The position numbers and the translations under genes are program-made. Shown here piece by piece: positions 1 to 58,171 of a DNA stretch of 58,171 nucleotides (positions within the stretch are counted from its first letter, which is position 1; the number at the start of each line of letters is the position of its first letter). Source of the stretch: Candidatus Poribacteria bacterium (GTDB taxonomy: Bacteria; Abyssobacteria; SURF-5); NCBI GenBank assembly GCA_016215705.1, contig JACRIR010000198.1:1-58171 (forward strand), written 5' to 3'. The notes below the pieces were generated by a model. It saw only the letters and a list, made by a program, of their open reading frames with translations, ran no database searches and was not told the origin of the DNA.

Positions 1-28
1 ACGCGTGTCTTACAGGAGGAGAGAGCGG

Positions 29-913
29 ATGACTGACCTTGCCATTGAAACGAGTGGTTTGAGCAAGAAGTTCGGCTCACTTGTGGCGTTGAACGGGCTG
101 GATTTGAGTGTGCCACAGGGCAGTGTATTCGGCTTTCTCGGGAGAAACGGAGCCGGTAAAACAACCACAATAAAGATGCTCCTCGGTCTGCTCTCCCCCA
201 CTTCGGGCTCGGTCTGCGTGCTGGGGATGGACCCGAAGAAGGACGGCATGGCCATAAAGCGGCAGGTGGGCTACGTCGCCGAGAGTCAGAGCATGTACGG
301 CTGGATGAAGGTAAAAGAAATCCTGAAGTTTACATCCGGCTTCTACTCAAACTGGGACCATGCCTTTGCTTCGGATTTCTGCCGCAGGTTCGAGCTCGAC
401 CCCAAAGCCAAGGTGAAGAGTCTCTCCAAAGGGCAGCAGATGCGCCTCGCGCTCACACTGGCGCTTTCGTTTCATCCTCGCCTGTTAATCCTCGACGATC
501 CGACGATGGGACTGGACCCGATCACCAGAAAAGAGTTCCTGAACGACATTGTCCTTTCACTGCACGAAGAGGGCAGGACGGTTTTCTTCTCAACACATAT
601 CCTGGGAGAGCTTGAGAGGGTCGCTGACAGCGTCGCAATCATTGACAGAGGAAAATTGAAAGTTGCCGGCGAGATAGACGCATTGAAATCCTCGATGAAG
701 ATTGTGCGGATGACGTTCGACAACTCGCCTCCCCTGAACATTCATGTTGATGGCATACTGAGGGTCCAAACCAACGGCCGCGATTGCGCTGTTACGCTGA
801 CGAATTTCACCGACGACAAACTCTGCCAGCTTGAGCGGCTGTATGCTCCGGCCCACATAGAGGCGAATAATCTGAGCCTCGACGAGATTTTCACGGAATT
901 CGTGCTTTCCTGA
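29..913 (+). CDS. ABC transporter ATP-binding protein (ABC-2 exporter type)
   Basis: Cytoplasmic ATPase that would power the two permeases encoded just downstream. The 294-residue protein has the Walker A stretch GRNGAGKTTTIKML near residue 40, the signature LSKGQQMRLALTLAL, Walker B LLILDDPTMGLD and the switch histidine in FFSTHILGE, all in the usual order. A degenerate C-terminal extension of about 80 residues follows, as in many ABC-2 exporters. I chose the ATG at 29 over the GTG at 5 because AGGAGGA (14-20) sits 8 bp in front of it and the protein then begins with the usual short lead-in to the ATPase fold. The substrate cannot be read from sequence; the family includes drug, polysaccharide and peptide exporters. 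Confidence 0.92.
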   Translation: MTDLAIETSGLSKKFGSLVALNGLDLSVPQGSVFGFLGRNGAGKTTTIKMLLGLLSPTSGSVCVLGMDPKKDGMAIKRQVGYVAESQSMYGWMKVKEILKFTSGFYSNWDHAFASDFCRRFELDPKAKVKSLSKGQQMRLALTLALSFHPRLLILDDPTMGLDPITRKEFLNDIVLSLHEEGRTVFFSTHILGELERVADSVAIIDRGKLKVAGEIDALKSSMKIVRMTFDNSPPLNIHVDGILRVQTNGRDCAVTLTNFTDDKLCQLERLYAPAHIEANNLSLDEIFTEFVLS

Positions 914-933
914 CGAATAGGCGACCGTTCCCC

Positions 934-974
934 TTAATTCGGGGACACGATGCGGCATCGTGTCCCCGAATTAA
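934..974. repeat. GGGGACA palindrome, copy 1 (perfect)
   Basis: A perfect inverted repeat with two 20-nt arms (934-953 and 955-974) around a single G. Each arm carries the core AATTCGGGGACAC followed by GATGC. It lies between the ABC ATPase and the first permease. Five related, more degenerate copies occur elsewhere in the window, always between genes. No T-run follows either arm, so it is not an obvious terminator, although the RNA would fold strongly. Confidence 0.9.
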
Positions 975-1047
975 GCGTGGTTTCTTTCACATGTAGTCAC
1001 GACGAAGGTGTGATTAGGCGCTCCGAAAACCCGAAATCGAGGACAAT

Positions 1048-1683
1048 ATGATCTGGTGGAAAGAATGGCGCGAGACAAGATTCGGTTTCCTTACCACACT
1101 CCTCTTTGTGACGGGCTTGTACTACAGCATTCCGGCTCATCGCGAATTGATTAACGACTATTGGCTCGGTGTTTTTCTCGTTTTTTTTGGGCAGGCGACC
1201 GCAATTGTAATGGGCTCCAGCGCAATGGCATCGGAAACAACGGCGGATACAGCGGTTTTTCTCGTTTCAAAACCGGTGAAGAGAATCAAATGTCTCATCG
1301 CCAAGTACCTTATCAGGGGCACTGAAGTGAGCCTGATAATTATCGCGCCGCTGACGTGCATGGTTCTGGCCGACTGGGAGGGTCATACCGAATGGATGTG
1401 GGTACCGCCGTATATTGGCCCGCAGTACTTGGCGCTGTCGTTGGCGATGGTTGTGTTCATTTACTCGGAGACTTTCTTCTTTTCTGTCCTATTCAAGAAG
1501 CAGGCTCTGTGCGCGCTGGCGGGGATTGCGTTTATGGGAGGATACACTCTCCTCAGAGGAATACCAGTCATGCAGGCTATACATCGGCTCGAAAGCATCC
1601 ACACGGAGATATACCTGCTTATCCTCGTTTCTCTTTTCATGTTCATCGCAAGTGTGCTTTTGTTCAAAATGAAAGAGTTCTGA
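1048..1683 (+). CDS. ABC-2 type permease subunit 1
   Basis: Inner-membrane permease of 211 residues with about six hydrophobic segments (roughly residues 11-27, 41-62, 94-109, 127-147, 153-168 and 187-205). It starts IWWKEWRETRFG; the next gene starts FWKEWRETLP, so the two permeases share an N-terminal signature and are probably paralogous halves of one channel. GAGGA lies 5 bp before the ATG. It follows the ATPase after a 134-bp gap that holds the palindrome and ends 2 bp before the next start. Length is at the short end for an ABC-2 membrane subunit. No regulator is visible. Confidence 0.82.
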   Translation: MIWWKEWRETRFGFLTTLLFVTGLYYSIPAHRELINDYWLGVFLVFFGQATAIVMGSSAMASETTADTAVFLVSKPVKRIKCLIAKYLIRGTEVSLIIIAPLTCMVLADWEGHTEWMWVPPYIGPQYLALSLAMVVFIYSETFFFSVLFKKQALCALAGIAFMGGYTLLRGIPVMQAIHRLESIHTEIYLLILVSLFMFIASVLLFKMKEF

Positions 1684-1685
1684 AA

Positions 1686-3620
1686 ATGGTGTTCTGGAAA
1701 GAATGGCGCGAGACTCTGCCGATGGCTTTCCTATCGCTGATCATCATCTGCATCCTTTCTCATATCAGGTGGGAGGGCTGGCGGCTCGAGTTTTTCGAGA
1801 TTCAATTCTGGGCGGTTACCATTCTATGTCTCACCTTCTCGCTGCTTTTCTTGGGTGCGGGAGCGATTGCCGGCGAGCGCGAAAACAATACCTTTGAAGG
1901 CTTGTTGGCTCGACCCGTTGGCTTGCTGAAAGTATTCGCGGCGAAGTATACTGTCAGATCAATCAGCGTCGCAATCATGCTTCCTCTCCTAATCGCATTG
2001 TTCCATTTCTTAAGGCCCACTCACAATCTCAATCTCTACGACGTTGCCAAGGGGATGCTTATAGCGTTCTCTTTTTTGTTGTTCGCGCTGACCCTGTCGT
2101 TTTGCATCTCTTCTTTCACTGACACGACAGCGAAGGCTTTTGTGGCGAGTATCATACTTATCTTTATGGCCCTCTTTGCGATCAACTCCACTCCCTTCTT
2201 CAGATACGCATGGTGGTGGAGCAATTCGATTGAAGAGATGTGGCTCAATTACCTGTTCTTCTATGGGGCGCTTTCCGCGGCTGTTTTGGCAGTTACCGCA
2301 CTGATATTCAGGAGACGGGCGACAATCAACTATGACTGGAAACATCTCGGCGTGGCCGGCGTTCTCTGTTTTCTCGTTTTCGTAAGGTCTGTCTCGACCA
2401 CATTCTGGCTCATTCCAAGAATTGCGATCTCAGGCGATCTCACGCTGGTGAGCCTTTGCAGGCAACCTGTCGAGAAGGTTCTGGACTACACGTCCACGCA
2501 CAAGGGAAATTCAACCGACCTGGTGCGCCAGTACGTCACTTCTTCGCATGACGCGCGAATTGACTATGAACTGATACAGCAGTTGGCGAATCCGTCGGCG
2601 CGGATACGCAACGAAGCGCTGAACATGCTCATCCGTAGGAAAACCGAAGCGGCTCGCACGGCTGTGATACCTTTGCTTAAGGACTCGGACGATCAAGTAA
2701 GTCACAGCGCGCTTTTGTTTGTTAAAATACTCAAGTGTGATGAGGCCGCGCCTGGGCTTGTTGCGCTTCTGCACGATCCCAACAGTAGTATCAGACAGAG
2801 GGCCGTCATCGCATTAGGCGCGGTGAAAGACAAAGAGGCAGGCGCGTATTTGGTAGAAGCCTTGAAGGACCGGAATCCAAGGGTAAGCAGCACTGCCGCC
2901 ATTGAACTCTGCCGGCTGGATTACGGAGAGGCGCAGCCCGAAATAGTGAGGATGATGTTTGAGAATCCCGTGAAACATACGAGGGAGACCATCGCTCACT
3001 GGCTTGGGATGATGAAAAGCGCGCCCGCTTGTGACGCCTTGATTACAGCGCTCTCAGATGAAAACCCGAGGCTCGTTGAATCCGCCATTGCCTCACTTGG
3101 TGAATTGCGATGCGAAGACGCCGTAAGGCCGTTGCTGACAATTTATTATGACTCCTCCTTCTGGAATAAGCCGGGATTCAATCCGTCGAACAGAGCGAGC
3201 GTCTTTGCGGCGCTGAAGAAGATTGGAAACGCCGAAGTCAAGAAAGAATTTCAAGAGTTATTCGCCCAGCCGGATTTGGACCCCGCCACAAAGATGGAGA
3301 TAGCCGTATCGCTGGTTGAAATAGGTGACACTGAAAGCCTCCCCTATTTGCGCGAGCGCATGGCGAAAGAGATTGCGAGAGAAAGGCAAAACTACCAGGC
3401 GCGGGAATATGCCATAAGACTCGCAAAGGCGGGCGACTACTCGGGTGTGCCCGTCTTGATCCCGTGGATCGAAGGAGGATTCCCCGGAGAAAGATACCGT
3501 TACGGCAAGGTTCTCGAGGAACTTACCGGAAAGAAGTACGGGTGGGATTCAAAGAAATGGGAAAAGTGGTGGGAAGCGAACCAGACGGCTTTGCTTGAAA
3601 CTGTCCCAGAGGGCAAATAG
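1686..3620 (+). CDS. ABC-2 permease fused to a C-terminal HEAT-repeat domain
   Basis: The 644-residue protein starts at the ATG two bases after the stop of the first permease, so translation is probably coupled; the open frame continues upstream but that part is a shadow of the first permease. Residues 1-250 hold about seven membrane segments and an ABC-2 permease-like region including GAGAIAGERENNTFEGLLARP. From about residue 290 to 600 come tandem HEAT/PBS-lyase-like repeats, for example IRQRAVIALGAVKD and LVEALKDRNPRVSSTAAIEL. HEAT solenoids bind proteins, so the tail probably recruits a cytoplasmic or surface partner. An ABC-2 permease carrying such a tail is uncommon. The repeat region is highly charged and has no membrane segments. 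The permease assignment is firm at family level; the role of the tail is unknown. Confidence 0.85.
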   Translation: MVFWKEWRETLPMAFLSLIIICILSHIRWEGWRLEFFEIQFWAVTILCLTFSLLFLGAGAIAGERENNTFEGLLARPVGLLKVFAAKYTVRSISVAIMLPLLIALFHFLRPTHNLNLYDVAKGMLIAFSFLLFALTLSFCISSFTDTTAKAFVASIILIFMALFAINSTPFFRYAWWWSNSIEEMWLNYLFFYGALSAAVLAVTALIFRRRATINYDWKHLGVAGVLCFLVFVRSVSTTFWLIPRIAISGDLTLVSLCRQPVEKVLDYTSTHKGNSTDLVRQYVTSSHDARIDYELIQQLANPSARIRNEALNMLIRRKTEAARTAVIPLLKDSDDQVSHSALLFVKILKCDEAAPGLVALLHDPNSSIRQRAVIALGAVKDKEAGAYLVEALKDRNPRVSSTAAIELCRLDYGEAQPEIVRMMFENPVKHTRETIAHWLGMMKSAPACDALITALSDENPRLVESAIASLGELRCEDAVRPLLTIYYDSSFWNKPGFNPSNRASVFAALKKIGNAEVKKEFQELFAQPDLDPATKMEIAVSLVEIGDTESLPYLRERMAKEIARERQNYQAREYAIRLAKAGDYSGVPVLIPWIEGGFPGERYRYGKVLEELTGKKYGWDSKKWEKWWEANQTALLETVPEGK

Positions 3621-3678
3621 TGCGCTTGGGAGCGCGACCGCGCCCTTGGGCCGGTTAACTGAGGCAAAAACGCGCCAA

Positions 3679-3759
3679 AATTCGGGGACATGATGCCTCA
3701 TCGTTAGCTAATTCGGGGATCCCGCCTCAGGCGGGACCGCAAGCTGTCCCCGAATTAGC
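3679..3759. repeat. GGGGACA palindrome, copy 2 (composite)
   Basis: Two left arms (AATTCGGGGACA at 3679 and TAATTCGGGG at 3709) share one right arm (TGTCCCCGAATTA, 3745-3757). The second left arm and the right arm enclose another hairpin, CCCGCC-TCA-GGCGGG (3721-3735). It looks like a partial copy with a complete but rearranged copy inserted next to it, upstream of the secreted-protein gene. Confidence 0.75.
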
Positions 3760-3784
3760 GGCTACTTTCTCAGGAGGGATTGTT

Positions 3785-4510
3785 ATGAAGACTAAACCAT
3801 TTGCATGCATTATTGCGGTCGCATTTCTGTGTTTCGCGGCTGCCGCCCACGCCGTTCCGCTGCCGCCGGACATGTCGGGATATTACAAGTTCGGGTATCT
3901 CGACGGCTACACGTACTCAGTAAGAGTGGGAATGGGGAACGGTACAATCAATGTCTACATCTTGCCGTTCAATGACCTGTATATTGGGACTATCGTGGAC
4001 GAAAAGATCTACTTTTCGAGTGAAGACGGCCAGTCAGGGTGGGGCGAGTTGAGGCAAATAAACGAGAACACCAGCTTGGTCACCACCCACGACATGAACA
4101 CGGGGCAAACGAAAGAGTTCTCGGTCATCAAGATAACAAAAGAAGAGGCCGACCAAATAGCCCAATCAAATCAGGTCATAAAGAACAATTCCGAATGCGC
4201 CCACAATCTTAGGAGGATGTACACGGCGCTCCGCCAATTTGCCGAAGAGCATGGCGGGGAAATGCCGTATGGCCTCAGCGAGTTATACCCTCAGTACATC
4301 ACGGACAAGAAGGTTTTTGTGTGTCCGGCGAGGGGCGGCGAATTCCACGACTTCGACACGGACTACGAATACATTCCCGGCTTCCGCATCGACAGTCCTA
4401 ACCCTGACCAGGAAGCACTGCTTATCGAAGTTGCGGGAAACCATATGGCCCCGTGGAAGTTCCATTATGTGCTCTATCTTGATGGTCATAACAGATGGGT
4501 AAGGGATTAA
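3785..4510 (+). CDS. Secreted protein with a prepilin-like C-terminal domain
   Basis: The 241-residue protein has a clear Sec signal peptide (about residues 1-23, ending AHA before VPLPP). Residues 24-130 form a small predicted beta-rich domain that I do not recognise. From about residue 135 the sequence resembles the C-terminal half of prepilin-like proteins (DUF1559/H-X9-DG and type II secretion G families): CAHNLRRMYTALRQFAEEHG, then a proline-bounded LYPQYI, KVFVCPA, and near the end HYVLYLDGHNRWV. The N-terminal pilin methylation helix is absent and replaced by a cleavable signal. AGGAGGG (3772-3778) precedes the ATG, which supports this start. It is convergent with the radical SAM gene. 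Function unknown; an envelope or periplasmic location is likely. Confidence 0.75.
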   Translation: MKTKPFACIIAVAFLCFAAAAHAVPLPPDMSGYYKFGYLDGYTYSVRVGMGNGTINVYILPFNDLYIGTIVDEKIYFSSEDGQSGWGELRQINENTSLVTTHDMNTGQTKEFSVIKITKEEADQIAQSNQVIKNNSECAHNLRRMYTALRQFAEEHGGEMPYGLSELYPQYITDKKVFVCPARGGEFHDFDTDYEYIPGFRIDSPNPDQEALLIEVAGNHMAPWKFHYVLYLDGHNRWVRD

Positions 4511-4556
4511 GAAACGGGTTCCGGGTTCCGTCAATTATTCCCCTTTCGTCTTTCAC

Positions 4557-5486
4557 CTAACCTAGGCGTGAGCCTTGCTGTGAGCCACGGCGTTCGAGTT
4601 CGGCGTCGATGGCGGCAATTATCTTGCTCTTTTGGGTGGCCCATTTGGGCGCGAGGAGAATCGAGCGGGGACCATCGGCGGTAAGACGCTGAATAGAGAC
4701 TTTTGGGGGGAGATATTCGAGGAAATCGCAGACGAGATTGACATACTCATCGAATTCGAGCGCTTTGAAGCGCCCTTCAGTCAAATCCTTTTCGATCGGT
4801 GTGTCTCTGAGAACGTGCATCAAGTGAATCTTCAAGCTGTCGATGTCCATTTGACCAACGGCTTGCGCGGTCGCCATCATCTCAGCATGAGACTCGCCGG
4901 GAAGTCCCAGAATCACGTGCACGCACACCTTCAGTCCCCGCCGCCTTGTTCGTTCCAGCGCATCGAGAAACGTAGCATAATTGTGGCCCCGATTCACGAG
5001 CCGCAGGGTCCTGTCGTGGATGGATTGAAGACCGTATTCGACCCATACTTCATGCGACGCTTGATAGCTTCCGATTAAGTCAAGAACGGGGTCTGGCGCG
5101 CAATCGGGGCGCGTCCCGATTGAGAGCGCCACAATATCGTCGAATTCGAGGGCCGCGCTGTAATTGGCTCGCAATGTCTCGATGGGCGCATACGTGTTGG
5201 TGTACGCCTGAAAATAGGCAATGAATTTCTCGGCCTTGTAGCGCTTGCGCATGAAGGCCATGCCCTGCTCGATTTGCTCGCGAATGGGGAGGGGCTCGTG
5301 CCTCGAGTTGGCGCTGAACCCCAAGTTGTTGCAGTACGTACAGCCGCCCCATCCGAGTTTCCCGTCGCGGTTCGGACAGGTGAAACCGGCATCTATCGTG
5401 ACTTTGTAAACCTTGCATCCAAAGCGCTCCTTCAGGTACTCGCTGAACTGATAGTAGCGCTTAGTCTGTGAAATCATGCGTTCCAT
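4557..5486 (-). CDS. Radical SAM protein, YhcC family (TIGR01212)
   Basis: Predicted [4Fe-4S]/S-adenosylmethionine enzyme of 309 residues, the usual size for YhcC proteins. Cluster cysteines are C37, C49 and C52 in TCPNRDGKLGWGGCTYC, the spacing typical of this family rather than the common CX3CX2C. Further family marks are YFQAYTNTYAP, SIGTRPDC, VEYGLQSIHDRTL, NRGHNY and HVILGLPGES. The reaction catalysed by YhcC proteins is not firmly established. The start chosen has AGGTGG about 6 bp upstream; a second ATG lies 9 bp further in. The gene stands alone, divergent from the cytochrome gene. Confidence 0.9.
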   Translation of the reverse strand: MERMISQTKRYYQFSEYLKERFGCKVYKVTIDAGFTCPNRDGKLGWGGCTYCNNLGFSANSRHEPLPIREQIEQGMAFMRKRYKAEKFIAYFQAYTNTYAPIETLRANYSAALEFDDIVALSIGTRPDCAPDPVLDLIGSYQASHEVWVEYGLQSIHDRTLRLVNRGHNYATFLDALERTRRRGLKVCVHVILGLPGESHAEMMATAQAVGQMDIDSLKIHLMHVLRDTPIEKDLTEGRFKALEFDEYVNLVCDFLEYLPPKVSIQRLTADGPRSILLAPKWATQKSKIIAAIDAELERRGSQQGSRLG

Positions 5487-5502
5487 TGAACCACCTGAAT
5501 CA

Positions 5503-5532
5503 ATTATAATTCAAACGACGTCGAAATTCCAA
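5503..5532 (-). promoter_or_regulatory. Possible promoter for the radical SAM gene
   Basis: On the minus strand TTGGAA (5527-5532) is followed after 18 bp by a perfect TATAAT (5503-5508). The expected transcription start near 5496 would leave only about 10 nt before the first ATG at 5486, which slightly favours initiation at the second ATG at 5477. The -35 match is only 4 of 6. Confidence 0.35.
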
Positions 5533-5586
5533 GCGAACGTGGACTTTGTTATGATTCATCTCCTGTCAGCCGCCTTTCAAGCCCCC

Positions 5587-5616
5587 TTGCCAGAACATGA
5601 CACCTCGTGGTAGTAT
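5587..5616 (+). promoter_or_regulatory. Possible promoter for the multihaem cytochrome gene
   Basis: TTGCCA (5587-5592), an 18-bp spacer and TAGTAT (5611-5616) lie about 90 bp before the cytochrome start. Matches to the consensus are 5 of 6 and 4 of 6, so this is a candidate only. Confidence 0.3.
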
Positions 5617-5713
5617 CTTGACTAATTTGGATGATTTCGGTTTCCAAATCTATTGGCAAATCAGAAAACCCGCATACAGCGAATAAAGAAGAAGTGGCGG
5701 AGGACTATAAAGA

Positions 5714-6793
5714 ATGATGGGACACAGTGCGAGTGGTGTGGGCCGAACGACAAGACTTCTAACCTTGGGAATTTGCCTCATGGCCTTCCTGGCCACGTGC
5801 GTTATTGCCTCGCATGCATCCTCCGCTGAAGTATCTATTGCGCCGGGGCAATCTTGCGTCGGCCCGAATTGTCACGACCAACTCGGCAAGGAGAAGCACG
5901 TCCACCCGCCCATGGAAGGTGGCGAATGCTCTTCGTGCCACGAGCAGCAAGGTGAAGCACACGCTTTCAGGCTCCCTGCCGAAGGCAACGAGTTCTGCTA
6001 TTCCTGCCATGAGCGATTCGGCCAAAAGAAGAATCAACACGCTGCTCTCGAGATGGGCTGCCTTACGTGCCATGATCCGCATCAATCGAAGCTCGAACGC
6101 CTGCTGAGAGGCGATTCGATGCAGTCGTTATGCTTTTCCTGTCACGACGCGGCGATCATCAATCAGAGGCAGGCGCACGGCCCGACAGCCGCTGGTAAGT
6201 GCGCCTCGTGCCACAATCCTCATGAATCAGATAGCCGGAAGTTGTTGGCTCAGCCGCTGCCGGACCTCTGTTTCAAGTGCCACGACAAGCCGATGCAGAC
6301 GGCTGCGGGACCGATCAAAAACATAAAGAGCTGGATGGAAGCAAACTTTCATCCTCACGGTCCGTTGGCGGAGGGTGATTGCACGAGTTGCCACAACCCG
6401 CATGGCTCCGCAAACTTCAGAATCCTGAAGGCATCGTTTCCGGCCGGATTCTACGAAAGTTTCACTGAAGAAAGCTATGAACTGTGCTTCTCTTGTCACG
6501 ACAGAAGATCAGTTCTTTACGAGGAGACGACGGAACTGACAGGTTTTCGTGATGGGCCGCGGAACCTTCATTACCTCCACGTTAACAAGCCGCTGAAAGG
6601 ACGCAAGTGCACTGCGTGCCACAACGTTCATGCAAGCGATAATCCCGAGCACGTCAGACAGAAAACAAAGTTTGGGGCATGGGAACTGCCCATCCGGTTC
6701 GAGAAAACGCAAACCGGCGGAAGTTGCAGTTCGGGATGTCACAAGCGCGCCGCATATGACCGGCAAGCGTCAGGAGCCGTCGGGCAGCATTAG
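5714..6793 (+). CDS. Secreted multihaem cytochrome c (doubled CXXCH type)
   Basis: The 359-residue protein has a signal peptide (hydrophobic stretch about residues 15-35, ASHASSA near the cleavage site) and nine canonical haem-attachment motifs: CSSCH, CYSCH, CLTCH, CFSCH, CASCH, CFKCH, CTSCH, CFSCH and CTACH. They are often followed by NPH or DPH and pair up as in the doubled-CXXCH family. Two extra cysteine-histidine motifs have unusual spacing: CVGPNCH (CX4CH) at the N-terminus and CSSGCH (CX3CH) near the C-terminus, which would make up to eleven haems. Haem would be attached in the periplasm and the protein would carry electrons there or outwards. GGAGGA (5699-5704) supports the ATG at 5714 or 5717. 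No partner oxidoreductase is adjacent. Confidence 0.92.
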   Translation: MMGHSASGVGRTTRLLTLGICLMAFLATCVIASHASSAEVSIAPGQSCVGPNCHDQLGKEKHVHPPMEGGECSSCHEQQGEAHAFRLPAEGNEFCYSCHERFGQKKNQHAALEMGCLTCHDPHQSKLERLLRGDSMQSLCFSCHDAAIINQRQAHGPTAAGKCASCHNPHESDSRKLLAQPLPDLCFKCHDKPMQTAAGPIKNIKSWMEANFHPHGPLAEGDCTSCHNPHGSANFRILKASFPAGFYESFTEESYELCFSCHDRRSVLYEETTELTGFRDGPRNLHYLHVNKPLKGRKCTACHNVHASDNPEHVRQKTKFGAWELPIRFEKTQTGGSCSSGCHKRAAYDRQASGAVGQH

Positions 6794-6868
6794 CAATGCC
6801 GTGACGGGTGACAAGCTTTCCCGCGTCGTAAGCCGGGACTGACTCCTCCCGGAAGATCAGCCGGAAGT

Positions 6869-9640
6869 TCAGAGGGCCAATCCGCGCAAGTGTTGTTTGA
6901 GGAACCTGCCAGTGTGGGATTCTTCACACGCCATGACAACCTCGGGAGAGCCGCTTGCGACCACGTGGCCACCTTCGTCACCACCCTCGGGACCAAGGTC
7001 TATTATGTAGTCAGCGCATTTGATGAGTTCCATGTTATGTTCTATCACGACTACGGAATTCCCCATCTCGACCAAGGTATTGAAGCAATCGACCAACTTG
7101 GCGATGTCATGGAAATGAAGGCCGGTGGTCGGCTCGTCAAATATGAAAAGCGTGCGCGTCGAGCGACCCTCCGCGATGTGCGAAGCGATTTTCAGACGCT
7201 GCGACTCCCCCCCTGACAAAATGTTCGCGGGCTGACCTAGCCTGAGATAGCCGAGGCCCGCATCCGCCAGGATTTCGAGTCTTTTCTTGATCGCTGGGAC
7301 CGAGGCAAAAAAGGCGATGGCTTCAGTGACGGTCATGTTCAGCACATTGTGGATCGTTTTGTCCTTGTAGCGAACTTCCAGAATGGCAGGTTTGTATCTC
7401 TTTCCCTCACAGACGTCGCACGTGATAAAGACGTCGGCGAAAAACTGCATTTCCACCTTGATCGCGCCCTCTCCCTTGCACTTTTGACAACGTCCGCCGG
7501 GCACATTGAATGAGAAATCGCTGGGCGTAAACTGGCGAAGCTCGGCTGAGACCGTGGATGCGAAAAGGTTGCGTATATCTGCGAAGGCATGCATATATGT
7601 CACAGGGTTGGACCGCGGCGTGCGGCCAATGGGCGACTGATCGACCATGATCACACCGTCGATTTGTTCGATTCCAAGGATCGCATCATGCTCGCCGGGT
7701 TTGTCCGTCGCGATGCCCAACTCCCTGCAGACACCGCGGGACAGAATGTTCTCAAGAAGGGTGCTCTTGCCGGAACCGGAGACCCCGGTGACGCAGGTCA
7801 AGACGGAGAGAGGGACATCGACGTCGATATTCTTCAAATTATGCGCGCGCGCTCCGAGAACCCTGAGAAAGCGCCGGGGGACACGGCGCTTGGACCGGAT
7901 ATATCCGACTTTCTTGTGGCCGCTCAGATATTGTCCCGTCAGGGACTTTCGTGAGTGCGCCAGCTTTTCGGAGGGTCCGTAGAACACGATATTTCCTCCG
8001 TTCTCGCCGGCGCCAGGACCCAAATCCACAACATCATCAGCCGCGCGGATCATATCCGCGTCGTGCTCGACTACAACAACCGTGTTGCCTGCGTCACGCA
8101 ACCTTTCAAGTATATCTATCAGCCGGGCGTTGTCGCGCGGATGCATTCCTATGCTCGGTTCGTCAAGGACATAAAGCGTATCAACGAGTCCCGAACCAAG
8201 GCACGACGCCAGGTTTATCCGCTGAGCTTCGCCGCCCGAAAGCGTGCGTGTCAGTCTGTCGAGACTAAGGTAATAAAGTCCAACGTCGACGAGATATTGG
8301 AGTCTTCGTTTGACTTCCTTCAGCAGCAGATCGGCGATCTCCGCCTGTTGTCTCGGAAGTTGAAGATCCTCGAAGAATCTGACGGCATGCAAGACGCGTT
8401 TTTGGCAGATGTCGGCGATCGTGTGACCCTGTATCTTGACCGAAAGCGCCTCGGGTCTAAGGCGTGCGCCTTTACACGCCGGACAAGTGACGTATCCGCG
8501 GAACCTGCTTAGCAAGACCCGAATGTGCATTTTGTATTTCTTCTTTTCGAGCATTTCGAAAAAATGACGGATGCCGGGAAAGTAGCCTTTCCCTTCCATA
8601 AGCAGGCGGATATGTTTTTCCGACAAATCTCTGAACGGCACATCAAGAGGAACCTTCTCGCGGAAGGCGATTTGCCTGAGCTCGGCCATCGGCCAGTCAT
8701 AATTCGGGAAAGTCCACGGCTTGATAGCGCCCTCGTTCAGCGTTTTCGTTTTGTCGGGCACAACCAGGTCCATATCAATCTCGATTATGTTGCCAAAGCC
8801 GTTACATTTCGGACAAGCACCGAGAGGACTATTAAAAGAAAACAGTTGCGGAAACGGGTCGTCATACTCGATCTCGCAATCGGCGCAAACGTGGTGATTG
8901 GTGAATTTGAGAGATGGACCGTCCACCATGCGCACTTCCAGCCTGCCACCACCTTCGCCGTAGGCCGTCTCGAGCGAGTCGGCGAGTCGCGCGTGCTCGT
9001 GCGGTCCAATTGCAAGCCGATCCACGACAAGCCCCCACTCCGCATCGGCGGCCGGGGGATCAGCAATGGCCTCGTCAATCGTGGACACGCGTCCACCGAC
9101 CACCACTCTTATAAATCCTCTCTTTTTCATGTCGGCCATTTCCTCGATTGCGGAATCATCTGCGCATCCCATGGGTGCGATGATGAAGACACGTTTGTCC
9201 GAGAATGCTTTCAGCCGCTCGCATATATCTTGCACCGAGTATCTCGTGACAGGTTTACCGCATCCATGGCAATGAACCTGTCCGATGCGCGCGAACAGGA
9301 GGCGCAGGTAGTCGTATATCTCAGTTGATGTGCCCACGGTCGATCTCGAACTCTTTGAAGGAGGCTTTTGCTGTATGGCAATCGCCGGTGGTATTCCATC
9401 GACACTGTCGAGGTCAGGCTTATTCATTTTTTCAAGAAACTGGCGGGCATAGGCGGAAAGCGACTCGACATAACGGCGCTGGCCCTCGGCATATATTGTG
9501 TCGAATGCGAGGCTTGACTTGCCGGAGCCGCTCACACCCGTTATTACGGTCAGCCTGTTGCGTCTTATATCAAGGTCGATATTCTTGAGGTTGTGAACAC
9601 GTATACCGCGAAACCGGATAGAAGAATCCATAATTGACAT
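6869..9640 (-). CDS. uvrA: Excinuclease ABC subunit A
   Basis: DNA-damage recognition ATPase of nucleotide excision repair; it loads UvrB at lesions in the cytoplasm. At about 923 residues it is full length. Two ABC ATPase modules are present: Walker A GVSGSGKSSLAF and GVSGSGKSTLLE, signatures LSGGEAQRINLA and LSGGESQRLKIA, and Walker B stretches VLDEPSIGMHPRD and IFDEPTTGLH. Zinc-binding cysteine pairs occur in CADCEIEYDDP, CPACKG and CQKCKGEG/CDVCEGKR. The frame extends to an ATG at 9688, but a strong promoter at 9692-9720 places the transcript start near 9685, so the start must be at 9640 (MSIMDSS) or 9631 (MDSSIRFRG, which matches the length of known UvrA N-termini). No strong Shine-Dalgarno site separates these two. 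Confidence 0.97.
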   Translation of the reverse strand: MSIMDSSIRFRGIRVHNLKNIDLDIRRNRLTVITGVSGSGKSSLAFDTIYAEGQRRYVESLSAYARQFLEKMNKPDLDSVDGIPPAIAIQQKPPSKSSRSTVGTSTEIYDYLRLLFARIGQVHCHGCGKPVTRYSVQDICERLKAFSDKRVFIIAPMGCADDSAIEEMADMKKRGFIRVVVGGRVSTIDEAIADPPAADAEWGLVVDRLAIGPHEHARLADSLETAYGEGGGRLEVRMVDGPSLKFTNHHVCADCEIEYDDPFPQLFSFNSPLGACPKCNGFGNIIEIDMDLVVPDKTKTLNEGAIKPWTFPNYDWPMAELRQIAFREKVPLDVPFRDLSEKHIRLLMEGKGYFPGIRHFFEMLEKKKYKMHIRVLLSRFRGYVTCPACKGARLRPEALSVKIQGHTIADICQKRVLHAVRFFEDLQLPRQQAEIADLLLKEVKRRLQYLVDVGLYYLSLDRLTRTLSGGEAQRINLASCLGSGLVDTLYVLDEPSIGMHPRDNARLIDILERLRDAGNTVVVVEHDADMIRAADDVVDLGPGAGENGGNIVFYGPSEKLAHSRKSLTGQYLSGHKKVGYIRSKRRVPRRFLRVLGARAHNLKNIDVDVPLSVLTCVTGVSGSGKSTLLENILSRGVCRELGIATDKPGEHDAILGIEQIDGVIMVDQSPIGRTPRSNPVTYMHAFADIRNLFASTVSAELRQFTPSDFSFNVPGGRCQKCKGEGAIKVEMQFFADVFITCDVCEGKRYKPAILEVRYKDKTIHNVLNMTVTEAIAFFASVPAIKKRLEILADAGLGYLRLGQPANILSGGESQRLKIASHIAEGRSTRTLFIFDEPTTGLHFHDIAKLVDCFNTLVEMGNSVVVIEHNMELIKCADYIIDLGPEGGDEGGHVVASGSPEVVMACEESHTGRFLKQHLRGLAL

Positions 9641-9691
9641 CTCAAAGCAAGAGGCCACAGACAAGGCGATGAAACACTTCACAAACATTTA

Positions 9692-9720
9692 ATTTTATCA
9701 TTGACTGCGGATAGTGTCAA
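9692..9720 (-). promoter_or_regulatory. uvrA promoter
   Basis: On the minus strand: TTGACA (9715-9720), 17-bp spacer, TAAAAT (9692-9697). It lies between the histidine kinase stop and uvrA, so uvrA is transcribed independently of the kinase. No LexA-type palindrome was recognised around it. Confidence 0.8.
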
Positions 9721-9738
9721 AAGAGGAGAGAAGAAAGA

Positions 9739-11256
9739 TCAAACAATTCCGAGCGATTCCGACAGATTCGTGTCGGAGAGTGACTTGATCGCAGGCGCGT
9801 TTTCTGCCGAAACATGCTTGCAGGGAATACTTACCATGAATGAACAACCGTTCCGCAATTCGGATTCCACCCAAAGCGTTCCGCCATGCGCGCGAACAAT
9901 TTTTTGGGCGGAGGCCAGGCCGATGCCGATTCCCTTGACCATTCGGGAACCTGAAGAAGTGTGGAATATCTTGAAGATATCTTCTTTCTCCTTATCAGAC
10001 ACGCCGGGCCCGTCGTCGCGTACGTAAAGGACAATGTCCTCGTCCTTCTCGAGCAATCCGATTTCGATTCGGTTGCGGGCGAATTTGATGGCGTTGGTCA
10101 CGAGATTCTCCACCACCGTGGGGAAATAGTTATCATCGATCTCAGCCACCATTCTATTCTCGGGCGAAGCCCCCTGGCACTGGCTCAGGTTTGTCGCAAT
10201 CTCTTTTCCGCAAGCCTGGGCTTCCGGGGAATAAGTTCTGGCAATGTCCTCGATCATCCTTCCCAGGTTCACTTTCCTTTTCTCCAGGTTCACATTGCCA
10301 CGTTCCAGTTTCTTGTACTCAAGGAAATCCTCGACAAGGCGTATGACGCCATTGCAGGCCCTTTCGATCTTGTCGTAGGAATCAAGATACTTATTCGGAG
10401 GAAGGGTCCCGTCCCTCAGCATGTAGACGATGAACAATATTGCGGAAACGGGGTTCTTGATGTCATGCGTGAGCATGTAAAGAAACTCCTCGCGTTCGAC
10501 CTCGAGCGCCATCTGAGCGCTGATGTCACGCGCAAGCCCCTCCGTGCCGAGGAAATTGCCATCCACATCATAAACGCCCCTCGAGTTGACCTCGAAGGCG
10601 CGAAAGCTGCCGTCTTGTGCCTTGAGTCGGATGCGGAGCCCTTTTGTGAGGCGGGTTTCATCCTGTCTGCGCTCCCTGAGAATGCGTTCGTTCTGTCTGT
10701 AGTCGTCTGTGTGAACCATCTCCGCAAATGATTTATTCAGCAAATCCTCTTTCGAATAACCCAGCAGTTCCGTCACTTCGTCGTTCACGGATGTTATGTT
10801 GCCTGTGGGGTCGAGATAATAGAGTAGATCGGGAACATTCTCAACCAGATGTCGGTATTTCTTCTCGGAAGTCTCGAGCTCTTTGATCTTCTGCTGGAGG
10901 CGAGTCGTTATTTCATTGAAAGATTCTGCGAGCAGGCTCAATTCTGATCGCTTGTTGCGTATTTCTATGCGCTTCGACAAATCTCCGCTGGCGATTTCTC
11001 TGGCGACCCTGGATGTTCGAAGAACGCTGTAAACGATCGTACGCGATAGCAGGAAGCCCATTATTGCAACTGAGAGACCAAGCAGGAAAAGTACACTTAT
11101 GCGAGCCCACACCGCGAGATCCGGCAACCACAAAACGACAAGTATGTAAGTGGTGATCAGCGTGGGCACTATGCTCATCAATGCAAACGATAGAACCAAA
11201 CGGTAAGCGATCCGCTCATCCAATATGTTTGCAAAAAACGTTCTTTCCGTTGGCAT
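9739..11256 (-). CDS. Membrane sensor histidine kinase (HAMP-PAS-HisKA-HATPase)
   Basis: 505-residue sensor kinase. Two membrane segments (about residues 20-45 and 55-80) are followed by a HAMP linker, a PAS domain (YLDPTGNITSVNDEVTELLG, then a PAC-like EGLARDISAQ), the phospho-acceptor helix HDIKNPVSAILF, an N box with ENLVTNAIKFA, and G boxes DDGPGVSDKEKEDIF and GIGIGLASAQKIV. The short loop between the membrane segments leaves little room for a periplasmic sensor, so PAS or the membrane part probably senses the signal. I start at the ATG at 11256 (MPTERTFF) rather than the upstream ATG at 11379, whose extra 41 residues look like non-coding sequence. No response-regulator gene is adjacent, so the partner is unknown. 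Confidence 0.9.
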   Translation of the reverse strand: MPTERTFFANILDERIAYRLVLSFALMSIVPTLITTYILVVLWLPDLAVWARISVLFLLGLSVAIMGFLLSRTIVYSVLRTSRVAREIASGDLSKRIEIRNKRSELSLLAESFNEITTRLQQKIKELETSEKKYRHLVENVPDLLYYLDPTGNITSVNDEVTELLGYSKEDLLNKSFAEMVHTDDYRQNERILRERRQDETRLTKGLRIRLKAQDGSFRAFEVNSRGVYDVDGNFLGTEGLARDISAQMALEVEREEFLYMLTHDIKNPVSAILFIVYMLRDGTLPPNKYLDSYDKIERACNGVIRLVEDFLEYKKLERGNVNLEKRKVNLGRMIEDIARTYSPEAQACGKEIATNLSQCQGASPENRMVAEIDDNYFPTVVENLVTNAIKFARNRIEIGLLEKDEDIVLYVRDDGPGVSDKEKEDIFKIFHTSSGSRMVKGIGIGLASAQKIVRAHGGTLWVESELRNGCSFMVSIPCKHVSAENAPAIKSLSDTNLSESLGIV

Positions 11257-11478
11257 ATCTCGTTTTCCCGGTCTTCTTGCCGTCGGGCAGCCGACAGAAT
11301 ACACTTGAGAATTATGAGAAGCATGATTCGTGCCATATATCGGAGAGAACTCTGCAGCGCGAATCTTGAGAACAACCAACTGCGCCTGCGACGGAGATTA
11401 TGCGGAACTATATGTGATATGGAAGAAACACGCAAATCATCTGCGCGCGGGGAGAGGAGCCTGTTTTGCCCCTTGTTT

Positions 11479-13047
11479 CTATGGTAATCCTTGCCAACAA
11501 CCTGCCAAACGGGGATCGGAGCCACCTACCAGGGAGCCATCCTCCTCGAACATGATGCATTGCGAGCCACCAAAGAAATCGGCCTCGTCGAGCAGAATGT
11601 GTCCCCTTGCGGACAGGTCATGTACGACATTTGCCCCTATGGTTGACTCGAGGGCCAGTTTTCCGGCATCGTAACTCCTCCAGCGGGGAGCGTTGATCGC
11701 CTCTTGAGGCGACATCCCGAAGTCCAGGATATTCAACAGGATTTGCAGAAGACCCTGGGGCTGCTGGTCGCCACCTATGCAACCCAGCGCAAGATATGGA
11801 TTGGAACTCTTCATCACCATGCAAGGGACAAGCGTATGCATAGGTCGCTTGTGGGGGCGGAGCGAATTGACGTGACCCGGGTCCAAAGAAAAAGAATTCC
11901 CCCTGTTCTGGAGAAGTATCCCTGTATCCCCTGCCACCATCCCCGAACCGAATGGATGAAAGAGACTGTTAATGAACGAGACGGCGTTCCCTTCGACGTC
12001 AACGGCGCAAAAATACGTGGTATCACCCGACGGCGTGCGGTCATTCGCGGACGCTGTGGCGGCGCGCACGGGATTGATATGCGCTCTTTGCATGACGGCG
12101 TATCTCTTTGATAATAAATCGGCGACGGGCGCCGGATGGAAATCAGGGTCGCTGATGAAGCGGTCTCTGTCGATGAAAGCGAGTTTCTTGGCCTCGACCT
12201 GGAGATGTATGAGGTCCGCTGCATTCTCTCTGAACTTCTGCGCATCATAGCCTTCCATAATATTGAGCATCTCCAATAAAGCGATCCCCTGCGAGTTGGG
12301 TGGAATCGTAAATACATCGTAGCCGCGATAGCTTATATGTATGGGTTCGACCCAATTGGCCGGGCGCTCGACAAAATCCTTCCTCGACAAGAATCCGCCC
12401 GCCCTTCGCACGGAATCGGCAATCGTGCTCCCGAGGGCTCCCCCATATAGAGCGGAAGCGCCGTTGGTCGCGATGGATTCAAGGCTCCTGCCGAGATTCT
12501 CTTGATAAAGCCTTTCGCCGGGCTTGGGAGGTTCCCCGCTCGGCTTGAGATACACTTCGGCGGTCTCCCGGAATTGCCTGATAGTCTCCGCACGGAGACT
12601 GATGAATAAGCTAATCGCAGGACTTACCTCGAACCCCTCCTTCGCCAGCTTTATGGCTGGTTTAAGAAGGTCTCCAAAGGGCATCGTTCCGTAACGTTCG
12701 TGCAGCATGACCCAGCCGCTCAACGCACCCGGAGTGGTTATTGAAAGAGGCCCGCTCTCGGGCATAAAGGAAAGACCGCGCGCCTTGTATGCTTCAATGG
12801 TCGCCTCAAAGGGAGCGCGCCCACTTGCGTTCAGTCCCACGACTTTTCCTTCTTTTCTGAAGAAGACAAGCGCAAAAGCGTCGCCTCCGACGCCGGTGCT
12901 CCCCATGTCAACGACATTGAGCACAGCCGCAACGGCAATTGCCGCATCGACACAATTGCCACCTTGTCTCAACACGTTTATCCCTGTTTCAGTAGCGATC
13001 GGGTGCGCCGTCGAAACCATTGCTCTGTACTCTTTAGACCCAGTCAC
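11479..13047 (-). CDS. ggt: Gamma-glutamyltransferase (Ntn hydrolase)
   Basis: Cleaves or transfers the gamma-glutamyl group of glutathione and related compounds; the precursor autoprocesses into two chains. The predicted nucleophile is the first Thr of the TTYF stretch in SGDTTYFCAVD, followed by GNAVSFINSLF and the family glycine loop GSGMV. The protein starts VTGSKEYRAMVSTAHPIATETG as family members do. A GTG at 13047 with AGGGAG 7 bp upstream is a better start than the ATG at 13077, which would overlap the preceding gene by 16 bp. No export signal is seen, whereas many bacterial enzymes are periplasmic, so it may act in the cytoplasm or on another gamma-glutamyl substrate. It probably shares an operon with the two upstream hydrolase genes. 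Confidence 0.9.
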   Translation of the reverse strand: MTGSKEYRAMVSTAHPIATETGINVLRQGGNCVDAAIAVAAVLNVVDMGSTGVGGDAFALVFFRKEGKVVGLNASGRAPFEATIEAYKARGLSFMPESGPLSITTPGALSGWVMLHERYGTMPFGDLLKPAIKLAKEGFEVSPAISLFISLRAETIRQFRETAEVYLKPSGEPPKPGERLYQENLGRSLESIATNGASALYGGALGSTIADSVRRAGGFLSRKDFVERPANWVEPIHISYRGYDVFTIPPNSQGIALLEMLNIMEGYDAQKFRENAADLIHLQVEAKKLAFIDRDRFISDPDFHPAPVADLLSKRYAVMQRAHINPVRAATASANDRTPSGDTTYFCAVDVEGNAVSFINSLFHPFGSGMVAGDTGILLQNRGNSFSLDPGHVNSLRPHKRPMHTLVPCMVMKSSNPYLALGCIGGDQQPQGLLQILLNILDFGMSPQEAINAPRWRSYDAGKLALESTIGANVVHDLSARGHILLDEADFFGGSQCIMFEEDGSLVGGSDPRLAGCWQGLP

Positions 13048-13061
13048 GGATGGTCTCCCTT

Positions 13062-14054
13062 TCACACTCTTGTGCAATACACCAAACCGTCTTCCTTCCG
13101 TCTGACCAGTTTCCCCTCTTCTTCCAGAATATCAATATTTCCTATTGTCTCACTAAGCGCAAGGAAGAGGTCATCGGGTGAGGAAAAAAGGAAAACGGAA
13201 CGACATATCTGGTATGGGGTCCGCGGCCCATTCCGCAATGCGCGCAAAATGTGCCTCTGCCTCTTCCGGTGCCGCTCGAACACTTTGTCCGCTATTGCAT
13301 GATATCCTTCAAAGGGCGCGCCGTGCCCCGGCAAAACGAGGTGACAGGCAAGCGACAGCAGGCGATCAAGGGCATCCATATGAAGTTTCAGGCCGCGGTA
13401 CCCGGGATTGTCCTCGAAGATATCGAACTCGAGCAGGGCTGTTATTCGCGGATCGGGCAACAGTGTATCACCCGTGACGAGCAGCTTGTTCTCGGCATCA
13501 TAAAGACAAATCGAGCCGCACGAGTGACCGGGAGTGTGGAGCACGCACAGCGTGAAGTCGTCGAACCGTATCACGTCTCCATCGTCTGCAAAAGAAACGC
13601 AATCGAGCCTGGGTTTGATGGACGGGTTTTGCGGCCCATGGACGAGTTTTTGCAGAAGTTCCGGCGGCGCCCCTATGGATTGGAAGAATCTTGCGGAGCG
13701 CCCGTCACGAATCGCTTTCTGCTCGGGAGATGTTTGAGTCACCTTTCCCGCTTCGGACCTATGGCAGAAAACAGGCGCCCCCGACTCCTCTCTTATCCGG
13801 GGGGCCAGCGCCCTGTGATCCGCATGTCCGTGCGTGAGAATAATTCGCTTGACATCGCGGATACGCCGCCCTCTGCGCAAAAGCTCCCGAGAGATCAATT
13901 CATACGCTTCATTCGTGGCCAGGCCGGTATCTATAAGCGTCGGCGCATCACCCTCGATGAAATAGCAGTTCGTCTTTACGTCGGAAAACGGATTGGGCGT
14001 TTCGATCCGATAGATGCCAAGACGGGCGAGATGGCTTTCCGTGAATGCGCTCAT
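13062..14054 (-). CDS. Metallo-beta-lactamase-fold hydrolase with winged-helix tail
   Basis: 330-residue member of the MBL-fold group close to glyoxalase II and LACTB2-like hydrolases. The metal-binding motif is THGHADH, with further ligands in HTPGHSCGS, GDTLLPD and PGHGAPFEG. The last 80 residues look like a helical winged-helix tail, as in LACTB2-type proteins. Its ATG overlaps the stop of the esterase gene in an ATGA arrangement, so the two are translationally coupled. Substrate unknown; a thioester or a nucleic acid are both possible for this group. Confidence 0.87.
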   Translation of the reverse strand: MSAFTESHLARLGIYRIETPNPFSDVKTNCYFIEGDAPTLIDTGLATNEAYELISRELLRRGRRIRDVKRIILTHGHADHRALAPRIREESGAPVFCHRSEAGKVTQTSPEQKAIRDGRSARFFQSIGAPPELLQKLVHGPQNPSIKPRLDCVSFADDGDVIRFDDFTLCVLHTPGHSCGSICLYDAENKLLVTGDTLLPDPRITALLEFDIFEDNPGYRGLKLHMDALDRLLSLACHLVLPGHGAPFEGYHAIADKVFERHRKRQRHILRALRNGPRTPYQICRSVFLFSSPDDLFLALSETIGNIDILEEEGKLVRRKEDGLVYCTRV

Positions 14055-14821
14055 GAAAGCTTTTCAATGCGCTTTATGAACTCGAAGGTTCTCTCTTTGA
14101 CGAGTTCCTTGTCATAATCCACGGTGACAACGTGGTAGGACCTTTCCACTTCGATGAGCGTCTTGTCGCTGGTTCCGAGAAGCCTGTGTATCAGGAGGGC
14201 GTTTGGAGGAGGAACCGTATTGTCTTTCTTGCTTTGAATCAGGAGCACCGGCGCCGTGACATCCTGAAGGTCGTTCTTCACGTGCGCGCACAGATCAAGA
14301 AGGGATGACACGCATTCGAGCGGAACAGTCCCGTAGCTCTCCTGGTTGGCGCGCGCGACAGGGTCGGCAACGTCGCTTTCGGACGGCGGCTTGAACCTAA
14401 TGAATCTCTTTAGAATCGGAAGCAAGGGAAGCAACGGATTCTTGAGATACAGCGCGGCGGCGTAAGCAGCCACTCCGGCAACTTTGTATTGGCTCGCATA
14501 GTGAGCGGCCAGATGCAGGCTCAATGTCCCTCCCATCGACATGCCACAGAGAAAAACCTTCTCGCACCTCGAGCTCAATTCGGCGAGGTTTATCACGCAA
14601 GCCCGGTACCAGTCGTACCAGTTCGTGCGCGACATATCTTCGGCCGTTGTCCCGTGGCCCGGCAATGGCTTGCACAGAACGGTCAGCCCTTTCCCGGCCA
14701 AATACTCACCCAGTTCACGCATCTCGAAGGGAGAGCCCGTGAAACCATGCGTGAGAAGACATCCGACTGGACCCCGATCAAACCGGAACGCAGCGGTCTT
14801 TTCAGGATTTAGTCTCTTCAT
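14051..14821 (-). CDS. Alpha/beta hydrolase, carboxylesterase / monoacylglycerol lipase type
   Basis: 256-residue serine hydrolase. The oxyanion region is THGFTGSP, the nucleophile elbow is GMSMGG, the acid is in QSKKDNTV and the histidine in RSYHVVTVD. This arrangement and length match the Est30-like carboxylesterase / monoacylglycerol lipase group. No signal peptide is present, so it should be cytoplasmic. AAGGAG lies 11 bp before the ATG. First gene of a likely three-gene unit (esterase, MBL hydrolase, gamma-glutamyltransferase), with a GGGGACA palindrome in its upstream region. Confidence 0.87.
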   Translation of the reverse strand: MKRLNPEKTAAFRFDRGPVGCLLTHGFTGSPFEMRELGEYLAGKGLTVLCKPLPGHGTTAEDMSRTNWYDWYRACVINLAELSSRCEKVFLCGMSMGGTLSLHLAAHYASQYKVAGVAAYAAALYLKNPLLPLLPILKRFIRFKPPSESDVADPVARANQESYGTVPLECVSSLLDLCAHVKNDLQDVTAPVLLIQSKKDNTVPPPNALLIHRLLGTSDKTLIEVERSYHVVTVDYDKELVKERTFEFIKRIEKLS

Positions 14822-14859
14822 GATAACTTTCGCTCCTTGGAAACCAGCGACTGCTTCTC

Positions 14860-14900
14860 ATAATTCGGGGACACGATGCGGCATCGCGTCCCCGAATTAT
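14860..14900. repeat. GGGGACA palindrome, copy 3
   Basis: Arms 14860-14879 and 14881-14900 around one G, identical to copy 1 except for the outermost bases and a single mismatch in the stem. Sits between the esterase start and the nitroreductase stop. Confidence 0.88.
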
Positions 14901-14962
14901 CGAAAACAGTCGCTATCAATACCCTGCTCGAAAGTCATTAGTATTGCCCATGAAATGCAACG

Positions 14963-15502
14963 CTAAAACTTATCATAATGCACGAACTCTTCGATCTCGC
15001 GCCTTTTTGGAGCCCTGCTGTCGGCGGCGGGAACGCCTAGAGGGGTCATCGCGACAACGGTCACGTCGTCCGGCAAACCAAGCGCTTTTTCAGCGTTCTC
15101 CGGAATGAACGCACCCACCTGAACCGTGGCAAGTCCTATCGAATGGGCTGCGAGACTCAAGTTCTCCATTGCGAGTCCCATATCGTACATGAGCCAGTCG
15201 CCTTTACTTGTTATGGCCTGCCCCTTATAGTAGCCGGATTTGCCTTTTCGCGCGCATCCCACGATCACTATGGGAGCTTTCTTGATCGCCTCGGTCGAAG
15301 GATTAGCCGGCGAGAGCGTTCCCGCAAGCTGTTCCTTGATCGCAGGGTCCTTGACTACGATTATTTCCCAGCACTGGGTATTAGCCCAAGATGGAGCCCA
15401 TTGGACGGCTTCCAGGACGGTCTTCAACTGCTCATCTGTGACGGGTGTGTCCTTATACTGTCTGATGCTGCGCCGTGTCTTGATGGCTTCGATGGTGTCC
15501 AT
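14963..15502 (-). CDS. Nitroreductase-family FMN oxidoreductase
   Basis: 179-residue flavoprotein of the nitroreductase superfamily. It starts with the family opening IKTRRSIRQYKDTPV (FMN-binding arginines), has APSWANTQCWEIIVV in the flavin pocket, and ends with APKRREIEEFVHYDKF. Usual family size; such enzymes use NAD(P)H to reduce nitro compounds, quinones or unknown substrates and normally act as dimers in the cytoplasm. GGAGG lies 5 bp before the ATG. It follows the sirtuin gene by 66 bp and may be the last gene of the acyl-CoA operon. Confidence 0.88.
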   Translation of the reverse strand: MDTIEAIKTRRSIRQYKDTPVTDEQLKTVLEAVQWAPSWANTQCWEIIVVKDPAIKEQLAGTLSPANPSTEAIKKAPIVIVGCARKGKSGYYKGQAITSKGDWLMYDMGLAMENLSLAAHSIGLATVQVGAFIPENAEKALGLPDDVTVVAMTPLGVPAADSRAPKRREIEEFVHYDKF

Positions 15503-15568
15503 TGAATCCTCCGGATTCTTCTCTTGTTGTTGTCATTGAAGCAGTAGATTTGGAAACTCGCTGGATGC

Positions 15569-16339
15569 TCACTCCCGCAACAACCCTCGTACTGCCGCGG
15601 CTATGGCCGGAAGCGCGTTTGTAGCGCTTTCATGAATCGCAATATCAGCTATATTGTGCGTCAGCGGAGTCGGTTCGGGATTTATTTCAATAATGGTTGC
15701 GCCTCTCGACTTTGCTGAGTACGGCAAGCTGGCCGCAGGCTCCACCTGCGCCGACGTGCCGACCACAAGCATAAGGTCGCACTCCTCGACCTCGGCATGC
15801 GCCGCCATGAGCGCGTGCATCGGTATCAGCTCGCCGAAAAAGACGACATCCGGCTTGAGAACGTTGAAACATACGCACATCGGGGGAAAAGAATCCATAG
15901 GAATCTGCTCGCGGTCGTATCGGCGCTTGCAGGACAGACAGATAAGCCTTCGCCCATTGCCGTGGAATTCGATCACACTCGAGCTTCCGGCAGCCTGATG
16001 CAGTCCATCAACGTTCTGTGTCACAATGCTGCTCAGCTTCCCGAGAGATTCAAGTTCGGCGAGTCCGGCATGGCCCCCATTGGGTTTGGCGCCGCCGATT
16101 AGGTCGCCGAGCTCACGCAACATCGTCCAGATTTTGACAGGATTTGCGACAAAAGCGTCAATCGTCGCATACTCCATCGGGTCATATTTGTCCCACAAAC
16201 CTTGTGTTCCTCTGAAGGCTGGTATGCCGCTGTCAACTGATATGCCCGCCCCCGTAAGCGCAACCGCCTTGCGCGCACTCGCAATCTTCTCGGCTGCCCT
16301 TTCGATCAGTCCTTGCACGTCACTATCACCTCTGGTCAT
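15569..16339 (-). CDS. cobB: NAD-dependent protein deacylase (sirtuin)
   Basis: 256-residue sirtuin that removes acyl groups from lysines using NAD. Motifs: GAGISVDSGIPAFRG (NAD binding), TQNVDGLHQAAG with the catalytic histidine later in EFHGNG, the first zinc pair CLSC, then a CVC pair in PMCVCFNVLKPDVVFFGE, and VVGTSAQVEPAA. The second zinc pair is CXC with Phe-Asn in place of the usual Gly-Gly. Its ATG overlaps the stop of the acyl-CoA dehydrogenase gene (ATGA), so the two are translationally coupled. Known sirtuins activate AMP-forming acyl-CoA synthetases by removing acyl groups from the motif-A10 lysine; three such ligases are encoded in the same locus, which suggests the target. Confidence 0.92.
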   Translation of the reverse strand: MTRGDSDVQGLIERAAEKIASARKAVALTGAGISVDSGIPAFRGTQGLWDKYDPMEYATIDAFVANPVKIWTMLRELGDLIGGAKPNGGHAGLAELESLGKLSSIVTQNVDGLHQAAGSSSVIEFHGNGRRLICLSCKRRYDREQIPMDSFPPMCVCFNVLKPDVVFFGELIPMHALMAAHAEVEECDLMLVVGTSAQVEPAASLPYSAKSRGATIIEINPEPTPLTHNIADIAIHESATNALPAIAAAVRGLLRE

Positions 16340-17472
16340 TTCAGCAGATGTCGCGCAATGACCATGCGTTGAATCTGGTTTGTGCCCTCTACGATCTGCG
16401 TCACCTTCGCTGCGCGCATAAGGCGTTCGACGGGATAATCCTGCATGTAGCCATACCCGCCGAAAATCTGGACGGCGTCCGTGGTCACCTTCATGGCAGT
16501 ATCCGTCGCAAAAAGTTTCGCCATGGCTGCGACGTGCGAGAACGGTTTTCCTTTATCCTTCAGATAAGCGGCCTCTCTGACCATGTTACGCGCCGCCCGA
16601 ATGGCCGTCCCCATGTCCGCGAGCATGAACTGTATCGCTTGAAAGCTCGCTATCGGCTGACCGAACTGCTCGCGCTGTTTCGCGTATTTCACCGACTCGT
16701 CGAACGCGGCCTGCGCTACACCTACGGCGGCCGCCCCGATGGTAATGCGACCCGAGTCGAGGGCTATCATAGCGATCTTGAAGCCGTCGCCTTCTTTGCC
16801 GACAAGATTCTTACGAGGAATACGACAATCCTCAAGAATAATCTCGCGCGTCGGCGACGCGCGCATACCCATCTTTTTCTCCGTCTTGCCACAGGAGAAA
16901 CCCGGTGTTCCGTCCTCCACGATGAATGAGCTTATGCCTCGCGCGCCTTCTCCCGGATTCGTTTTCGCCATAACGAGATAGATGTCGGCAACGCCACCGT
17001 GGGTTATGAATACTTTCGAGCCGTTGAGCACGTAGCTGTCGCCGTCGAGCGTGGCGGTCGTCTTCAGAGAAGCAGCGTCGGAGCCTGCGCCGGCCTCAGT
17101 AAGCGCAAATGCCCCCAGCTTCTTCCCCGAAGCCAACGGGGCAAGATACTGCTTCTTCTGTTCCTCTGACCCGAAAAGATTAATCATTATTTGGGGCAGG
17201 CCCTGAACAGCGAGGCCGACCGCCGTCGCGAGGCACTGCTTTGCTATCTCTTCTATTACGAGGATGTACGTGGAATAATCGAGGCCCGCGCCTCCATACT
17301 GCTCCGGACACGGTATTCCGAGGAGTCCGATGTCTGCCAGCTTCTCGAAGATTTCGCGGTGAAATTCGCCCTTTTCCTCGGCCTCGGCTGCTATGGGCGC
17401 TAGCTCTTTCTCGGCAAACTTTTCGACGGTGCGACGCAAACTTTCCTGTTCTTCGGTCAGATCAAAGCTCAT
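16336..17472 (-). CDS. Acyl-CoA dehydrogenase (short-chain type)
   Basis: 378-residue FAD flavoprotein, the size of butyryl- and short-branched-chain acyl-CoA dehydrogenases. Features: [22 protein letters not shown] at the N-terminus, the FAD loop [22 protein letters not shown], the KMGMRAS region, and [21 protein letters not shown] followed by IVEGTNQIQ, typical of the catalytic end of the family. AGGAG lies 7 bp before the ATG. In this context it would reduce an enoyl-CoA made by the dehydratase, or oxidise an acyl-CoA. No etfAB genes are in the window, so its electron partner is encoded elsewhere. Confidence 0.93.
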
Positions 17473-17540
17473 TTGTCACTCCTGAGAAATAAGAGGTAGA
17501 AAGAAAATATGGGCAACACGGTCCCGACGAATCTGCGCCT

Positions 17541-17579
17541 CTTCGGAGGTTCCACGCGGCATGGTGTCTCCGAATAAGC
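17541..17579. repeat. GGGGACA palindrome, copy 4 (decayed)
   Basis: A degenerate copy between the acyl-CoA dehydrogenase start and the second dehydratase paralogue: TTCGGAGGTTCCACG, then GGCATGGTGTCTCCGAATAAG. The right arm is better kept than the left. Confidence 0.5.
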
Positions 17580-17590
17580 TCTTCCGCATA

Positions 17591-18817
17591 TCAAACAACG
17601 ACAGCGCGCCTCGGTTTCAGTGTCTCGATGAATGCCTCAATCCGTGTGAGTACCGCTCCCTCGGAGTATGCGCGTTCGTCATTCATGTCGGCTTCAATGA
17701 GTATGCCTGGCGCCCCCGTCCACTCGGTCAACATTTCTTTTATGTCGTACTGACCAAGAGAATAGGGCCTGCAACTGCGATTCGAGTGAAATATGACGCC
17801 GTCAACGGAGTACGCCTCAACAAGGTCCCGCAGCATTGCTGCGCGCTTCTGGATGCTTTCATTGATGAAAGGGGATGCGTATGCGCGCCCAATCGCTTCA
17901 ATCGGGTTCGCAGAGTCCAGTTCGTAAGAAACCCACCCATCGAGGTACGTCGAGGCGACGATGCATGCCTTGAGTTTCATGAATCTTTCCGACAAATCAC
18001 GAATCCTGAACCAGATGGGCAGGTTATCCCACAGGAGTCGGTATTTTTCTCCGGGAACTGCCGCGATTCCCTTGAGCACGCGCTCCTTCAATTCTTCCTT
18101 GAGAGACTCATAGAAATCTGCGACCTCGCTTTGGCCGCGCAACGTGACAATCGGCGCCATCAGAATAAAACCGTCGAAAGCATTCATAGGTGAGGGGATG
18201 TTCTTGCAGGAGGCCAGCACCTCGCCCCACGCGCGGGTCGCCTTGCCCGAAAGCTCGACGACTTCGCCGAGGCGGCCCATGTCCAATCTGCGGCCGACAA
18301 TAGATTCCATCTGGCCAATCGCGCGATCTATTTGGCGTTTAACATATTGAATGGAGTTTGCGGTCGCCTCATCATGCACGAAGGGCGCGTCGATGAAAAC
18401 AAGAGGAACATCAAAAAACCTCGCGAGCACCTCGTACCATTTGGTGACAGTGCCACAGGTATTGTTGCAACACAGGAGGAAATCCGGCCTCGGCAACCCC
18501 ATTATGGGACTCTTGCCGGTAATTGCAGAGCCGATGTCGCAGCGAAAGTACGAACAGGTGTCGCGCGAATAGCCGATGCCTTCGGCGACCTCGGAAAGCT
18601 CCACGCCCATCCGGGCCGCTCCGCACATCGCGGCGTGGTTCTCGGGATAGACCGGAATCACATCCATCGCAACGAGTAACTCAACGAGTCCGCCGCCATT
18701 GGTCCAGGCAACTTTGCGGCCGTTGTAAGCCGCATTTTTCGCCTCGAGATAGTAAGCGGACATCATCTCTTTTACGCGGCTTGTCGCCCGGATTCTGGGA
18801 GGCAGAGTGTCATGCAT
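17591..18817 (-). CDS. 2-hydroxyacyl-CoA dehydratase family subunit (paralogue 2)
   Basis: 408-residue member of the HgdAB/FldBC/BcrBC family (PF06050), whose subunits hold a [4Fe-4S] cluster on conserved cysteines and dehydrate 2-hydroxyacyl-CoA by a ketyl-radical mechanism or, in the BcrBC branch, reduce benzoyl-CoA. Candidate cluster cysteines are in AAMCGAARMG, DTCSYFRCDIG, LLCCNNTCGTV and SNRSCRPYS. The C-terminal motif GAPGILIEADMNDERAYSEG is characteristic. It aligns without gaps to the 408-residue gene at 18970-20196 and is by eye around 70% identical, so this is a recent tandem duplication or alternative subunit. The activator ATPase needed for turnover is not encoded nearby. The upstream gap holds a large hairpin. 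Confidence 0.9.
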   Translation of the reverse strand: MHDTLPPRIRATSRVKEMMSAYYLEAKNAAYNGRKVAWTNGGGLVELLVAMDVIPVYPENHAAMCGAARMGVELSEVAEGIGYSRDTCSYFRCDIGSAITGKSPIMGLPRPDFLLCCNNTCGTVTKWYEVLARFFDVPLVFIDAPFVHDEATANSIQYVKRQIDRAIGQMESIVGRRLDMGRLGEVVELSGKATRAWGEVLASCKNIPSPMNAFDGFILMAPIVTLRGQSEVADFYESLKEELKERVLKGIAAVPGEKYRLLWDNLPIWFRIRDLSERFMKLKACIVASTYLDGWVSYELDSANPIEAIGRAYASPFINESIQKRAAMLRDLVEAYSVDGVIFHSNRSCRPYSLGQYDIKEMLTEWTGAPGILIEADMNDERAYSEGAVLTRIEAFIETLKPRRAVVV

Positions 18818-18867
18818 GTGAAATCGTCCTACGGTTTTTTGCTCGAGTCAACCACGCGCTCGAACAC

Positions 18868-18952
18868 GTCCGACAATTTATGGCTCGGTTCGTAAGGGCA
18901 CGGCGCGCCCTCCCGTTACGAACCGTTTCAGAGCCCTGCATACCTGTCGGAC
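18868..18952. other. Nested inverted repeats between the two dehydratase paralogues
   Basis: Outer arms GTCCGAC (18868-18874) and GTCGGAC (18946-18952); inner arms GGCTC (18882-18886) with GAGCC (18931-18935), and GGTTCGTAA (18887-18895) with TTACGAACC (18916-18924), topped by GGGC/GCCC. The RNA would form an extended stem in the 152-nt intercistronic gap. No T-run follows on the minus strand, so it is more likely an RNA-stability or dosage element than a terminator. Confidence 0.55.
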
Positions 18953-18969
18953 AATTCGCCGCGCTGCTC

Positions 18970-20196
18970 CTACACAGCGACGGCGCGTCTCGGCTTCAGC
19001 GTCTCCACAAAGGCCTCGATGCGCGTGAACACCGGCCCTTCGGAGTATGCGCGCTCATCGTTCATGTCGGCCTCGATAAGGATTCCAGGCGCCCCCGTCC
19101 ACTCGGTCAGCATTTCTTTTATGTCGTACTGCCCAAGAGAATAGGGTCTGCAACTGCGATTCGAATGGAATATGATGCCGTCGACGGAGTATTGCTCGAC
19201 GATCTCGCGCATGAGTCTGGCGCGATGCTGAATGCTCTCATTCACGAAGGCCGAGGCGTATGCCCTGGAAAGCGCGTCGACCGGATTGCACGCATCAAGC
19301 TCGTAACGCGCCCATGCGTTGAGGTACGTTGACGCCACCACGCACGCTCTGAGATCAAGAAACTTCTCCGAAAGGTCCCGCATCTTGAACCAGATGGGAA
19401 GATTGTCCCAGAGAAGACGATATCTTTCACCCGGGATTGCCGCAACACCGTTCGCCACTCGCTCTTCGAGCTCTCGTTTGAGAACTTCGTAGTAATCGAT
19501 GACCTCTTGTTTCCCGCGCAGGGTGACGATCGGCGCCATCAGTATGAAGCCGTCAAATGCGCTCATCGGAGACGGAACGTTCTTGCACGTCGCCAGGGTT
19601 TCAGCCCAGAGGCGCGACGCTTTGCCCGAACGAACCGCCACTTCCGTGAAACGTTCCATATCGAATTTCTTGCCGAGGATCGATTCCATCTGCCTAATTG
19701 CGCGGCTGATTTGGCTCTTCACGTAACGGACGCTGTTCTCCGTCAGCTCCTCATGAATGAATGGAGTGTCAATGTATACGAGCGGAACGTCGAAAAGCCG
19801 CGCCAACACCTCATACCATTTGGTTACGGTTCCGCAGATGTTATTGCAGCACAGCAGGAAATCGGGCCTCGGGAGCCCCATAATCGGGCTCTTGCCGGTG
19901 ACGGCGGAGCCAATGTCGGTACGAGCGTATGAGCACAGGTCGCGAGAATAGCCCATGTGCTCGGAAACTTCGCAAAGCTCCACTCCCATCCGGGTGACAC
20001 CGCACATGGCGCCGTGATTCTCGGGATAAACCGGGATTACGTCCATCGCGATGAGAAGCTCGACCGGCCCGCCGCTGGTTATCCATGCGACTTTCTGCTT
20101 GTTGTCAGCCGCATTCTTCGCCTCGAGATAATACATCGACATCATTTCCTTCATGCGGCTGCCTGCTTGAATTTTCGGAGAACGCCTGTCAGACAT
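18970..20196 (-). CDS. 2-hydroxyacyl-CoA dehydratase family subunit (paralogue 1)
   Basis: 408 residues, gap-free paralogue of the gene at 17591-18817 and with the same cysteine-bearing motifs (GAMCGVTRMGVELC, LCSYARTDIG, LLCCNNICGTV, SNRSCRPYS) and C-terminal EADMNDERAYSEG. One cysteine differs: DIG is preceded by Thr here and by Cys in the other copy, while this copy has an extra Cys after GVEL. Its start overlaps the end of the 379-residue subunit by 8 bp (ATGTCTGA), with AAGGAGAAG just upstream, so these two are very likely co-translated as one enzyme. Which 2-hydroxyacyl-CoA is used cannot be read from sequence. Confidence 0.9.
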   Translation of the reverse strand: MSDRRSPKIQAGSRMKEMMSMYYLEAKNAADNKQKVAWITSGGPVELLIAMDVIPVYPENHGAMCGVTRMGVELCEVSEHMGYSRDLCSYARTDIGSAVTGKSPIMGLPRPDFLLCCNNICGTVTKWYEVLARLFDVPLVYIDTPFIHEELTENSVRYVKSQISRAIRQMESILGKKFDMERFTEVAVRSGKASRLWAETLATCKNVPSPMSAFDGFILMAPIVTLRGKQEVIDYYEVLKRELEERVANGVAAIPGERYRLLWDNLPIWFKMRDLSEKFLDLRACVVASTYLNAWARYELDACNPVDALSRAYASAFVNESIQHRARLMREIVEQYSVDGIIFHSNRSCRPYSLGQYDIKEMLTEWTGAPGILIEADMNDERAYSEGPVFTRIEAFVETLKPRRAVAV

Positions 20197-21328
20197 TTTT
20201 CTTCTCCTTCAGCATCTCAACAAAAGCCTGCAATCTCGTACGGATTTGTTCCAATGATGACGGCTGCATTTCGGTCTCCAGCAGCAGATGCGGTATATTC
20301 GATTCCGTGAGTCGTTTTGCGAGATCCGGATAGTCGAAGGCATGCGGGTCGCAAAACTTCAGTATCAGCATCACAACGCCGTCGGCCTTGCTCTCTTTGA
20401 CCATATCCACAAGATAGCGCCGCCGGTCGAAGCTAGTGGTGTGTTTCGAGGGACACGGAACACGCTTCATGTACCTTTGAGCAATCTTTCGTATGGGATC
20501 GCCGTTGACGGCCTCGGTATGCAGGAAATATCGCGAGCCGGTGCATAGATCATCGTCCACAATGACAGCGTCCATTTCGTCAAACAGATTCATCAGGTCG
20601 GGATGGTCGCAAGCATTCCCATATAGCACAACGCGAACGGTCGCCCCGTTCGTTTTGGGCGCGACCCGCAACTCTCCGAGCAGCTTTCCGAGGAGCGCCG
20701 TGTGCTCTTCCTTACGCATGGACATTGAAGCGCGAACAACATCAAGAACCGCCTTGCCCGTTATCGAGCCCGGATTCTCGCGTCTGAGAGAGTATAGTTC
20801 TGTCAATGCCCTCCGATTCTCGTTGTATATCCCGACCGACTTCGCTATGTCGGCATCCGAAATGGAAGCGCCCAGATGCTTCTCGAACTTCTGCCTGAAC
20901 CTCGATATTTCCTCGGTCAGGTAATCCTCGGCTTCCGGGATATCCACCCACACGGGCAAGACCACGACCTCCGAGAACTGGCGCGGGAAATTGTGACGCC
21001 AGATATCGGCGAGGTTCTGTATCGAATCGCACGAATGCGGGAACACGACTCCATCGAGAAAATCGAATTTGTCCTTGAGGGCCGCGTCCAGGCTCGTCCG
21101 CACGAGGGAGCAGATAAAAGGTTGCGCATGGGAGTCCGCCAATGACACATTCTCTTTGTAGCCGAGTATTCGCATCGGCAGCAGGCCGGCTGCGTGAAGC
21201 AGCTCTTCCGGGAAATAGGTGCAGAAGTAACCAAATACGCGACCACCCGTTCGCTTTTTCCATTCGCGGGCATAATCATATGGCTTGGCCGCAATACGCG
21301 AGAACTGTTCAAGAACCGATTCACTCAA
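20189..21328 (-). CDS. 2-hydroxyacyl-CoA dehydratase family subunit (small partner)
   Basis: 379-residue second-type subunit of the same family. Family marks: GYFCTYFPEELLHAAG near residue 35, VFPHSCDSIQN, VLYGNACDHPDL, and LKFCDPHAFDYP with LLLETE near the end; the cysteines at FCTY, SCDS and FCDP are the probable cluster ligands. The TTG at 21328 is chosen because GGAGA lies 7 bp before it. It opens the dehydratase part of the operon, 27 bp after the first acyl-CoA ligase, and overlaps the next subunit by 8 bp. It could pair with either 408-residue paralogue. Confidence 0.88.
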   Translation of the reverse strand: MSESVLEQFSRIAAKPYDYAREWKKRTGGRVFGYFCTYFPEELLHAAGLLPMRILGYKENVSLADSHAQPFICSLVRTSLDAALKDKFDFLDGVVFPHSCDSIQNLADIWRHNFPRQFSEVVVLPVWVDIPEAEDYLTEEISRFRQKFEKHLGASISDADIAKSVGIYNENRRALTELYSLRRENPGSITGKAVLDVVRASMSMRKEEHTALLGKLLGELRVAPKTNGATVRVVLYGNACDHPDLMNLFDEMDAVIVDDDLCTGSRYFLHTEAVNGDPIRKIAQRYMKRVPCPSKHTTSFDRRRYLVDMVKESKADGVVMLILKFCDPHAFDYPDLAKRLTESNIPHLLLETEMQPSSLEQIRTRLQAFVEMLKEKKNV

Positions 21329-21355
21329 TGTCGTCTCTCCTGTCTTGAGTCTGCG

Positions 21356-23146
21356 CTACTCTTTGTAGAATGAATCCAGGATGTCTTTGTATTTCGCCGA
21401 GACCACTTTTCGCTTCACCTTCAATGTCGGTGTTAGCTCGCCGCTCTCCATCGTGAAGTCCTTGTCTATGACGGCGAATTTCTTGATACTCTCGTATTTC
21501 GCGAGTTCCTTATTGACGGCCTCGATGCGCTCACTTATGAGCTTGACAACTCTTTCATCCTTCACCAGGTCGGACATCGAATTGTACTCTATTCCCTTTT
21601 CGGCCGCGAACACTTTGAGCTTCTCGAATTCCGGCGCCACAAGCGCTGAAAGAAACTTCCTCTTGTCGCCGTGGACCATCACATTCGCTATAAGCGGGTC
21701 GGATTTCAGCATGTTTTCGATATTCTGTGGCGCAACGTTCTTGCCGCCGGCTGTCACGATGATATCCTTCTTTCGGTCGGTTATCTTGAGGAACCCGTCC
21801 TCATCTATAACGCCGATATCGCCCGTGTGAAAGAAACCGTCCTTGTCCAGCGCCTCCGCGCTATCCTCGGGCTTGTTGAAATAGCCGACCATGATGTTCG
21901 GCCCCTTGGCCAGGATTTCTCCATCGGGCGCAATCTTTATCGTGACATCAGGGACCGGCTTCCCGACTGTCCCAAACTTGAAATGCTTGTCCGTATTTGT
22001 AGTGAGCACGGGCGAAGTCTCCGTCAAGCCGTACCCCTCAAGGATGGTTACGCCGAGCGCGTGGAAGAATTCGTTGATCTCCTGCGCCAGAGGGGCTCCC
22101 CCTGAAACAAAATACTTGAGTCTTCCCCCCACGTTCTCTTTTATTTTCTTGAATACGAGCGCATCAGCGATCTTATACTTGAGACCCAGGAGCGCGGGCG
22201 GATTCTTCTTGGCTATCTTGTACCCGCTCATTGCGCGACCAACGCGAAAACTCCAATCGAATATCTTCTGCTTGGTAGGCGAGCCCGATTTGACGTTTTC
22301 GAGAACCGCCGCATAGAACTTCTCATAGATACGCGGCACGCTCGCCATGAAGGTCGGCTTGATCTCTTTGAGATTGTCCCGGACTGTGTCGATGCTTTCA
22401 GCATACGCGATTGTCACGCCTTGATAGATGGGCACATAGTAGCCTGCCATTCGCTCGAAAGAGTGGCTCAGCGGCAAGAACGAAAGGCAGACGTCATCTT
22501 CGCCTATCGGAAGAATCTGTTGCACCGAACGGCAGTTCGACAGAAAATTGTCATGTATCAACATCACGCCCTTCGGGTCACCGGTTGTCCCCGAAGTGTA
22601 AATTATACTGGCAAGCTCCTGCGGCTTGACCGCCTCCATACGCTGTTTGAAAAGCGCCTCCTTGCTCGACTTCGCCCCGCTGGCGCACGTCTCTTTGAAT
22701 GTGCACACCATTGGATAATCCGTCTGCCCTATCTCGTCGAAAATTACTATCTTCTCGAGCAACGGACAATTGGGCCTTATTTCGAGGGCTTTCTTGATCT
22801 GCTTTTCGTTCGACACAATCAGTATACGTGACGCCGAGTTGTTGATGATATATTCGACTTGCTTCGGAGTGTTTGTGGCATAGATAGGGACATTGACGGC
22901 CCCGATCGAAAGTATCGCCAGATCCGCAAACGCCCATTCGGGCCGGTTCTCCGATAGAAGGGCAACGCGGTCCCCATGCTTGATCCCGGCTTCAAGCAGC
23001 CCCATCGCAAATTCCTTGACGGCCCGCGCAGTCTCGGTCCATGAGATATCCATATACTGCCCGTTGCGCTTAACCTTGAAAAGAGTGCGAGCGCCATAAC
23101 GTTCAGCCCTGTTGAGAAACATGCTGCCTATGGTCTTGTCGTCCAT
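21356..23146 (-). CDS. AMP-forming long-chain acyl-CoA synthetase
   Basis: 596-residue ligase that activates a carboxylic acid to its CoA thioester through an acyl-adenylate. The P-loop IIYTSGTTGDPKGVML, the motif ILEGYGLTETSP, the hinge region FHTGDIGVIDEDGFLKITDRKKD and the C-terminal TPTLKVKRK follow the long-chain (FadD/FAA) pattern; the usual GK lysine motif is replaced by this KVKRK form. The frame extends to 23197 but the ATG at 23146 (MDDKTIGSMF) has GGGAGAGA about 7 bp upstream and is the better start. It follows the second ligase after a 75-bp gap containing a GGGGACA palindrome. Confidence 0.92.
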   Translation of the reverse strand: MDDKTIGSMFLNRAERYGARTLFKVKRNGQYMDISWTETARAVKEFAMGLLEAGIKHGDRVALLSENRPEWAFADLAILSIGAVNVPIYATNTPKQVEYIINNSASRILIVSNEKQIKKALEIRPNCPLLEKIVIFDEIGQTDYPMVCTFKETCASGAKSSKEALFKQRMEAVKPQELASIIYTSGTTGDPKGVMLIHDNFLSNCRSVQQILPIGEDDVCLSFLPLSHSFERMAGYYVPIYQGVTIAYAESIDTVRDNLKEIKPTFMASVPRIYEKFYAAVLENVKSGSPTKQKIFDWSFRVGRAMSGYKIAKKNPPALLGLKYKIADALVFKKIKENVGGRLKYFVSGGAPLAQEINEFFHALGVTILEGYGLTETSPVLTTNTDKHFKFGTVGKPVPDVTIKIAPDGEILAKGPNIMVGYFNKPEDSAEALDKDGFFHTGDIGVIDEDGFLKITDRKKDIIVTAGGKNVAPQNIENMLKSDPLIANVMVHGDKRKFLSALVAPEFEKLKVFAAEKGIEYNSMSDLVKDERVVKLISERIEAVNKELAKYESIKKFAVIDKDFTMESGELTPTLKVKRKVVSAKYKDILDSFYKE

Positions 23147-23173
23147 ACAAGAATCTCTCCCATGATGCCCGCG

Positions 23174-23216
23174 ATTATTCGGGGACACATCCGACATGAT
23201 GTCTGTTCCCGCTATT
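23174..23216. repeat. GGGGACA palindrome, copy 5 (decayed)
   Basis: ATTATTCGGGGACACAT, then ATGATGTCTGTTCCCGC; the left arm is intact and the right arm carries several changes. Lies between two acyl-CoA ligase genes. Confidence 0.6.
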
Positions 23217-23221
23217 CCCCC

Positions 23222-24757
23222 CTACGCTTGTGTCCTGGCATATCCTTCGACAATCTTGTTCTTCTGTATCTTGCCCGTCGCCGTCTTGGGAAATGCTTTC
23301 ACAAATTCGACCTTCCGCGGACATTTGAAGTCCGCGAGATGCTGCCTGCAATACGTGATGACATCCTCGGCCGTGAGCGCGGCGCCCTCCCTCAGAACGA
23401 TGAAAGCCATCACTTCCTCACCCCATATCTTATCGGGAATGCCCACGACCGCAGCCTCGAGTATGGCCGAATGCTTGTAGAGAACCTCCTCGGCCTCTTT
23501 CGGATAGATATTCTCACCACCGCGGATGATCATCTCTTTCTTCCGCCCGACTATGTAAAAATACCCCTCGTTATCCACGTATCCGAGGTCCCCCGTGTGA
23601 AGCCATCCGTTTTTCAAGGCGTCCGCCGTGGCTTGAGAATTCCTGTAGTAGCCTTTCATCACATTCTGCCCGCGGACGACTATCTCCCCCACCTTTCCGG
23701 ACGAAAGCTCACGGTCATCGGCGTCAAAGATTCTCATCTCCTGCCCTTTCAACGGCAGACCAATGGACCCGATTTTACGTTTCCCGTCGAGTGGATTGAT
23801 GGAGCTGGCGCACGTGCCCTCGCTCAAGCCAAAACCCTCAAGGATGAACGCCTTATACCTCTTCTCAAAAGTGTTGAAGACCTCGACCGGCATGGGCGCG
23901 GCGCCGCAAATGCAGAACCGCAGCTTGCTGAGATCGTATTTCTCGGCGTCGGCGAGGGTATTCAAAATGGCGTAAACCGTGGGAACACCGCTGAATGCGG
24001 TTGCCTTATATCGGGCCAGCGCAGGCAGAAACGTCTTCGGAGAGAACCCCTCGAGCAGGATCATACTTGCGCCGGCAAACATCGGAGAAAGCGTGGTCAC
24101 GACCTGCGCATTCACATGGAACAAGGGCAGAATGCAAAGGAATCTGTCGGCGACCGTCATGCGGGCCGCAGCAGCGATCTGCTCGGAATTCGTCAAATAG
24201 TTTCCATGTGTGAGTTCAACGCCTTTCGGATAGCCCGTCGTGCCGGAGGTATAAATGATTCCGGCAATGTCTTGCGAATCGATATTGACCGCAGGCCGCA
24301 ATGATTCCGCTTCCAGCAACTGCTTCAATGCGATTCTGCTTCCGGACGATCCGTCCGTGTCGGCAATAATAATGTTCTTGAGTTTCGGGCATTGGGCCCT
24401 GATTCCGTCAATGATATCGGCGAATTTCGACTGCGTGATAATCGCTTTGGCATCGGAATTGTTGACTATATAAGCGACCTCTTCAGCCTTTAGAAGAGAA
24501 TTCACCGGCGTTGCGACCGCGCCTGCTTTCATGATGCCGAAGAAAGAGTAAATATACTCGGCGCAGTTGCCCATGTATAGACAGACCTTGTCGCTCTTCT
24601 TGATACCGAGGGCAATCAGGCCGTTCGCTATACGGCTAGCGATCTCATTCAACCGTGAGTACGACACTTCGCTGTCACCGAAGTACAAGAAGACTCTGTC
24701 TGGCGCCTCCTTGGCGCGTGTCTCAAGCATCTCAGGAATAGTCTTCAGCGCTCCCAT
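23222..24757 (-). CDS. AMP-forming acyl-CoA ligase (class I, fatty-acid/aromatic type)
   Basis: 511-residue ligase with canonical motifs: IIYTSGTTGYPKGVELTH (A3), GFGLSEGTCAS (A5), LHTGDLGYVDNEGYFYIVGRKKEMIIRGG split over A7-A8, and PKTATGKIQKNKI (A10) with the catalytic lysine that sirtuins deacylate in homologues. GGAGG lies 6 bp before the ATG, between it and the stop of the third ligase 12 bp upstream. The acid substrate is unknown. With the neighbouring dehydratase, a hydroxy or aromatic acid is plausible. Confidence 0.92.
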   Translation of the reverse strand: MGALKTIPEMLETRAKEAPDRVFLYFGDSEVSYSRLNEIASRIANGLIALGIKKSDKVCLYMGNCAEYIYSFFGIMKAGAVATPVNSLLKAEEVAYIVNNSDAKAIITQSKFADIIDGIRAQCPKLKNIIIADTDGSSGSRIALKQLLEAESLRPAVNIDSQDIAGIIYTSGTTGYPKGVELTHGNYLTNSEQIAAAARMTVADRFLCILPLFHVNAQVVTTLSPMFAGASMILLEGFSPKTFLPALARYKATAFSGVPTVYAILNTLADAEKYDLSKLRFCICGAAPMPVEVFNTFEKRYKAFILEGFGLSEGTCASSINPLDGKRKIGSIGLPLKGQEMRIFDADDRELSSGKVGEIVVRGQNVMKGYYRNSQATADALKNGWLHTGDLGYVDNEGYFYIVGRKKEMIIRGGENIYPKEAEEVLYKHSAILEAAVVGIPDKIWGEEVMAFIVLREGAALTAEDVITYCRQHLADFKCPRKVEFVKAFPKTATGKIQKNKIVEGYARTQA

Positions 24758-24769
24758 GATCGCCTCCGT

Positions 24770-26359
24770 TCAGCGCCTCAGCGCCCTCTTGTCTACTTTT
24801 CCGGCAGCATTACGGGGAAGGGCTTCAACGAATTCAACATATTTTGGTATCTTGAAGTCAGCAAGATGCTCATCGCAGAAATCCAGTATTTCATCCATCG
24901 AGAGAGAAGAACCGGGGTTGGGAACGATGTATGCCTTCACCTGCTCCCCGAATACCTTGTCGGGTTCGCCCACGACAGCGGCCTCGAACACACCCGGATG
25001 TGACTCGAGCACATTCTCAATCTCAACACTGTAAATGTTCTCGCCGCCGCGGATGATAATGTCTTTCTTTCGGTCAACCACGTAGAGGAATCCGTCGCCG
25101 TCGATTCGACCAAGGTCCCCCGTTCGAAGCCATCCATGGCTGAATGTCTCACGTGTGGCTTCAGAGTCCTGCCAATAACCATTGACGATATTCGGCCCCT
25201 TCAGGAGCACTTCACCGATCCTCCCGGGGGCGAGCTCGAGTCCCTCCTCATTTACAATCCTGACCTCCACGGTCGGCACGGGCGACCCGACGGAATCAGA
25301 TTTCTCCAGCGCAAACTCATCGGGCAAGAACGTAGCCAGCGACGAGGATTCGGTCAATCCGTAGCCGTTTCCGAGGCGAGCCGAGGGAAAGGCTTCGCGC
25401 AGTCTGCGAACGAGTTCCGGCGAGGCAGGAGCCCCTCCATAAATGACGCTGTTAACCGAGCTGCAATCATAGTCCTTCAAGTTCATCTGGGCCAAGAGAA
25501 GCCAGTATATGGTGGGAACGCCGACCAACCGCGTAATCTTTGCTTTCTGCACAAGAGTAAGCGTTTCGTCCGCGTTGAAGTGGCGCTCTATCACCGTAGT
25601 GCATCCGACATGAACGCCTCCAATTAACTGCGCATGGCAGCCGGTCGGATGAAAAAAAGGGACACAAACCAGTTGCCTGTCATCCGAAGTGATGCCTGTA
25701 ACCGCCTCCACATTAAGACAATTCGACACTATATTGCGATGTGAGCACAGAGCTCCTTTGGTTTTGCCCATCGTGCCGGCCGTGTAGAAAATGCACGCCA
25801 GATCATTCTCATGCACCTCGACTTCGTCAGGTTGGACGTCCGAGCTCTTGACGAGAGACGCAAGCTCGAGACAATCCGGAGTCGATCCGGCGGAACCGGC
25901 TACTACGACGTGCTTCAAGGCCGGGGCTGAACGTTTTGCACGCAGGCATTCTTTCAGATAATTCGGATGGACAACTACAACGCTGGCGCTGCAATTATTG
26001 ATCACAAATGCTATCTCGTTCGTGACAAACCGCGTGTTGATCGGGACAGAAACCGCCCCTATCCGGCTGGCCGCAAAAAGAGAAAGCGGGAAAGCTGTGT
26101 CGTTTCCAAGCAACAGAGCGACCCTCTCCCCTTTCCGGACCCCCAGCGTCTTCTGCATCGCCGATGCAAGCCGATCGACGTCGCGGGAAAACTCGGAGTA
26201 CGTCCGCACATCTAAATTACACTCGAAAGCATTCTTGTCGGGAAATCGTTCGGTGGATGTTTGGAGAATCTCGCGGATGTTGCGGGGGCGGCGCTTAAAG
26301 TTGAGTACTTGAATCCCGTTGTACGTTTCGTTGACGAGGTCGTCGGAAAGGTTCCTCAT
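24770..26359 (-). CDS. AMP-forming acyl-CoA ligase with a deviant A3 loop
   Basis: 529-residue ligase, first gene of the acyl-CoA operon. A5 is GNGYGLTESS, A7-A8 LRTGDLGRIDGDGFLYVVDRKK then IIRGGENIYSVEIE, and A10 PRNAAGKVDKRALRR with the expected lysine. The phosphate-binding A3 loop reads YTAGTMGKTKGAL instead of the usual YTSGTTGxPKG: Met and Thr replace a conserved Thr and Pro, so activity or substrate handling may differ. The ATG at 26359 has GGAG 5 bp upstream; an ATG at 26380 is an alternative. A promoter lies at 26523-26551. Confidence 0.88.
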   Translation of the reverse strand: MRNLSDDLVNETYNGIQVLNFKRRPRNIREILQTSTERFPDKNAFECNLDVRTYSEFSRDVDRLASAMQKTLGVRKGERVALLLGNDTAFPLSLFAASRIGAVSVPINTRFVTNEIAFVINNCSASVVVVHPNYLKECLRAKRSAPALKHVVVAGSAGSTPDCLELASLVKSSDVQPDEVEVHENDLACIFYTAGTMGKTKGALCSHRNIVSNCLNVEAVTGITSDDRQLVCVPFFHPTGCHAQLIGGVHVGCTTVIERHFNADETLTLVQKAKITRLVGVPTIYWLLLAQMNLKDYDCSSVNSVIYGGAPASPELVRRLREAFPSARLGNGYGLTESSSLATFLPDEFALEKSDSVGSPVPTVEVRIVNEEGLELAPGRIGEVLLKGPNIVNGYWQDSEATRETFSHGWLRTGDLGRIDGDGFLYVVDRKKDIIIRGGENIYSVEIENVLESHPGVFEAAVVGEPDKVFGEQVKAYIVPNPGSSLSMDEILDFCDEHLADFKIPKYVEFVEALPRNAAGKVDKRALRR

Positions 26360-26522
26360 AGTTTCTCCATGGTTTGACATCTTTCATGAGGAGCCGGGAG
26401 ATTCCCCATTCAAGCAGTCGACTCGAGTCATGTCACTGCAGATAACTTCTTTGTGGCCACATTCTCAGGTGGCCTGCTGAGAGGGGGACGCTGCGAAGCC
26501 TGCCGCACAACCAGCGCAACTC

Positions 26523-26551
26523 ATTCTATCAGAAAGGTTTGGGGGAGTCAA
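26523..26551 (-). promoter_or_regulatory. Promoter of the acyl-CoA operon
   Basis: Minus strand: TTGACT (26546-26551), 17-bp spacer, TAGAAT (26523-26528). Expected start near 26516, giving a leader of about 155 nt before the first ligase. No repeat that looks like a FadR or PsrA operator was recognised. Confidence 0.7.
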
Positions 26552-26554
26552 CTG

Positions 26555-26594
26555 GAAAAAAGAAAATAAACCCTCTTCTGAGCACGACGAGGGT
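26555..26594 (-). terminator. Possible terminator of the small-protein transcript
   Basis: On the minus strand ACCCTC (26589-26594) pairs with GAGGGT (26570-26575) across a 13-nt loop, followed by TTATTTTCTTTTTT. The stem is short (6 bp) but the U-rich tail is good. It lies directly before the acyl-CoA operon promoter. Confidence 0.45.
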
Positions 26595-26791
26595 CGAACA
26601 ACTGCCGCTCTTTCCGAATAATGCGGATTGGACTCAACAAAAAGACCGTAATCGAATACGTTTTGCGAATCGCGGGATGAACTCCTCGAACAGGACAAGA
26701 ATGACACAAAGGACACGAACCAATCGGCATGTCTTTCTATGCCGCTTCGCTCGTCGAAAGGCCGGAAAGAAATGTTGGGTTGGCGCGCTGT

Positions 26792-26926
26792 CTAGTCTTC
26801 GACTATCATCACAGAGCGCTGTCCGGATTCAAGTTGGCTCACATAACACTTGAGCGCTTCGTCCCAATAAATGGTGTACCATAATCCGGACTTCTCGTCA
26901 TAATACCGCATATTCTCTTTTTCCAA
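26792..26926 (-). CDS. Small hypothetical protein (44 residues)
   Basis: A short frame coding for a 44-residue protein, MEKENMRYYDEKSG, then LWYTIYWDEALKCYV, then SQLESGQRSVMIVED. Support is structural: a promoter with TTGACA and TATATAAT lies about 50 bp upstream, and GGGAGGG is placed about 9 bp before the TTG at 26926. An internal ATG at 26911 would give 39 residues. It is rich in Tyr/Trp and acidic residues and has no membrane segment. The run YTIYWDEALKCYV is reminiscent of the first strands of HicB-type antitoxins, but no HicA partner is adjacent and the protein is too short for a full HicB fold. Function unknown. Confidence 0.55.
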   Translation of the reverse strand: MEKENMRYYDEKSGLWYTIYWDEALKCYVSQLESGQRSVMIVED

Positions 26927-26977
26927 GCTCTTTGATCCCTCCCACGCGGAGATCGCCACTTAAGAGCCTACGCGTAT

Positions 26978-27006
26978 TATATAAGACCTGGCTCCTGGTT
27001 TGTCAA
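26978..27006 (-). promoter_or_regulatory. Promoter of the small-protein unit
   Basis: Minus strand: perfect TTGACA (27001-27006), then TATATA after 17 bp (26978-26983); an overlapping TATAAT (26976-26981) gives 19 bp. Transcription would start about 45 nt before the small-protein start. The remaining stretch to nrdR (27007-27225) shows nothing I can name. Confidence 0.75.
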
Positions 27007-27225
27007 CAGAAAAATCGCTGATAGGTAAAGACTTAATCCACAGATAATTTCTCACCATCAGCGCAACTCCCCATCATATGGCCGCAGAGGGGCTCAAATC
27101 TGGTCCGCTTCCGCTTCCGACTCACCGAGCGAAGGCCGCAATTTCACCGATTCTGTTTGTGGGTGGACGTTCAGTTCCGCATTGATTTGCAGCCGACATC
27201 GCCCTCTCCGCAGCCGATGCTCTGA

Positions 27226-27687
27226 TTACATCTTCTCCGGACGATAAAGAGTCTTGAGAACATCCATAAACTCGTCGATGTCTTTGAACTGCCGATAGAC
27301 CGACGCAAATCTTACATAGGCCACTTCATCGAGACTCTTCAACTCCTCCATCACCATCGAGCCAATAGTCTCGGAAGAAACCTCTTTTTCCATCCCGCTG
27401 TTTATGCTTTTCTCAATCTTGTCGACCAGTCCTTCGATTTGTTCAATCCCGACCGGCCGCTTTTCACAGGCCTTGAGGACACCGATTACTATCTTGCTTC
27501 GGTCAAACGGCTCGCGTCTCCCGTCCTTCTTGACCACCATGAGCGGAATTTCCTCAATCCGCTCGTATGTCGTGAATCGTCGCGTGCAGGAGAGACACTC
27601 GCGCCTTCTGCGGATGAGTTCACCTTCCTTGATGGTGCGCGAGTCAACAACCTTATCATCGGGATGAGCGCAAAAAGGACATTTCAT
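27226..27687 (-). CDS. nrdR: Transcriptional repressor NrdR
   Basis: 153-residue zinc-ribbon/ATP-cone repressor that senses (d)ATP and controls ribonucleotide reductase genes by binding paired NrdR boxes. The zinc ribbon uses C3 and C6 (KCPFC) and C31 and C34 (CLSC), with [20 protein letters not shown] between ribbon and cone; the ATP-cone follows from [15 protein letters not shown] to the [10 protein letters not shown] end. Full length for the family. Its promoter and NrdR-box-like sequences lie directly upstream, suggesting autoregulation. No ribonucleotide reductase gene is in the window. Confidence 0.96.
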
Positions 27688-27719
27688 TTGTGGAAGCCTC
27701 GCGCGAAGAAAAGTTAGTA

Positions 27720-27772
27720 ATCCCTTATTTGGTATTTAAAAGCATTATACCATACCATATATAGGGTGTCAA
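27720..27772 (-). promoter_or_regulatory. nrdR promoter with overlapping NrdR-box-like sites
   Basis: Minus strand: TTGACA (27767-27772), 17-bp spacer, TATAAT (27744-27749), a perfect sigma-70 consensus. The spacer contains ATACCATATATAGGGT (27752-27767), 13 of 16 matches to the NrdR box ACACTATATATAGTGT. A weaker second site (27720-27735, about 9-10 of 16) lies 32 bp away centre to centre, the spacing usual for NrdR box pairs. The promoter is certain by sequence; the operator is inferred. Confidence 0.7.
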
Positions 27773-27810
27773 GAAAAAAATGATGGCGATATGTGGTCCT
27801 CGAAAACGAA

Positions 27811-28362
27811 TCAAACGAAGGAATAGTAAGAAAGAGCGGTTTGTCCGTAGAAACGTGTGCGGGAGAGCGGAATCTCTGAAACAGCAGGAGGTGGTTCTAT
27901 TTTCTTGAAATGCTCGAGAACTACTATGGCGCGAGGCGCCACTACGCGATGTTTTTCGAGCACGAGCGTGATTTGATCGAGCAAATCACTCTGGTAGGGG
28001 GGATCGATAAAAACCAGGTCAAATTGTCTCGCCGTTCTTCCGAATATTCTGATTGCATCACGGAAATCAGTGACGAATACTTCTGCTCTTTCAGAGAAGC
28101 CCCCTCTCGTCAGATTCTCATGAATGAGTCGGGCAGCAACAGGGTCGCGTTCGACAAGCGCCGCTTGTTTCGCTCCTCTGCTCAAGGCTTCGATAGCGAG
28201 AGCGCCGCTGCCGGCAAAAAGGTCGAGGACGTTTCTGTCCGCAACTCGTGCGCCCAATGTGTCAAACAAGGCTTCCCTGACCTTGTCGGATGTCGGCCGG
28301 GTGCGCATATTCTTCGGCGCTCTTATGATAATCCCTCTCGCCTGTCCGCCGGTTATCCGCAT
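27811..28362 (-). CDS. rsmD: 16S rRNA (guanine-966 N2)-methyltransferase
   Basis: 183-residue SAM-dependent methyltransferase that modifies G966 of 16S rRNA during 30S assembly. It opens MRITGGQARG, has TRPTSDKVREALFDTL (a RsmD hallmark), the SAM-binding VLDLFAGSGALAIEALSRGA and the catalytic DPPY. The ATG at 28362 fits known N-termini better than an ATG 12 bp upstream. It lies 45 bp after recG, with a minus-strand promoter not visible between, so it is probably co-transcribed with recG. Confidence 0.94.
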   Translation of the reverse strand: MRITGGQARGIIIRAPKNMRTRPTSDKVREALFDTLGARVADRNVLDLFAGSGALAIEALSRGAKQAALVERDPVAARLIHENLTRGGFSERAEVFVTDFRDAIRIFGRTARQFDLVFIDPPYQSDLLDQITLVLEKHRVVAPRAIVVLEHFKKIEPPPAVSEIPLSRTRFYGQTALSYYSFV

Positions 28363-28407
28363 AACTTCGCACATCCTTCGTCAAAAGCGAACTTCATCAT
28401 TCACCCG

Positions 28408-30489
28408 TCAGAGGTGGACCGGACCCGGTTGGTCTTTGCCAATGAGAAGTCTTATTGGTCCATTCTCAAGTCTTTCGAGACGGGGGTCCGAGCCAAGAAC
28501 CGCCAGGGCGATCTTGCGCGCCTCCTGGAGCAGATCGATATCCCGCGCCAGGTGGCCGACCCTGAGCTTCGGGGAACCACTTTGCGCAACTCCCAGAAAT
28601 TCGCCGGGACCGCGGAGAAGCAGGTCGTGTTCGGCTATTTGAAAACCGTCATTTATGGACGTCATGATTTCGAGTCGCTTCGCGGCTTGCTCGGTGGACG
28701 GCTCACCCATCAGAAAACAATATGATTCATGTTGTCCGCGCCCAACACGTCCCCTCACCTGGTGAAGCTGAGCCAATCCGAACCTATCGGCATCCTCGAT
28801 CACCATGACGGCCGCATTGGGCACATCGACGCCCACCTCGATTATCGTGGTAGCCACTAGAATTTGAATCTCGCCGGCGCGGAATCGTGATAGCGTCCTC
28901 TCCCTTTCTTCCGGCTGCATCCTGCCGTGCAGAACCCCCACTGAGAATTGGGGGAAAACCTTCATATAGAGCGTGAACATTCCGCTCACTCCGGCAATGT
29001 CGCGGGCTCCGGAGTCGCACTCCTCCCCTATCTCCGGACAGACCACAAACGCCTGCCGCCCACAATCGACGCTTTCGCGGATGAACTTGTACATACGCGC
29101 ACGTTCTGATTCATGGACATACCGCGTTACTACGGGCCGTCTGCCGCTCGGACATTCGTCGAGAACAATGGACGCGAAACTCCCGTAAAGCGCAAGGGCA
29201 AGAGTCCGCGGGATCGGAGTCGCGGTCATCACAATAAGATCGGGCGCAATGCTCTTCTGGTGGAGAGCGGCTCGCTGGCTTACGCCGAATCGGTGCTGCT
29301 CGTCAATGACAACAAGGCCGAGATTCGGAAGGCCTACCTTATCTCTGAGAAGCGCGTGGGTGCCGACAACTATGCATGGTCTCAGGGACGCCAACAGTTC
29401 AAGAGTCGCCTTCTTCTCGGACGCAGGACGGCTGCCTGAAAGCAGAGCCAACGGAACACCTGTCCCACCAAACATGCCTCGCAAACTTGAAATGTGCTGT
29501 TCGGCCAGGATTTCGGTCGGCGCCATAAGAACTGCCTGCCTCCCGTTCTCGACGGACTTTAGCATCGCACAGGCGGCGACAACGGTCTTGCCCGACCCAA
29601 CGTCTCCCTGGAGCAAGACATTCATCTGAGTCGGGGATTCCATGCGACGGAAGATTTCGGCTATTGCGCGCTTCTGGGCATCCGTAAGTCGAAAAGGCAG
29701 GCGAGATTCGAACACGGCTGTCAGACGCGGAAGCGAATTCTGAGCGATTCCGGTCCCGGTGCTGTAACACATTGAAGCCTGCATGCACAATTGAAGCGAG
29801 ATGAACTCTTCGGCTGCGATTCTGCGGCGGGAAGCCTTGATTTCGTCCGTTGCCTCGGGAAAGTGTATTCCGCGCAAGGCATCGCGCCTCGAGACCAACC
29901 GCATGCCTTCGATTATCGATTTCGGCAGATTCTCGGGCGCAAACGTCGAGAATTCCTTTAGCGCTGCGTGCACCAGGCGTCTCATTTGCTTCTGGCTGAT
30001 GCCCTCGGTCAGAGGATAGACCGGCACGAGTCTCATCGTATGAAGGGATACCTCCTCGCCATCGGACAGAATCTCCACGTCCGGATTCTCCATCTGGATG
30101 CCGCGCCGATCAGAAACTGCGCCGGAAAGAATGACCTTTGTTCCTCGGGGAAGGCTTCTTCGCATGTAAGGCTGATTGAACCAGACGACTTTGAGCGAAC
30201 CGGTCCCATCTTTGACGACGCATTGAGTTATGTTCATGCGTCTCGATGGTCTGGAAAGGCGAATGCTTGTTACTTCACCCTTGATCACAGCCTGTTGCGC
30301 GGGTTGTGCGGAGGCTATGGGTTCTATGTCGCGACGGTCAAGGTAGGCGCGGGGGAAATGATAAAGCAGATCACCGATGGTGGCAATACCTATGTTCCGA
30401 AGAATTAGTTCGGTTCTTGGGCCAACGCCTTTGCACTTCGTAACCGGGAGTGTGAATGGCGGATGTTCTGTCGCGCTGTTTTGTGTCAA
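28408..30489 (-). CDS. recG: ATP-dependent DNA helicase RecG
   Basis: 693-residue helicase that remodels stalled forks and branched DNA. An N-terminal wedge/OB region (GVGPRTELILRNIGIATIGDLLYHFP; IKGEVTSIRLSRPSRRMN) precedes the SF2 motifs: QGDVGSGKTVVA (I), GTHALL, DEQHRFG (II, DEQH type), MTATPIPRTLALALYG (III), then VLHGRMQPEERE, ATTIIEVGVDVPNA and QLHQVRGRVGRG. It is full length. Start is a TTG at 30489 with GGGAG 8 bp upstream; the TTG two codons earlier is too close to that site. It follows the methyltransferase gene by 26 bp. Confidence 0.95.
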   Translation of the reverse strand: MTQNSATEHPPFTLPVTKCKGVGPRTELILRNIGIATIGDLLYHFPRAYLDRRDIEPIASAQPAQQAVIKGEVTSIRLSRPSRRMNITQCVVKDGTGSLKVVWFNQPYMRRSLPRGTKVILSGAVSDRRGIQMENPDVEILSDGEEVSLHTMRLVPVYPLTEGISQKQMRRLVHAALKEFSTFAPENLPKSIIEGMRLVSRRDALRGIHFPEATDEIKASRRRIAAEEFISLQLCMQASMCYSTGTGIAQNSLPRLTAVFESRLPFRLTDAQKRAIAEIFRRMESPTQMNVLLQGDVGSGKTVVAACAMLKSVENGRQAVLMAPTEILAEQHISSLRGMFGGTGVPLALLSGSRPASEKKATLELLASLRPCIVVGTHALLRDKVGLPNLGLVVIDEQHRFGVSQRAALHQKSIAPDLIVMTATPIPRTLALALYGSFASIVLDECPSGRRPVVTRYVHESERARMYKFIRESVDCGRQAFVVCPEIGEECDSGARDIAGVSGMFTLYMKVFPQFSVGVLHGRMQPEERERTLSRFRAGEIQILVATTIIEVGVDVPNAAVMVIEDADRFGLAQLHQVRGRVGRGQHESYCFLMGEPSTEQAAKRLEIMTSINDGFQIAEHDLLLRGPGEFLGVAQSGSPKLRVGHLARDIDLLQEARKIALAVLGSDPRLERLENGPIRLLIGKDQPGPVHL

Positions 30490-30515
30490 GAACAAGACTC
30501 CCGATTGGAATCATC

Positions 30516-31397
30516 CTAACGCGTCGCTTCTTTTCTTGCAATCACAAACATGTCTATGAACCTGAATTTCACGACGGCATCTTCGATTCTCAACGCCCGC
30601 ACAATTCCCTCGGCGGCGTGAGAAGCGGCCGGACTATATGGGGCCAGTTTCGTGGCAAGGAACCGCATGCTGCAGGGCCAAACTCCACCCCTGGTTTTCA
30701 AGAGCCGGAACCCGGTCTTTGAAAGCAACTGCCCAAGAGTCCGTTTCGAGAAGAAATAGTTGTGTTCGGCCACCTTCTTGAATCCGTACCAATGCTTTCC
30801 CATAACGCGTGAAGAAAAACTTCCCGCATCCGGAATAGTCATGAAGAGATATCCACCAGGCTTGAGGATTCGATTGGTTTCCGTGAGGTCTTCGGCTGGA
30901 TCAAAAGAATGCTCGAGCATATCCCATATCGCTGCGGAATCAAACTTGAGTGGCACCAGCCGCACGCTTGAAAGCGTACCCGTATGCACTCGAGCATTCG
31001 CGTTTTCGCGTGCGATTTGAGAGGCAAAGGGCGAGATCTCAACGCCTTCGACCGTCCACCCGCGAGAGGCCGCAACTTGAAGAAAATACCCATAGGCGCA
31101 GCCAACCTCCACGATCGATGCCGGCGGTCGCACAAACTGCTCGATCGTGGAGAGATGTTCCGAGAATACTTCCTTCAGACCCTTTGCATGGCTGCGATAG
31201 TCGTCGTAACCCAACTCAGACGGCTTCTTGCTGACAAAATAGCTCTCGGAATATATTCCCGCTGTCTCGCTTGCCGGCCGACGCGGATTCGTGTAGAGGA
31301 GTCCGCAGGCGTTGCAGCGAACAATCTGAAATTCCCCGACTCGGCAATAGGGCGAAGCGTCGGCGCTGCCGCAGAGATTGCATGCAACATATTCCAA
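30516..31397 (-). CDS. Class I SAM-dependent methyltransferase with N-terminal zinc ribbon
   Basis: 293-residue protein. An N-terminal CNLCG...CNACGLLYTNPR zinc-ribbon-like module (residues 6-40) precedes a Rossmann methyltransferase with SIVEVGCAYGYFLQVAASRGW and WDMLEHSFDPAEDLTE. This architecture is common in methyltransferases that modify sugars, polyketides or cell-surface precursors, so an envelope role is possible, but it lies upstream of recG and rsmD. The TTG at 31397 is the start, with GGGGAGA 7 bp upstream. It follows the terminator of the coiled-coil operon, so a promoter should be nearby, though none was recognised. Confidence 0.85.
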   Translation of the reverse strand: MEYVACNLCGSADASPYCRVGEFQIVRCNACGLLYTNPRRPASETAGIYSESYFVSKKPSELGYDDYRSHAKGLKEVFSEHLSTIEQFVRPPASIVEVGCAYGYFLQVAASRGWTVEGVEISPFASQIARENANARVHTGTLSSVRLVPLKFDSAAIWDMLEHSFDPAEDLTETNRILKPGGYLFMTIPDAGSFSSRVMGKHWYGFKKVAEHNYFFSKRTLGQLLSKTGFRLLKTRGGVWPCSMRFLATKLAPYSPAASHAAEGIVRALRIEDAVVKFRFIDMFVIARKEATR

Positions 31398-31436
31398 ATT
31401 GTGGTCTCCCCTCGTCTATGAATTGTCACGAACAGC

Positions 31437-31467
31437 AAAAAGCCCGGAGAGCATGAGCTTTCCGGGC
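31437..31467 (-). terminator. Terminator of the coiled-coil operon
   Basis: On the minus strand GCCCGGAAAGC and GCTCTCCGGGC form an 11-bp stem with one A-C mismatch and a TCAT loop, followed at once by TTTTT. It sits 29 bp after the stop of the downstream coiled-coil gene. Confidence 0.85.
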
Positions 31468-31495
31468 CCTGAAATTACAGATAAGAATTGCCGGG

Positions 31496-32470
31496 TCACA
31501 ATGAAGAAAGCGCCTCTTTTGCGGAGCGTCCTACTTCTTTCTCGGTGTCGCGACTCAGGAAGGCCGAAACCTCCGCCTTCTTGGTCCTGTCAGGTTCGAT
31601 ACGCGCCTTGAGAACTTCCGATTTTGCCTTCGCTTCAGCCGTCTGATCCAGAAATCTCCGCGTCGACGTCATCAGGTAGTTGTTTCGAGCCTCTATCTGC
31701 TTCACGGCCTTCTGCACGTTCGCCAATGACCCTTTCTGGATAAGCAATTCCTTTTTTGTCAGGTCAAGCTCCACTGAAACCCGGTCGAGGCGTTCTTCCT
31801 GAGCCGGCTGGTTTGCAACCTTCTTGTCGATAGTATCGATTTCCGCCGCCAGATCAGTTCGCTTCTTGAGTTCCGCCTTGACCGCAACTATTTCTTCAAG
31901 GGTGCCCACGGCGCGGTAAGAGGCAAGTTGCTTCTCCATCTTGCCATCGTCTTCCAACAATTGAGCAAGCTGCTGGGCAGGTGTCGGACCGGGGGTCAGC
32001 AAATCTTTCACGAGTTCCACTCCCGGTTTTGCGCCCAAAAAACCCACCGCGAGGCAAACCACGGCGACTACCGCAGCGGCGACAGCGCCCTTCAGGCGAG
32101 ACTTCAAACGCGCGCCGCGTTTCGGGGGCGGCGTAAACGCCTCCACTTCCGGGGGCGGAGATAGAGGTCCGCCTTCCGCAGGAGCGCCCATACCCTCTTC
32201 GCCTATATCTCCAAGACCTATCTCTTCGCCTATAGGGGCTTCCGTAATTCCAACGCCTTCACCAAGCCCGCCACCCTCAGCGCCGCCTCCTGAAGAACTG
32301 CTGAACCCTCCATCGCTCATGCCGGTCTCGAGGCTGATAGTGTCCGCATCGAACTCCTCGCCAAGTTCGACGCCACCGGCATCGAGCATATCCTCGCCTT
32401 CACCGGGAATCTCCTGAGAAAAATCTGACTTCTTCCGTTTTCTGAAAATTCCGAATATCTTGTCAAACAT
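31496..32470 (-). CDS. Single-pass membrane coiled-coil protein A
   Basis: 324 residues, not recognised as a known family. It opens MFDKIFGIFRKRKK, an amphipathic basic stretch, then an acidic, Gly/Ser-rich low-complexity region (about residues 20-110), a basic patch (KRGARLKSRLKG), one membrane segment (about 129-150) and a C-terminal heptad-rich helical region from 160 to the end. By the positive-inside rule the N-terminus is cytoplasmic and the coiled coil periplasmic. It is a paralogue of the upstream gene: same opening, same order of parts, and a matching YRAVGTLEEIVAVKAEL against the partner's FKAMGSPTEVKSAQQQL. GGAGG lies 5 bp before the ATG. Confidence 0.75.
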   Translation of the reverse strand: MFDKIFGIFRKRKKSDFSQEIPGEGEDMLDAGGVELGEEFDADTISLETGMSDGGFSSSSGGGAEGGGLGEGVGITEAPIGEEIGLGDIGEEGMGAPAEGGPLSPPPEVEAFTPPPKRGARLKSRLKGAVAAAVVAVVCLAVGFLGAKPGVELVKDLLTPGPTPAQQLAQLLEDDGKMEKQLASYRAVGTLEEIVAVKAELKKRTDLAAEIDTIDKKVANQPAQEERLDRVSVELDLTKKELLIQKGSLANVQKAVKQIEARNNYLMTSTRRFLDQTAEAKAKSEVLKARIEPDRTKKAEVSAFLSRDTEKEVGRSAKEALSSL

Positions 32471-32488
32471 GTCGTCCTCCGCTCCCGG

Positions 32489-33613
32489 CTAGCTTCCGGG
32501 ATTTTGGGGAGCAGTCGTTTCCGGTGTCGGAGTGTTAACGGCAGCGGGTTCAGTCGTAGCCGCCGGAACAATCGGAGCGCTCGCAGCAGGGGGCTCCGCC
32601 GGCGCTGCCGGAGCTATTTCTGAAAGATGATCTGATAGCTTTGCAAGCTCGGCGCGGAAGCTGTCGATGTCCTCCATCTGCAACTCTATCAGCAGCCTCT
32701 TATTGAGTTCGGCGCGGGCCAACTCAAGCTGGAATCGCTCGTATTCTTGATCCGTTCGCTTCGCCAGCGAGGCTACTTCGGTGCGGGCCTGAATTATTCG
32801 AGTCTTGATGTCGCCTATATCGGCGCGCGTTTTCGCTACATCAGACTCGATCCCGCTTATCTTCGCCACCAACTCATTGTATGCGGTTTCCTTCTCTTTG
32901 GCGGCCGCATTAGCTTTCTCAACCTCTTCTACCGCTCCTTGGGAGTCGCGCAACTGAGTAAGCTGCTGCTGGGCGCTCTTTACTTCCGTCGGGCTGCCCA
33001 TTGCCTTGAACTGCGCAACTTCCGACTTGAGCTTGGCGTTCTTCCGTTGTTCCGAATTCACTTGAGTCTGTACATCAAGCTTCGGCTCGTCGCCTCCCGA
33101 CACGCCGACCAGCTTGCCAACGATCGGCCAGAGAAAGAACTGCGCAACACCACCCACTATTATCGCGATTACACCGACCACAGCCAGCGTGAGGACCCTC
33201 TTCACAAATGAAGCCGGCTTTTCCTCGGCAAAGGCTTCAGCGAATGGGGCTGCCTCGCCTTCCCCCTGGAACTCGGCGCCGGGCGCAGCCGCCTCTTCGG
33301 CAAAACCTGTTCCGGTCACGCCCGATATTTCATCGCTAATCGTCCGCTCATCAAAATCGCTGGCGCCCGTCGAGATGTCCTCGCCAAGGCCAAGGTCGCC
33401 CTCTGATACAGGAACCTCGAGACCGGGGCCGGTCTCAGCGCCCGCTCGAGCCGTGCCGACGGCATCAATTGATTCCTCCAGGTCGCCAAAGCTTTCGTCG
33501 AGCCCCAATTCGTCCGCTCCGGGCCCTTTGCCGTCCATAATTGTTGTTTCGCCGCTCTGTTTCACGCGTCTTCTTGTAAAACGCTTGAAGAAGCCGGAAA
33601 TTCTTTCGAACAT
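32489..33613 (-). CDS. Single-pass membrane coiled-coil protein B
   Basis: 374 residues, first gene of the pair. It opens MFERISGFFKRFTRRR, then an acidic Gly-rich region to about residue 130, one membrane segment (about 138-162), a long periplasmic coiled coil (about 180-325) with many Glu/Lys/Ala heptads, and a Pro/Ala/Thr-rich tail. The tail could cross peptidoglycan or be flexible. AAGGAAA lies 8 bp before the ATG, and a perfect sigma-70 promoter lies about 55 bp further upstream. The 18-bp gap to protein A and the shared layout suggest a hetero-oligomer. No homologue could be named. Confidence 0.75.
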   Translation of the reverse strand: MFERISGFFKRFTRRRVKQSGETTIMDGKGPGADELGLDESFGDLEESIDAVGTARAGAETGPGLEVPVSEGDLGLGEDISTGASDFDERTISDEISGVTGTGFAEEAAAPGAEFQGEGEAAPFAEAFAEEKPASFVKRVLTLAVVGVIAIIVGGVAQFFLWPIVGKLVGVSGGDEPKLDVQTQVNSEQRKNAKLKSEVAQFKAMGSPTEVKSAQQQLTQLRDSQGAVEEVEKANAAAKEKETAYNELVAKISGIESDVAKTRADIGDIKTRIIQARTEVASLAKRTDQEYERFQLELARAELNKRLLIELQMEDIDSFRAELAKLSDHLSEIAPAAPAEPPAASAPIVPAATTEPAAVNTPTPETTAPQNPGS

Positions 33614-34058
33614 GTTGTCATTTCCTTTTTCTAACCGAATCGCGGCAAGGGACTTTCTTCCTTAATTTTCAATTATATCTCAAAACCCATTGCTTGTCAA
33701 AGTGTTTCGCAGAATCTCAAGCATCCCTGCTCCTGTGCCTATCAGGACACAAGTCCTTCATTGTTCGGCTCTCAAACCCTCATTCATTATTGTCGCAGAC
33801 CAAATCATCTTTGTCTAAATTCGCAGTTCTTGCCTCTCCCCGGTAAACAATCCCTTGCGGCTCCCCCACCATTCGTCGTGCTGGCGCTGCGTCGGTTGAC
33901 AAATGTAACTGATTGCACAAAGCTCGCTTACAACATGGTTTCGCTCTGGGAAACATCAACTCCGCAGGGATCGCATCATTCGCCTCAACAACGACAAACC
34001 GGAAAAGAGCAAGAAATGCGCCAGTTCCATGCGTCCGTGATCCGCCTCTTCTTTGTGT
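33614..34058. other. Gap upstream of the coiled-coil operon
   Basis: 445 bp between the coiled-coil operon and the trpG stop. It contains the promoter at 33672-33700. Otherwise no gene, repeat or hairpin with a T-run was recognised. Confidence 0.5.
33672..33700 (-). promoter_or_regulatory. Consensus promoter of the coiled-coil operon
   Basis: Minus strand: TTGACA (33695-33700), exactly 17 bp, TATAAT (33672-33677). Transcription start is expected near 33665, about 52 nt before the first ATG. Twelve of twelve consensus bases suggests strong constitutive expression unless a repressor acts. Confidence 0.88.
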
Positions 34059-34634
34059 TCAGCGCGGGTACTTGATTCGCAGGAAATTGTTGATGATTTT
34101 CAGGCCTTCGCGGGTGAGGATGCTCTCGGGATGGAACTGAACGCCATAGATGGGGAACTGCTTGTGCTTGAGGCCCATGATCTCGTCTTCTTTGGTGTAA
34201 GCAGTTATCTCGAGGCAATCGGGTAGGGTTTCTTTCTTGACGATGAGAGAGTGATAGCGCGTTGCCTCAAACGGATTCGGAACATCCGCAAAAAGCTCGT
34301 TCTTGACGTGGTAGATCATCGAGGTCTTGCCGTGCATCAAACGGTCGGCCCTGACGACGTCGCCGCCGAATGCGTACCCCATGCATTGGTGGCCGAGACA
34401 CACGCCGAGAATGGGGATTTTGTGACCAAATGCGCGGATGATGTCGTTCGAGACGCCGGCTTCAAGCGGGGTGCATGGGCCGGGCGAGATGATGACGCGG
34501 TCGGGGTTGAGCGCCGAGATCTCGTCGATGGTTATTTTGTCATTTCGATAAACAACGAAGTCGGGCCGTGACACGCCGACGTATTGGACAAGGTTGTATG
34601 TAAACGAGTCATAGTTATCGAGAATAAGAATCAT
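34059..34634 (-). CDS. trpG: Anthranilate synthase glutamine amidotransferase subunit
   Basis: 191-residue class I glutaminase that hands ammonia to TrpE. Nucleophile cysteine in [15 protein letters not shown], histidine and glutamate in [12 protein letters not shown], and the oxyanion region [12 protein letters not shown]. It is also the length of PabA, and some organisms use one protein for both tryptophan and folate. Pairing with trpE upstream, on the same strand, favours tryptophan. It is separated from trpE by 320 bp of repetitive sequence, so coupling is looser than usual. Confidence 0.92.
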
Positions 34635-34954
34635 TGAATGCCTCTTGTCCGTGAGTCATACAGCTTGTTTCTATCCGCATTGAGTTGTGTTCATTCGGTT
34701 GTTCATGTATTTATTTTGGACCTTAGATTTTGGATTGAGATTCTTCGGTTCGCTCAGAATGATAGTCAGCCACGGAATTTCAGATTTCCATTCGTGTCAT
34801 CCGTCCCATTCGTGCAGTCCTCGCGTTAACTCTTCTGCTTTCCTTTGCGAACTTTGCGCCTTTGCGGTTTAATTCCCCTTTCGCCTCTCTGTCCCTTTTC
34901 GCCTTTTTCCCCCGATTCTTCCCTTTCGCCTTGTTCCTTTCGCCTTGCGCCTAC
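34635..34954. repeat. Composite repeat island between trpE and trpG
   Basis: A gene-free stretch made of several short repeat types: GATTCTTCGGTTCGCTCAGA at 34738, TTCGTG-spaced segments (34787-34826), a TTTGCGCCTTTGCGG run (about 34840-34870) and tandem CTTTCGCCT pieces, including a 26-bp segment (34921-34946) that recurs exactly at 51299-51324. Confidence 0.7.
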
Positions 34955-36427
34955 TTACAGTCCGGCCTCGGCGATTTCGATTGCTTTGACGACTGCGAGC
35001 GCTTTGTTAAGCGTTTCGTAGTATTCACTTGTCGGGTCGGAGTCGGCGACGATGCCTGCTCCGGCTTGTACATAAGCCATGTCGTCCTTGATAATAAGCG
35101 TCCGGATAATAATGCACGTGTCGAGGTTGCCTGAGAAACTGAAGTAGCCCATCGTTCCGCCGTATGGACCGCGCTTAAGCGGCTCGAGTTCCTCAATTAT
35201 CTCCATTGCCCGAATTTTCGGCGCGCCGGTCAGAGTGCCCGCCGGAAAAGTTGCCCGCAAGACATCGAAGCAGTCGTCTTCGTTCCGCAGTGTCCCTCTG
35301 ACGTTGGAAACCAGATGCATGACATGAGAATATCTCTCGACGACCATAAATTCGGTCACGTTCACTGAGCCGAGCTCGGCGACGCGGCCAACGTCGTTGC
35401 GCCCAAGGTCGACTAGCATGATATGCTCCGCGCGCTCTTTCGCATCGGAGAGCAAGTCACGCTCGAGTTCGGCGTCGTCGAACTCCTTCAACGCGCGCGG
35501 GCGCGTACCCGCAATCGGGCGCAAGTCAATTACGTCGTCCTCTACGCGCACCAGTAGCTCGGGAGAAGCGCCTGCAAGTTTGAGCGATCCGAAATTCAGA
35601 TAGAACATGTAGGGAGACGGATTGACGGACCGAAGGGCGCGGTAGATGTCGAACGGCGGCGCAGTCACCTTTGTTGAAAATCGTTGCGACAGCACCACCT
35701 GGAATATGTCACCCGCGCGGATGTATTCCTTCGAGGCCTTCACGATTTCCTCAAACTCTTCCTGTGTGAAATTAGATACGAGCTCGAGTTTAGGCAAAGT
35801 CTTCGGGGGCCGGTATTTCGGATAGGTGAGCGGACTTTGCAGCGCCTCGACCATCGCGTCGATTTCCCGTGTCGCCGCGCGGTACGCGGCTTCCGGATTC
35901 CCCTCGACTTTCGCGTTGCAAACCACCATTATCTTGTGGTTCACATGGTCGAAGATAAGAATCTTGTCGGTGATTACAAAGAAAACATCTGGGAGCCCGA
36001 GATCATCGTAGGTTGCGTCCGGAAGCTTCTCAAAAAATCTCACAGTGTCGTAGCCGACGTATCCGACAGCGCCGCCGAAGAAGCGCGGCATCCCCTCGAC
36101 TGCTACCGGCTTGTACCGGGTCATCAGTTCCTTCAAGCACGAGAGAGGGTCATCGGATTCGAGATTGGTAACGGCGCCATTCTCGGTGATGGTGACCTGC
36201 CTGCCCTTGGCCTGGAATATGATTGAAAGGTTACAGCCGAGAAAGGAATATTGCGCGATGCGGTCGCCGCCCTCGACGCTTTCCAGCAGGAACGAGTAGT
36301 TCCCCTTGTCTATCTTCAGGAATGCCGATACCGGCGTTTCGAGATCGGCAAGCACTTTGCGATAAACCGGAATCAGATTCCCCTCACTGGCCTTTCGCTT
36401 GAACTCCTCAAGTGTGGGTGTGTACAT
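34955..36427 (-). CDS. trpE: Anthranilate synthase component I
   Basis: 490-residue chorismate-using enzyme that makes anthranilate with TrpG. The tryptophan feedback site motif LLES is at about residue 47, and the chorismate-binding core has RPIAGTRPR, DLGRNDVGRVAE, HLVSNVRG, PAGTLTGAPKIRAMEIIEELE and AGAGIVADSDPTSEYYET. Full length for TrpE. It begins 3 bp after the hisI stop, so the two are very likely co-translated. No tryptophan leader peptide or attenuator precedes it. Confidence 0.95.
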   Translation of the reverse strand: MYTPTLEEFKRKASEGNLIPVYRKVLADLETPVSAFLKIDKGNYSFLLESVEGGDRIAQYSFLGCNLSIIFQAKGRQVTITENGAVTNLESDDPLSCLKELMTRYKPVAVEGMPRFFGGAVGYVGYDTVRFFEKLPDATYDDLGLPDVFFVITDKILIFDHVNHKIMVVCNAKVEGNPEAAYRAATREIDAMVEALQSPLTYPKYRPPKTLPKLELVSNFTQEEFEEIVKASKEYIRAGDIFQVVLSQRFSTKVTAPPFDIYRALRSVNPSPYMFYLNFGSLKLAGASPELLVRVEDDVIDLRPIAGTRPRALKEFDDAELERDLLSDAKERAEHIMLVDLGRNDVGRVAELGSVNVTEFMVVERYSHVMHLVSNVRGTLRNEDDCFDVLRATFPAGTLTGAPKIRAMEIIEELEPLKRGPYGGTMGYFSFSGNLDTCIIIRTLIIKDDMAYVQAGAGIVADSDPTSEYYETLNKALAVVKAIEIAEAGL

Positions 36428-36430
36428 CGG

Positions 36431-36817
36431 TTATTTCTTCCCATACACTTCTTCAGGGTCAAACATGCGTTCACCCGTGATTTTCCACTCGGACCCGTTT
36501 TCAAGCTTCTTGAAGAAGCATGACTTATAGCCTTCGTGGCAAGCTGCGCCCTTCTGACGGACCTTTATGAGAATCGTGTCGTTATCGCAATCAGCGCAGA
36601 CTTCCACCACTGACTGGATGTTTCCGGACGTCTCTCCCTTTGACCACAATTCCCGGCGAGAGCGGCTGTAAAAATGTGTCCTGCCCGTTCGCGCGGTCAA
36701 CTCGAAGGCCTCACGGTTCATGTAGGCCATCATAAGCACCTCGCCCGTTTCGCTATCCTGCACAATTGCAGGCACGAGCCCGCTCTTGTCAAATTTGATG
36801 GCGTCGCCCGCGCTCAT
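36431..36817 (-). CDS. hisI: Phosphoribosyl-AMP cyclohydrolase
   Basis: 128-residue zinc/magnesium enzyme that opens the purine ring of PR-AMP, step three of histidine synthesis. Marks: [34 protein letters not shown], and the metal-binding CADCDNDT and [10 protein letters not shown]. It is the stand-alone HisI without the PR-ATP pyrophosphatase (HisE) domain. The ATG at 36817 overlaps the hisF stop (ATGA), which is better than an upstream ATG at 36847. Confidence 0.95.
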
Positions 36818-37587
36818 ATCCGAACCTCTTCGTAATCGCGAACACATACACCGCGCGATTTCAGGTATTCCTTCGCTTGTTTGATCGTATAGGTCTGATA
36901 GTGGAATATCGACGCGGCCAGCACAGCGTCGGCCTTGCCCTCTATGAGGCCGTCGTACAGGTGTCCGAGCGTGCCGGCGCCACCGGAGGCAATCACGGGA
37001 ATGGACACTCGCTCGGCGATTGCGCGGGTCAACTCGATGTCATAACCTTTCTGTGTGCCGTCGTAGTCCATGCTTGTCAGCAATATCTCACCGGCGCCAA
37101 GCTTGTTCGCGCGTTCCGCCCACTCAAAGGCCTCGATGCCGGTAGGTGTTCGCCCCCCATGTACAAATACTTCGAATCCCGCCGCCGTCCGTTTGGCGTC
37201 GATGGCAACCACGATACATTGGCTGCCGAAGCGGTCAGACGAGCGAGCAATCAGGTCAGGATCGCTGACGGCTGCCGTATTGATCGAGATTTTGTCGGCC
37301 CCCGCGCGAAGAAGCTCCCGGATGTCCTCGATCTTTCGTATTCCGCCACCGACGGTCAACGGCATGAACGCTTTCTCGGCGGTTCGGCTCACGACGGACA
37401 GCATGATGCCACGCTTTTCATAGGAGGCGGTTATATCGAGGAAAACAAGCTCGTCGGCCTGTTCCTTATCATATCTTTGGGCTATCTCAACGGGATCACC
37501 CGCGTCGCGAAGACCGACAAAGTTTATCCCTTTGACGACACGGCCGTCTTTGACATCGAGACAAGGAATTATGCGCTTTGCAAGCAT
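36814..37587 (-). CDS. hisF: Imidazole glycerol phosphate synthase cyclase subunit
   Basis: 257-residue TIM-barrel that uses ammonia from HisH to make imidazole glycerol phosphate and AICAR. It opens [20 protein letters not shown] with the first catalytic Asp, and has [26 protein letters not shown] and the second catalytic Asp in [13 protein letters not shown], then [10 protein letters not shown]. Full length. First gene of the hisF-hisI-trpE-trpG unit; hisH, hisA and the rest are not here. AAGGG sits about 9 bp before the ATG. Confidence 0.96.
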
Positions 37588-37599
37588 AAGAAAAAGCCC

Positions 37600-37665
37600 T
37601 TAGATCGCACCGGCGCAAACCGCCCAAAGGAAATCATCTTGGATCAGGTCCTTCACTTTTCTCAT
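37600..37665 (-). CDS. Possible 21-residue upstream frame of hisF
   Basis: MRKVKDLIQD then DFLWAVCAGAI, with the stop overlapping the hisF Shine-Dalgarno region 12 bp before hisF. It has one Trp and no His, so it is not a classical attenuation leader. The frame stays open about 20 codons upstream of this ATG. Whether it is translated is uncertain. Confidence 0.25.
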   Translation of the reverse strand: MRKVKDLIQDDFLWAVCAGAI

Positions 37666-37857
37666 AGGAAACGGCCCCCTTAGGCCTGTCCTGCGATCGG
37701 CGCATTGGGTAGAACCTGTGTAGGTGCAAATTTATTCGAACAATATTTCCGGCCCTTTTCTGCGCCGCATACGCGAACAAACTCGCACTTACAGAACTAC
37801 GGGACAGATTTCCTTCCCAACTTTAATAAAAGCGAAAAGAAGGGAATTCTGGCCTTT

Positions 37858-38400
37858 TCAGGATTTTGTCGGAATGATCTTATCCACGGAGACTATGACT
37901 GTCTCGACGTTGTCCAGGCCGAGACCATCTTTAAGGCACTGGATTATCTCCTGCTGCACCGATTCTGCGACATTCTTGAGCTCGCGACTGGACCAAGCGG
38001 CGACCGAAGCGCGCACGCGAAGCTTTCTCCGCTCCCGTGACGTCGTCACGCGCGGTCTGATGCTGCTTATCAAGAGGCTCTTGTCGGAAAGACGCTTCGC
38101 AATGTAGTCCTCAATCGCGCGAAGCGAGATATTTATCGGTCCCTTGTCAGACTGAAATGTAAGCGTCGCGAATGAGTCGGGAGACTGACCGGCAATGTTG
38201 TAGACTATCCAGCTCGCTATAAAAATGAGGACTCCTCCCCCGAAATATGCCATAGGAATATTGGTCTTTGTGACCGTATGGATGACAATCGCCGTAAACT
38301 GCTGATTGAGCGCCATGAGTCCGACCAGCATCAAGCAGAAGGAAACAAGAAAGAGCAATCCCGCGAAGAGTATCAGCAAGAGCGATTTCACGAATCTCAT
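37858..38400 (-). CDS. AmaP-like alkaline-shock membrane anchor protein
   Basis: 180-residue protein with two N-terminal membrane segments (about residues 5-30 and 52-70) followed by GPINISLRAIEDYIAKRL and an Asp23-like alpha/beta domain ending VIVSVDKIIP. This layout matches AmaP, which in Gram-positives anchors Asp23 at the membrane. No Asp23 gene is adjacent, so here the protein stands alone and may carry the Asp23-like function itself. AGAAGGAAG lies about 7 bp before the ATG. It is downstream of the aminopeptidase gene. Confidence 0.78.
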   Translation of the reverse strand: MRFVKSLLLILFAGLLFLVSFCLMLVGLMALNQQFTAIVIHTVTKTNIPMAYFGGGVLIFIASWIVYNIAGQSPDSFATLTFQSDKGPINISLRAIEDYIAKRLSDKSLLISSIRPRVTTSRERRKLRVRASVAAWSSRELKNVAESVQQEIIQCLKDGLGLDNVETVIVSVDKIIPTKS

Positions 38401-38475
38401 TGTCGGTCTTCCTTCTGTACTCCTTAAGCAACAGGCCGTTCGAGCCCCTTCATCGCTTCAGACTGGGGCGCATGC

Positions 38476-39546
38476 TCAAATCGAGATTTCGAGATAATTC
38501 GGCGACTTGGTCAGCTTCCGGCAACCGTCAGCGGTAACCATAACCATGTCTTCAATTCGGATGCCGCCGACATCCGGAATATAAATGCCCGGCTCCACGG
38601 TAAAAACCATGCCGGGCCTGATGTTCCCTTTTCCAAGTCGGGAGATTGTGGGCGCCTCGTGGACTTCCAGGCCAACGCCGTGGCCGAGGCCGTGGCCGAA
38701 CTGCTCGCCATACCCCGCCTCGGCGATTTTATTGCGCGCAACGGCGTCAACTTCCGAACAGGGCATATCTACCCGAATCGCCCTAAGCGCCGCCGCCTGC
38801 GCATCCTTGACAATATCATATATTTCAAGCACTTGCAGCGACTTGATTTTATCCAACCACACCGTCCTTGTCAAGTCGGAATGATAACCGTTGAATTGAG
38901 CGCCTATGTCAATCACGACGGGCTCTCCAATCTGAATCTCGCGGTCAGTGGGCGCGCCGTGGGGCATCGCCGATCGCGGGCCGGAAGCGACTATCAGGTC
39001 GAACGCCTCCTTCTTGCCGCCAAAAGAGCGAAGCAGAATATTGATTCGGCCCGCAACCGCTTGCTCGGTCATGCCGGGCCTGATTTCCTTCACGATGCCG
39101 TCCATGGCCGCATCCGCAATCGAAGCGGCCTTTTTTATGAGCTCGATTTCGGAGTCATCTTTGAGGATACGCAAGTCTTCGACCATGTTTTCTGTCGGCG
39201 CGAGTTCAATCGATTCAATCGCTTTGAGTTGCGCATAGTGCCGATACGTCAGATGTGCGGACTCGAATGCCGGCTTCACGATTCCCATCTCAGATATCTG
39301 TTTAGAGACGGTTTCCTCAGCAGCCCCCTTGATCTCGACGTACTCGAAGTCGGTAACCTCTTGCGCTATCTGCGTGCGATAGCGGAAATCGCTCATGATG
39401 ACCGCCCTATCGAGAGAGATCAGAAGAATAGCGAGCGAGCCCGTGAAGCCGGACAGGTAACGGTAATTCGGGTAACTGTAACAGATGAAGGCGTCAGCGC
39501 TTGTTTGCCGTAGCTTCTCTCGAAGCGACTTAATCCGATTGTTCAT
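38476..39546 (-). CDS. Xaa-Pro aminopeptidase / proline dipeptidase (M24B)
   Basis: 356-residue cytoplasmic metallopeptidase that removes residues before proline. A creatinase-like N-terminal domain precedes the pita-bread fold with dimetal ligands in VIDIGAQFNGYHSDLTRTV (two Asp), GHGLGHGVGLEVHEAP (His), TVEPGIYIP (Glu) and IRIEDMV (Glu). Full length for the PepP/PepQ group. It starts 5 bp after the aroQ stop, a pairing also seen in other bacteria. Confidence 0.92.
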   Translation of the reverse strand: MNNRIKSLREKLRQTSADAFICYSYPNYRYLSGFTGSLAILLISLDRAVIMSDFRYRTQIAQEVTDFEYVEIKGAAEETVSKQISEMGIVKPAFESAHLTYRHYAQLKAIESIELAPTENMVEDLRILKDDSEIELIKKAASIADAAMDGIVKEIRPGMTEQAVAGRINILLRSFGGKKEAFDLIVASGPRSAMPHGAPTDREIQIGEPVVIDIGAQFNGYHSDLTRTVWLDKIKSLQVLEIYDIVKDAQAAALRAIRVDMPCSEVDAVARNKIAEAGYGEQFGHGLGHGVGLEVHEAPTISRLGKGNIRPGMVFTVEPGIYIPDVGGIRIEDMVMVTADGCRKLTKSPNYLEISI

Positions 39547-39551
39547 TTTCT

Positions 39552-39980
39552 CTATGCTCTCCCCACAAGCGCATCAATCGCCAGCACGTAACTCATCGAG
39601 CCGAATCCGCAAATGCTGCCCTTGCAGACAGGAGCAACGTAAGAATGTCGGCGAAACTCCTCGCGCGCATGTACATTCGAGAGGTGCACCTCGACGGCAG
39701 GCAGCCCGGCGCCGGAGATAGCGTCGCGAATAGCCACGCTCGTGTGCGTATATGCGCCCGGGTTTATGATGATCGCGTCGAACTCGCCCATACTCGAGCC
39801 TATCTTGTCAACGATGTCTCCCTCATGGTTCGACTGGAAGGTCGTTACGGTCACTCCGAGCGATTTGGCATGTTTTCGTATTTCATCATCTATCTGCTTC
39901 AGGGTCTTCTTGCCATAAACTCCGGGTTCGCGCTTCCCCAGCAGTTGCAAATTCGGTCCGTGAATCACGAGTATTCTCAT
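39552..39980 (-). CDS. aroQ: 3-dehydroquinate dehydratase, type II
   Basis: 142-residue shikimate-pathway enzyme that forms 3-dehydroshikimate; dodecameric in homologues. It begins [19 protein letters not shown]; the catalytic Tyr is in PGVYG, then [24 protein letters not shown] and [25 protein letters not shown] lies about 7 bp before the ATG at 39980; the frame extends 40 codons further but that part is the end of the polymerase gene. It supplies chorismate precursors used by the trp genes encoded nearby. Confidence 0.96.
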
Positions 39981-39996
39981 TGTTATTCCCCCCAAT

Positions 39997-42123
39997 TCAG
40001 AATTCCTTGTAGTGTTTTTGAAGTTCCGCCGAGAGCGCAGCCTCTGCTCCTGCTTCCTTTTCCATGCCGAGAGCCTTGTAAATCTGCACAAGTCTATCAT
40101 GAAACTCCGGATTTACGGGAAAATTCCTCGATGCCTGAAGCTCGGCCTGCAACGCCTTGCGAAACAGGCCGGGCTCGGTTTTGCTGTTTCCGGCGACCCA
40201 ATATGCCACGGCGAGTGATTGGAAAACATATGGAGACCATGGGTCGAGCGCGCCGGCTCGCTCCAGTTCCTTAATCGCATCAACAAGCAGAGAAGGCGCT
40301 CCCTCGCTTTGCGCCAGTCGTAGATAGGAATCCCCAAGCATGTGGTGCGAATCCGAATCCAAAGGGAAATAACGGACAGACCGTTTGAGAAGGACGAGGC
40401 TGTTCCTCAAGACTGCGTGCTGCATGCGGGGATCGGCTTTGAAACCCTGCCTGCGGGCGAGCTCGGTTGGAAAAGCTTTGTTCCTTTCGGCCTCCACACG
40501 GACGTAAAGATTGAGCCCGACAAACGATCTGTAAAGGAAAACAAGATAGATAGCCACCACCGCAATGCAGACAACTCCCGCCTTACTCGGGAATCGGATT
40601 GAGAACTTGTCTTCCTCCGATTCTGAATCGGGGATGGCCACCAATAGACCGACCATTGCAAAGATGAAGTACGCCAGAGTCGGCAGATAAAGACTGAAGT
40701 CGGTGAGACTCTGCGCCAGGAACCCGACAATTCCGGCGCCCAAACCGCATGCAATCCCGCGAAGGTCGCCTACGGAGTATGACCACGCCTTGCGCCAGAA
40801 CGTGTAGAGAAACACAAGCCACAGCCCGATGAAGGCGTTCAGGCCGATGATGCCGGTTTCCGCCCATACCTGCAGGTAGTTGTTGTGCGCAAGTTTCACC
40901 GGGTAGCCACCGAGAATCATATAGCGTGGATATGCCTTCTCGAACGCGCCCCAGCCCACTCCCAGCCACATGTTTTCCCTTATCATCCCCAGCCCGGCCT
41001 TCCAGTACGACAGCCGCTGTAATACGGTCTTTGAATCCCTGATCCTCTCGAGGATCGAAGCATGCCTGACACGCATGAGCTCCTCGCAAACCGCGTCGGG
41101 CGTAACGACCGAAGCCGCCAGCAGCGCCAACAGAAAAATGACGAGAACAGTTCCCGGGGATGGGGGATTCTTCTTCTGGAACCTCACGACAAGGAATACG
41201 GCCACGACGACCACAGCGGTCAACCAACCGCCGCGCGAATACGTGAGCCACAGGTCCCATGGAATGAGAACACATGACACAAGAAACAGGAAAACGAGGA
41301 GCAACCCGCCGGCTGCTTTGAGAAGATGAGTCACGCCGCGAGACACATTCTCAGGATTCGAGTCGGCGACTTTCTTTGCCGACACGCCCACAAGACAACT
41401 CCGAGTGAATTCCGTCATCGGCTTTCCCATGCTCCAGAGCCAACCGATTGTGAGACTGCCGGCTAATCCGAGAAACATTGCATAAGCATTGGGGAAAAGG
41501 AATGTCGAGAAAACCCGGGTGGACTCGAGTCTATTGAGAATCCCGTATCCCAGCGGCACTCCGGAGAGAAGGTCCTGATTGCCCGACTTGACAGCGTCCT
41601 CGATAATTTTCCGCGTCATCTCGAGGGTGTAATAGCGCTGAAACAAACCGTAAATGTTCACAACAAGCGCGGAGACAAGTATGCACGCCACCGCTACCCT
41701 GACGGAGGAGGCCTCCCGAAAATTGTTCGCGATCACCAGGTAGATCAGCGTGTAGCTCAGCATCTCGAAGATATAGCGAAGGGTAAGCCCTCGATTGATG
41801 CTCGTGAAGAATGTGAGCGAACATACAAACAGGAAAGCTAACATGAAGCCGGTTACGAGACGATTGTGCAGCTCCAGCCGCCCGGTCCTCATGCTCTTCA
41901 CCAGCCACAACAAGGCCAGCAAACCGACCCCGATATGGAAGAAGTGGTTGTAGTGAGGATATGTGCGGCCATCGACAAAGGGCCTGAGAAATAGGATGAG
42001 AAGAACGCCGGAAAAGAGCAGGTTATCGGCCCATGTGTATATCAGGTCTCGGGCGGGCGACAGCGGTAGGGGGGCGTTTCCGGGACCGGACTCAATGCGT
42101 CTCTTTTTCTTTGCTCGGCTCAT
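39997..42123 (-). CDS. O-antigen ligase/polymerase-like membrane protein with C-terminal TPRs
   Basis: 708-residue polytopic membrane protein with about 12 hydrophobic segments. A large extracytoplasmic region with [38 protein letters not shown] marks the Wzy_C/O-antigen ligase family; the VGWG...H-N-x-x-L pattern is typical. The last 150 residues hold TPR-like helices ([40 protein letters not shown]). It probably polymerises or transfers a lipid-linked glycan outside the inner membrane. Its ATG overlaps the stop of the sugar-phosphate transferase gene (ATGA). Confidence 0.88.
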
Positions 42124-43241
42124 TCGGGCTTGTTCGACTGTTCCCTTATCCGCTTCTCGCGATCGGCTATCATGAGAAGTATAATAATTGCGAATATTCC
42201 GAGAGTTTGAACAAAAAGGGTCACCGCTCCGATCAGACCGAGGTATCGCAACAGCGTCGCTCCCAGGCCGACGGCAAAAGAAACCAGGTAGATAAAAATG
42301 ACCGCGTCGCGCTTGCTCATGCCGAGATGAACGAGCCGGTGAGAGAAATGACGGTTGTCGCCGACGTGGATGGGTATTCCCGCCCGCCAGCGCAAATAGA
42401 TAACGCCAACCGTGTCAAAAATGGGCACTCCAAGAATGAGTATCGGTGTGAACAATCCCCATGCGCTCATGTGGTCGGGCATGTAGAATGAGCTGACGAC
42501 CGAGAGGGAAGCGAGCACAAATCCGACGAACATTGCCCCCGCATCGCCCATAAAGATTCTGGCGGGGTTGAAATTGAAAACGAGAAACCCCAGCAGCGAC
42601 CCTCCCATCGCGAGTAGTATAGCGGCTGTCAGTGTCTGCCTGAGGGGAAACACTACAAAGAAGAAAACGAGAGTTGCAATCAGCGCCACCCCGGCGCACA
42701 GGCCATCCATATTATCCATGAAATTGAAGGCGTTGACTATCAAGAGAAGCCATATGATCGTCGCAACCGACGTGACAATCGGGTTGGAAATGAATAGCTC
42801 CAGTCTGACGCCGAACGCGACTACGATCACGGCCGCGATAATCTGTACAGCCAGCTTCATCCTTGCGCGAAGCGAATGAAGGTCATCCATCAAACCGACG
42901 GCAAATACGAGCGTGCCCCCGAGCACGATACCCAAAGCGCGGAGCACGGCCGGCTTCTCCCCCAGCGCGGCCGTGTAGTGAAGTTGTTTGGCGATTCCGG
43001 CCAAAAGCCCGAATTTCCCGCCGTATGTATGGAGCGCAAACATGTGGATTGCGATCATCCCCAGGAAAGACAAATAGATCGCCACCCCGCCGAGGTACGG
43101 GATCGGGCGTTCGTGGTTCTTGCGGCCCTCCGGCAAGTCGTAGACACCCAGGCGATTCGATACCGCGATCATTAGCCTTGTCAGTGCCAGAGAAAGCAGC
43201 GCTGAAGCAACAAATATGTAGAGATATATTAAGTACCACAT
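42120..43241 (-). CDS. WecA/TagO-type undecaprenyl-phosphate sugar-1-phosphate transferase
   Basis: 373-residue integral membrane enzyme that starts a lipid-linked glycan by moving a sugar phosphate, often GlcNAc-1-P, from UDP-sugar to undecaprenyl phosphate. About ten hydrophobic segments with cytoplasmic motifs GRKNHERPIPYLGG, the Asp pair in LMDDLHSL, NAFNFMDNMDGL, FNPARIFMGDAG and HVGDNRHFSHRLVHLG. The HFSHRL region belongs to the WecA/TagO side of the family rather than MraY. First gene of the block leading into the polymerase, aroQ and the aminopeptidase. Confidence 0.92.
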   Translation of the reverse strand: MWYLIYLYIFVASALLSLALTRLMIAVSNRLGVYDLPEGRKNHERPIPYLGGVAIYLSFLGMIAIHMFALHTYGGKFGLLAGIAKQLHYTAALGEKPAVLRALGIVLGGTLVFAVGLMDDLHSLRARMKLAVQIIAAVIVVAFGVRLELFISNPIVTSVATIIWLLLIVNAFNFMDNMDGLCAGVALIATLVFFFVVFPLRQTLTAAILLAMGGSLLGFLVFNFNPARIFMGDAGAMFVGFVLASLSVVSSFYMPDHMSAWGLFTPILILGVPIFDTVGVIYLRWRAGIPIHVGDNRHFSHRLVHLGMSKRDAVIFIYLVSFAVGLGATLLRYLGLIGAVTLFVQTLGIFAIIILLMIADREKRIREQSNKPE

Positions 43242-43371
43242 AAGAAATTGGCGAAAACAGGGCGTGCTCTCTTCACAGGATTTGTCCCCATTTTTTCATG
43301 AGAGACATCATGCTCTTATGTTAGCATACATTGAGAACCCAATCAAACGAGCATTTGCGCGCATGGCCCGG

Positions 43372-44517
43372 CTACCTTCGCCTTTCGCTTTTTGCCTTCT
43401 TCTGACCTGCCATCGCCTCCTCATAAACCGCCTCGACCTTCTCAAACATCACTTTCGTGTCGAATTCTTTCCGCGCGCGCTTCTGGGCGAACTGGCCCAT
43501 TCTCTCGCGTCGGGCCGAGTCATCGAGGAGGTCATTTATCGCGCGGGCAAGCGCTGACGAGTCCGCCGGAGGAACAACAAATCCTGTTTTGCCGTCCAGA
43601 TTTACGAACTCGACCCCCGTTCCGAGGCGCGTGCTCACAACCGGTTTGGCGCATGCGTGCGCTTCCAACTGGACAAGCCCATAGGCTTCGCTCCTATAAA
43701 CTGAGGGCAACACAAGAAGAGAGCAGGCGTGATAGAAAACCCAAAGGTCATCTTCAGTTAATTCTCCGAGGAAGTGCGTCTTTTCGGCCACGCCGTAGTT
43801 TGCGGTGAGCGCTTTTAAATCGTTCTCCATCGGCCCGCTCCCGACCACTACAAGCGGCACATTGACTTTGGGCATTGCCTCGATCAGGAACTGAAGCCCC
43901 TTGTAATACCTGAGCTTGCCCACAAAAAGGATAAACTCCGGCCCGAAGATATTGTGAAGTCTGTCGATCTCTGATCGTAGGCGCGAACCGGCTGACTCGG
44001 CCATGCGGGTGTCGACACCGAGCGGAACAATGCGGCATTTGTCACGGACTTCACGAAGGTAGGGAGAAGTGTCAGCATAGATCGGAGACGTGGGCAGTAT
44101 CAACGTCGCGCGGGAAAGAAACCTTCGCAGAAAGGGCCGATAGAACTTGAGCAGAAGCTCCTGCCTTATGATGTCGCTGTGATACGTTACCACCATCGTT
44201 CCGGGCGATCCCGCCAGCAGATATGAAAACTCACAGGTTGGATTGGGCGCGTGGAAATGTAGTATGTCAGCCTTGATTCTTCTCAACCACAAAGGGAATG
44301 ACGGCGGAAGAGGCGCCGACTGAAGGCGGCCCGCCTGTCCCACCTTGATCACGGTGACTCCATCAACGTTCTCGATGCGCGTGAATGGGCCCCGGTTGCA
44401 TACAAGGACCGTAACGTCATGCTTTCTCTTGAAATGGTTGCAGAGTTGCGCGATGTGTTTCTCGATTCCGCCGACGACGGGAGGATAGTAATCCTTGTAC
44501 ACGTGAAGGATTTTCAT
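43372..44517 (-). CDS. Glycosyltransferase, GT4 family (1)
   Basis: 381-residue retaining GT-B enzyme. The N-terminal lobe starts MKILHVYKDYYPPVVGGIEKH, with GKLRYYKGLQFLIEAM at the hinge and the EX7E signature in RSEAYGLVQLEAHACAKPVV. It probably adds a hexose to the growing polysaccharide on the cytoplasmic face. Its start overlaps the stop of the next GT4 gene upstream (ATGA). The sugar is not predictable. Confidence 0.93.
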   Translation of the reverse strand: MKILHVYKDYYPPVVGGIEKHIAQLCNHFKRKHDVTVLVCNRGPFTRIENVDGVTVIKVGQAGRLQSAPLPPSFPLWLRRIKADILHFHAPNPTCEFSYLLAGSPGTMVVTYHSDIIRQELLLKFYRPFLRRFLSRATLILPTSPIYADTSPYLREVRDKCRIVPLGVDTRMAESAGSRLRSEIDRLHNIFGPEFILFVGKLRYYKGLQFLIEAMPKVNVPLVVVGSGPMENDLKALTANYGVAEKTHFLGELTEDDLWVFYHACSLLVLPSVYRSEAYGLVQLEAHACAKPVVSTRLGTGVEFVNLDGKTGFVVPPADSSALARAINDLLDDSARRERMGQFAQKRARKEFDTKVMFEKVEAVYEEAMAGQKKAKSERRR

Positions 44518-45656
44518 CGCGCCTCTTTGAGAGTCCGCAAATAAATATCGAGGGTCTTCTTGGCGGTGGTCAACCAGGAGAAGCGGCTCGCTCGACGCGG
44601 TCCACGCGCGGACAATTCCTTATGGCACTCTTCATCGGTGCAAATCCTCCTCAAAGCGCCCGCGATCGATTCAACCGACGTCGGGTCGACGAGTAACGCG
44701 CAATCACCCACAACCTCGGGCAGAGAAGAACGGTCGGATGTGATCACGGGAGTCGCGCATGACATAGCCTCGAGACACGGCAAACCAAACCCCTCATAAA
44801 GGGACGGATACGCAAATGCGCGCGCCATACTGTGAAGCGCAGCCAGGTCGGAGAGATGGATGTGGCCTGGAAAATGAATGAGGTTCGACAAGTCCAAAGC
44901 TCGCACTTCACGGAATATCTCATTGAAAAGCCAGCCTTTTCTTCCGGCAATGACGAGGTGATGAGGAAGCCCCTTCGAGGCTACTCCGTATGCAAAGGCC
45001 CTTATCAGGCGAGGAATGTTCTTGCGCGGCTCAAGGGTTCCAAGATAAAGGATGAATTGCGCGGGCAGCGAATATTTCTGGCGCACCCTGGCGAGTTCTT
45101 TCTCGTGCGTAACATGGTAGAAACGGAGTGGATCGACCCCGAGATGAACGGTCCGTACCCGGCCGTCACCAAGCCGCAAATGCTCGAGTATGTCTTCTCT
45201 CGTGGAGTCCGAATCGGCTATCACCGAGTTACAACGCCTGACGCTTCGTGGGATAATGCACTTGTAATAGGGCCGACGAACCGGGGAAAACGTCTCGGGA
45301 AACAAGGCAAAGCAGAGGTCGTGAACAGTCACGACTGAAGGAATGTCGGCTCTGAGCGATGCAATGAACGCAGGAAAATGGAAGATGTCTATGCCGAAGT
45401 GGCGGATTTGACCCGGCAGATTGAACTGTTTCCACGCCGCCTGTGAAAGCTGCCCCCTCCCGCAAACCTTGATTGTCCGGAAATTGGGATAGTCGAACAT
45501 GCGCGGTTGTTCAAGATATCCGGAGTATTCGGCGGGACAAAAAAGGAAGTATTCGTTTTCGCTGTCGGCCCGGCCGAGAAACTCGACTAGCTTCTGCGTG
45601 TAATAGCCCGTGCCGCTGCGGTTCGTCACCGCCGTGGCGTCTATGCCTATGCGCAT
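44514..45656 (-). CDS. Glycosyltransferase, GT4 family (2)
   Basis: 380-residue GT-B enzyme starting MRIGIDATAVTNRSGTGYY, with YLGTLEPRKNIPRLIRAF and the EX7E motif in YEGFGLPCLEAMSCATPVI. The opening and the GTLEPRKN motif match mannosyltransferases of the WbaZ/WbcX group, but donor specificity is uncertain. It is translationally coupled to GT4 (1). The upstream 263 bp contain a GGGGACA palindrome and a GGGCG hairpin. Confidence 0.93.
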   Translation of the reverse strand: MRIGIDATAVTNRSGTGYYTQKLVEFLGRADSENEYFLFCPAEYSGYLEQPRMFDYPNFRTIKVCGRGQLSQAAWKQFNLPGQIRHFGIDIFHFPAFIASLRADIPSVVTVHDLCFALFPETFSPVRRPYYKCIIPRSVRRCNSVIADSDSTREDILEHLRLGDGRVRTVHLGVDPLRFYHVTHEKELARVRQKYSLPAQFILYLGTLEPRKNIPRLIRAFAYGVASKGLPHHLVIAGRKGWLFNEIFREVRALDLSNLIHFPGHIHLSDLAALHSMARAFAYPSLYEGFGLPCLEAMSCATPVITSDRSSLPEVVGDCALLVDPTSVESIAGALRRICTDEECHKELSARGPRRASRFSWLTTAKKTLDIYLRTLKEAR

Positions 45657-45731
45657 GACAGCAAGTTCCTCATTTCGACCTCGTGAAAAACACTCCGGCG
45701 ATCGGTAGTTGCGAACAGCCGAAAGCCGCGC

Positions 45732-45768
45732 TTATTCGGGGACACCATGCCCCATGGTGTCCCCGATT
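45732..45768. repeat. GGGGACA palindrome, copy 6
   Basis: Arms ATTCGGGGACACCATG and CATGGTGTCCCCGAT around CCC. The core matches copies 1 and 3; the inner bases differ but compensate, so the hairpin is kept. Lies upstream of GT4 (2). Confidence 0.82.
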
Positions 45769-45769
45769 T

Positions 45770-45890
45770 TCTTGATTCATGCCTGTAGGGGCGCAATTCA
45801 TTGCGCCCGCGTGACTTCCATGCAAATTGTCGCGAGAAATCACGACACAGATTCAAGAATTTGACAGTGAGCAATATAGAGGCTTTCTGC
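45770..45890 (-). repeat. Dispersed repeat with GGGCG hairpin, copy A
   Basis: About 110 bp that match 57890-58000 in the opposite orientation. It contains the 20-bp palindrome GGGCGCAAT-TC-ATTGCGCCC (45789-45808). Both copies share TTGCATGGAA and a CTTGAAT stretch, and the spurious translations of the two are also alike. It looks like a decayed mobile or REP-like unit. Confidence 0.75.
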
Positions 45891-45919
45891 CACATGTAAC
45901 ACCGGCCAAGACCGACTGA

Positions 45920-47305
45920 TCACTGTGTCCCCGCAGACACGCGACGCAGGGTCTGACGAATCGTCTCCGCTATCCCCTGCTCCTGCCTATATACGCGAAG
46001 CCGCTTTGCATTGTATGCGGCCATTTGTCGGAAACGTATCAATAAATTGTCCGGCTTGAGAAGACGACCGACTTCCTCAGGCGGCAACAGCGGCTCGGAC
46101 CTGGATTGCTTGCCGGCAAAACTGACAATGGCGTCAGCGGCCGCCTCGGGCGAATGATTGCGACTGATGTAATCTCGAGCGGCTAGGCCTATGACATGAC
46201 GCCGATTAGCGTCCGAGACAAGCCGCATCAGAGTGTCGGCAAGGTCAAGGCTTTCCGACGGCCCGATATCTATCTTGACACACGTCGGGTCGGGAAATTC
46301 AGCGAATTGGGCGTAGTTCGACACTGCCACGAGTTTGCCGCGCCCTAACATCTCAATTAGCGAGGCCGACATCTCGCCATTACTCGGATACCTCAGATTT
46401 ACGCATACGTCGGCGATCTCCATCAGGCCGTCAAGCTCCGACCGCGCAAGATATCCCAAATACTTCACGTTCTTGAAGTTTCCCCTTTCGATCGACCGGG
46501 CCAGCGGAAACCGGGGGGAAACTTCGCCGGAAAGAAGAAAAACGCTTTCTGGAAACTTGGCGTTGAACTTTCGGAACGCCTCGAGCGCCACGTCTATCCT
46601 CTTTGCAGGAGTCATATGGCCGACCGACGCAACGACAAAGCATCGGGCCGGTATGCCGAACTTCTCGCGAAATGCTTGCGCAGATTCAGACTGCGTTTCT
46701 GCGGACAGTCCTGCAGTTTGGGTACGTCCCGAATCAATCGGAAAATATGGGAAGTTGACTTTGAGCACATTGGCGCGCGGCGCCTCTTTCAACACGATGG
46801 AGCGCCCATACTCTGTCATTACGATTGTTCCGCGCGAGCATGCGGCGACGACTCCCGCCATAGGAAAACGGTAAGGGTCTCCTTTCATCGACATGAATTG
46901 GGCCACATCTCCGGATGACACATTCGGCCAACAGAGCTGCACCAAACGGCTGAATGCCCCGAAGTCGCCTCTCTCCAGGGTATATTTCGCAAAAAACTGG
47001 TTCAGAACGCAGTCGTGAAGGAGCGCCATTGACGGGACTCTTGTCAACGCCTCGAAAACGCGCTTGTGAAACCGATAGTGGTTGCCCATGTTGTAGAGAG
47101 CCGCGTCGTAAGCGGAGGGGTTTGAGAGAAATACCGAAATGTCCTCGACGGGAAATCGTCTCGCAGCGGCGAGCCCGCCCGAAGAGCGCCGGTCGGTGAA
47201 GAGATGGACTTCGCACCGCTGCCTCAAATAGGGAAGCAGACTTTCGGTGAAGCCGGCCACGCCGGTCCTTCCCGGACTGAGCGGTCCGATACAAGCAAGT
47301 TTCAT
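45920..47305 (-). CDS. Glycosyltransferase, GT4 family (3), long form
   Basis: 461-residue GT-B enzyme starting MKLACIGPLSPGRTGVAGF. Conserved hinge region VASVGHMTPAKRIDVALEAF and an EX7E-type motif in NGEMSASLIEMLGRGKLVAVS. The last 70 residues are a basic helical extension (YNAKRLRVYRQEQGI), perhaps membrane-associated. Its ATG overlaps the end of the upstream GT2 gene by 4 bp. Confidence 0.9.
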   Translation of the reverse strand: MKLACIGPLSPGRTGVAGFTESLLPYLRQRCEVHLFTDRRSSGGLAAARRFPVEDISVFLSNPSAYDAALYNMGNHYRFHKRVFEALTRVPSMALLHDCVLNQFFAKYTLERGDFGAFSRLVQLCWPNVSSGDVAQFMSMKGDPYRFPMAGVVAACSRGTIVMTEYGRSIVLKEAPRANVLKVNFPYFPIDSGRTQTAGLSAETQSESAQAFREKFGIPARCFVVASVGHMTPAKRIDVALEAFRKFNAKFPESVFLLSGEVSPRFPLARSIERGNFKNVKYLGYLARSELDGLMEIADVCVNLRYPSNGEMSASLIEMLGRGKLVAVSNYAQFAEFPDPTCVKIDIGPSESLDLADTLMRLVSDANRRHVIGLAARDYISRNHSPEAAADAIVSFAGKQSRSEPLLPPEEVGRLLKPDNLLIRFRQMAAYNAKRLRVYRQEQGIAETIRQTLRRVSAGTQ

Positions 47306-48312
47306 GAAACCCCCTCGACCGGCCTGCCTCGAAGGTCTATCTCTTTGACGACGGATCGATTCCTCAAAAGAATGCTCTCGATGTAACTATCAGGAACCCT
47401 CCTATGCGCCTGAGTTACACGCCGCTTCTTCAGCGTGCTTGCCAGGCGTCCCATAGCAGCGCACAGACCCAAAACAGCGGAAACGTCTCCCTTGAGCAAA
47501 GGCGACAACGTACGCTTTGCTATTTCCCAAGAGATTGTGTGCGCATACTTGAAGATAAGCCTCGAGGGAAAGTCCCTTACTATGACCGCAAAAGAGTTCC
47601 GGGCAAAAAAATAATTCCTTGACTTCGGCAAGAAGCCTCCGCTGGCGCCCTCCTCATGGTAAACCCGGGCCGTTGGCGCAAATATGCACTTGTAACCTAG
47701 CAACTGGGCTCTGAAACTATAGTCGACATCTTCGTAGTACATGAAGAAGTCCTCATCTAGTGGGCCGACATCCTCAAAAACACTCCGACGGAACATCCCC
47801 GCTCCCCCGCACGGGCCGAATACCCAGTTCCGACTCGCAAACTGAGGAGCGTCTTTGACGCCAAACCCAATGTCGTGATTGGAACCCGTGATACTGTACC
47901 CGAGTCCAACCGAGTTTATTATCGTGTGGTCTCGCGCAAAGAGCATCTTTGGCGCAGCCATCGCGGCCGAATGCTCATCTCTCAGCGCATTGTACAACTC
48001 ACGGATAAACTCGCGCTCAGCACGGGTATCATTGTTCAGTATAACAACGAACTCGCCCAGAACTCTCTGGATACCAGCGTTCACAGCAGCCGAAAACCCC
48101 CTATTTACTGAGAGCTTAATTAAATGAACGTTTGGATAATTAGCCTCAAGCACATGAACCGACCTGTCACTCGATCCATTATCGGCAACCACTATTTCCA
48201 GATTCCTATATGACTGCTCCAAAAGCGAATTGAGACATACCGGAAGACACATCTCTCCGTTGTAGTTGGGAATCACTACGGATATCAACGGATCCGTCAC
48301 ACTCGTTGTCAT
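47302..48312 (-). CDS. Glycosyltransferase, GT2 family (rhamnosyltransferase-like, 1)
   Basis: 336-residue GT-A enzyme. It has SVVIPNYNGEMCLPVCLNSL, the DXD-equivalent NNDTRAEREF, PCGGAGMFRRSVFEDVG and YYEDVDYSFRAQLLGYKC. This set is typical of rhamnosyltransferase-like GT2 enzymes. The next gene upstream has the same layout and is probably a paralogue. The C-terminal part is basic. Confidence 0.92.
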   Translation of the reverse strand: MTTSVTDPLISVVIPNYNGEMCLPVCLNSLLEQSYRNLEIVVADNGSSDRSVHVLEANYPNVHLIKLSVNRGFSAAVNAGIQRVLGEFVVILNNDTRAEREFIRELYNALRDEHSAAMAAPKMLFARDHTIINSVGLGYSITGSNHDIGFGVKDAPQFASRNWVFGPCGGAGMFRRSVFEDVGPLDEDFFMYYEDVDYSFRAQLLGYKCIFAPTARVYHEEGASGGFLPKSRNYFFARNSFAVIVRDFPSRLIFKYAHTISWEIAKRTLSPLLKGDVSAVLGLCAAMGRLASTLKKRRVTQAHRRVPDSYIESILLRNRSVVKEIDLRGRPVEGVS

Positions 48313-48350
48313 TCTCTCAACCGCCCGCCCCTAAACCCATGGACCGATCA

Positions 48351-49313
48351 TCATGATATTGAGTCCATTTCCAGTGAGCAGAGAATTTCACCAACAGAAA
48401 CCCTTGTTCTGTACGCTGTTATCCTATTCTTCTTAACAAAGTACTTTAGCTCTTTCAGAGCAGCCAGATACCCTCTTGTGACAGTAGTTTCACCGCTCAA
48501 AAGCGTCTTAATCGAATGTTTTAAACATGCGGGAATCAAGCGGCCGAAGTACCGGTATCGCAGGCTGTCAGGCAGATTCTTGGCCAGCACTAGTATTTGA
48601 TTCCGAGAACAGTAATAGATGTGGGATTTGTTGGCGGGCGAGGCGGTTCCACCTCCGACATGATATACAACGGCCGTCGGCACATAGCGACACTTATAAC
48701 CTGCAAGTTGAGCGCGAAAGCTGAGGTCAGCATCCTCGTACCACATAAAGAGGTCCTCGTCGAACAGGCCAACCTCATCAAAGAGCTTCCTTTTATACAT
48801 GGCCGCGCCCGCACAGGCGCCGAATATGGGGCGGGGGCGGTCATATCTGTCACCGTCTCTCTTGCCATAGCCAACGTCGAAGGCCGTGCCGGCGCACGTG
48901 AACCCGATTCCGATGGAGTTAATGACATCGGGCCTGTCGGCAAAGAGCATTTTGGAAGAGCAGGAACCGACGGAGGGATTCTCATCGAGCGCCCGTTCTA
49001 GTTCAGAGAGCCATTGAGCCGTCGCGCGAGTGTCGTTATTGAGGAGAGCGACGTAGTCGCCTCCGGCATGGCGAATGCCTTCGTTCGCTGCTGCAGCGAA
49101 GCCTCTGTTCGAGCCCAGCTCGATAAGGCGCACCTTCGGATATGAGCTTGCGACGAGGGATGCCGTGTCATCGGTCGAACCATCGTCGACAAGGATAATC
49201 TCCTCTGGCTTCCTCAGTTGCTGTTCGAGCGAGTTCAGACAGTCCGGGATGTACCTCGAACCGTTGAAAGTAGGGATGACAACGCTTATTGTCGGCGCTG
49301 TTTTTTCGCTCAC
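48351..49313 (-). CDS. Glycosyltransferase, GT2 family (rhamnosyltransferase-like, 2)
   Basis: 320-residue GT-A enzyme, first gene of the polysaccharide block, paralogous to GT2 (1): SVVIPTFNGSRYIPDCLNSL, LVDDGSTDDTASLV, NNDTRATAQWLSELE, GACAGAAMYKRKLFDEVGLF and YEDADLSFRAQLAGYKC. A GTG at 49313 with AGGA 9 bp upstream is preferred over the TTG at 49331. A promoter lies at 49354-49383. Confidence 0.9.
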   Translation of the reverse strand: MSEKTAPTISVVIPTFNGSRYIPDCLNSLEQQLRKPEEIILVDDGSTDDTASLVASSYPKVRLIELGSNRGFAAAANEGIRHAGGDYVALLNNDTRATAQWLSELERALDENPSVGSCSSKMLFADRPDVINSIGIGFTCAGTAFDVGYGKRDGDRYDRPRPIFGACAGAAMYKRKLFDEVGLFDEDLFMWYEDADLSFRAQLAGYKCRYVPTAVVYHVGGGTASPANKSHIYYCSRNQILVLAKNLPDSLRYRYFGRLIPACLKHSIKTLLSGETTVTRGYLAALKELKYFVKKNRITAYRTRVSVGEILCSLEMDSIS

Positions 49314-49353
49314 GTTCTCACATCCTGTCAATTGTTAGTCCTCGTTAGACTTA

Positions 49354-49383
49354 ATTTTAACAGAAGCAAGGACGCATTTTCAA
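49354..49383 (-). promoter_or_regulatory. Promoter of the glycosyltransferase block
   Basis: Minus strand: TTGAAA (49378-49383), 18-bp spacer, TAAAAT (49354-49359), about 45 bp before the first GT2 gene. Confidence 0.55.
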
Positions 49384-49400
49384 GGAAATCACGAGGAAAG

Positions 49401-49430
49401 TTGAAAAGGGCCGTGCGAATAAGATAAACT
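49401..49430 (+). promoter_or_regulatory. Promoter of the amidohydrolase gene
   Basis: TTGAAA (49401-49406), 18-bp spacer, TAAACT (49425-49430), divergent from the glycosyltransferase promoter and about 45 bp before the amidohydrolase start. Confidence 0.5.
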
Positions 49431-49475
49431 TATTGGCGCTGGCGCGGAGACCGATTCTGACGGAGGAAGACAATC

Positions 49476-50357
49476 TTGAAGATAATCGATATGCACACGC
49501 ACGCGCAGGATATCCTGTTCCCTGCGGACGCCGCACCCCGGATACGCCCCTCAAGGGGCGTTTTGATTCGGCTCTTTGAATGGCAGCGATTCAATTGGTA
49601 CTCGCCGGATTGGGTCACGCACTCGCTCCGAAAAACCATTGCAAAAGAGAGCCAGGCGCGCAATGCGATGGCATCGGTGGAAGATCTGATGAGCGGAATG
49701 GAACGGACTGGCATAACGCACAGCGCTGTCCTGCCGGTAGAGCCCTATGGGAACACTGCGGTAGTCATCGATGCCGCAAAGAAGGATAAACGCATCATCC
49801 CGTTTGCGTCTGTTGATCCGAACGATGCCCACCGGGTGGAGAAGCTGAGGAACTATGTCGCTGGCGGATGCCGTGGGCTGAAATTGCATCCGATCATACA
49901 GGATTTTCATCCCTCCGGCCCCGAGTGCATGGAGACCGTCGAGGAGTTCAGCAAGTATGGCCTACCCGTCTTCTTCCACTGCGGCCAAAGTTCCTACTAT
50001 GTGCCCGAGTCCGAATCGGAGAGTTACGGGAAGCCTGAGAACTACGTGAAGACATTTGCGGCTTTTCCTCACACCAAATTCGTAGTGGGTCACATGGGGT
50101 TGTTGGAAGCCCGCGAAGCCATAGAAATCGCACAAGTCTTCAGTAATGTATATCTCGAAACAAGCTTTCAGCCCATGCATATGGTGAGACGAGCGGTCGA
50201 GAAAGTGGGCGCCGACAGGGTCATGTTTGGAACCGATTGGCCATTTGGAGGCCAACGCTACGAACTCGCAATCGTACTCGATCTTACCGACAAGAACCCA
50301 TGGCTCAGAGAAAGGCTGCTTTGGAAGAACGCCGAGGACTTGATTGGAAAGGTATAA
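49476..50357 (+). CDS. Amidohydrolase (TIM-barrel, amidohydrolase_2 family)
   Basis: 293-residue metal hydrolase or decarboxylase. MKIIDMHTHA holds the HXH metal site; later ligands are in GLKLHPIIQDFHP, VFFHCGQSS, VVGHMGLLEA and FGTDWPFGG, which holds the catalytic Asp. The amidohydrolase_2 group includes 2-pyrone-4,6-dicarboxylate and 4-oxalomesaconate hydrolases and decarboxylases. The start is a TTG at 49476 with GGAGGAAGA 5 bp upstream; the next ATG would remove the HXH lead-in. Single gene, with its own promoter. Confidence 0.88.
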   Translation: MKIIDMHTHAQDILFPADAAPRIRPSRGVLIRLFEWQRFNWYSPDWVTHSLRKTIAKESQARNAMASVEDLMSGMERTGITHSAVLPVEPYGNTAVVIDAAKKDKRIIPFASVDPNDAHRVEKLRNYVAGGCRGLKLHPIIQDFHPSGPECMETVEEFSKYGLPVFFHCGQSSYYVPESESESYGKPENYVKTFAAFPHTKFVVGHMGLLEAREAIEIAQVFSNVYLETSFQPMHMVRRAVEKVGADRVMFGTDWPFGGQRYELAIVLDLTDKNPWLRERLLWKNAEDLIGKV

Positions 50358-50602
50358 AGAACGCAAAAGGGCAAGAGCAAAGGGAGATTCTTCGCTTCAC
50401 TCAGAATGACGTTCCACTTCGGGATTCCGATATCACATTCGTGACATTCGCACAATTCGTGGAATTCGTGTTCCAAATCTTCTTTTCTTTATTCATGCGA
50501 TTCGTCTCGCGCCTTGCGTCCCGCGTTTCGCGGGATGACATTCGTGTTCCCGGAACTTCTACTTTTCTCCTTTTTCCTTTCCCGCTTCCGCCTTTTCGCC
50601 CC
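50358..50602. repeat. Composite repeat island downstream of the amidohydrolase gene
   Basis: Contains TTCTTCGCTTCACTCAGAAT (50389), near-identical to the copy at 34741, then TTCGTG-spaced segments (about 50440-50550) similar to those at 55245-55345, and CTTTTCGCC pieces. No gene. Confidence 0.7.
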
Positions 50603-51070
50603 TTATTGTTCGTTTTGCTTCCACTCAGGAACTTTGGCGCTGCTGTTTTCAGTCGGCAGAATCATATACGTCGCCAGACATTTGCCCACGAGACGCCCGT
50701 CATGGTCCTTCAAGGTAACGTCGCCTATTGCCGTCCGGCGACCGCAATGAACAATATGCCCCTCTGCGATGACTTCGCCCGAGGCTACCGGAGCAATGAA
50801 GTTGACCTTCATCTCGATTGTCGTGAAAGTCTTGTCGGTTCCGACAAGACCCCACAGCGCAATCGCGACGGCCGAGTCCGCAACAGCCGCGAACGCTCCT
50901 CCGTGCATCACACCGAATGGCTGCGTGAGCTCTTTTCGGAATGGGAGCCGAAACTTTGAATAACCGGCCCGCGCCTCGACTACTTCCATCCCGATAAGTT
51001 TATACATTGGTATCTGGTTGGCATGCCGGCGCAATGCCTCAAAATCAACTTGGGGAACTTTCTCGTTCAC
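50603..51070 (-). CDS. PaaI-type hotdog thioesterase
   Basis: 155-residue acyl-CoA thioesterase of the PaaI/YigI group. Key region HGGAFAAVADSAVAIAL with the catalytic Asp, then EMKVNFIAPVASGEVIAEG and GDVTLKDHDGRLVGKC. Small hotdog proteins of this type are tetramers that release aryl or acyl groups from CoA. GTG start at 51070 with GGAGG 10 bp upstream. Not linked to the acyl-CoA operon. Confidence 0.9.
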   Translation of the reverse strand: MNEKVPQVDFEALRRHANQIPMYKLIGMEVVEARAGYSKFRLPFRKELTQPFGVMHGGAFAAVADSAVAIALWGLVGTDKTFTTIEMKVNFIAPVASGEVIAEGHIVHCGRRTAIGDVTLKDHDGRLVGKCLATYMILPTENSSAKVPEWKQNEQ

Positions 51071-51340
51071 TCGATTCTATCCTCCGCATTTCAAAAAGAA
51101 GGTAGATTCCTTGAATCGTCTTCCTCCACTTCATCTCGGTCCCGGCCTTTTCGTCTATTGTTCCCTTTTCCCCCTTGTCTCCCTTATTTCTTAAGAGCGC
51201 CCGACCACGCTTGAGTGCGCCGTTAATTGTGAAAGGAACGGCCATTGCGCTATGGTCATAGTGGGTGGAGCGAAGAAATTTCTTCTTTTTTGCATTTCCC
51301 CTTTCGCCTTGTTCCTTTCGCCTTTCCCCTTTATCAGGAG
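51071..51340. repeat. Repeat-bearing gap upstream of the thioesterase gene
   Basis: Pyrimidine-rich gap that includes the 26-bp CCCTTTCGCCTTGTT...CTT segment at 51299-51324, an exact copy of 34921-34946, next to further CCTTT pieces. No gene was recognised. Confidence 0.65.
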
Positions 51341-51955
51341 TTAGAACCCCAACGAATCCTTCACCAGTATCACGGTCATGCGCCCCGGAATCATCATCCT
51401 GCGAATGATTGTGTAGATGTTGCAGATTCTGGTCGGTGAATCGCAGTCCATGCAGACACCTGTATCAGCGCATGGGTTTTGGGAGCCCCATCGTTTCGCG
51501 TTCATGGGGGCGGCTATTTTTTCGATGCGGTCGAAGGCTTCATGCACGTCTTTCACAATCTTGTTCGTGCCTGAGACAATGATGACCCTGTTGGGCCCGA
51601 ATGCCTGCGCGGCGACGCGATTGCCGATGCCGTCGACGTTGACGAGCTGGCCGTCGGATGTTATGGCGTTTGTGCCGGTCACAAAGAACTGCGCTGTGAG
51701 GCCCTGTTTCCGCCGTTTCATGTTTTCTTCCATTTCGAGACCGGGCGCATACTGGTCATAGAGCTCGTATTTCCCGCCTCGAAGTCTCGCAAGCAGTCCG
51801 ATCTGGTCGACGGTCACAGAGCCACCGAGGCCCACCGTTGACCCTTCCGGTATCAACTCGAGCGCCTTTTGCAGCGCCGCCTGCTTGTTCTCCACTAGAA
51901 CACATTCGATATTGTTGTCCTCGAGCGCCTTTATTGTCTTCTGTATGTCGTCCAT
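51341..51955 (-). CDS. LUD-domain protein (DUF162/LutC-like)
   Basis: 204-residue LUD-fold protein. VGLGGSVTVDQIGLLARLR and GTNAITSDGQLVNVDGIGNRVAA match the family, as do IVSGTNKIVKD and the C-terminal cysteine cluster CADTGVCMDCDSPTRIC. In lactate-utilisation operons LutC-like proteins act with iron-sulfur partners; here the gene is alone and its role is unknown. The Cys cluster may bind metal. The Shine-Dalgarno match before the ATG is weak. Confidence 0.88.
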   Translation of the reverse strand: MDDIQKTIKALEDNNIECVLVENKQAALQKALELIPEGSTVGLGGSVTVDQIGLLARLRGGKYELYDQYAPGLEMEENMKRRKQGLTAQFFVTGTNAITSDGQLVNVDGIGNRVAAQAFGPNRVIIVSGTNKIVKDVHEAFDRIEKIAAPMNAKRWGSQNPCADTGVCMDCDSPTRICNIYTIIRRMMIPGRMTVILVKDSLGF

Positions 51956-52045
51956 TCGAGTTCACCCTGCCTTTCCATTATTCAGACACACGAACCAATA
52001 TACATGAGCGCTCCGACGCCGTCAAGTCTCTGCGCTGCAATTGTC

Positions 52046-52074
52046 TTGACTTCTATTTTGGCCGACAGTATACT
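52046..52074 (+). promoter_or_regulatory. Promoter of the YfhO-type gene
   Basis: TTGACT (52046-52051), 17-bp spacer, TATACT (52069-52074). Expected start near 52081. This rules out the upstream ATG at 52004 and supports the ATG at 52109. Confidence 0.72.
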
Positions 52075-52108
52075 GTTTTTGCCTTTTCCTGAAAAACTAT
52101 CCAACCTT

Positions 52109-54487
52109 ATGGAACCCGAAGTCGAAACGTTGCGGGCGAAAAGCTCATTGCCAACCTCAGGCCAAAAAAGAATTCCATCAGTCGGCGCAGATGTTTTCTC
52201 AATCGCGCTGTTCTTGTTCGCGACGGCGGTATTCTGGAAGCTGTTTGTGCTCGGGCGGCTTGTCATCCCGGGACCCAATTCTTTGTCGGCGGATATGTAT
52301 GCGCAATTCTATCCGAAATTCGTCTACGGTAACGTTGTGTTGGAGTCGGGACACTTTCCACTTTGGAATCCTTATGAGTATTGCGGTGTGCCGTTTCTGG
52401 CGACTCTGCACAATGAGCCCTGCTACCCTTTCAAACTCCTCATCTTTTGGGTGTTTCCGCCTCATCTCGCGATTCAGGTCTTTATTGCATTTCACATATT
52501 TCTGGCGGCGGTTTTCACTTACCTGTTCTTTCGCGCCATCCAGTTGTCGAGGAGCGCCTCCTTCCTGGGGGCTCTGATTTGGGCGTTCTCGGAGAGTCTG
52601 GCGTTCCTTTCGATATACCACCCGCATCGGTTTGCCGCCGCTGCGTGGCTCCCATTCTGCCTGATGTCTCTGCATAAACTCCTGAAAGGAGAAGGAATCC
52701 TCTGGAGCGTCCTTCTGGCAATCGGGGTCGCAATGGAATTCCTTGCCGGCATGCCCCAAATGGCCATTTCGGCATTTGTTTTTCTGGTTTTCTATGATAT
52801 TGTGTTTACGGTATTGTCACTTGCGTCCCGAGAGAGGTTAAACCGAAAAAACCTGTATAAGGCCCACCTGCTGCTTGTATTCTCCGCTATCTTGTGCGTA
52901 TGCCTCGTAGCCGTTCAGTTCTTGCCATTTCTGGAACTAATGAGCTTCAGCCAGAGGGCTTCCGGCATCGAGGTGCTCAAGCAACTCACTCCTGACTACC
53001 TGAACCCGCCTTCCCAGTTGTTCTTAGGATCAATAGCAAAAGACCAGACTATGAGATCGCCGTTTTTCATGGGTATCACCTCATTCATTCTGCTGTTGTA
53101 TGCCGTGTTTCAATCAAAGAGAGAGACAAAATGGTTCTTCATCGTCGCCGGCCTGTTTACTACTGCCATGTCGCTTGGTAGTTCCACGCCGCTCCACGGT
53201 CTCCTGCATAACTTTCCGCCTTTCAAATACGATAGGTTCCCTATGACGTGGGTCTACTTGTATTCTTTTCCCATTGCCGGCCTGGCAGCCATCGGGCTGG
53301 ACTACCTGAAGAACGATTGCGCATTCAGGGAATCCTTGATGCCTGGCCGGGCCTTTCATTTATGGCGAAGAGACGTGCTCGCCCCTGTGATATTAGTCGG
53401 CTTCGCTATCATATTTGCCTTCAGCGGTGGTGATGGTTTCGAGACGATGGTTATGGGGATTGTGTGTATACTGGTGGCATTGCTCATTCTGTCGCGGAGA
53501 CAATTGGTAAAAGAAGCGATCACAGTGCTTCTGATAGTGGCGGGCCTGACAATTTATAGCAAACAAATAGCCATGTGGGGCGATTACATCCAACTGCCAA
53601 AGTCAGGAATCGAGCAACTGAGCGCTCCGACCGCTCGACCGGGAATAAACTCGTTCCTTGAAAACGATAAGTTGTCTCGAGTGTATTCCGTCATTATCTC
53701 GTTGAACGGCGAGTCTCTGTTCTCTCGGGTCTGCCTGGCAAACGGGTACGAGGAATCCTTGCTGTTAAGAAGAATGCAGAGAATAATGCAGTTCTACAAC
53801 TGGACTCCGACGGAAAGGCACGCGGAGAATTGGGAAAAATTTGTCGACAACCCCAATTTCATCAATCTTATGGGAACCCGACTGATTTACGTCCCCGCAT
53901 ATGCAATCCCCTTCTTTCGGTCTCATCCGGAAAGGTATGCTTTCCTCGATGGTGACAGGGGATATGCCGCTCTCGTTAACAGACAGGCTCTGCCGAAATG
54001 CTTTCTCGTGAACAAAAGCATAACGATCAAGGATGAGGATGAAATTTTCGATAAAATCGTGAATAATGAAATGATGCCCTCTCAAGAAGTCTTGCTGGAA
54101 GAAGACGCGCGCGAAACGGGTCCCTTGGCGGAGCCTGATGCGCAAGAGGATATCCCCGAAATCGTCAAGTATCTGCCGGAGGAAGTAGTCATAAAAGCTT
54201 CCCCGAAAGCGGCGGCGTTTCTCGTGCTGGGTGATTCACACTACCCCGGCTGGAAGGCGTACGACAACGATAAGGAAACACATATCTATCAGGCGAATTA
54301 CCTCTTCCGGGCGGTATACTTGCCACCGGGCGAACATTTGGTAAGATTCTCTTATGAGCCGGCGACTTTCAGATGGGGTTTGAGAATCTCGCTGGCAGCA
54401 TGGTTGTTTGTCGCGGCATGTCTCGTTCGCAACTTCGCTCTTTTTTGGCGGCGAAAGCCGGAAGCGCAGCCCCTTAGACAAACGTAG
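52109..54487 (+). CDS. YfhO-family membrane protein (putative glycosyltransferase partner)
   Basis: 792-residue polytopic protein with roughly 12 hydrophobic segments, a GT-C-like loop region (MYAQFYPKFVYGNVVLESGH) and a C-terminal globular part ending with DSHYPGWKAYDND, LFRAVYLPPGEHLVRFSYEP and one last membrane segment. These are the marks of the YfhO family, members of which help glycosylate lipoteichoic acid or polymers using a polyprenyl-phosphate sugar. The start at 52109 follows from the promoter; no strong Shine-Dalgarno site precedes it. Followed by a GT2 gene that could supply the lipid-linked sugar. Confidence 0.88.
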   Translation: MEPEVETLRAKSSLPTSGQKRIPSVGADVFSIALFLFATAVFWKLFVLGRLVIPGPNSLSADMYAQFYPKFVYGNVVLESGHFPLWNPYEYCGVPFLATLHNEPCYPFKLLIFWVFPPHLAIQVFIAFHIFLAAVFTYLFFRAIQLSRSASFLGALIWAFSESLAFLSIYHPHRFAAAAWLPFCLMSLHKLLKGEGILWSVLLAIGVAMEFLAGMPQMAISAFVFLVFYDIVFTVLSLASRERLNRKNLYKAHLLLVFSAILCVCLVAVQFLPFLELMSFSQRASGIEVLKQLTPDYLNPPSQLFLGSIAKDQTMRSPFFMGITSFILLLYAVFQSKRETKWFFIVAGLFTTAMSLGSSTPLHGLLHNFPPFKYDRFPMTWVYLYSFPIAGLAAIGLDYLKNDCAFRESLMPGRAFHLWRRDVLAPVILVGFAIIFAFSGGDGFETMVMGIVCILVALLILSRRQLVKEAITVLLIVAGLTIYSKQIAMWGDYIQLPKSGIEQLSAPTARPGINSFLENDKLSRVYSVIISLNGESLFSRVCLANGYEESLLLRRMQRIMQFYNWTPTERHAENWEKFVDNPNFINLMGTRLIYVPAYAIPFFRSHPERYAFLDGDRGYAALVNRQALPKCFLVNKSITIKDEDEIFDKIVNNEMMPSQEVLLEEDARETGPLAEPDAQEDIPEIVKYLPEEVVIKASPKAAAFLVLGDSHYPGWKAYDNDKETHIYQANYLFRAVYLPPGEHLVRFSYEPATFRWGLRISLAAWLFVAACLVRNFALFWRRKPEAQPLRQT

Positions 54488-54507
54488 TCCTTCATGGAGT
54501 CAATTTC

Positions 54508-55224
54508 GTGAGCACAGTCGTTGCCAAAACTCTCATCCTGATCCCGGCCTATAACGAAGCGGAAAGCGTGGGCCAAGTAATAGATGATATCAGAAGAGAG
54601 ATGTCCGCCCTCAACGCTCAAACTGACATTCTCGTCATTGACGACGGCTCGACTGACGAAACGGCCTCTCTCGTAAAGGCGAGAGGAGTCGATGTCATCA
54701 GACTGCCCTTCAATGGCGGAATCGGCGTGGCATTGCAGACCGGTTTTAAGTTCGCCCTCGAGTCCGGCTATCAGGCCATCGTCCGCCTCGATGCCGATGG
54801 CCAACATCCGGCTCGCTTCATTAAGGATATCCTGCATCCGGTACTGTCGGGCAAGGTTGACCTTTGTATCGGCTCTCGCTTCATGAGTTCCGGAGGTTAT
54901 CAGAGTTCTGCAATGAGGCGGCTGGGCATCGTGTGGTTCTCCACTCTCATTCGCCTCCTCTTTCGGATACGGATATCCGATCCCACTTCCGGCTTTCAGG
55001 CCATGAACCGGAACCTGATCACCCTGTACTCGAAGCGGTATGCGTCGGACTATCCGGAGGTCGAGGCATTGCTCAACTTGCTCCGAAAAGGATTCACGGT
55101 TCAAGAGGTCCCGATAACCATGAACGAGCGGAAAGGGGGCAGGTCATCCATCGACTGGTTCCGCTCGATATACTACGCTGTCAAAGTGACTACGATAGTG
55201 CTCCTCGCACTGCTGAAGCGATAG
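54508..55224 (+). CDS. Polyprenyl-phosphate glycosyltransferase (DPM1-like, GT2)
   Basis: 238-residue GT2 enzyme that loads a sugar on polyprenyl phosphate on the cytoplasmic face. Motifs: LILIPAYNEAESVGQVIDDI, VIDDGSTDET, RLDADGQHPARFI (DXD), GSRFM and DPTSGFQAMNR. No large membrane domain follows, as in DPM1 and the short GtrB-like forms. GTG start with GGAG 9 bp upstream, 20 bp after the YfhO gene, so co-transcribed. Likely donor-forming partner of the YfhO protein. Confidence 0.92.
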   Translation: MSTVVAKTLILIPAYNEAESVGQVIDDIRREMSALNAQTDILVIDDGSTDETASLVKARGVDVIRLPFNGGIGVALQTGFKFALESGYQAIVRLDADGQHPARFIKDILHPVLSGKVDLCIGSRFMSSGGYQSSAMRRLGIVWFSTLIRLLFRIRISDPTSGFQAMNRNLITLYSKRYASDYPEVEALLNLLRKGFTVQEVPITMNERKGGRSSIDWFRSIYYAVKVTTIVLLALLKR

Positions 55225-55439
55225 AAGGAGGAGCCGGCCGGTAATTCGTATGATTCGTGTCATTCGTGATCCAACTCTTCTTCTTCATTCGTAATTTATC
55301 TCGCGCCTTGCGCGATTCGCGACATTCGTGTTCCGAGAGTTTCTTCTTCTTTTTGGTTTCTTCTTTTCTTGTTTACGGCTTCGCCGCGCAAGAAAACGGA
55401 TTCAACTGCAGAACGGTTTCAGGAAAGGGGGAAGAACAT
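55225..55439. repeat. TTCGTG-spaced repeat segment
   Basis: Repetitive stretch of TTCGTG and TTCG(T/C) elements (about 55245-55345) resembling 50440-50550, including the shared TCTCGCGCCTTGCG. No gene. It lies inside the YfhO gene cluster but between two genes. Confidence 0.65.
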
Positions 55440-55859
55440 ATGAATCAACCCGTCTTGATATTGGTCAAGATTTGCGCCGCACTGCTCACCTTGTCGGTCT
55501 TCGAGCTCATTCGGCGTGACAAACTGAAAGACCAGGTGGCAATGGTTTGGCTGATTTCCAGCCTGACCGTCCTGGCTCTAACCTTATGGACACCCTTCTG
55601 GAAAAGACTCGCGCATACACTCGGAATCCTCTACGAGCCTTCTCTCTTTTTCCTGGCAGGAATTCTCTTTTGCGTCGGTCTGCTGCTATACTTGGCTGTA
55701 GTGTTGTCGCGACACGAGAGGGAAAAGGAGATGCTCAGCCAGGCCGTGGCAATCTCTCAATCGAAGATCGAACGGCTAACAAGAGAGTTGGAGACGTTTT
55801 CCCATGGCCAACGCGAAACTGGAAGCCGTTCGGCTCCAGTCAACGCGAAGGAATCCTGA
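55440..55859 (+). CDS. DUF2304 membrane protein
   Basis: 139-residue small membrane protein. Three membrane segments (about residues 5-25, 32-52 and 70-92) are followed by a helical tail (ERLTRELETFSH). The family, DUF2304, is often found next to polyprenyl-phosphate glycosyltransferases, as here. I start at the ATG at 55440 with GGGGGAAG about 6 bp upstream; the frame extends further but that part is repeat sequence. Role unknown, probably a helper in lipid-linked sugar transfer. Confidence 0.82.
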   Translation: MNQPVLILVKICAALLTLSVFELIRRDKLKDQVAMVWLISSLTVLALTLWTPFWKRLAHTLGILYEPSLFFLAGILFCVGLLLYLAVVLSRHEREKEMLSQAVAISQSKIERLTRELETFSHGQRETGSRSAPVNAKES

Positions 55860-55860
55860 T

Positions 55861-57807
55861 ATGTTCTACGGATTATTTGGAACCTTCTCTTTCTTGCTTG
55901 TCCTCGCGATGATGGCCGCAGGTCTGTGGCTGATCATACGGGTGTCCGATCTCGCCCGCCGCGTGAAAGAACTCGGCAAGCGAGTGGAATCTCTCGAGGG
56001 CAGAGGCGTTCCGCCTGCGCCGGCCTATCATCGCCCGGCAGCGCGTCCCGAAGCAGCGACTCCCGGCGCAATGCCTCCCGAAACCGGGCCTCAAGGGTTC
56101 GCTCCAACGCCCGCGAAACCGACTGAACCGCCGTCTATTCCTCCTACTCCTCCCCCGCCGCCCCGGCCTGCCCCTGGAATCGCGCTGGCGGGAAAAATGC
56201 GGGAAGCAAACCTCGAAATGCTCCTGGCAGGGAACTGGCTGGTGCGAATCGGAGTCACGGCAATTCTCTTCGGCGCCGGCTTTTTCCTTAAATATGCTTT
56301 CGACAATCAATGGATAGGAGAGACCGGCCGCGTCATGATCGGTCTCATAGCGGGTCTCACTTTCCTGGGGCTGGGCGAATGGTATCAGAAGAAAGCATAC
56401 CGCATTTTCTCGCAGGCGCTCACCGGCGGGGGTATCGGTCTTCTCTATCTGTCAGTTTACGCAGCGTTCGGATTCTACCATCTCATTCCCCAGACTGCAG
56501 CGTTCGCTCTGATGATCCTGGTCACCGCCGCGAGTATCGCTCTCGCCGTTTTGCACGACGCTCTCTCGATAGCGACATTGGCCACACTTGGCGGTTTTCT
56601 GACACCGTTCCTCTTGAGCACCGGCGTCGACAATGAGATCGGCCTGTTCAGTTATATCCTGCTTCTCGACCTTGGAATTCTCGGTGTCGCCTTTTTCAGG
56701 AATTGGCGGCTCCTCAACTACAAGAGTTTCCTCTTCACCATAATCACGTTCATCGCATGGGCCGAAAGATTCTATGAACCGTGGAAGCTGTGGACGACCG
56801 TTCTGTTTCTCAGCCTGTTTTTCGTCGTGTTCGCGTTTCTCGCGATTCTCTATAACGTCATCCGCCGGCGCAAGGCTTCCGCCCCTGAACTCATCCTTGC
56901 GATCCTCAATGCAGCCATCTATTTCGGAGCGATGTACGCTTTGCTCGTCGACAAATACGAGGATTACCTCGGCTTGTTCGCCCTTGTGATGGGTGGCGCA
57001 TACGTGGCGCTTGCGTATCTTACGAACGTCCGCTATCAGGATGACAGATACCTCATCTGGTTCTTCCTCGGGATCGGAGCAACGTTTGTCACCCTTGCAA
57101 TCCCGATACAGCTCGAGCAGAACTGGATAACCATAGGATGGGCGGTCGAGGGCGCAATCCTCTCCTATATCGGGTTTCGTTACGACAGCCGAAACACTTT
57201 GCTGGCTTCACTGGGAATACTTGTCCTGGTCTTCTTCCGCCTCCTGTTCTTCGACATCGACCTTCCGCGTCAGTTTGCGCCACATCAGTTTGCAAGAGAT
57301 GAATTCATGCTTTTCCTGAATCGGCGGACCCTGTCATATGTCATCGGCATCGCCGCTATGCTGTTCACGTCATATTTACTCACGAAAGGGCGCGAGGAGA
57401 TTCTCGCTGGCGCGCGGGCGCTCGCGGGTTGCCTCCTGATCGCGGCCAATCTGCTCGCAATTGTTCTCTTGTGTGTCGAGGCGCGCGACTTTCTCATCCA
57501 TCTCTATCATACGAATAGAATCTCTCCCGGCGTCCTGCGCCACGCGCAAGGTCTGTCTCTCTCCATCATTTGGGCCGTCTATGCGACATTCCTCATCATC
57601 CTCGGTATCGCTCGAGACTACAAGCCCATCCGCTATATGGCTCTGCTGCTCTTCGGGGTCACAATTCTCAAGGTCTTCCTTATCGACCTTTCCGAGCTCG
57701 AACGGTTCTATAGGATAATCTCTTTCGTGGCGCTCGGACTGATCCTCATCGGCGTGTCACTGCTATACCAGAAATATAAGGATGTCCTCATTGGGCCCGG
57801 CACATGA
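55861..57807 (+). CDS. DUF2339 membrane protein
   Basis: 648-residue protein with about 19 hydrophobic segments. After one N-terminal membrane helix and a short coiled coil there is a Pro-rich linker (about residues 65-120), then GNWLVRIGVTAILFGAGFFLKYAF and long stretches of paired helices. This layout is typical of DUF2339. Function is unknown; DUF2339 genes often lie beside a DUF3999 gene. ATG at 55861 follows the DUF2304 stop by 1 bp, with AAGGA about 8 bp upstream. Confidence 0.88.
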   Translation: MFYGLFGTFSFLLVLAMMAAGLWLIIRVSDLARRVKELGKRVESLEGRGVPPAPAYHRPAARPEAATPGAMPPETGPQGFAPTPAKPTEPPSIPPTPPPPPRPAPGIALAGKMREANLEMLLAGNWLVRIGVTAILFGAGFFLKYAFDNQWIGETGRVMIGLIAGLTFLGLGEWYQKKAYRIFSQALTGGGIGLLYLSVYAAFGFYHLIPQTAAFALMILVTAASIALAVLHDALSIATLATLGGFLTPFLLSTGVDNEIGLFSYILLLDLGILGVAFFRNWRLLNYKSFLFTIITFIAWAERFYEPWKLWTTVLFLSLFFVVFAFLAILYNVIRRRKASAPELILAILNAAIYFGAMYALLVDKYEDYLGLFALVMGGAYVALAYLTNVRYQDDRYLIWFFLGIGATFVTLAIPIQLEQNWITIGWAVEGAILSYIGFRYDSRNTLLASLGILVLVFFRLLFFDIDLPRQFAPHQFARDEFMLFLNRRTLSYVIGIAAMLFTSYLLTKGREEILAGARALAGCLLIAANLLAIVLLCVEARDFLIHLYHTNRISPGVLRHAQGLSLSIIWAVYATFLIILGIARDYKPIRYMALLLFGVTILKVFLIDLSELERFYRIISFVALGLILIGVSLLYQKYKDVLIGPGT

Positions 57808-58101
57808 TCGCAACCGCGTCGGTGGTTTTGGCACGTGTTCTTGTAGAAGCGTATTCTTGTAGGGGGGACAGCATGCTGCACCTTGCATCTCTCACTGTTT
57901 ATTTCTTGAATTTCTGTGGTGATTTCGTGCGACATCTTGCATGGAAATCGCACGGGCGTAATGAATTACGCCCCAATAGACATGAATTAAGAAATCCTGT
58001 AGGGGCGCGATTCATCGCGCCCAACATGGGCGGTTCGGTTGCGGATTCGCCGCGCTGTGTTCAACGTTGACAAAGCCGAGACCGGCAGGAGACAAAACGG
58101 A
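57808..58101. other. Gap carrying the GGGCG repeat, copy B
   Basis: 294 bp without a supported gene. It holds the second copy of the GGGCG hairpin repeat and, after it, the leader of the last gene. Confidence 0.6.
57890..58025 (+). repeat. Dispersed repeat with GGGCG hairpin, copy B
   Basis: Matches 45770-45890 in inverted orientation. It carries two 20-bp palindromes: GGGCGTAAT-GA-ATTACGCCC (57954-57973) and GGGCGCGAT-TC-ATCGCGCCC (58003-58022). Confidence 0.75.
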
Positions 58102-58171
58102 ATGAACCGAAACTTGATCACCCTGATTCTCGCCGTTTTTCTTCAACTCGCCCTCGCGCTGCCGGCGCGCG
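58102..58171 (+). CDS. Exported protein, partial (start only)
   Basis: The first 23 codons of a gene cut off by the window end. MNRNLITLILAVFLQ and LALALPAR look like a signal peptide. AGGAGA lies 9 bp before the ATG. DUF2339 is often followed by a DUF3999 gene with a signal peptide, which would fit, but too little sequence is present to say. Confidence 0.6.
   Translation, partial: MNRNLITLILAVFLQLALALPAR

Follow-up and report, generated by a model that had tools for sequence, protein, structure and literature searches.

The window analysed here, a stretch of 58,171 nucleotides whose source contig is part of a 5.47-Mb draft genome, contains two adjacent genes, A and B, for membrane proteins of a kind that their neighbours do nothing to explain, and the question that this locus raises is what such a pair might be for. 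The host belongs to the Abyssobacteria, a lineage described from fluids of the deep subsurface (PMC6121073); the NCBI taxonomy assigns the class to Candidatus Hydrogenedentota. Two genomes of the same family, one of them SURF_17 (Candidatus Abyssobacteria bacterium, contig QZKI01000011.1), were available for close comparison, and every other genome used is related at domain level only.

The A/B operon and its surroundings

A preliminary description of this DNA had reported two adjacent proteins of 374 and 324 residues, encoded as an isolated unit between a perfect sigma-70 promoter and a GC-rich stem followed by a T-run. Both open reading frames were recovered at that place and with those lengths, together with the signals around them:

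33613-32489, minus strand: gene A, intact open reading frame, 374 aa, predicted bitopic membrane protein
32470-31496, minus strand: gene B, intact open reading frame, 324 aa, predicted bitopic membrane protein and distant paralogue of A
32474..32480, minus strand: Shine-Dalgarno sequence of gene B, GGAGGAC, read from the sequence, inside the 18-bp gap between A and B
33700-33672, minus strand: sigma-70 promoter TTGACA-17-TATAAT, 12/12 match, about 60 bp upstream of gene A
31468-31437, minus strand: intrinsic terminator, stem of -22.4 kcal/mol (z -3.35), then a T-run

A survey of relatives, which had been proposed as a check, found the two genes side by side in both, and thus in 3/3 genomes of the family, representing three genera, with a gap of 17-18 bp in the relatives. 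Identity to the orthologues is 58% and 52% for A, and 57% and 50% for B. The relatives' homologous promoters, in two other genera, occupy the same location, match the consensus at 11/12 and 12/12 positions, always with a 17-bp spacer and with similar flanks, and a terminator-like stem and T stretch also lies 3' of B in both (L012, L013). On these features of the DNA, A and B are confirmed as a two-gene operon and would be co-transcribed, and the description of an isolated unit holds in all three genomes. The promoter indicates that transcription is probably strong and of the housekeeping or vegetative type. A DNA pattern search returned 65 perfect sigma-70 sites genome-wide, against 0 with the reversed pattern, so that the promoter is not unique to A/B, and its perfection was rejected as a sign of something special. 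A second perfect site in the window lies directly upstream of nrdR (27744-27772, minus strand).

Downstream, the order A-B, methyltransferase, recG, rsmD, nrdR is the same in 3/3 genomes. Upstream, the window has trpG and trpE (33700-36427), where both relatives (L012/L013) have genes for a LysE-type transporter and an EF-G-like protein. With the gene order kept on one side and changed on the other, the operon behaves as a self-contained unit at the border of a rearrangement, and that border falls at its promoter. None of the neighbours, whether methyltransferase, recG, rsmD, nrdR, trpG or trpE, ties the pair to a process.

Relationship and predicted architecture of A and B

The preliminary description had aligned FKAMGSPTEV of A with YRAVGTLEEIV of B, and had proposed that the proteins be compared as profiles. 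In hhalign the two profiles align over their full length (A 1-309 with B 1-294, profile positions) with a score of 83.6 (E 2.6e-11), whereas all controls stayed lower: with the heptad phase preserved, 100 shuffles gave at most 31.5, while 100 free shuffles of the columns gave at most 24.8 and the reversed profile gave 25.5. Each half carries part of the signal: the cytoplasmic half by itself scores 37.0, with 23.1 as the highest of its shuffles, and for the periplasmic half the corresponding figures are 32.0 and 20.9. Pairwise BLASTP gave no link between A and B (E 0.087), and HMMER with the A profile did not find B at E<=1; A alone matches the B orthologue of genome G002 at E 0.0019. By profile comparison, then, the two genes go back to an ancient tandem duplication, and their products are homologous along their length. 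Neither profile nor motif searches found a third paralogue in the same genome, where one as divergent as A and B are from each other could escape HMMER.

The two proteins follow a common plan, in which a basic amphipathic tip is followed by an acidic, disordered cytoplasmic tail (about 120-140 residues), one membrane helix and a series of periplasmic helices. The single hydrophobic helix, the acidic tail and the basic tip recur in 3/3 orthologues of each protein, in agreement with the order of parts first read from the window. The regions from the membrane onwards are as follows:

33131..33196, minus strand: A transmembrane helix, aa 140-161, by hydropathy in 3/3 orthologues; AF2 helix 136-168
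32615..33073, minus strand: A periplasmic helical region, aa 181-333; AF2 helices 181-204, 208-222, 228-313 and 316-333, with breaks at MGSP and DSQG
32492..32605, minus strand: A C-terminal tail, Pro/Ala-rich, aa 337-374, of variable length in the alignment
32030..32092, minus strand: B transmembrane helix, aa 127-147, by hydropathy; AF2 helix 122-144
31502..31981, minus strand: B periplasmic helical region, aa 164-323; AF2 helices 164-187, 191-219, 221-290 and 292-323, with breaks at VGT and NQP

From the basic tip, and from basic residues that precede the membrane helix, both proteins are predicted to lie in the inner membrane with the N terminus in and the C terminus out. The AF2 models of A and B were built from three-sequence input and, except in the long helices, are of low confidence (pTM 0.22-0.24). 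In each of them the membrane helix leads into a helix of 24 residues, then a turn of three (MGS for A, VGT for B), and then more helices. The match of FKAMGSPTEV to YRAVGTLEEIV is this conserved post-membrane GS/GT turn, and the resemblance noticed at the outset thus has a counterpart in the models. Heptad periodicity reached significance only in A, for its long helix (p 0.008), whereas B gave p 0.2; these values do not demonstrate a classical coiled coil between A and B, and a coiled coil in B is predicted from the structure model.

The claim that the proteins belong to no known family also stood. With membership taken as a score above the curated cut-off, or as a full-length match in PHROGs, neither protein matched a family in Pfam (to DivIC, nothing at E<=1), NCBIfam or PHROGs; the weak coiled-coil-type matches that were seen (best E 0.0016 in NCBIfam and 7e-5 in PHROGs) fall far under the cut-offs and all lie within the coiled-coil region. 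A PDB sequence search with A and B gave no relevant match, and a Foldseek search with their models gave none at E<=0.001. Profile searches with A and B in 383 further genomes yielded no credible homologue. Weak matches came from a few genomes of other families. The three that were read, to a soluble coiled-coil protein (G106) and to coiled-coil LysM proteins (G295, G008), have neither tail nor membrane helix and were rejected as coiled-coil noise; two more (G312 and G091, frames of 986 and 913 aa) are assumed to be the same. Paired FD..TIS motifs were likewise sought in 386 genomes, and outside the family only single, chance-like matches were seen. The A/B family is accordingly new and restricted to the Candidatus Abyssobacteria lineage, while bitopic helical scaffold proteins as a general kind are already known.

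Cytoplasmic motifs and a proposed function

Conservation, expressed as the fraction of columns invariant across the three orthologues, is concentrated in short segments of the cytoplasmic parts:

33527..33613, minus strand: N-terminal tip of A, aa 1-29, in which KQSGETTIM comes after the basic amphipathic MFERISGFFKRFTRRR; 22/29 columns invariant, against a fraction of 0.30-0.44 for its acidic tail, membrane helix and long periplasmic helices
33536..33556, minus strand: A motif SGETTIM, aa 20-26, invariant
33320..33361, minus strand: A cytoplasmic motif SDFDERTISDEISG, aa 85-98; 13/16 columns invariant over aa 83-98
32399..32470, minus strand: B N-terminal tip, aa 1-24, MFDKIFGIFRKRKK..SQEIPGE; 17/24 columns invariant
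32321..32353, minus strand: B cytoplasmic motif FDADTISLETG, aa 40-50; 11/11 residues invariant

The invariant fraction reaches 0.76 in the A tip, 0.81 in the A motif, 0.71 in the B tip and 0.72 in the B motif, compared with 0.30-0.34 for the acidic tails overall, 0.36 (A) and 0.24 (B) for the membrane helices, and 0.18-0.50 for individual periplasmic helices (0.37 and 0.44 for the longest of A and B, respectively). The short inter-helix turns, at 0.50-0.80, are well preserved too. The best-preserved part of these proteins is therefore the set of cytoplasmic linear motifs, rather than the membrane or periplasmic rods, a point that goes beyond the preliminary description. One motif is common to the two paralogues: A has it as DFDERTISDE, B as EFDADTISLE. 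Across the 5.47-Mb genome, a DNA pattern coding for FD[AE]xT[IL]SxE has just two matches, one in A and one in B, and a pattern coding for GETTIM has one, in A. The residue at position +3 after the motif threonine is Asp in A and Leu in B, a difference that speaks against the link to kinases and FHA proteins considered below.

It is tempting to suggest that A and B form a heteromeric, coiled-coil-based membrane scaffold, whose motif-bearing cytoplasmic tails recruit soluble partners or are regulated by them, with recognition of phosphothreonine by an FHA domain as the leading candidate; we hold this tentatively, at slightly under an even chance. Both proteins would sit in the inner membrane with their N termini in the cytoplasm, the basic amphipathic tip resting on the membrane surface ahead of the flexible acidic tail, and the periplasmic helices with their conserved kink would assemble the A/B heteromer. 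The tip, SGETTIM and FD[AE]xT[IL]SxE would then serve to recruit, or to be regulated by, soluble partners, and phosphorylation of threonines in the tails might be read by an FHA protein. The word 'scaffold', already used for the pair in the preliminary description, seems a reasonable one for proteins that may hetero-oligomerise in this way.

The link to kinases and FHA proteins is a lead, which arose from a motif resemblance noticed post hoc. Above the family cut-off the genome encodes at least 14 Ser/Thr kinase domains; its FHA domains number 18. When the motif was loosened to D.DT[IVL]S or D..T[IVL]S[DIL][DE] and sought in about 105,000 aa of open reading frames, it matched only the A/B orthologues and the tail of an FHA-GGDEF protein.

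That protein, encoded in the same genome (L053:688-1683, minus strand), has an N-terminal tail, DSDTVSIDPETG, resembling FDADTISLETG of B; L053 was in the sample because it had been chosen as an FHA protein, and the likeness was noticed afterwards. The genome also holds about nine FHA paralogues of some 700-840 aa (L056, L057 with two genes, L059-L064) in which a membrane helix precedes the FHA domain. In the members that were read, a VWA domain stands at the N terminus and DUF6982 at the C terminus, and in L056 the VWA, FHA and DUF6982 domains are all assigned by Pfam. This VWA-membrane helix-FHA family is expanded and unexplained.

A bolder version of the proposal, which we regard as improbable in its entirety, would make A/B a phylum-specific signalling scaffold: kinases would phosphorylate the threonines of FD[AE]xT[IL]SxE and SGETTIM in the tails, FHA proteins would dock there, possibly including the roughly nine VWA-membrane helix-FHA proteins of the same membrane, and the state of the periplasm would thereby be coupled to phospho-signalling in the cytoplasm. 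If the overall reading of A/B given here is right, the family is a new one, born and duplicated within a single uncultured, deep-branching lineage of the subsurface and retained as two strongly promoted neighbours since the genera split; and its motifs would offer concrete, testable handles on inner-membrane organisation or trans-membrane signalling in such bacteria.

Alternative readings and known systems

The pair might instead serve the envelope in a purely structural way, as a spacer or stress protein, with the periplasmic rods and A's Pro-rich tail touching the cell wall and the acidic tails acting as inert solubility or crowding segments. The Pro/Ala-rich C-terminal tail of A, the low complexity of the acidic tails and the strong constitutive-type promoter would all suit such a role, which we nevertheless think unlikely, for invariant motifs of 7 to 14 residues amid a drifting tail are not expected of inert segments. 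A divisome- or cell-shape-associated function, as a bitopic coiled-coil pair resembling FtsL/FtsB with large cytoplasmic tails, is suggested by the presence of two small partner genes, each specifying a single membrane helix and an extracytoplasmic coiled coil, and by a very weak similarity of B to the putative cell-division family slr1601 (E 0.43). This we consider quite doubtful, given that a canonical DivIC/FtsB match is found elsewhere in the genome (E 1.4e-18), that division genes are absent from the A/B neighbourhood, and that Pfam gave no match. Because the genome thus encodes its own FtsB-like protein, it is also unlikely that A/B replaces a missing FtsB.

The preliminary description had named, among its possibilities, a ring or a secretion-related assembly. 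Paired bitopic proteins with periplasmic helices do superficially recall PilN/PilO or GspL/GspM, and the organism is reported to be motile (PMC6121073); both points would suit a secretion, pilus or motility machine with A/B as its inner-membrane ring or platform. Sequence and fold searches, however, disclosed no ring-building or secretion domain, the genes close to A/B are housekeeping genes and not those of a machine, and the six well-characterised secretion systems are reported without complete gene sets in SURF_5 and SURF_17 (PMC6121073), so that this part of the description is unsupported and a ring or platform is very unlikely. The analysis thus sets what the sequence supports, two membrane proteins that are paralogues and keep conserved motifs on their cytoplasmic side, apart from the ring and the secretion machine, which it does not support.

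Several known systems come near to A/B. FtsL and FtsB (DivIC) are, like A and B, two partners with one membrane helix each and an extracytoplasmic helical region, but they are short and their cytoplasmic parts tiny, whereas A and B bear the long tails described above and have no DivIC match. PilN/PilO and GspL/GspM are also adjacent, distantly related bitopic inner-membrane proteins; they possess periplasmic ferredoxin-like domains and are encoded in pilus or type II secretion (T2SS) operons. A and B, by contrast, are all-helical in the low-confidence AF2 models, and have neither pilus or T2SS neighbours nor matches to those families. The kinase-regulated tails of the GarA/OdhI type form a further comparison: the phosphorylation motif of GarA is ETTS (PMC5448819), which the invariant GETTIM near the N terminus of A resembles, a likeness to be taken as a lead only. 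Unlike GarA and OdhI, A and B are membrane proteins with no FHA domain of their own.
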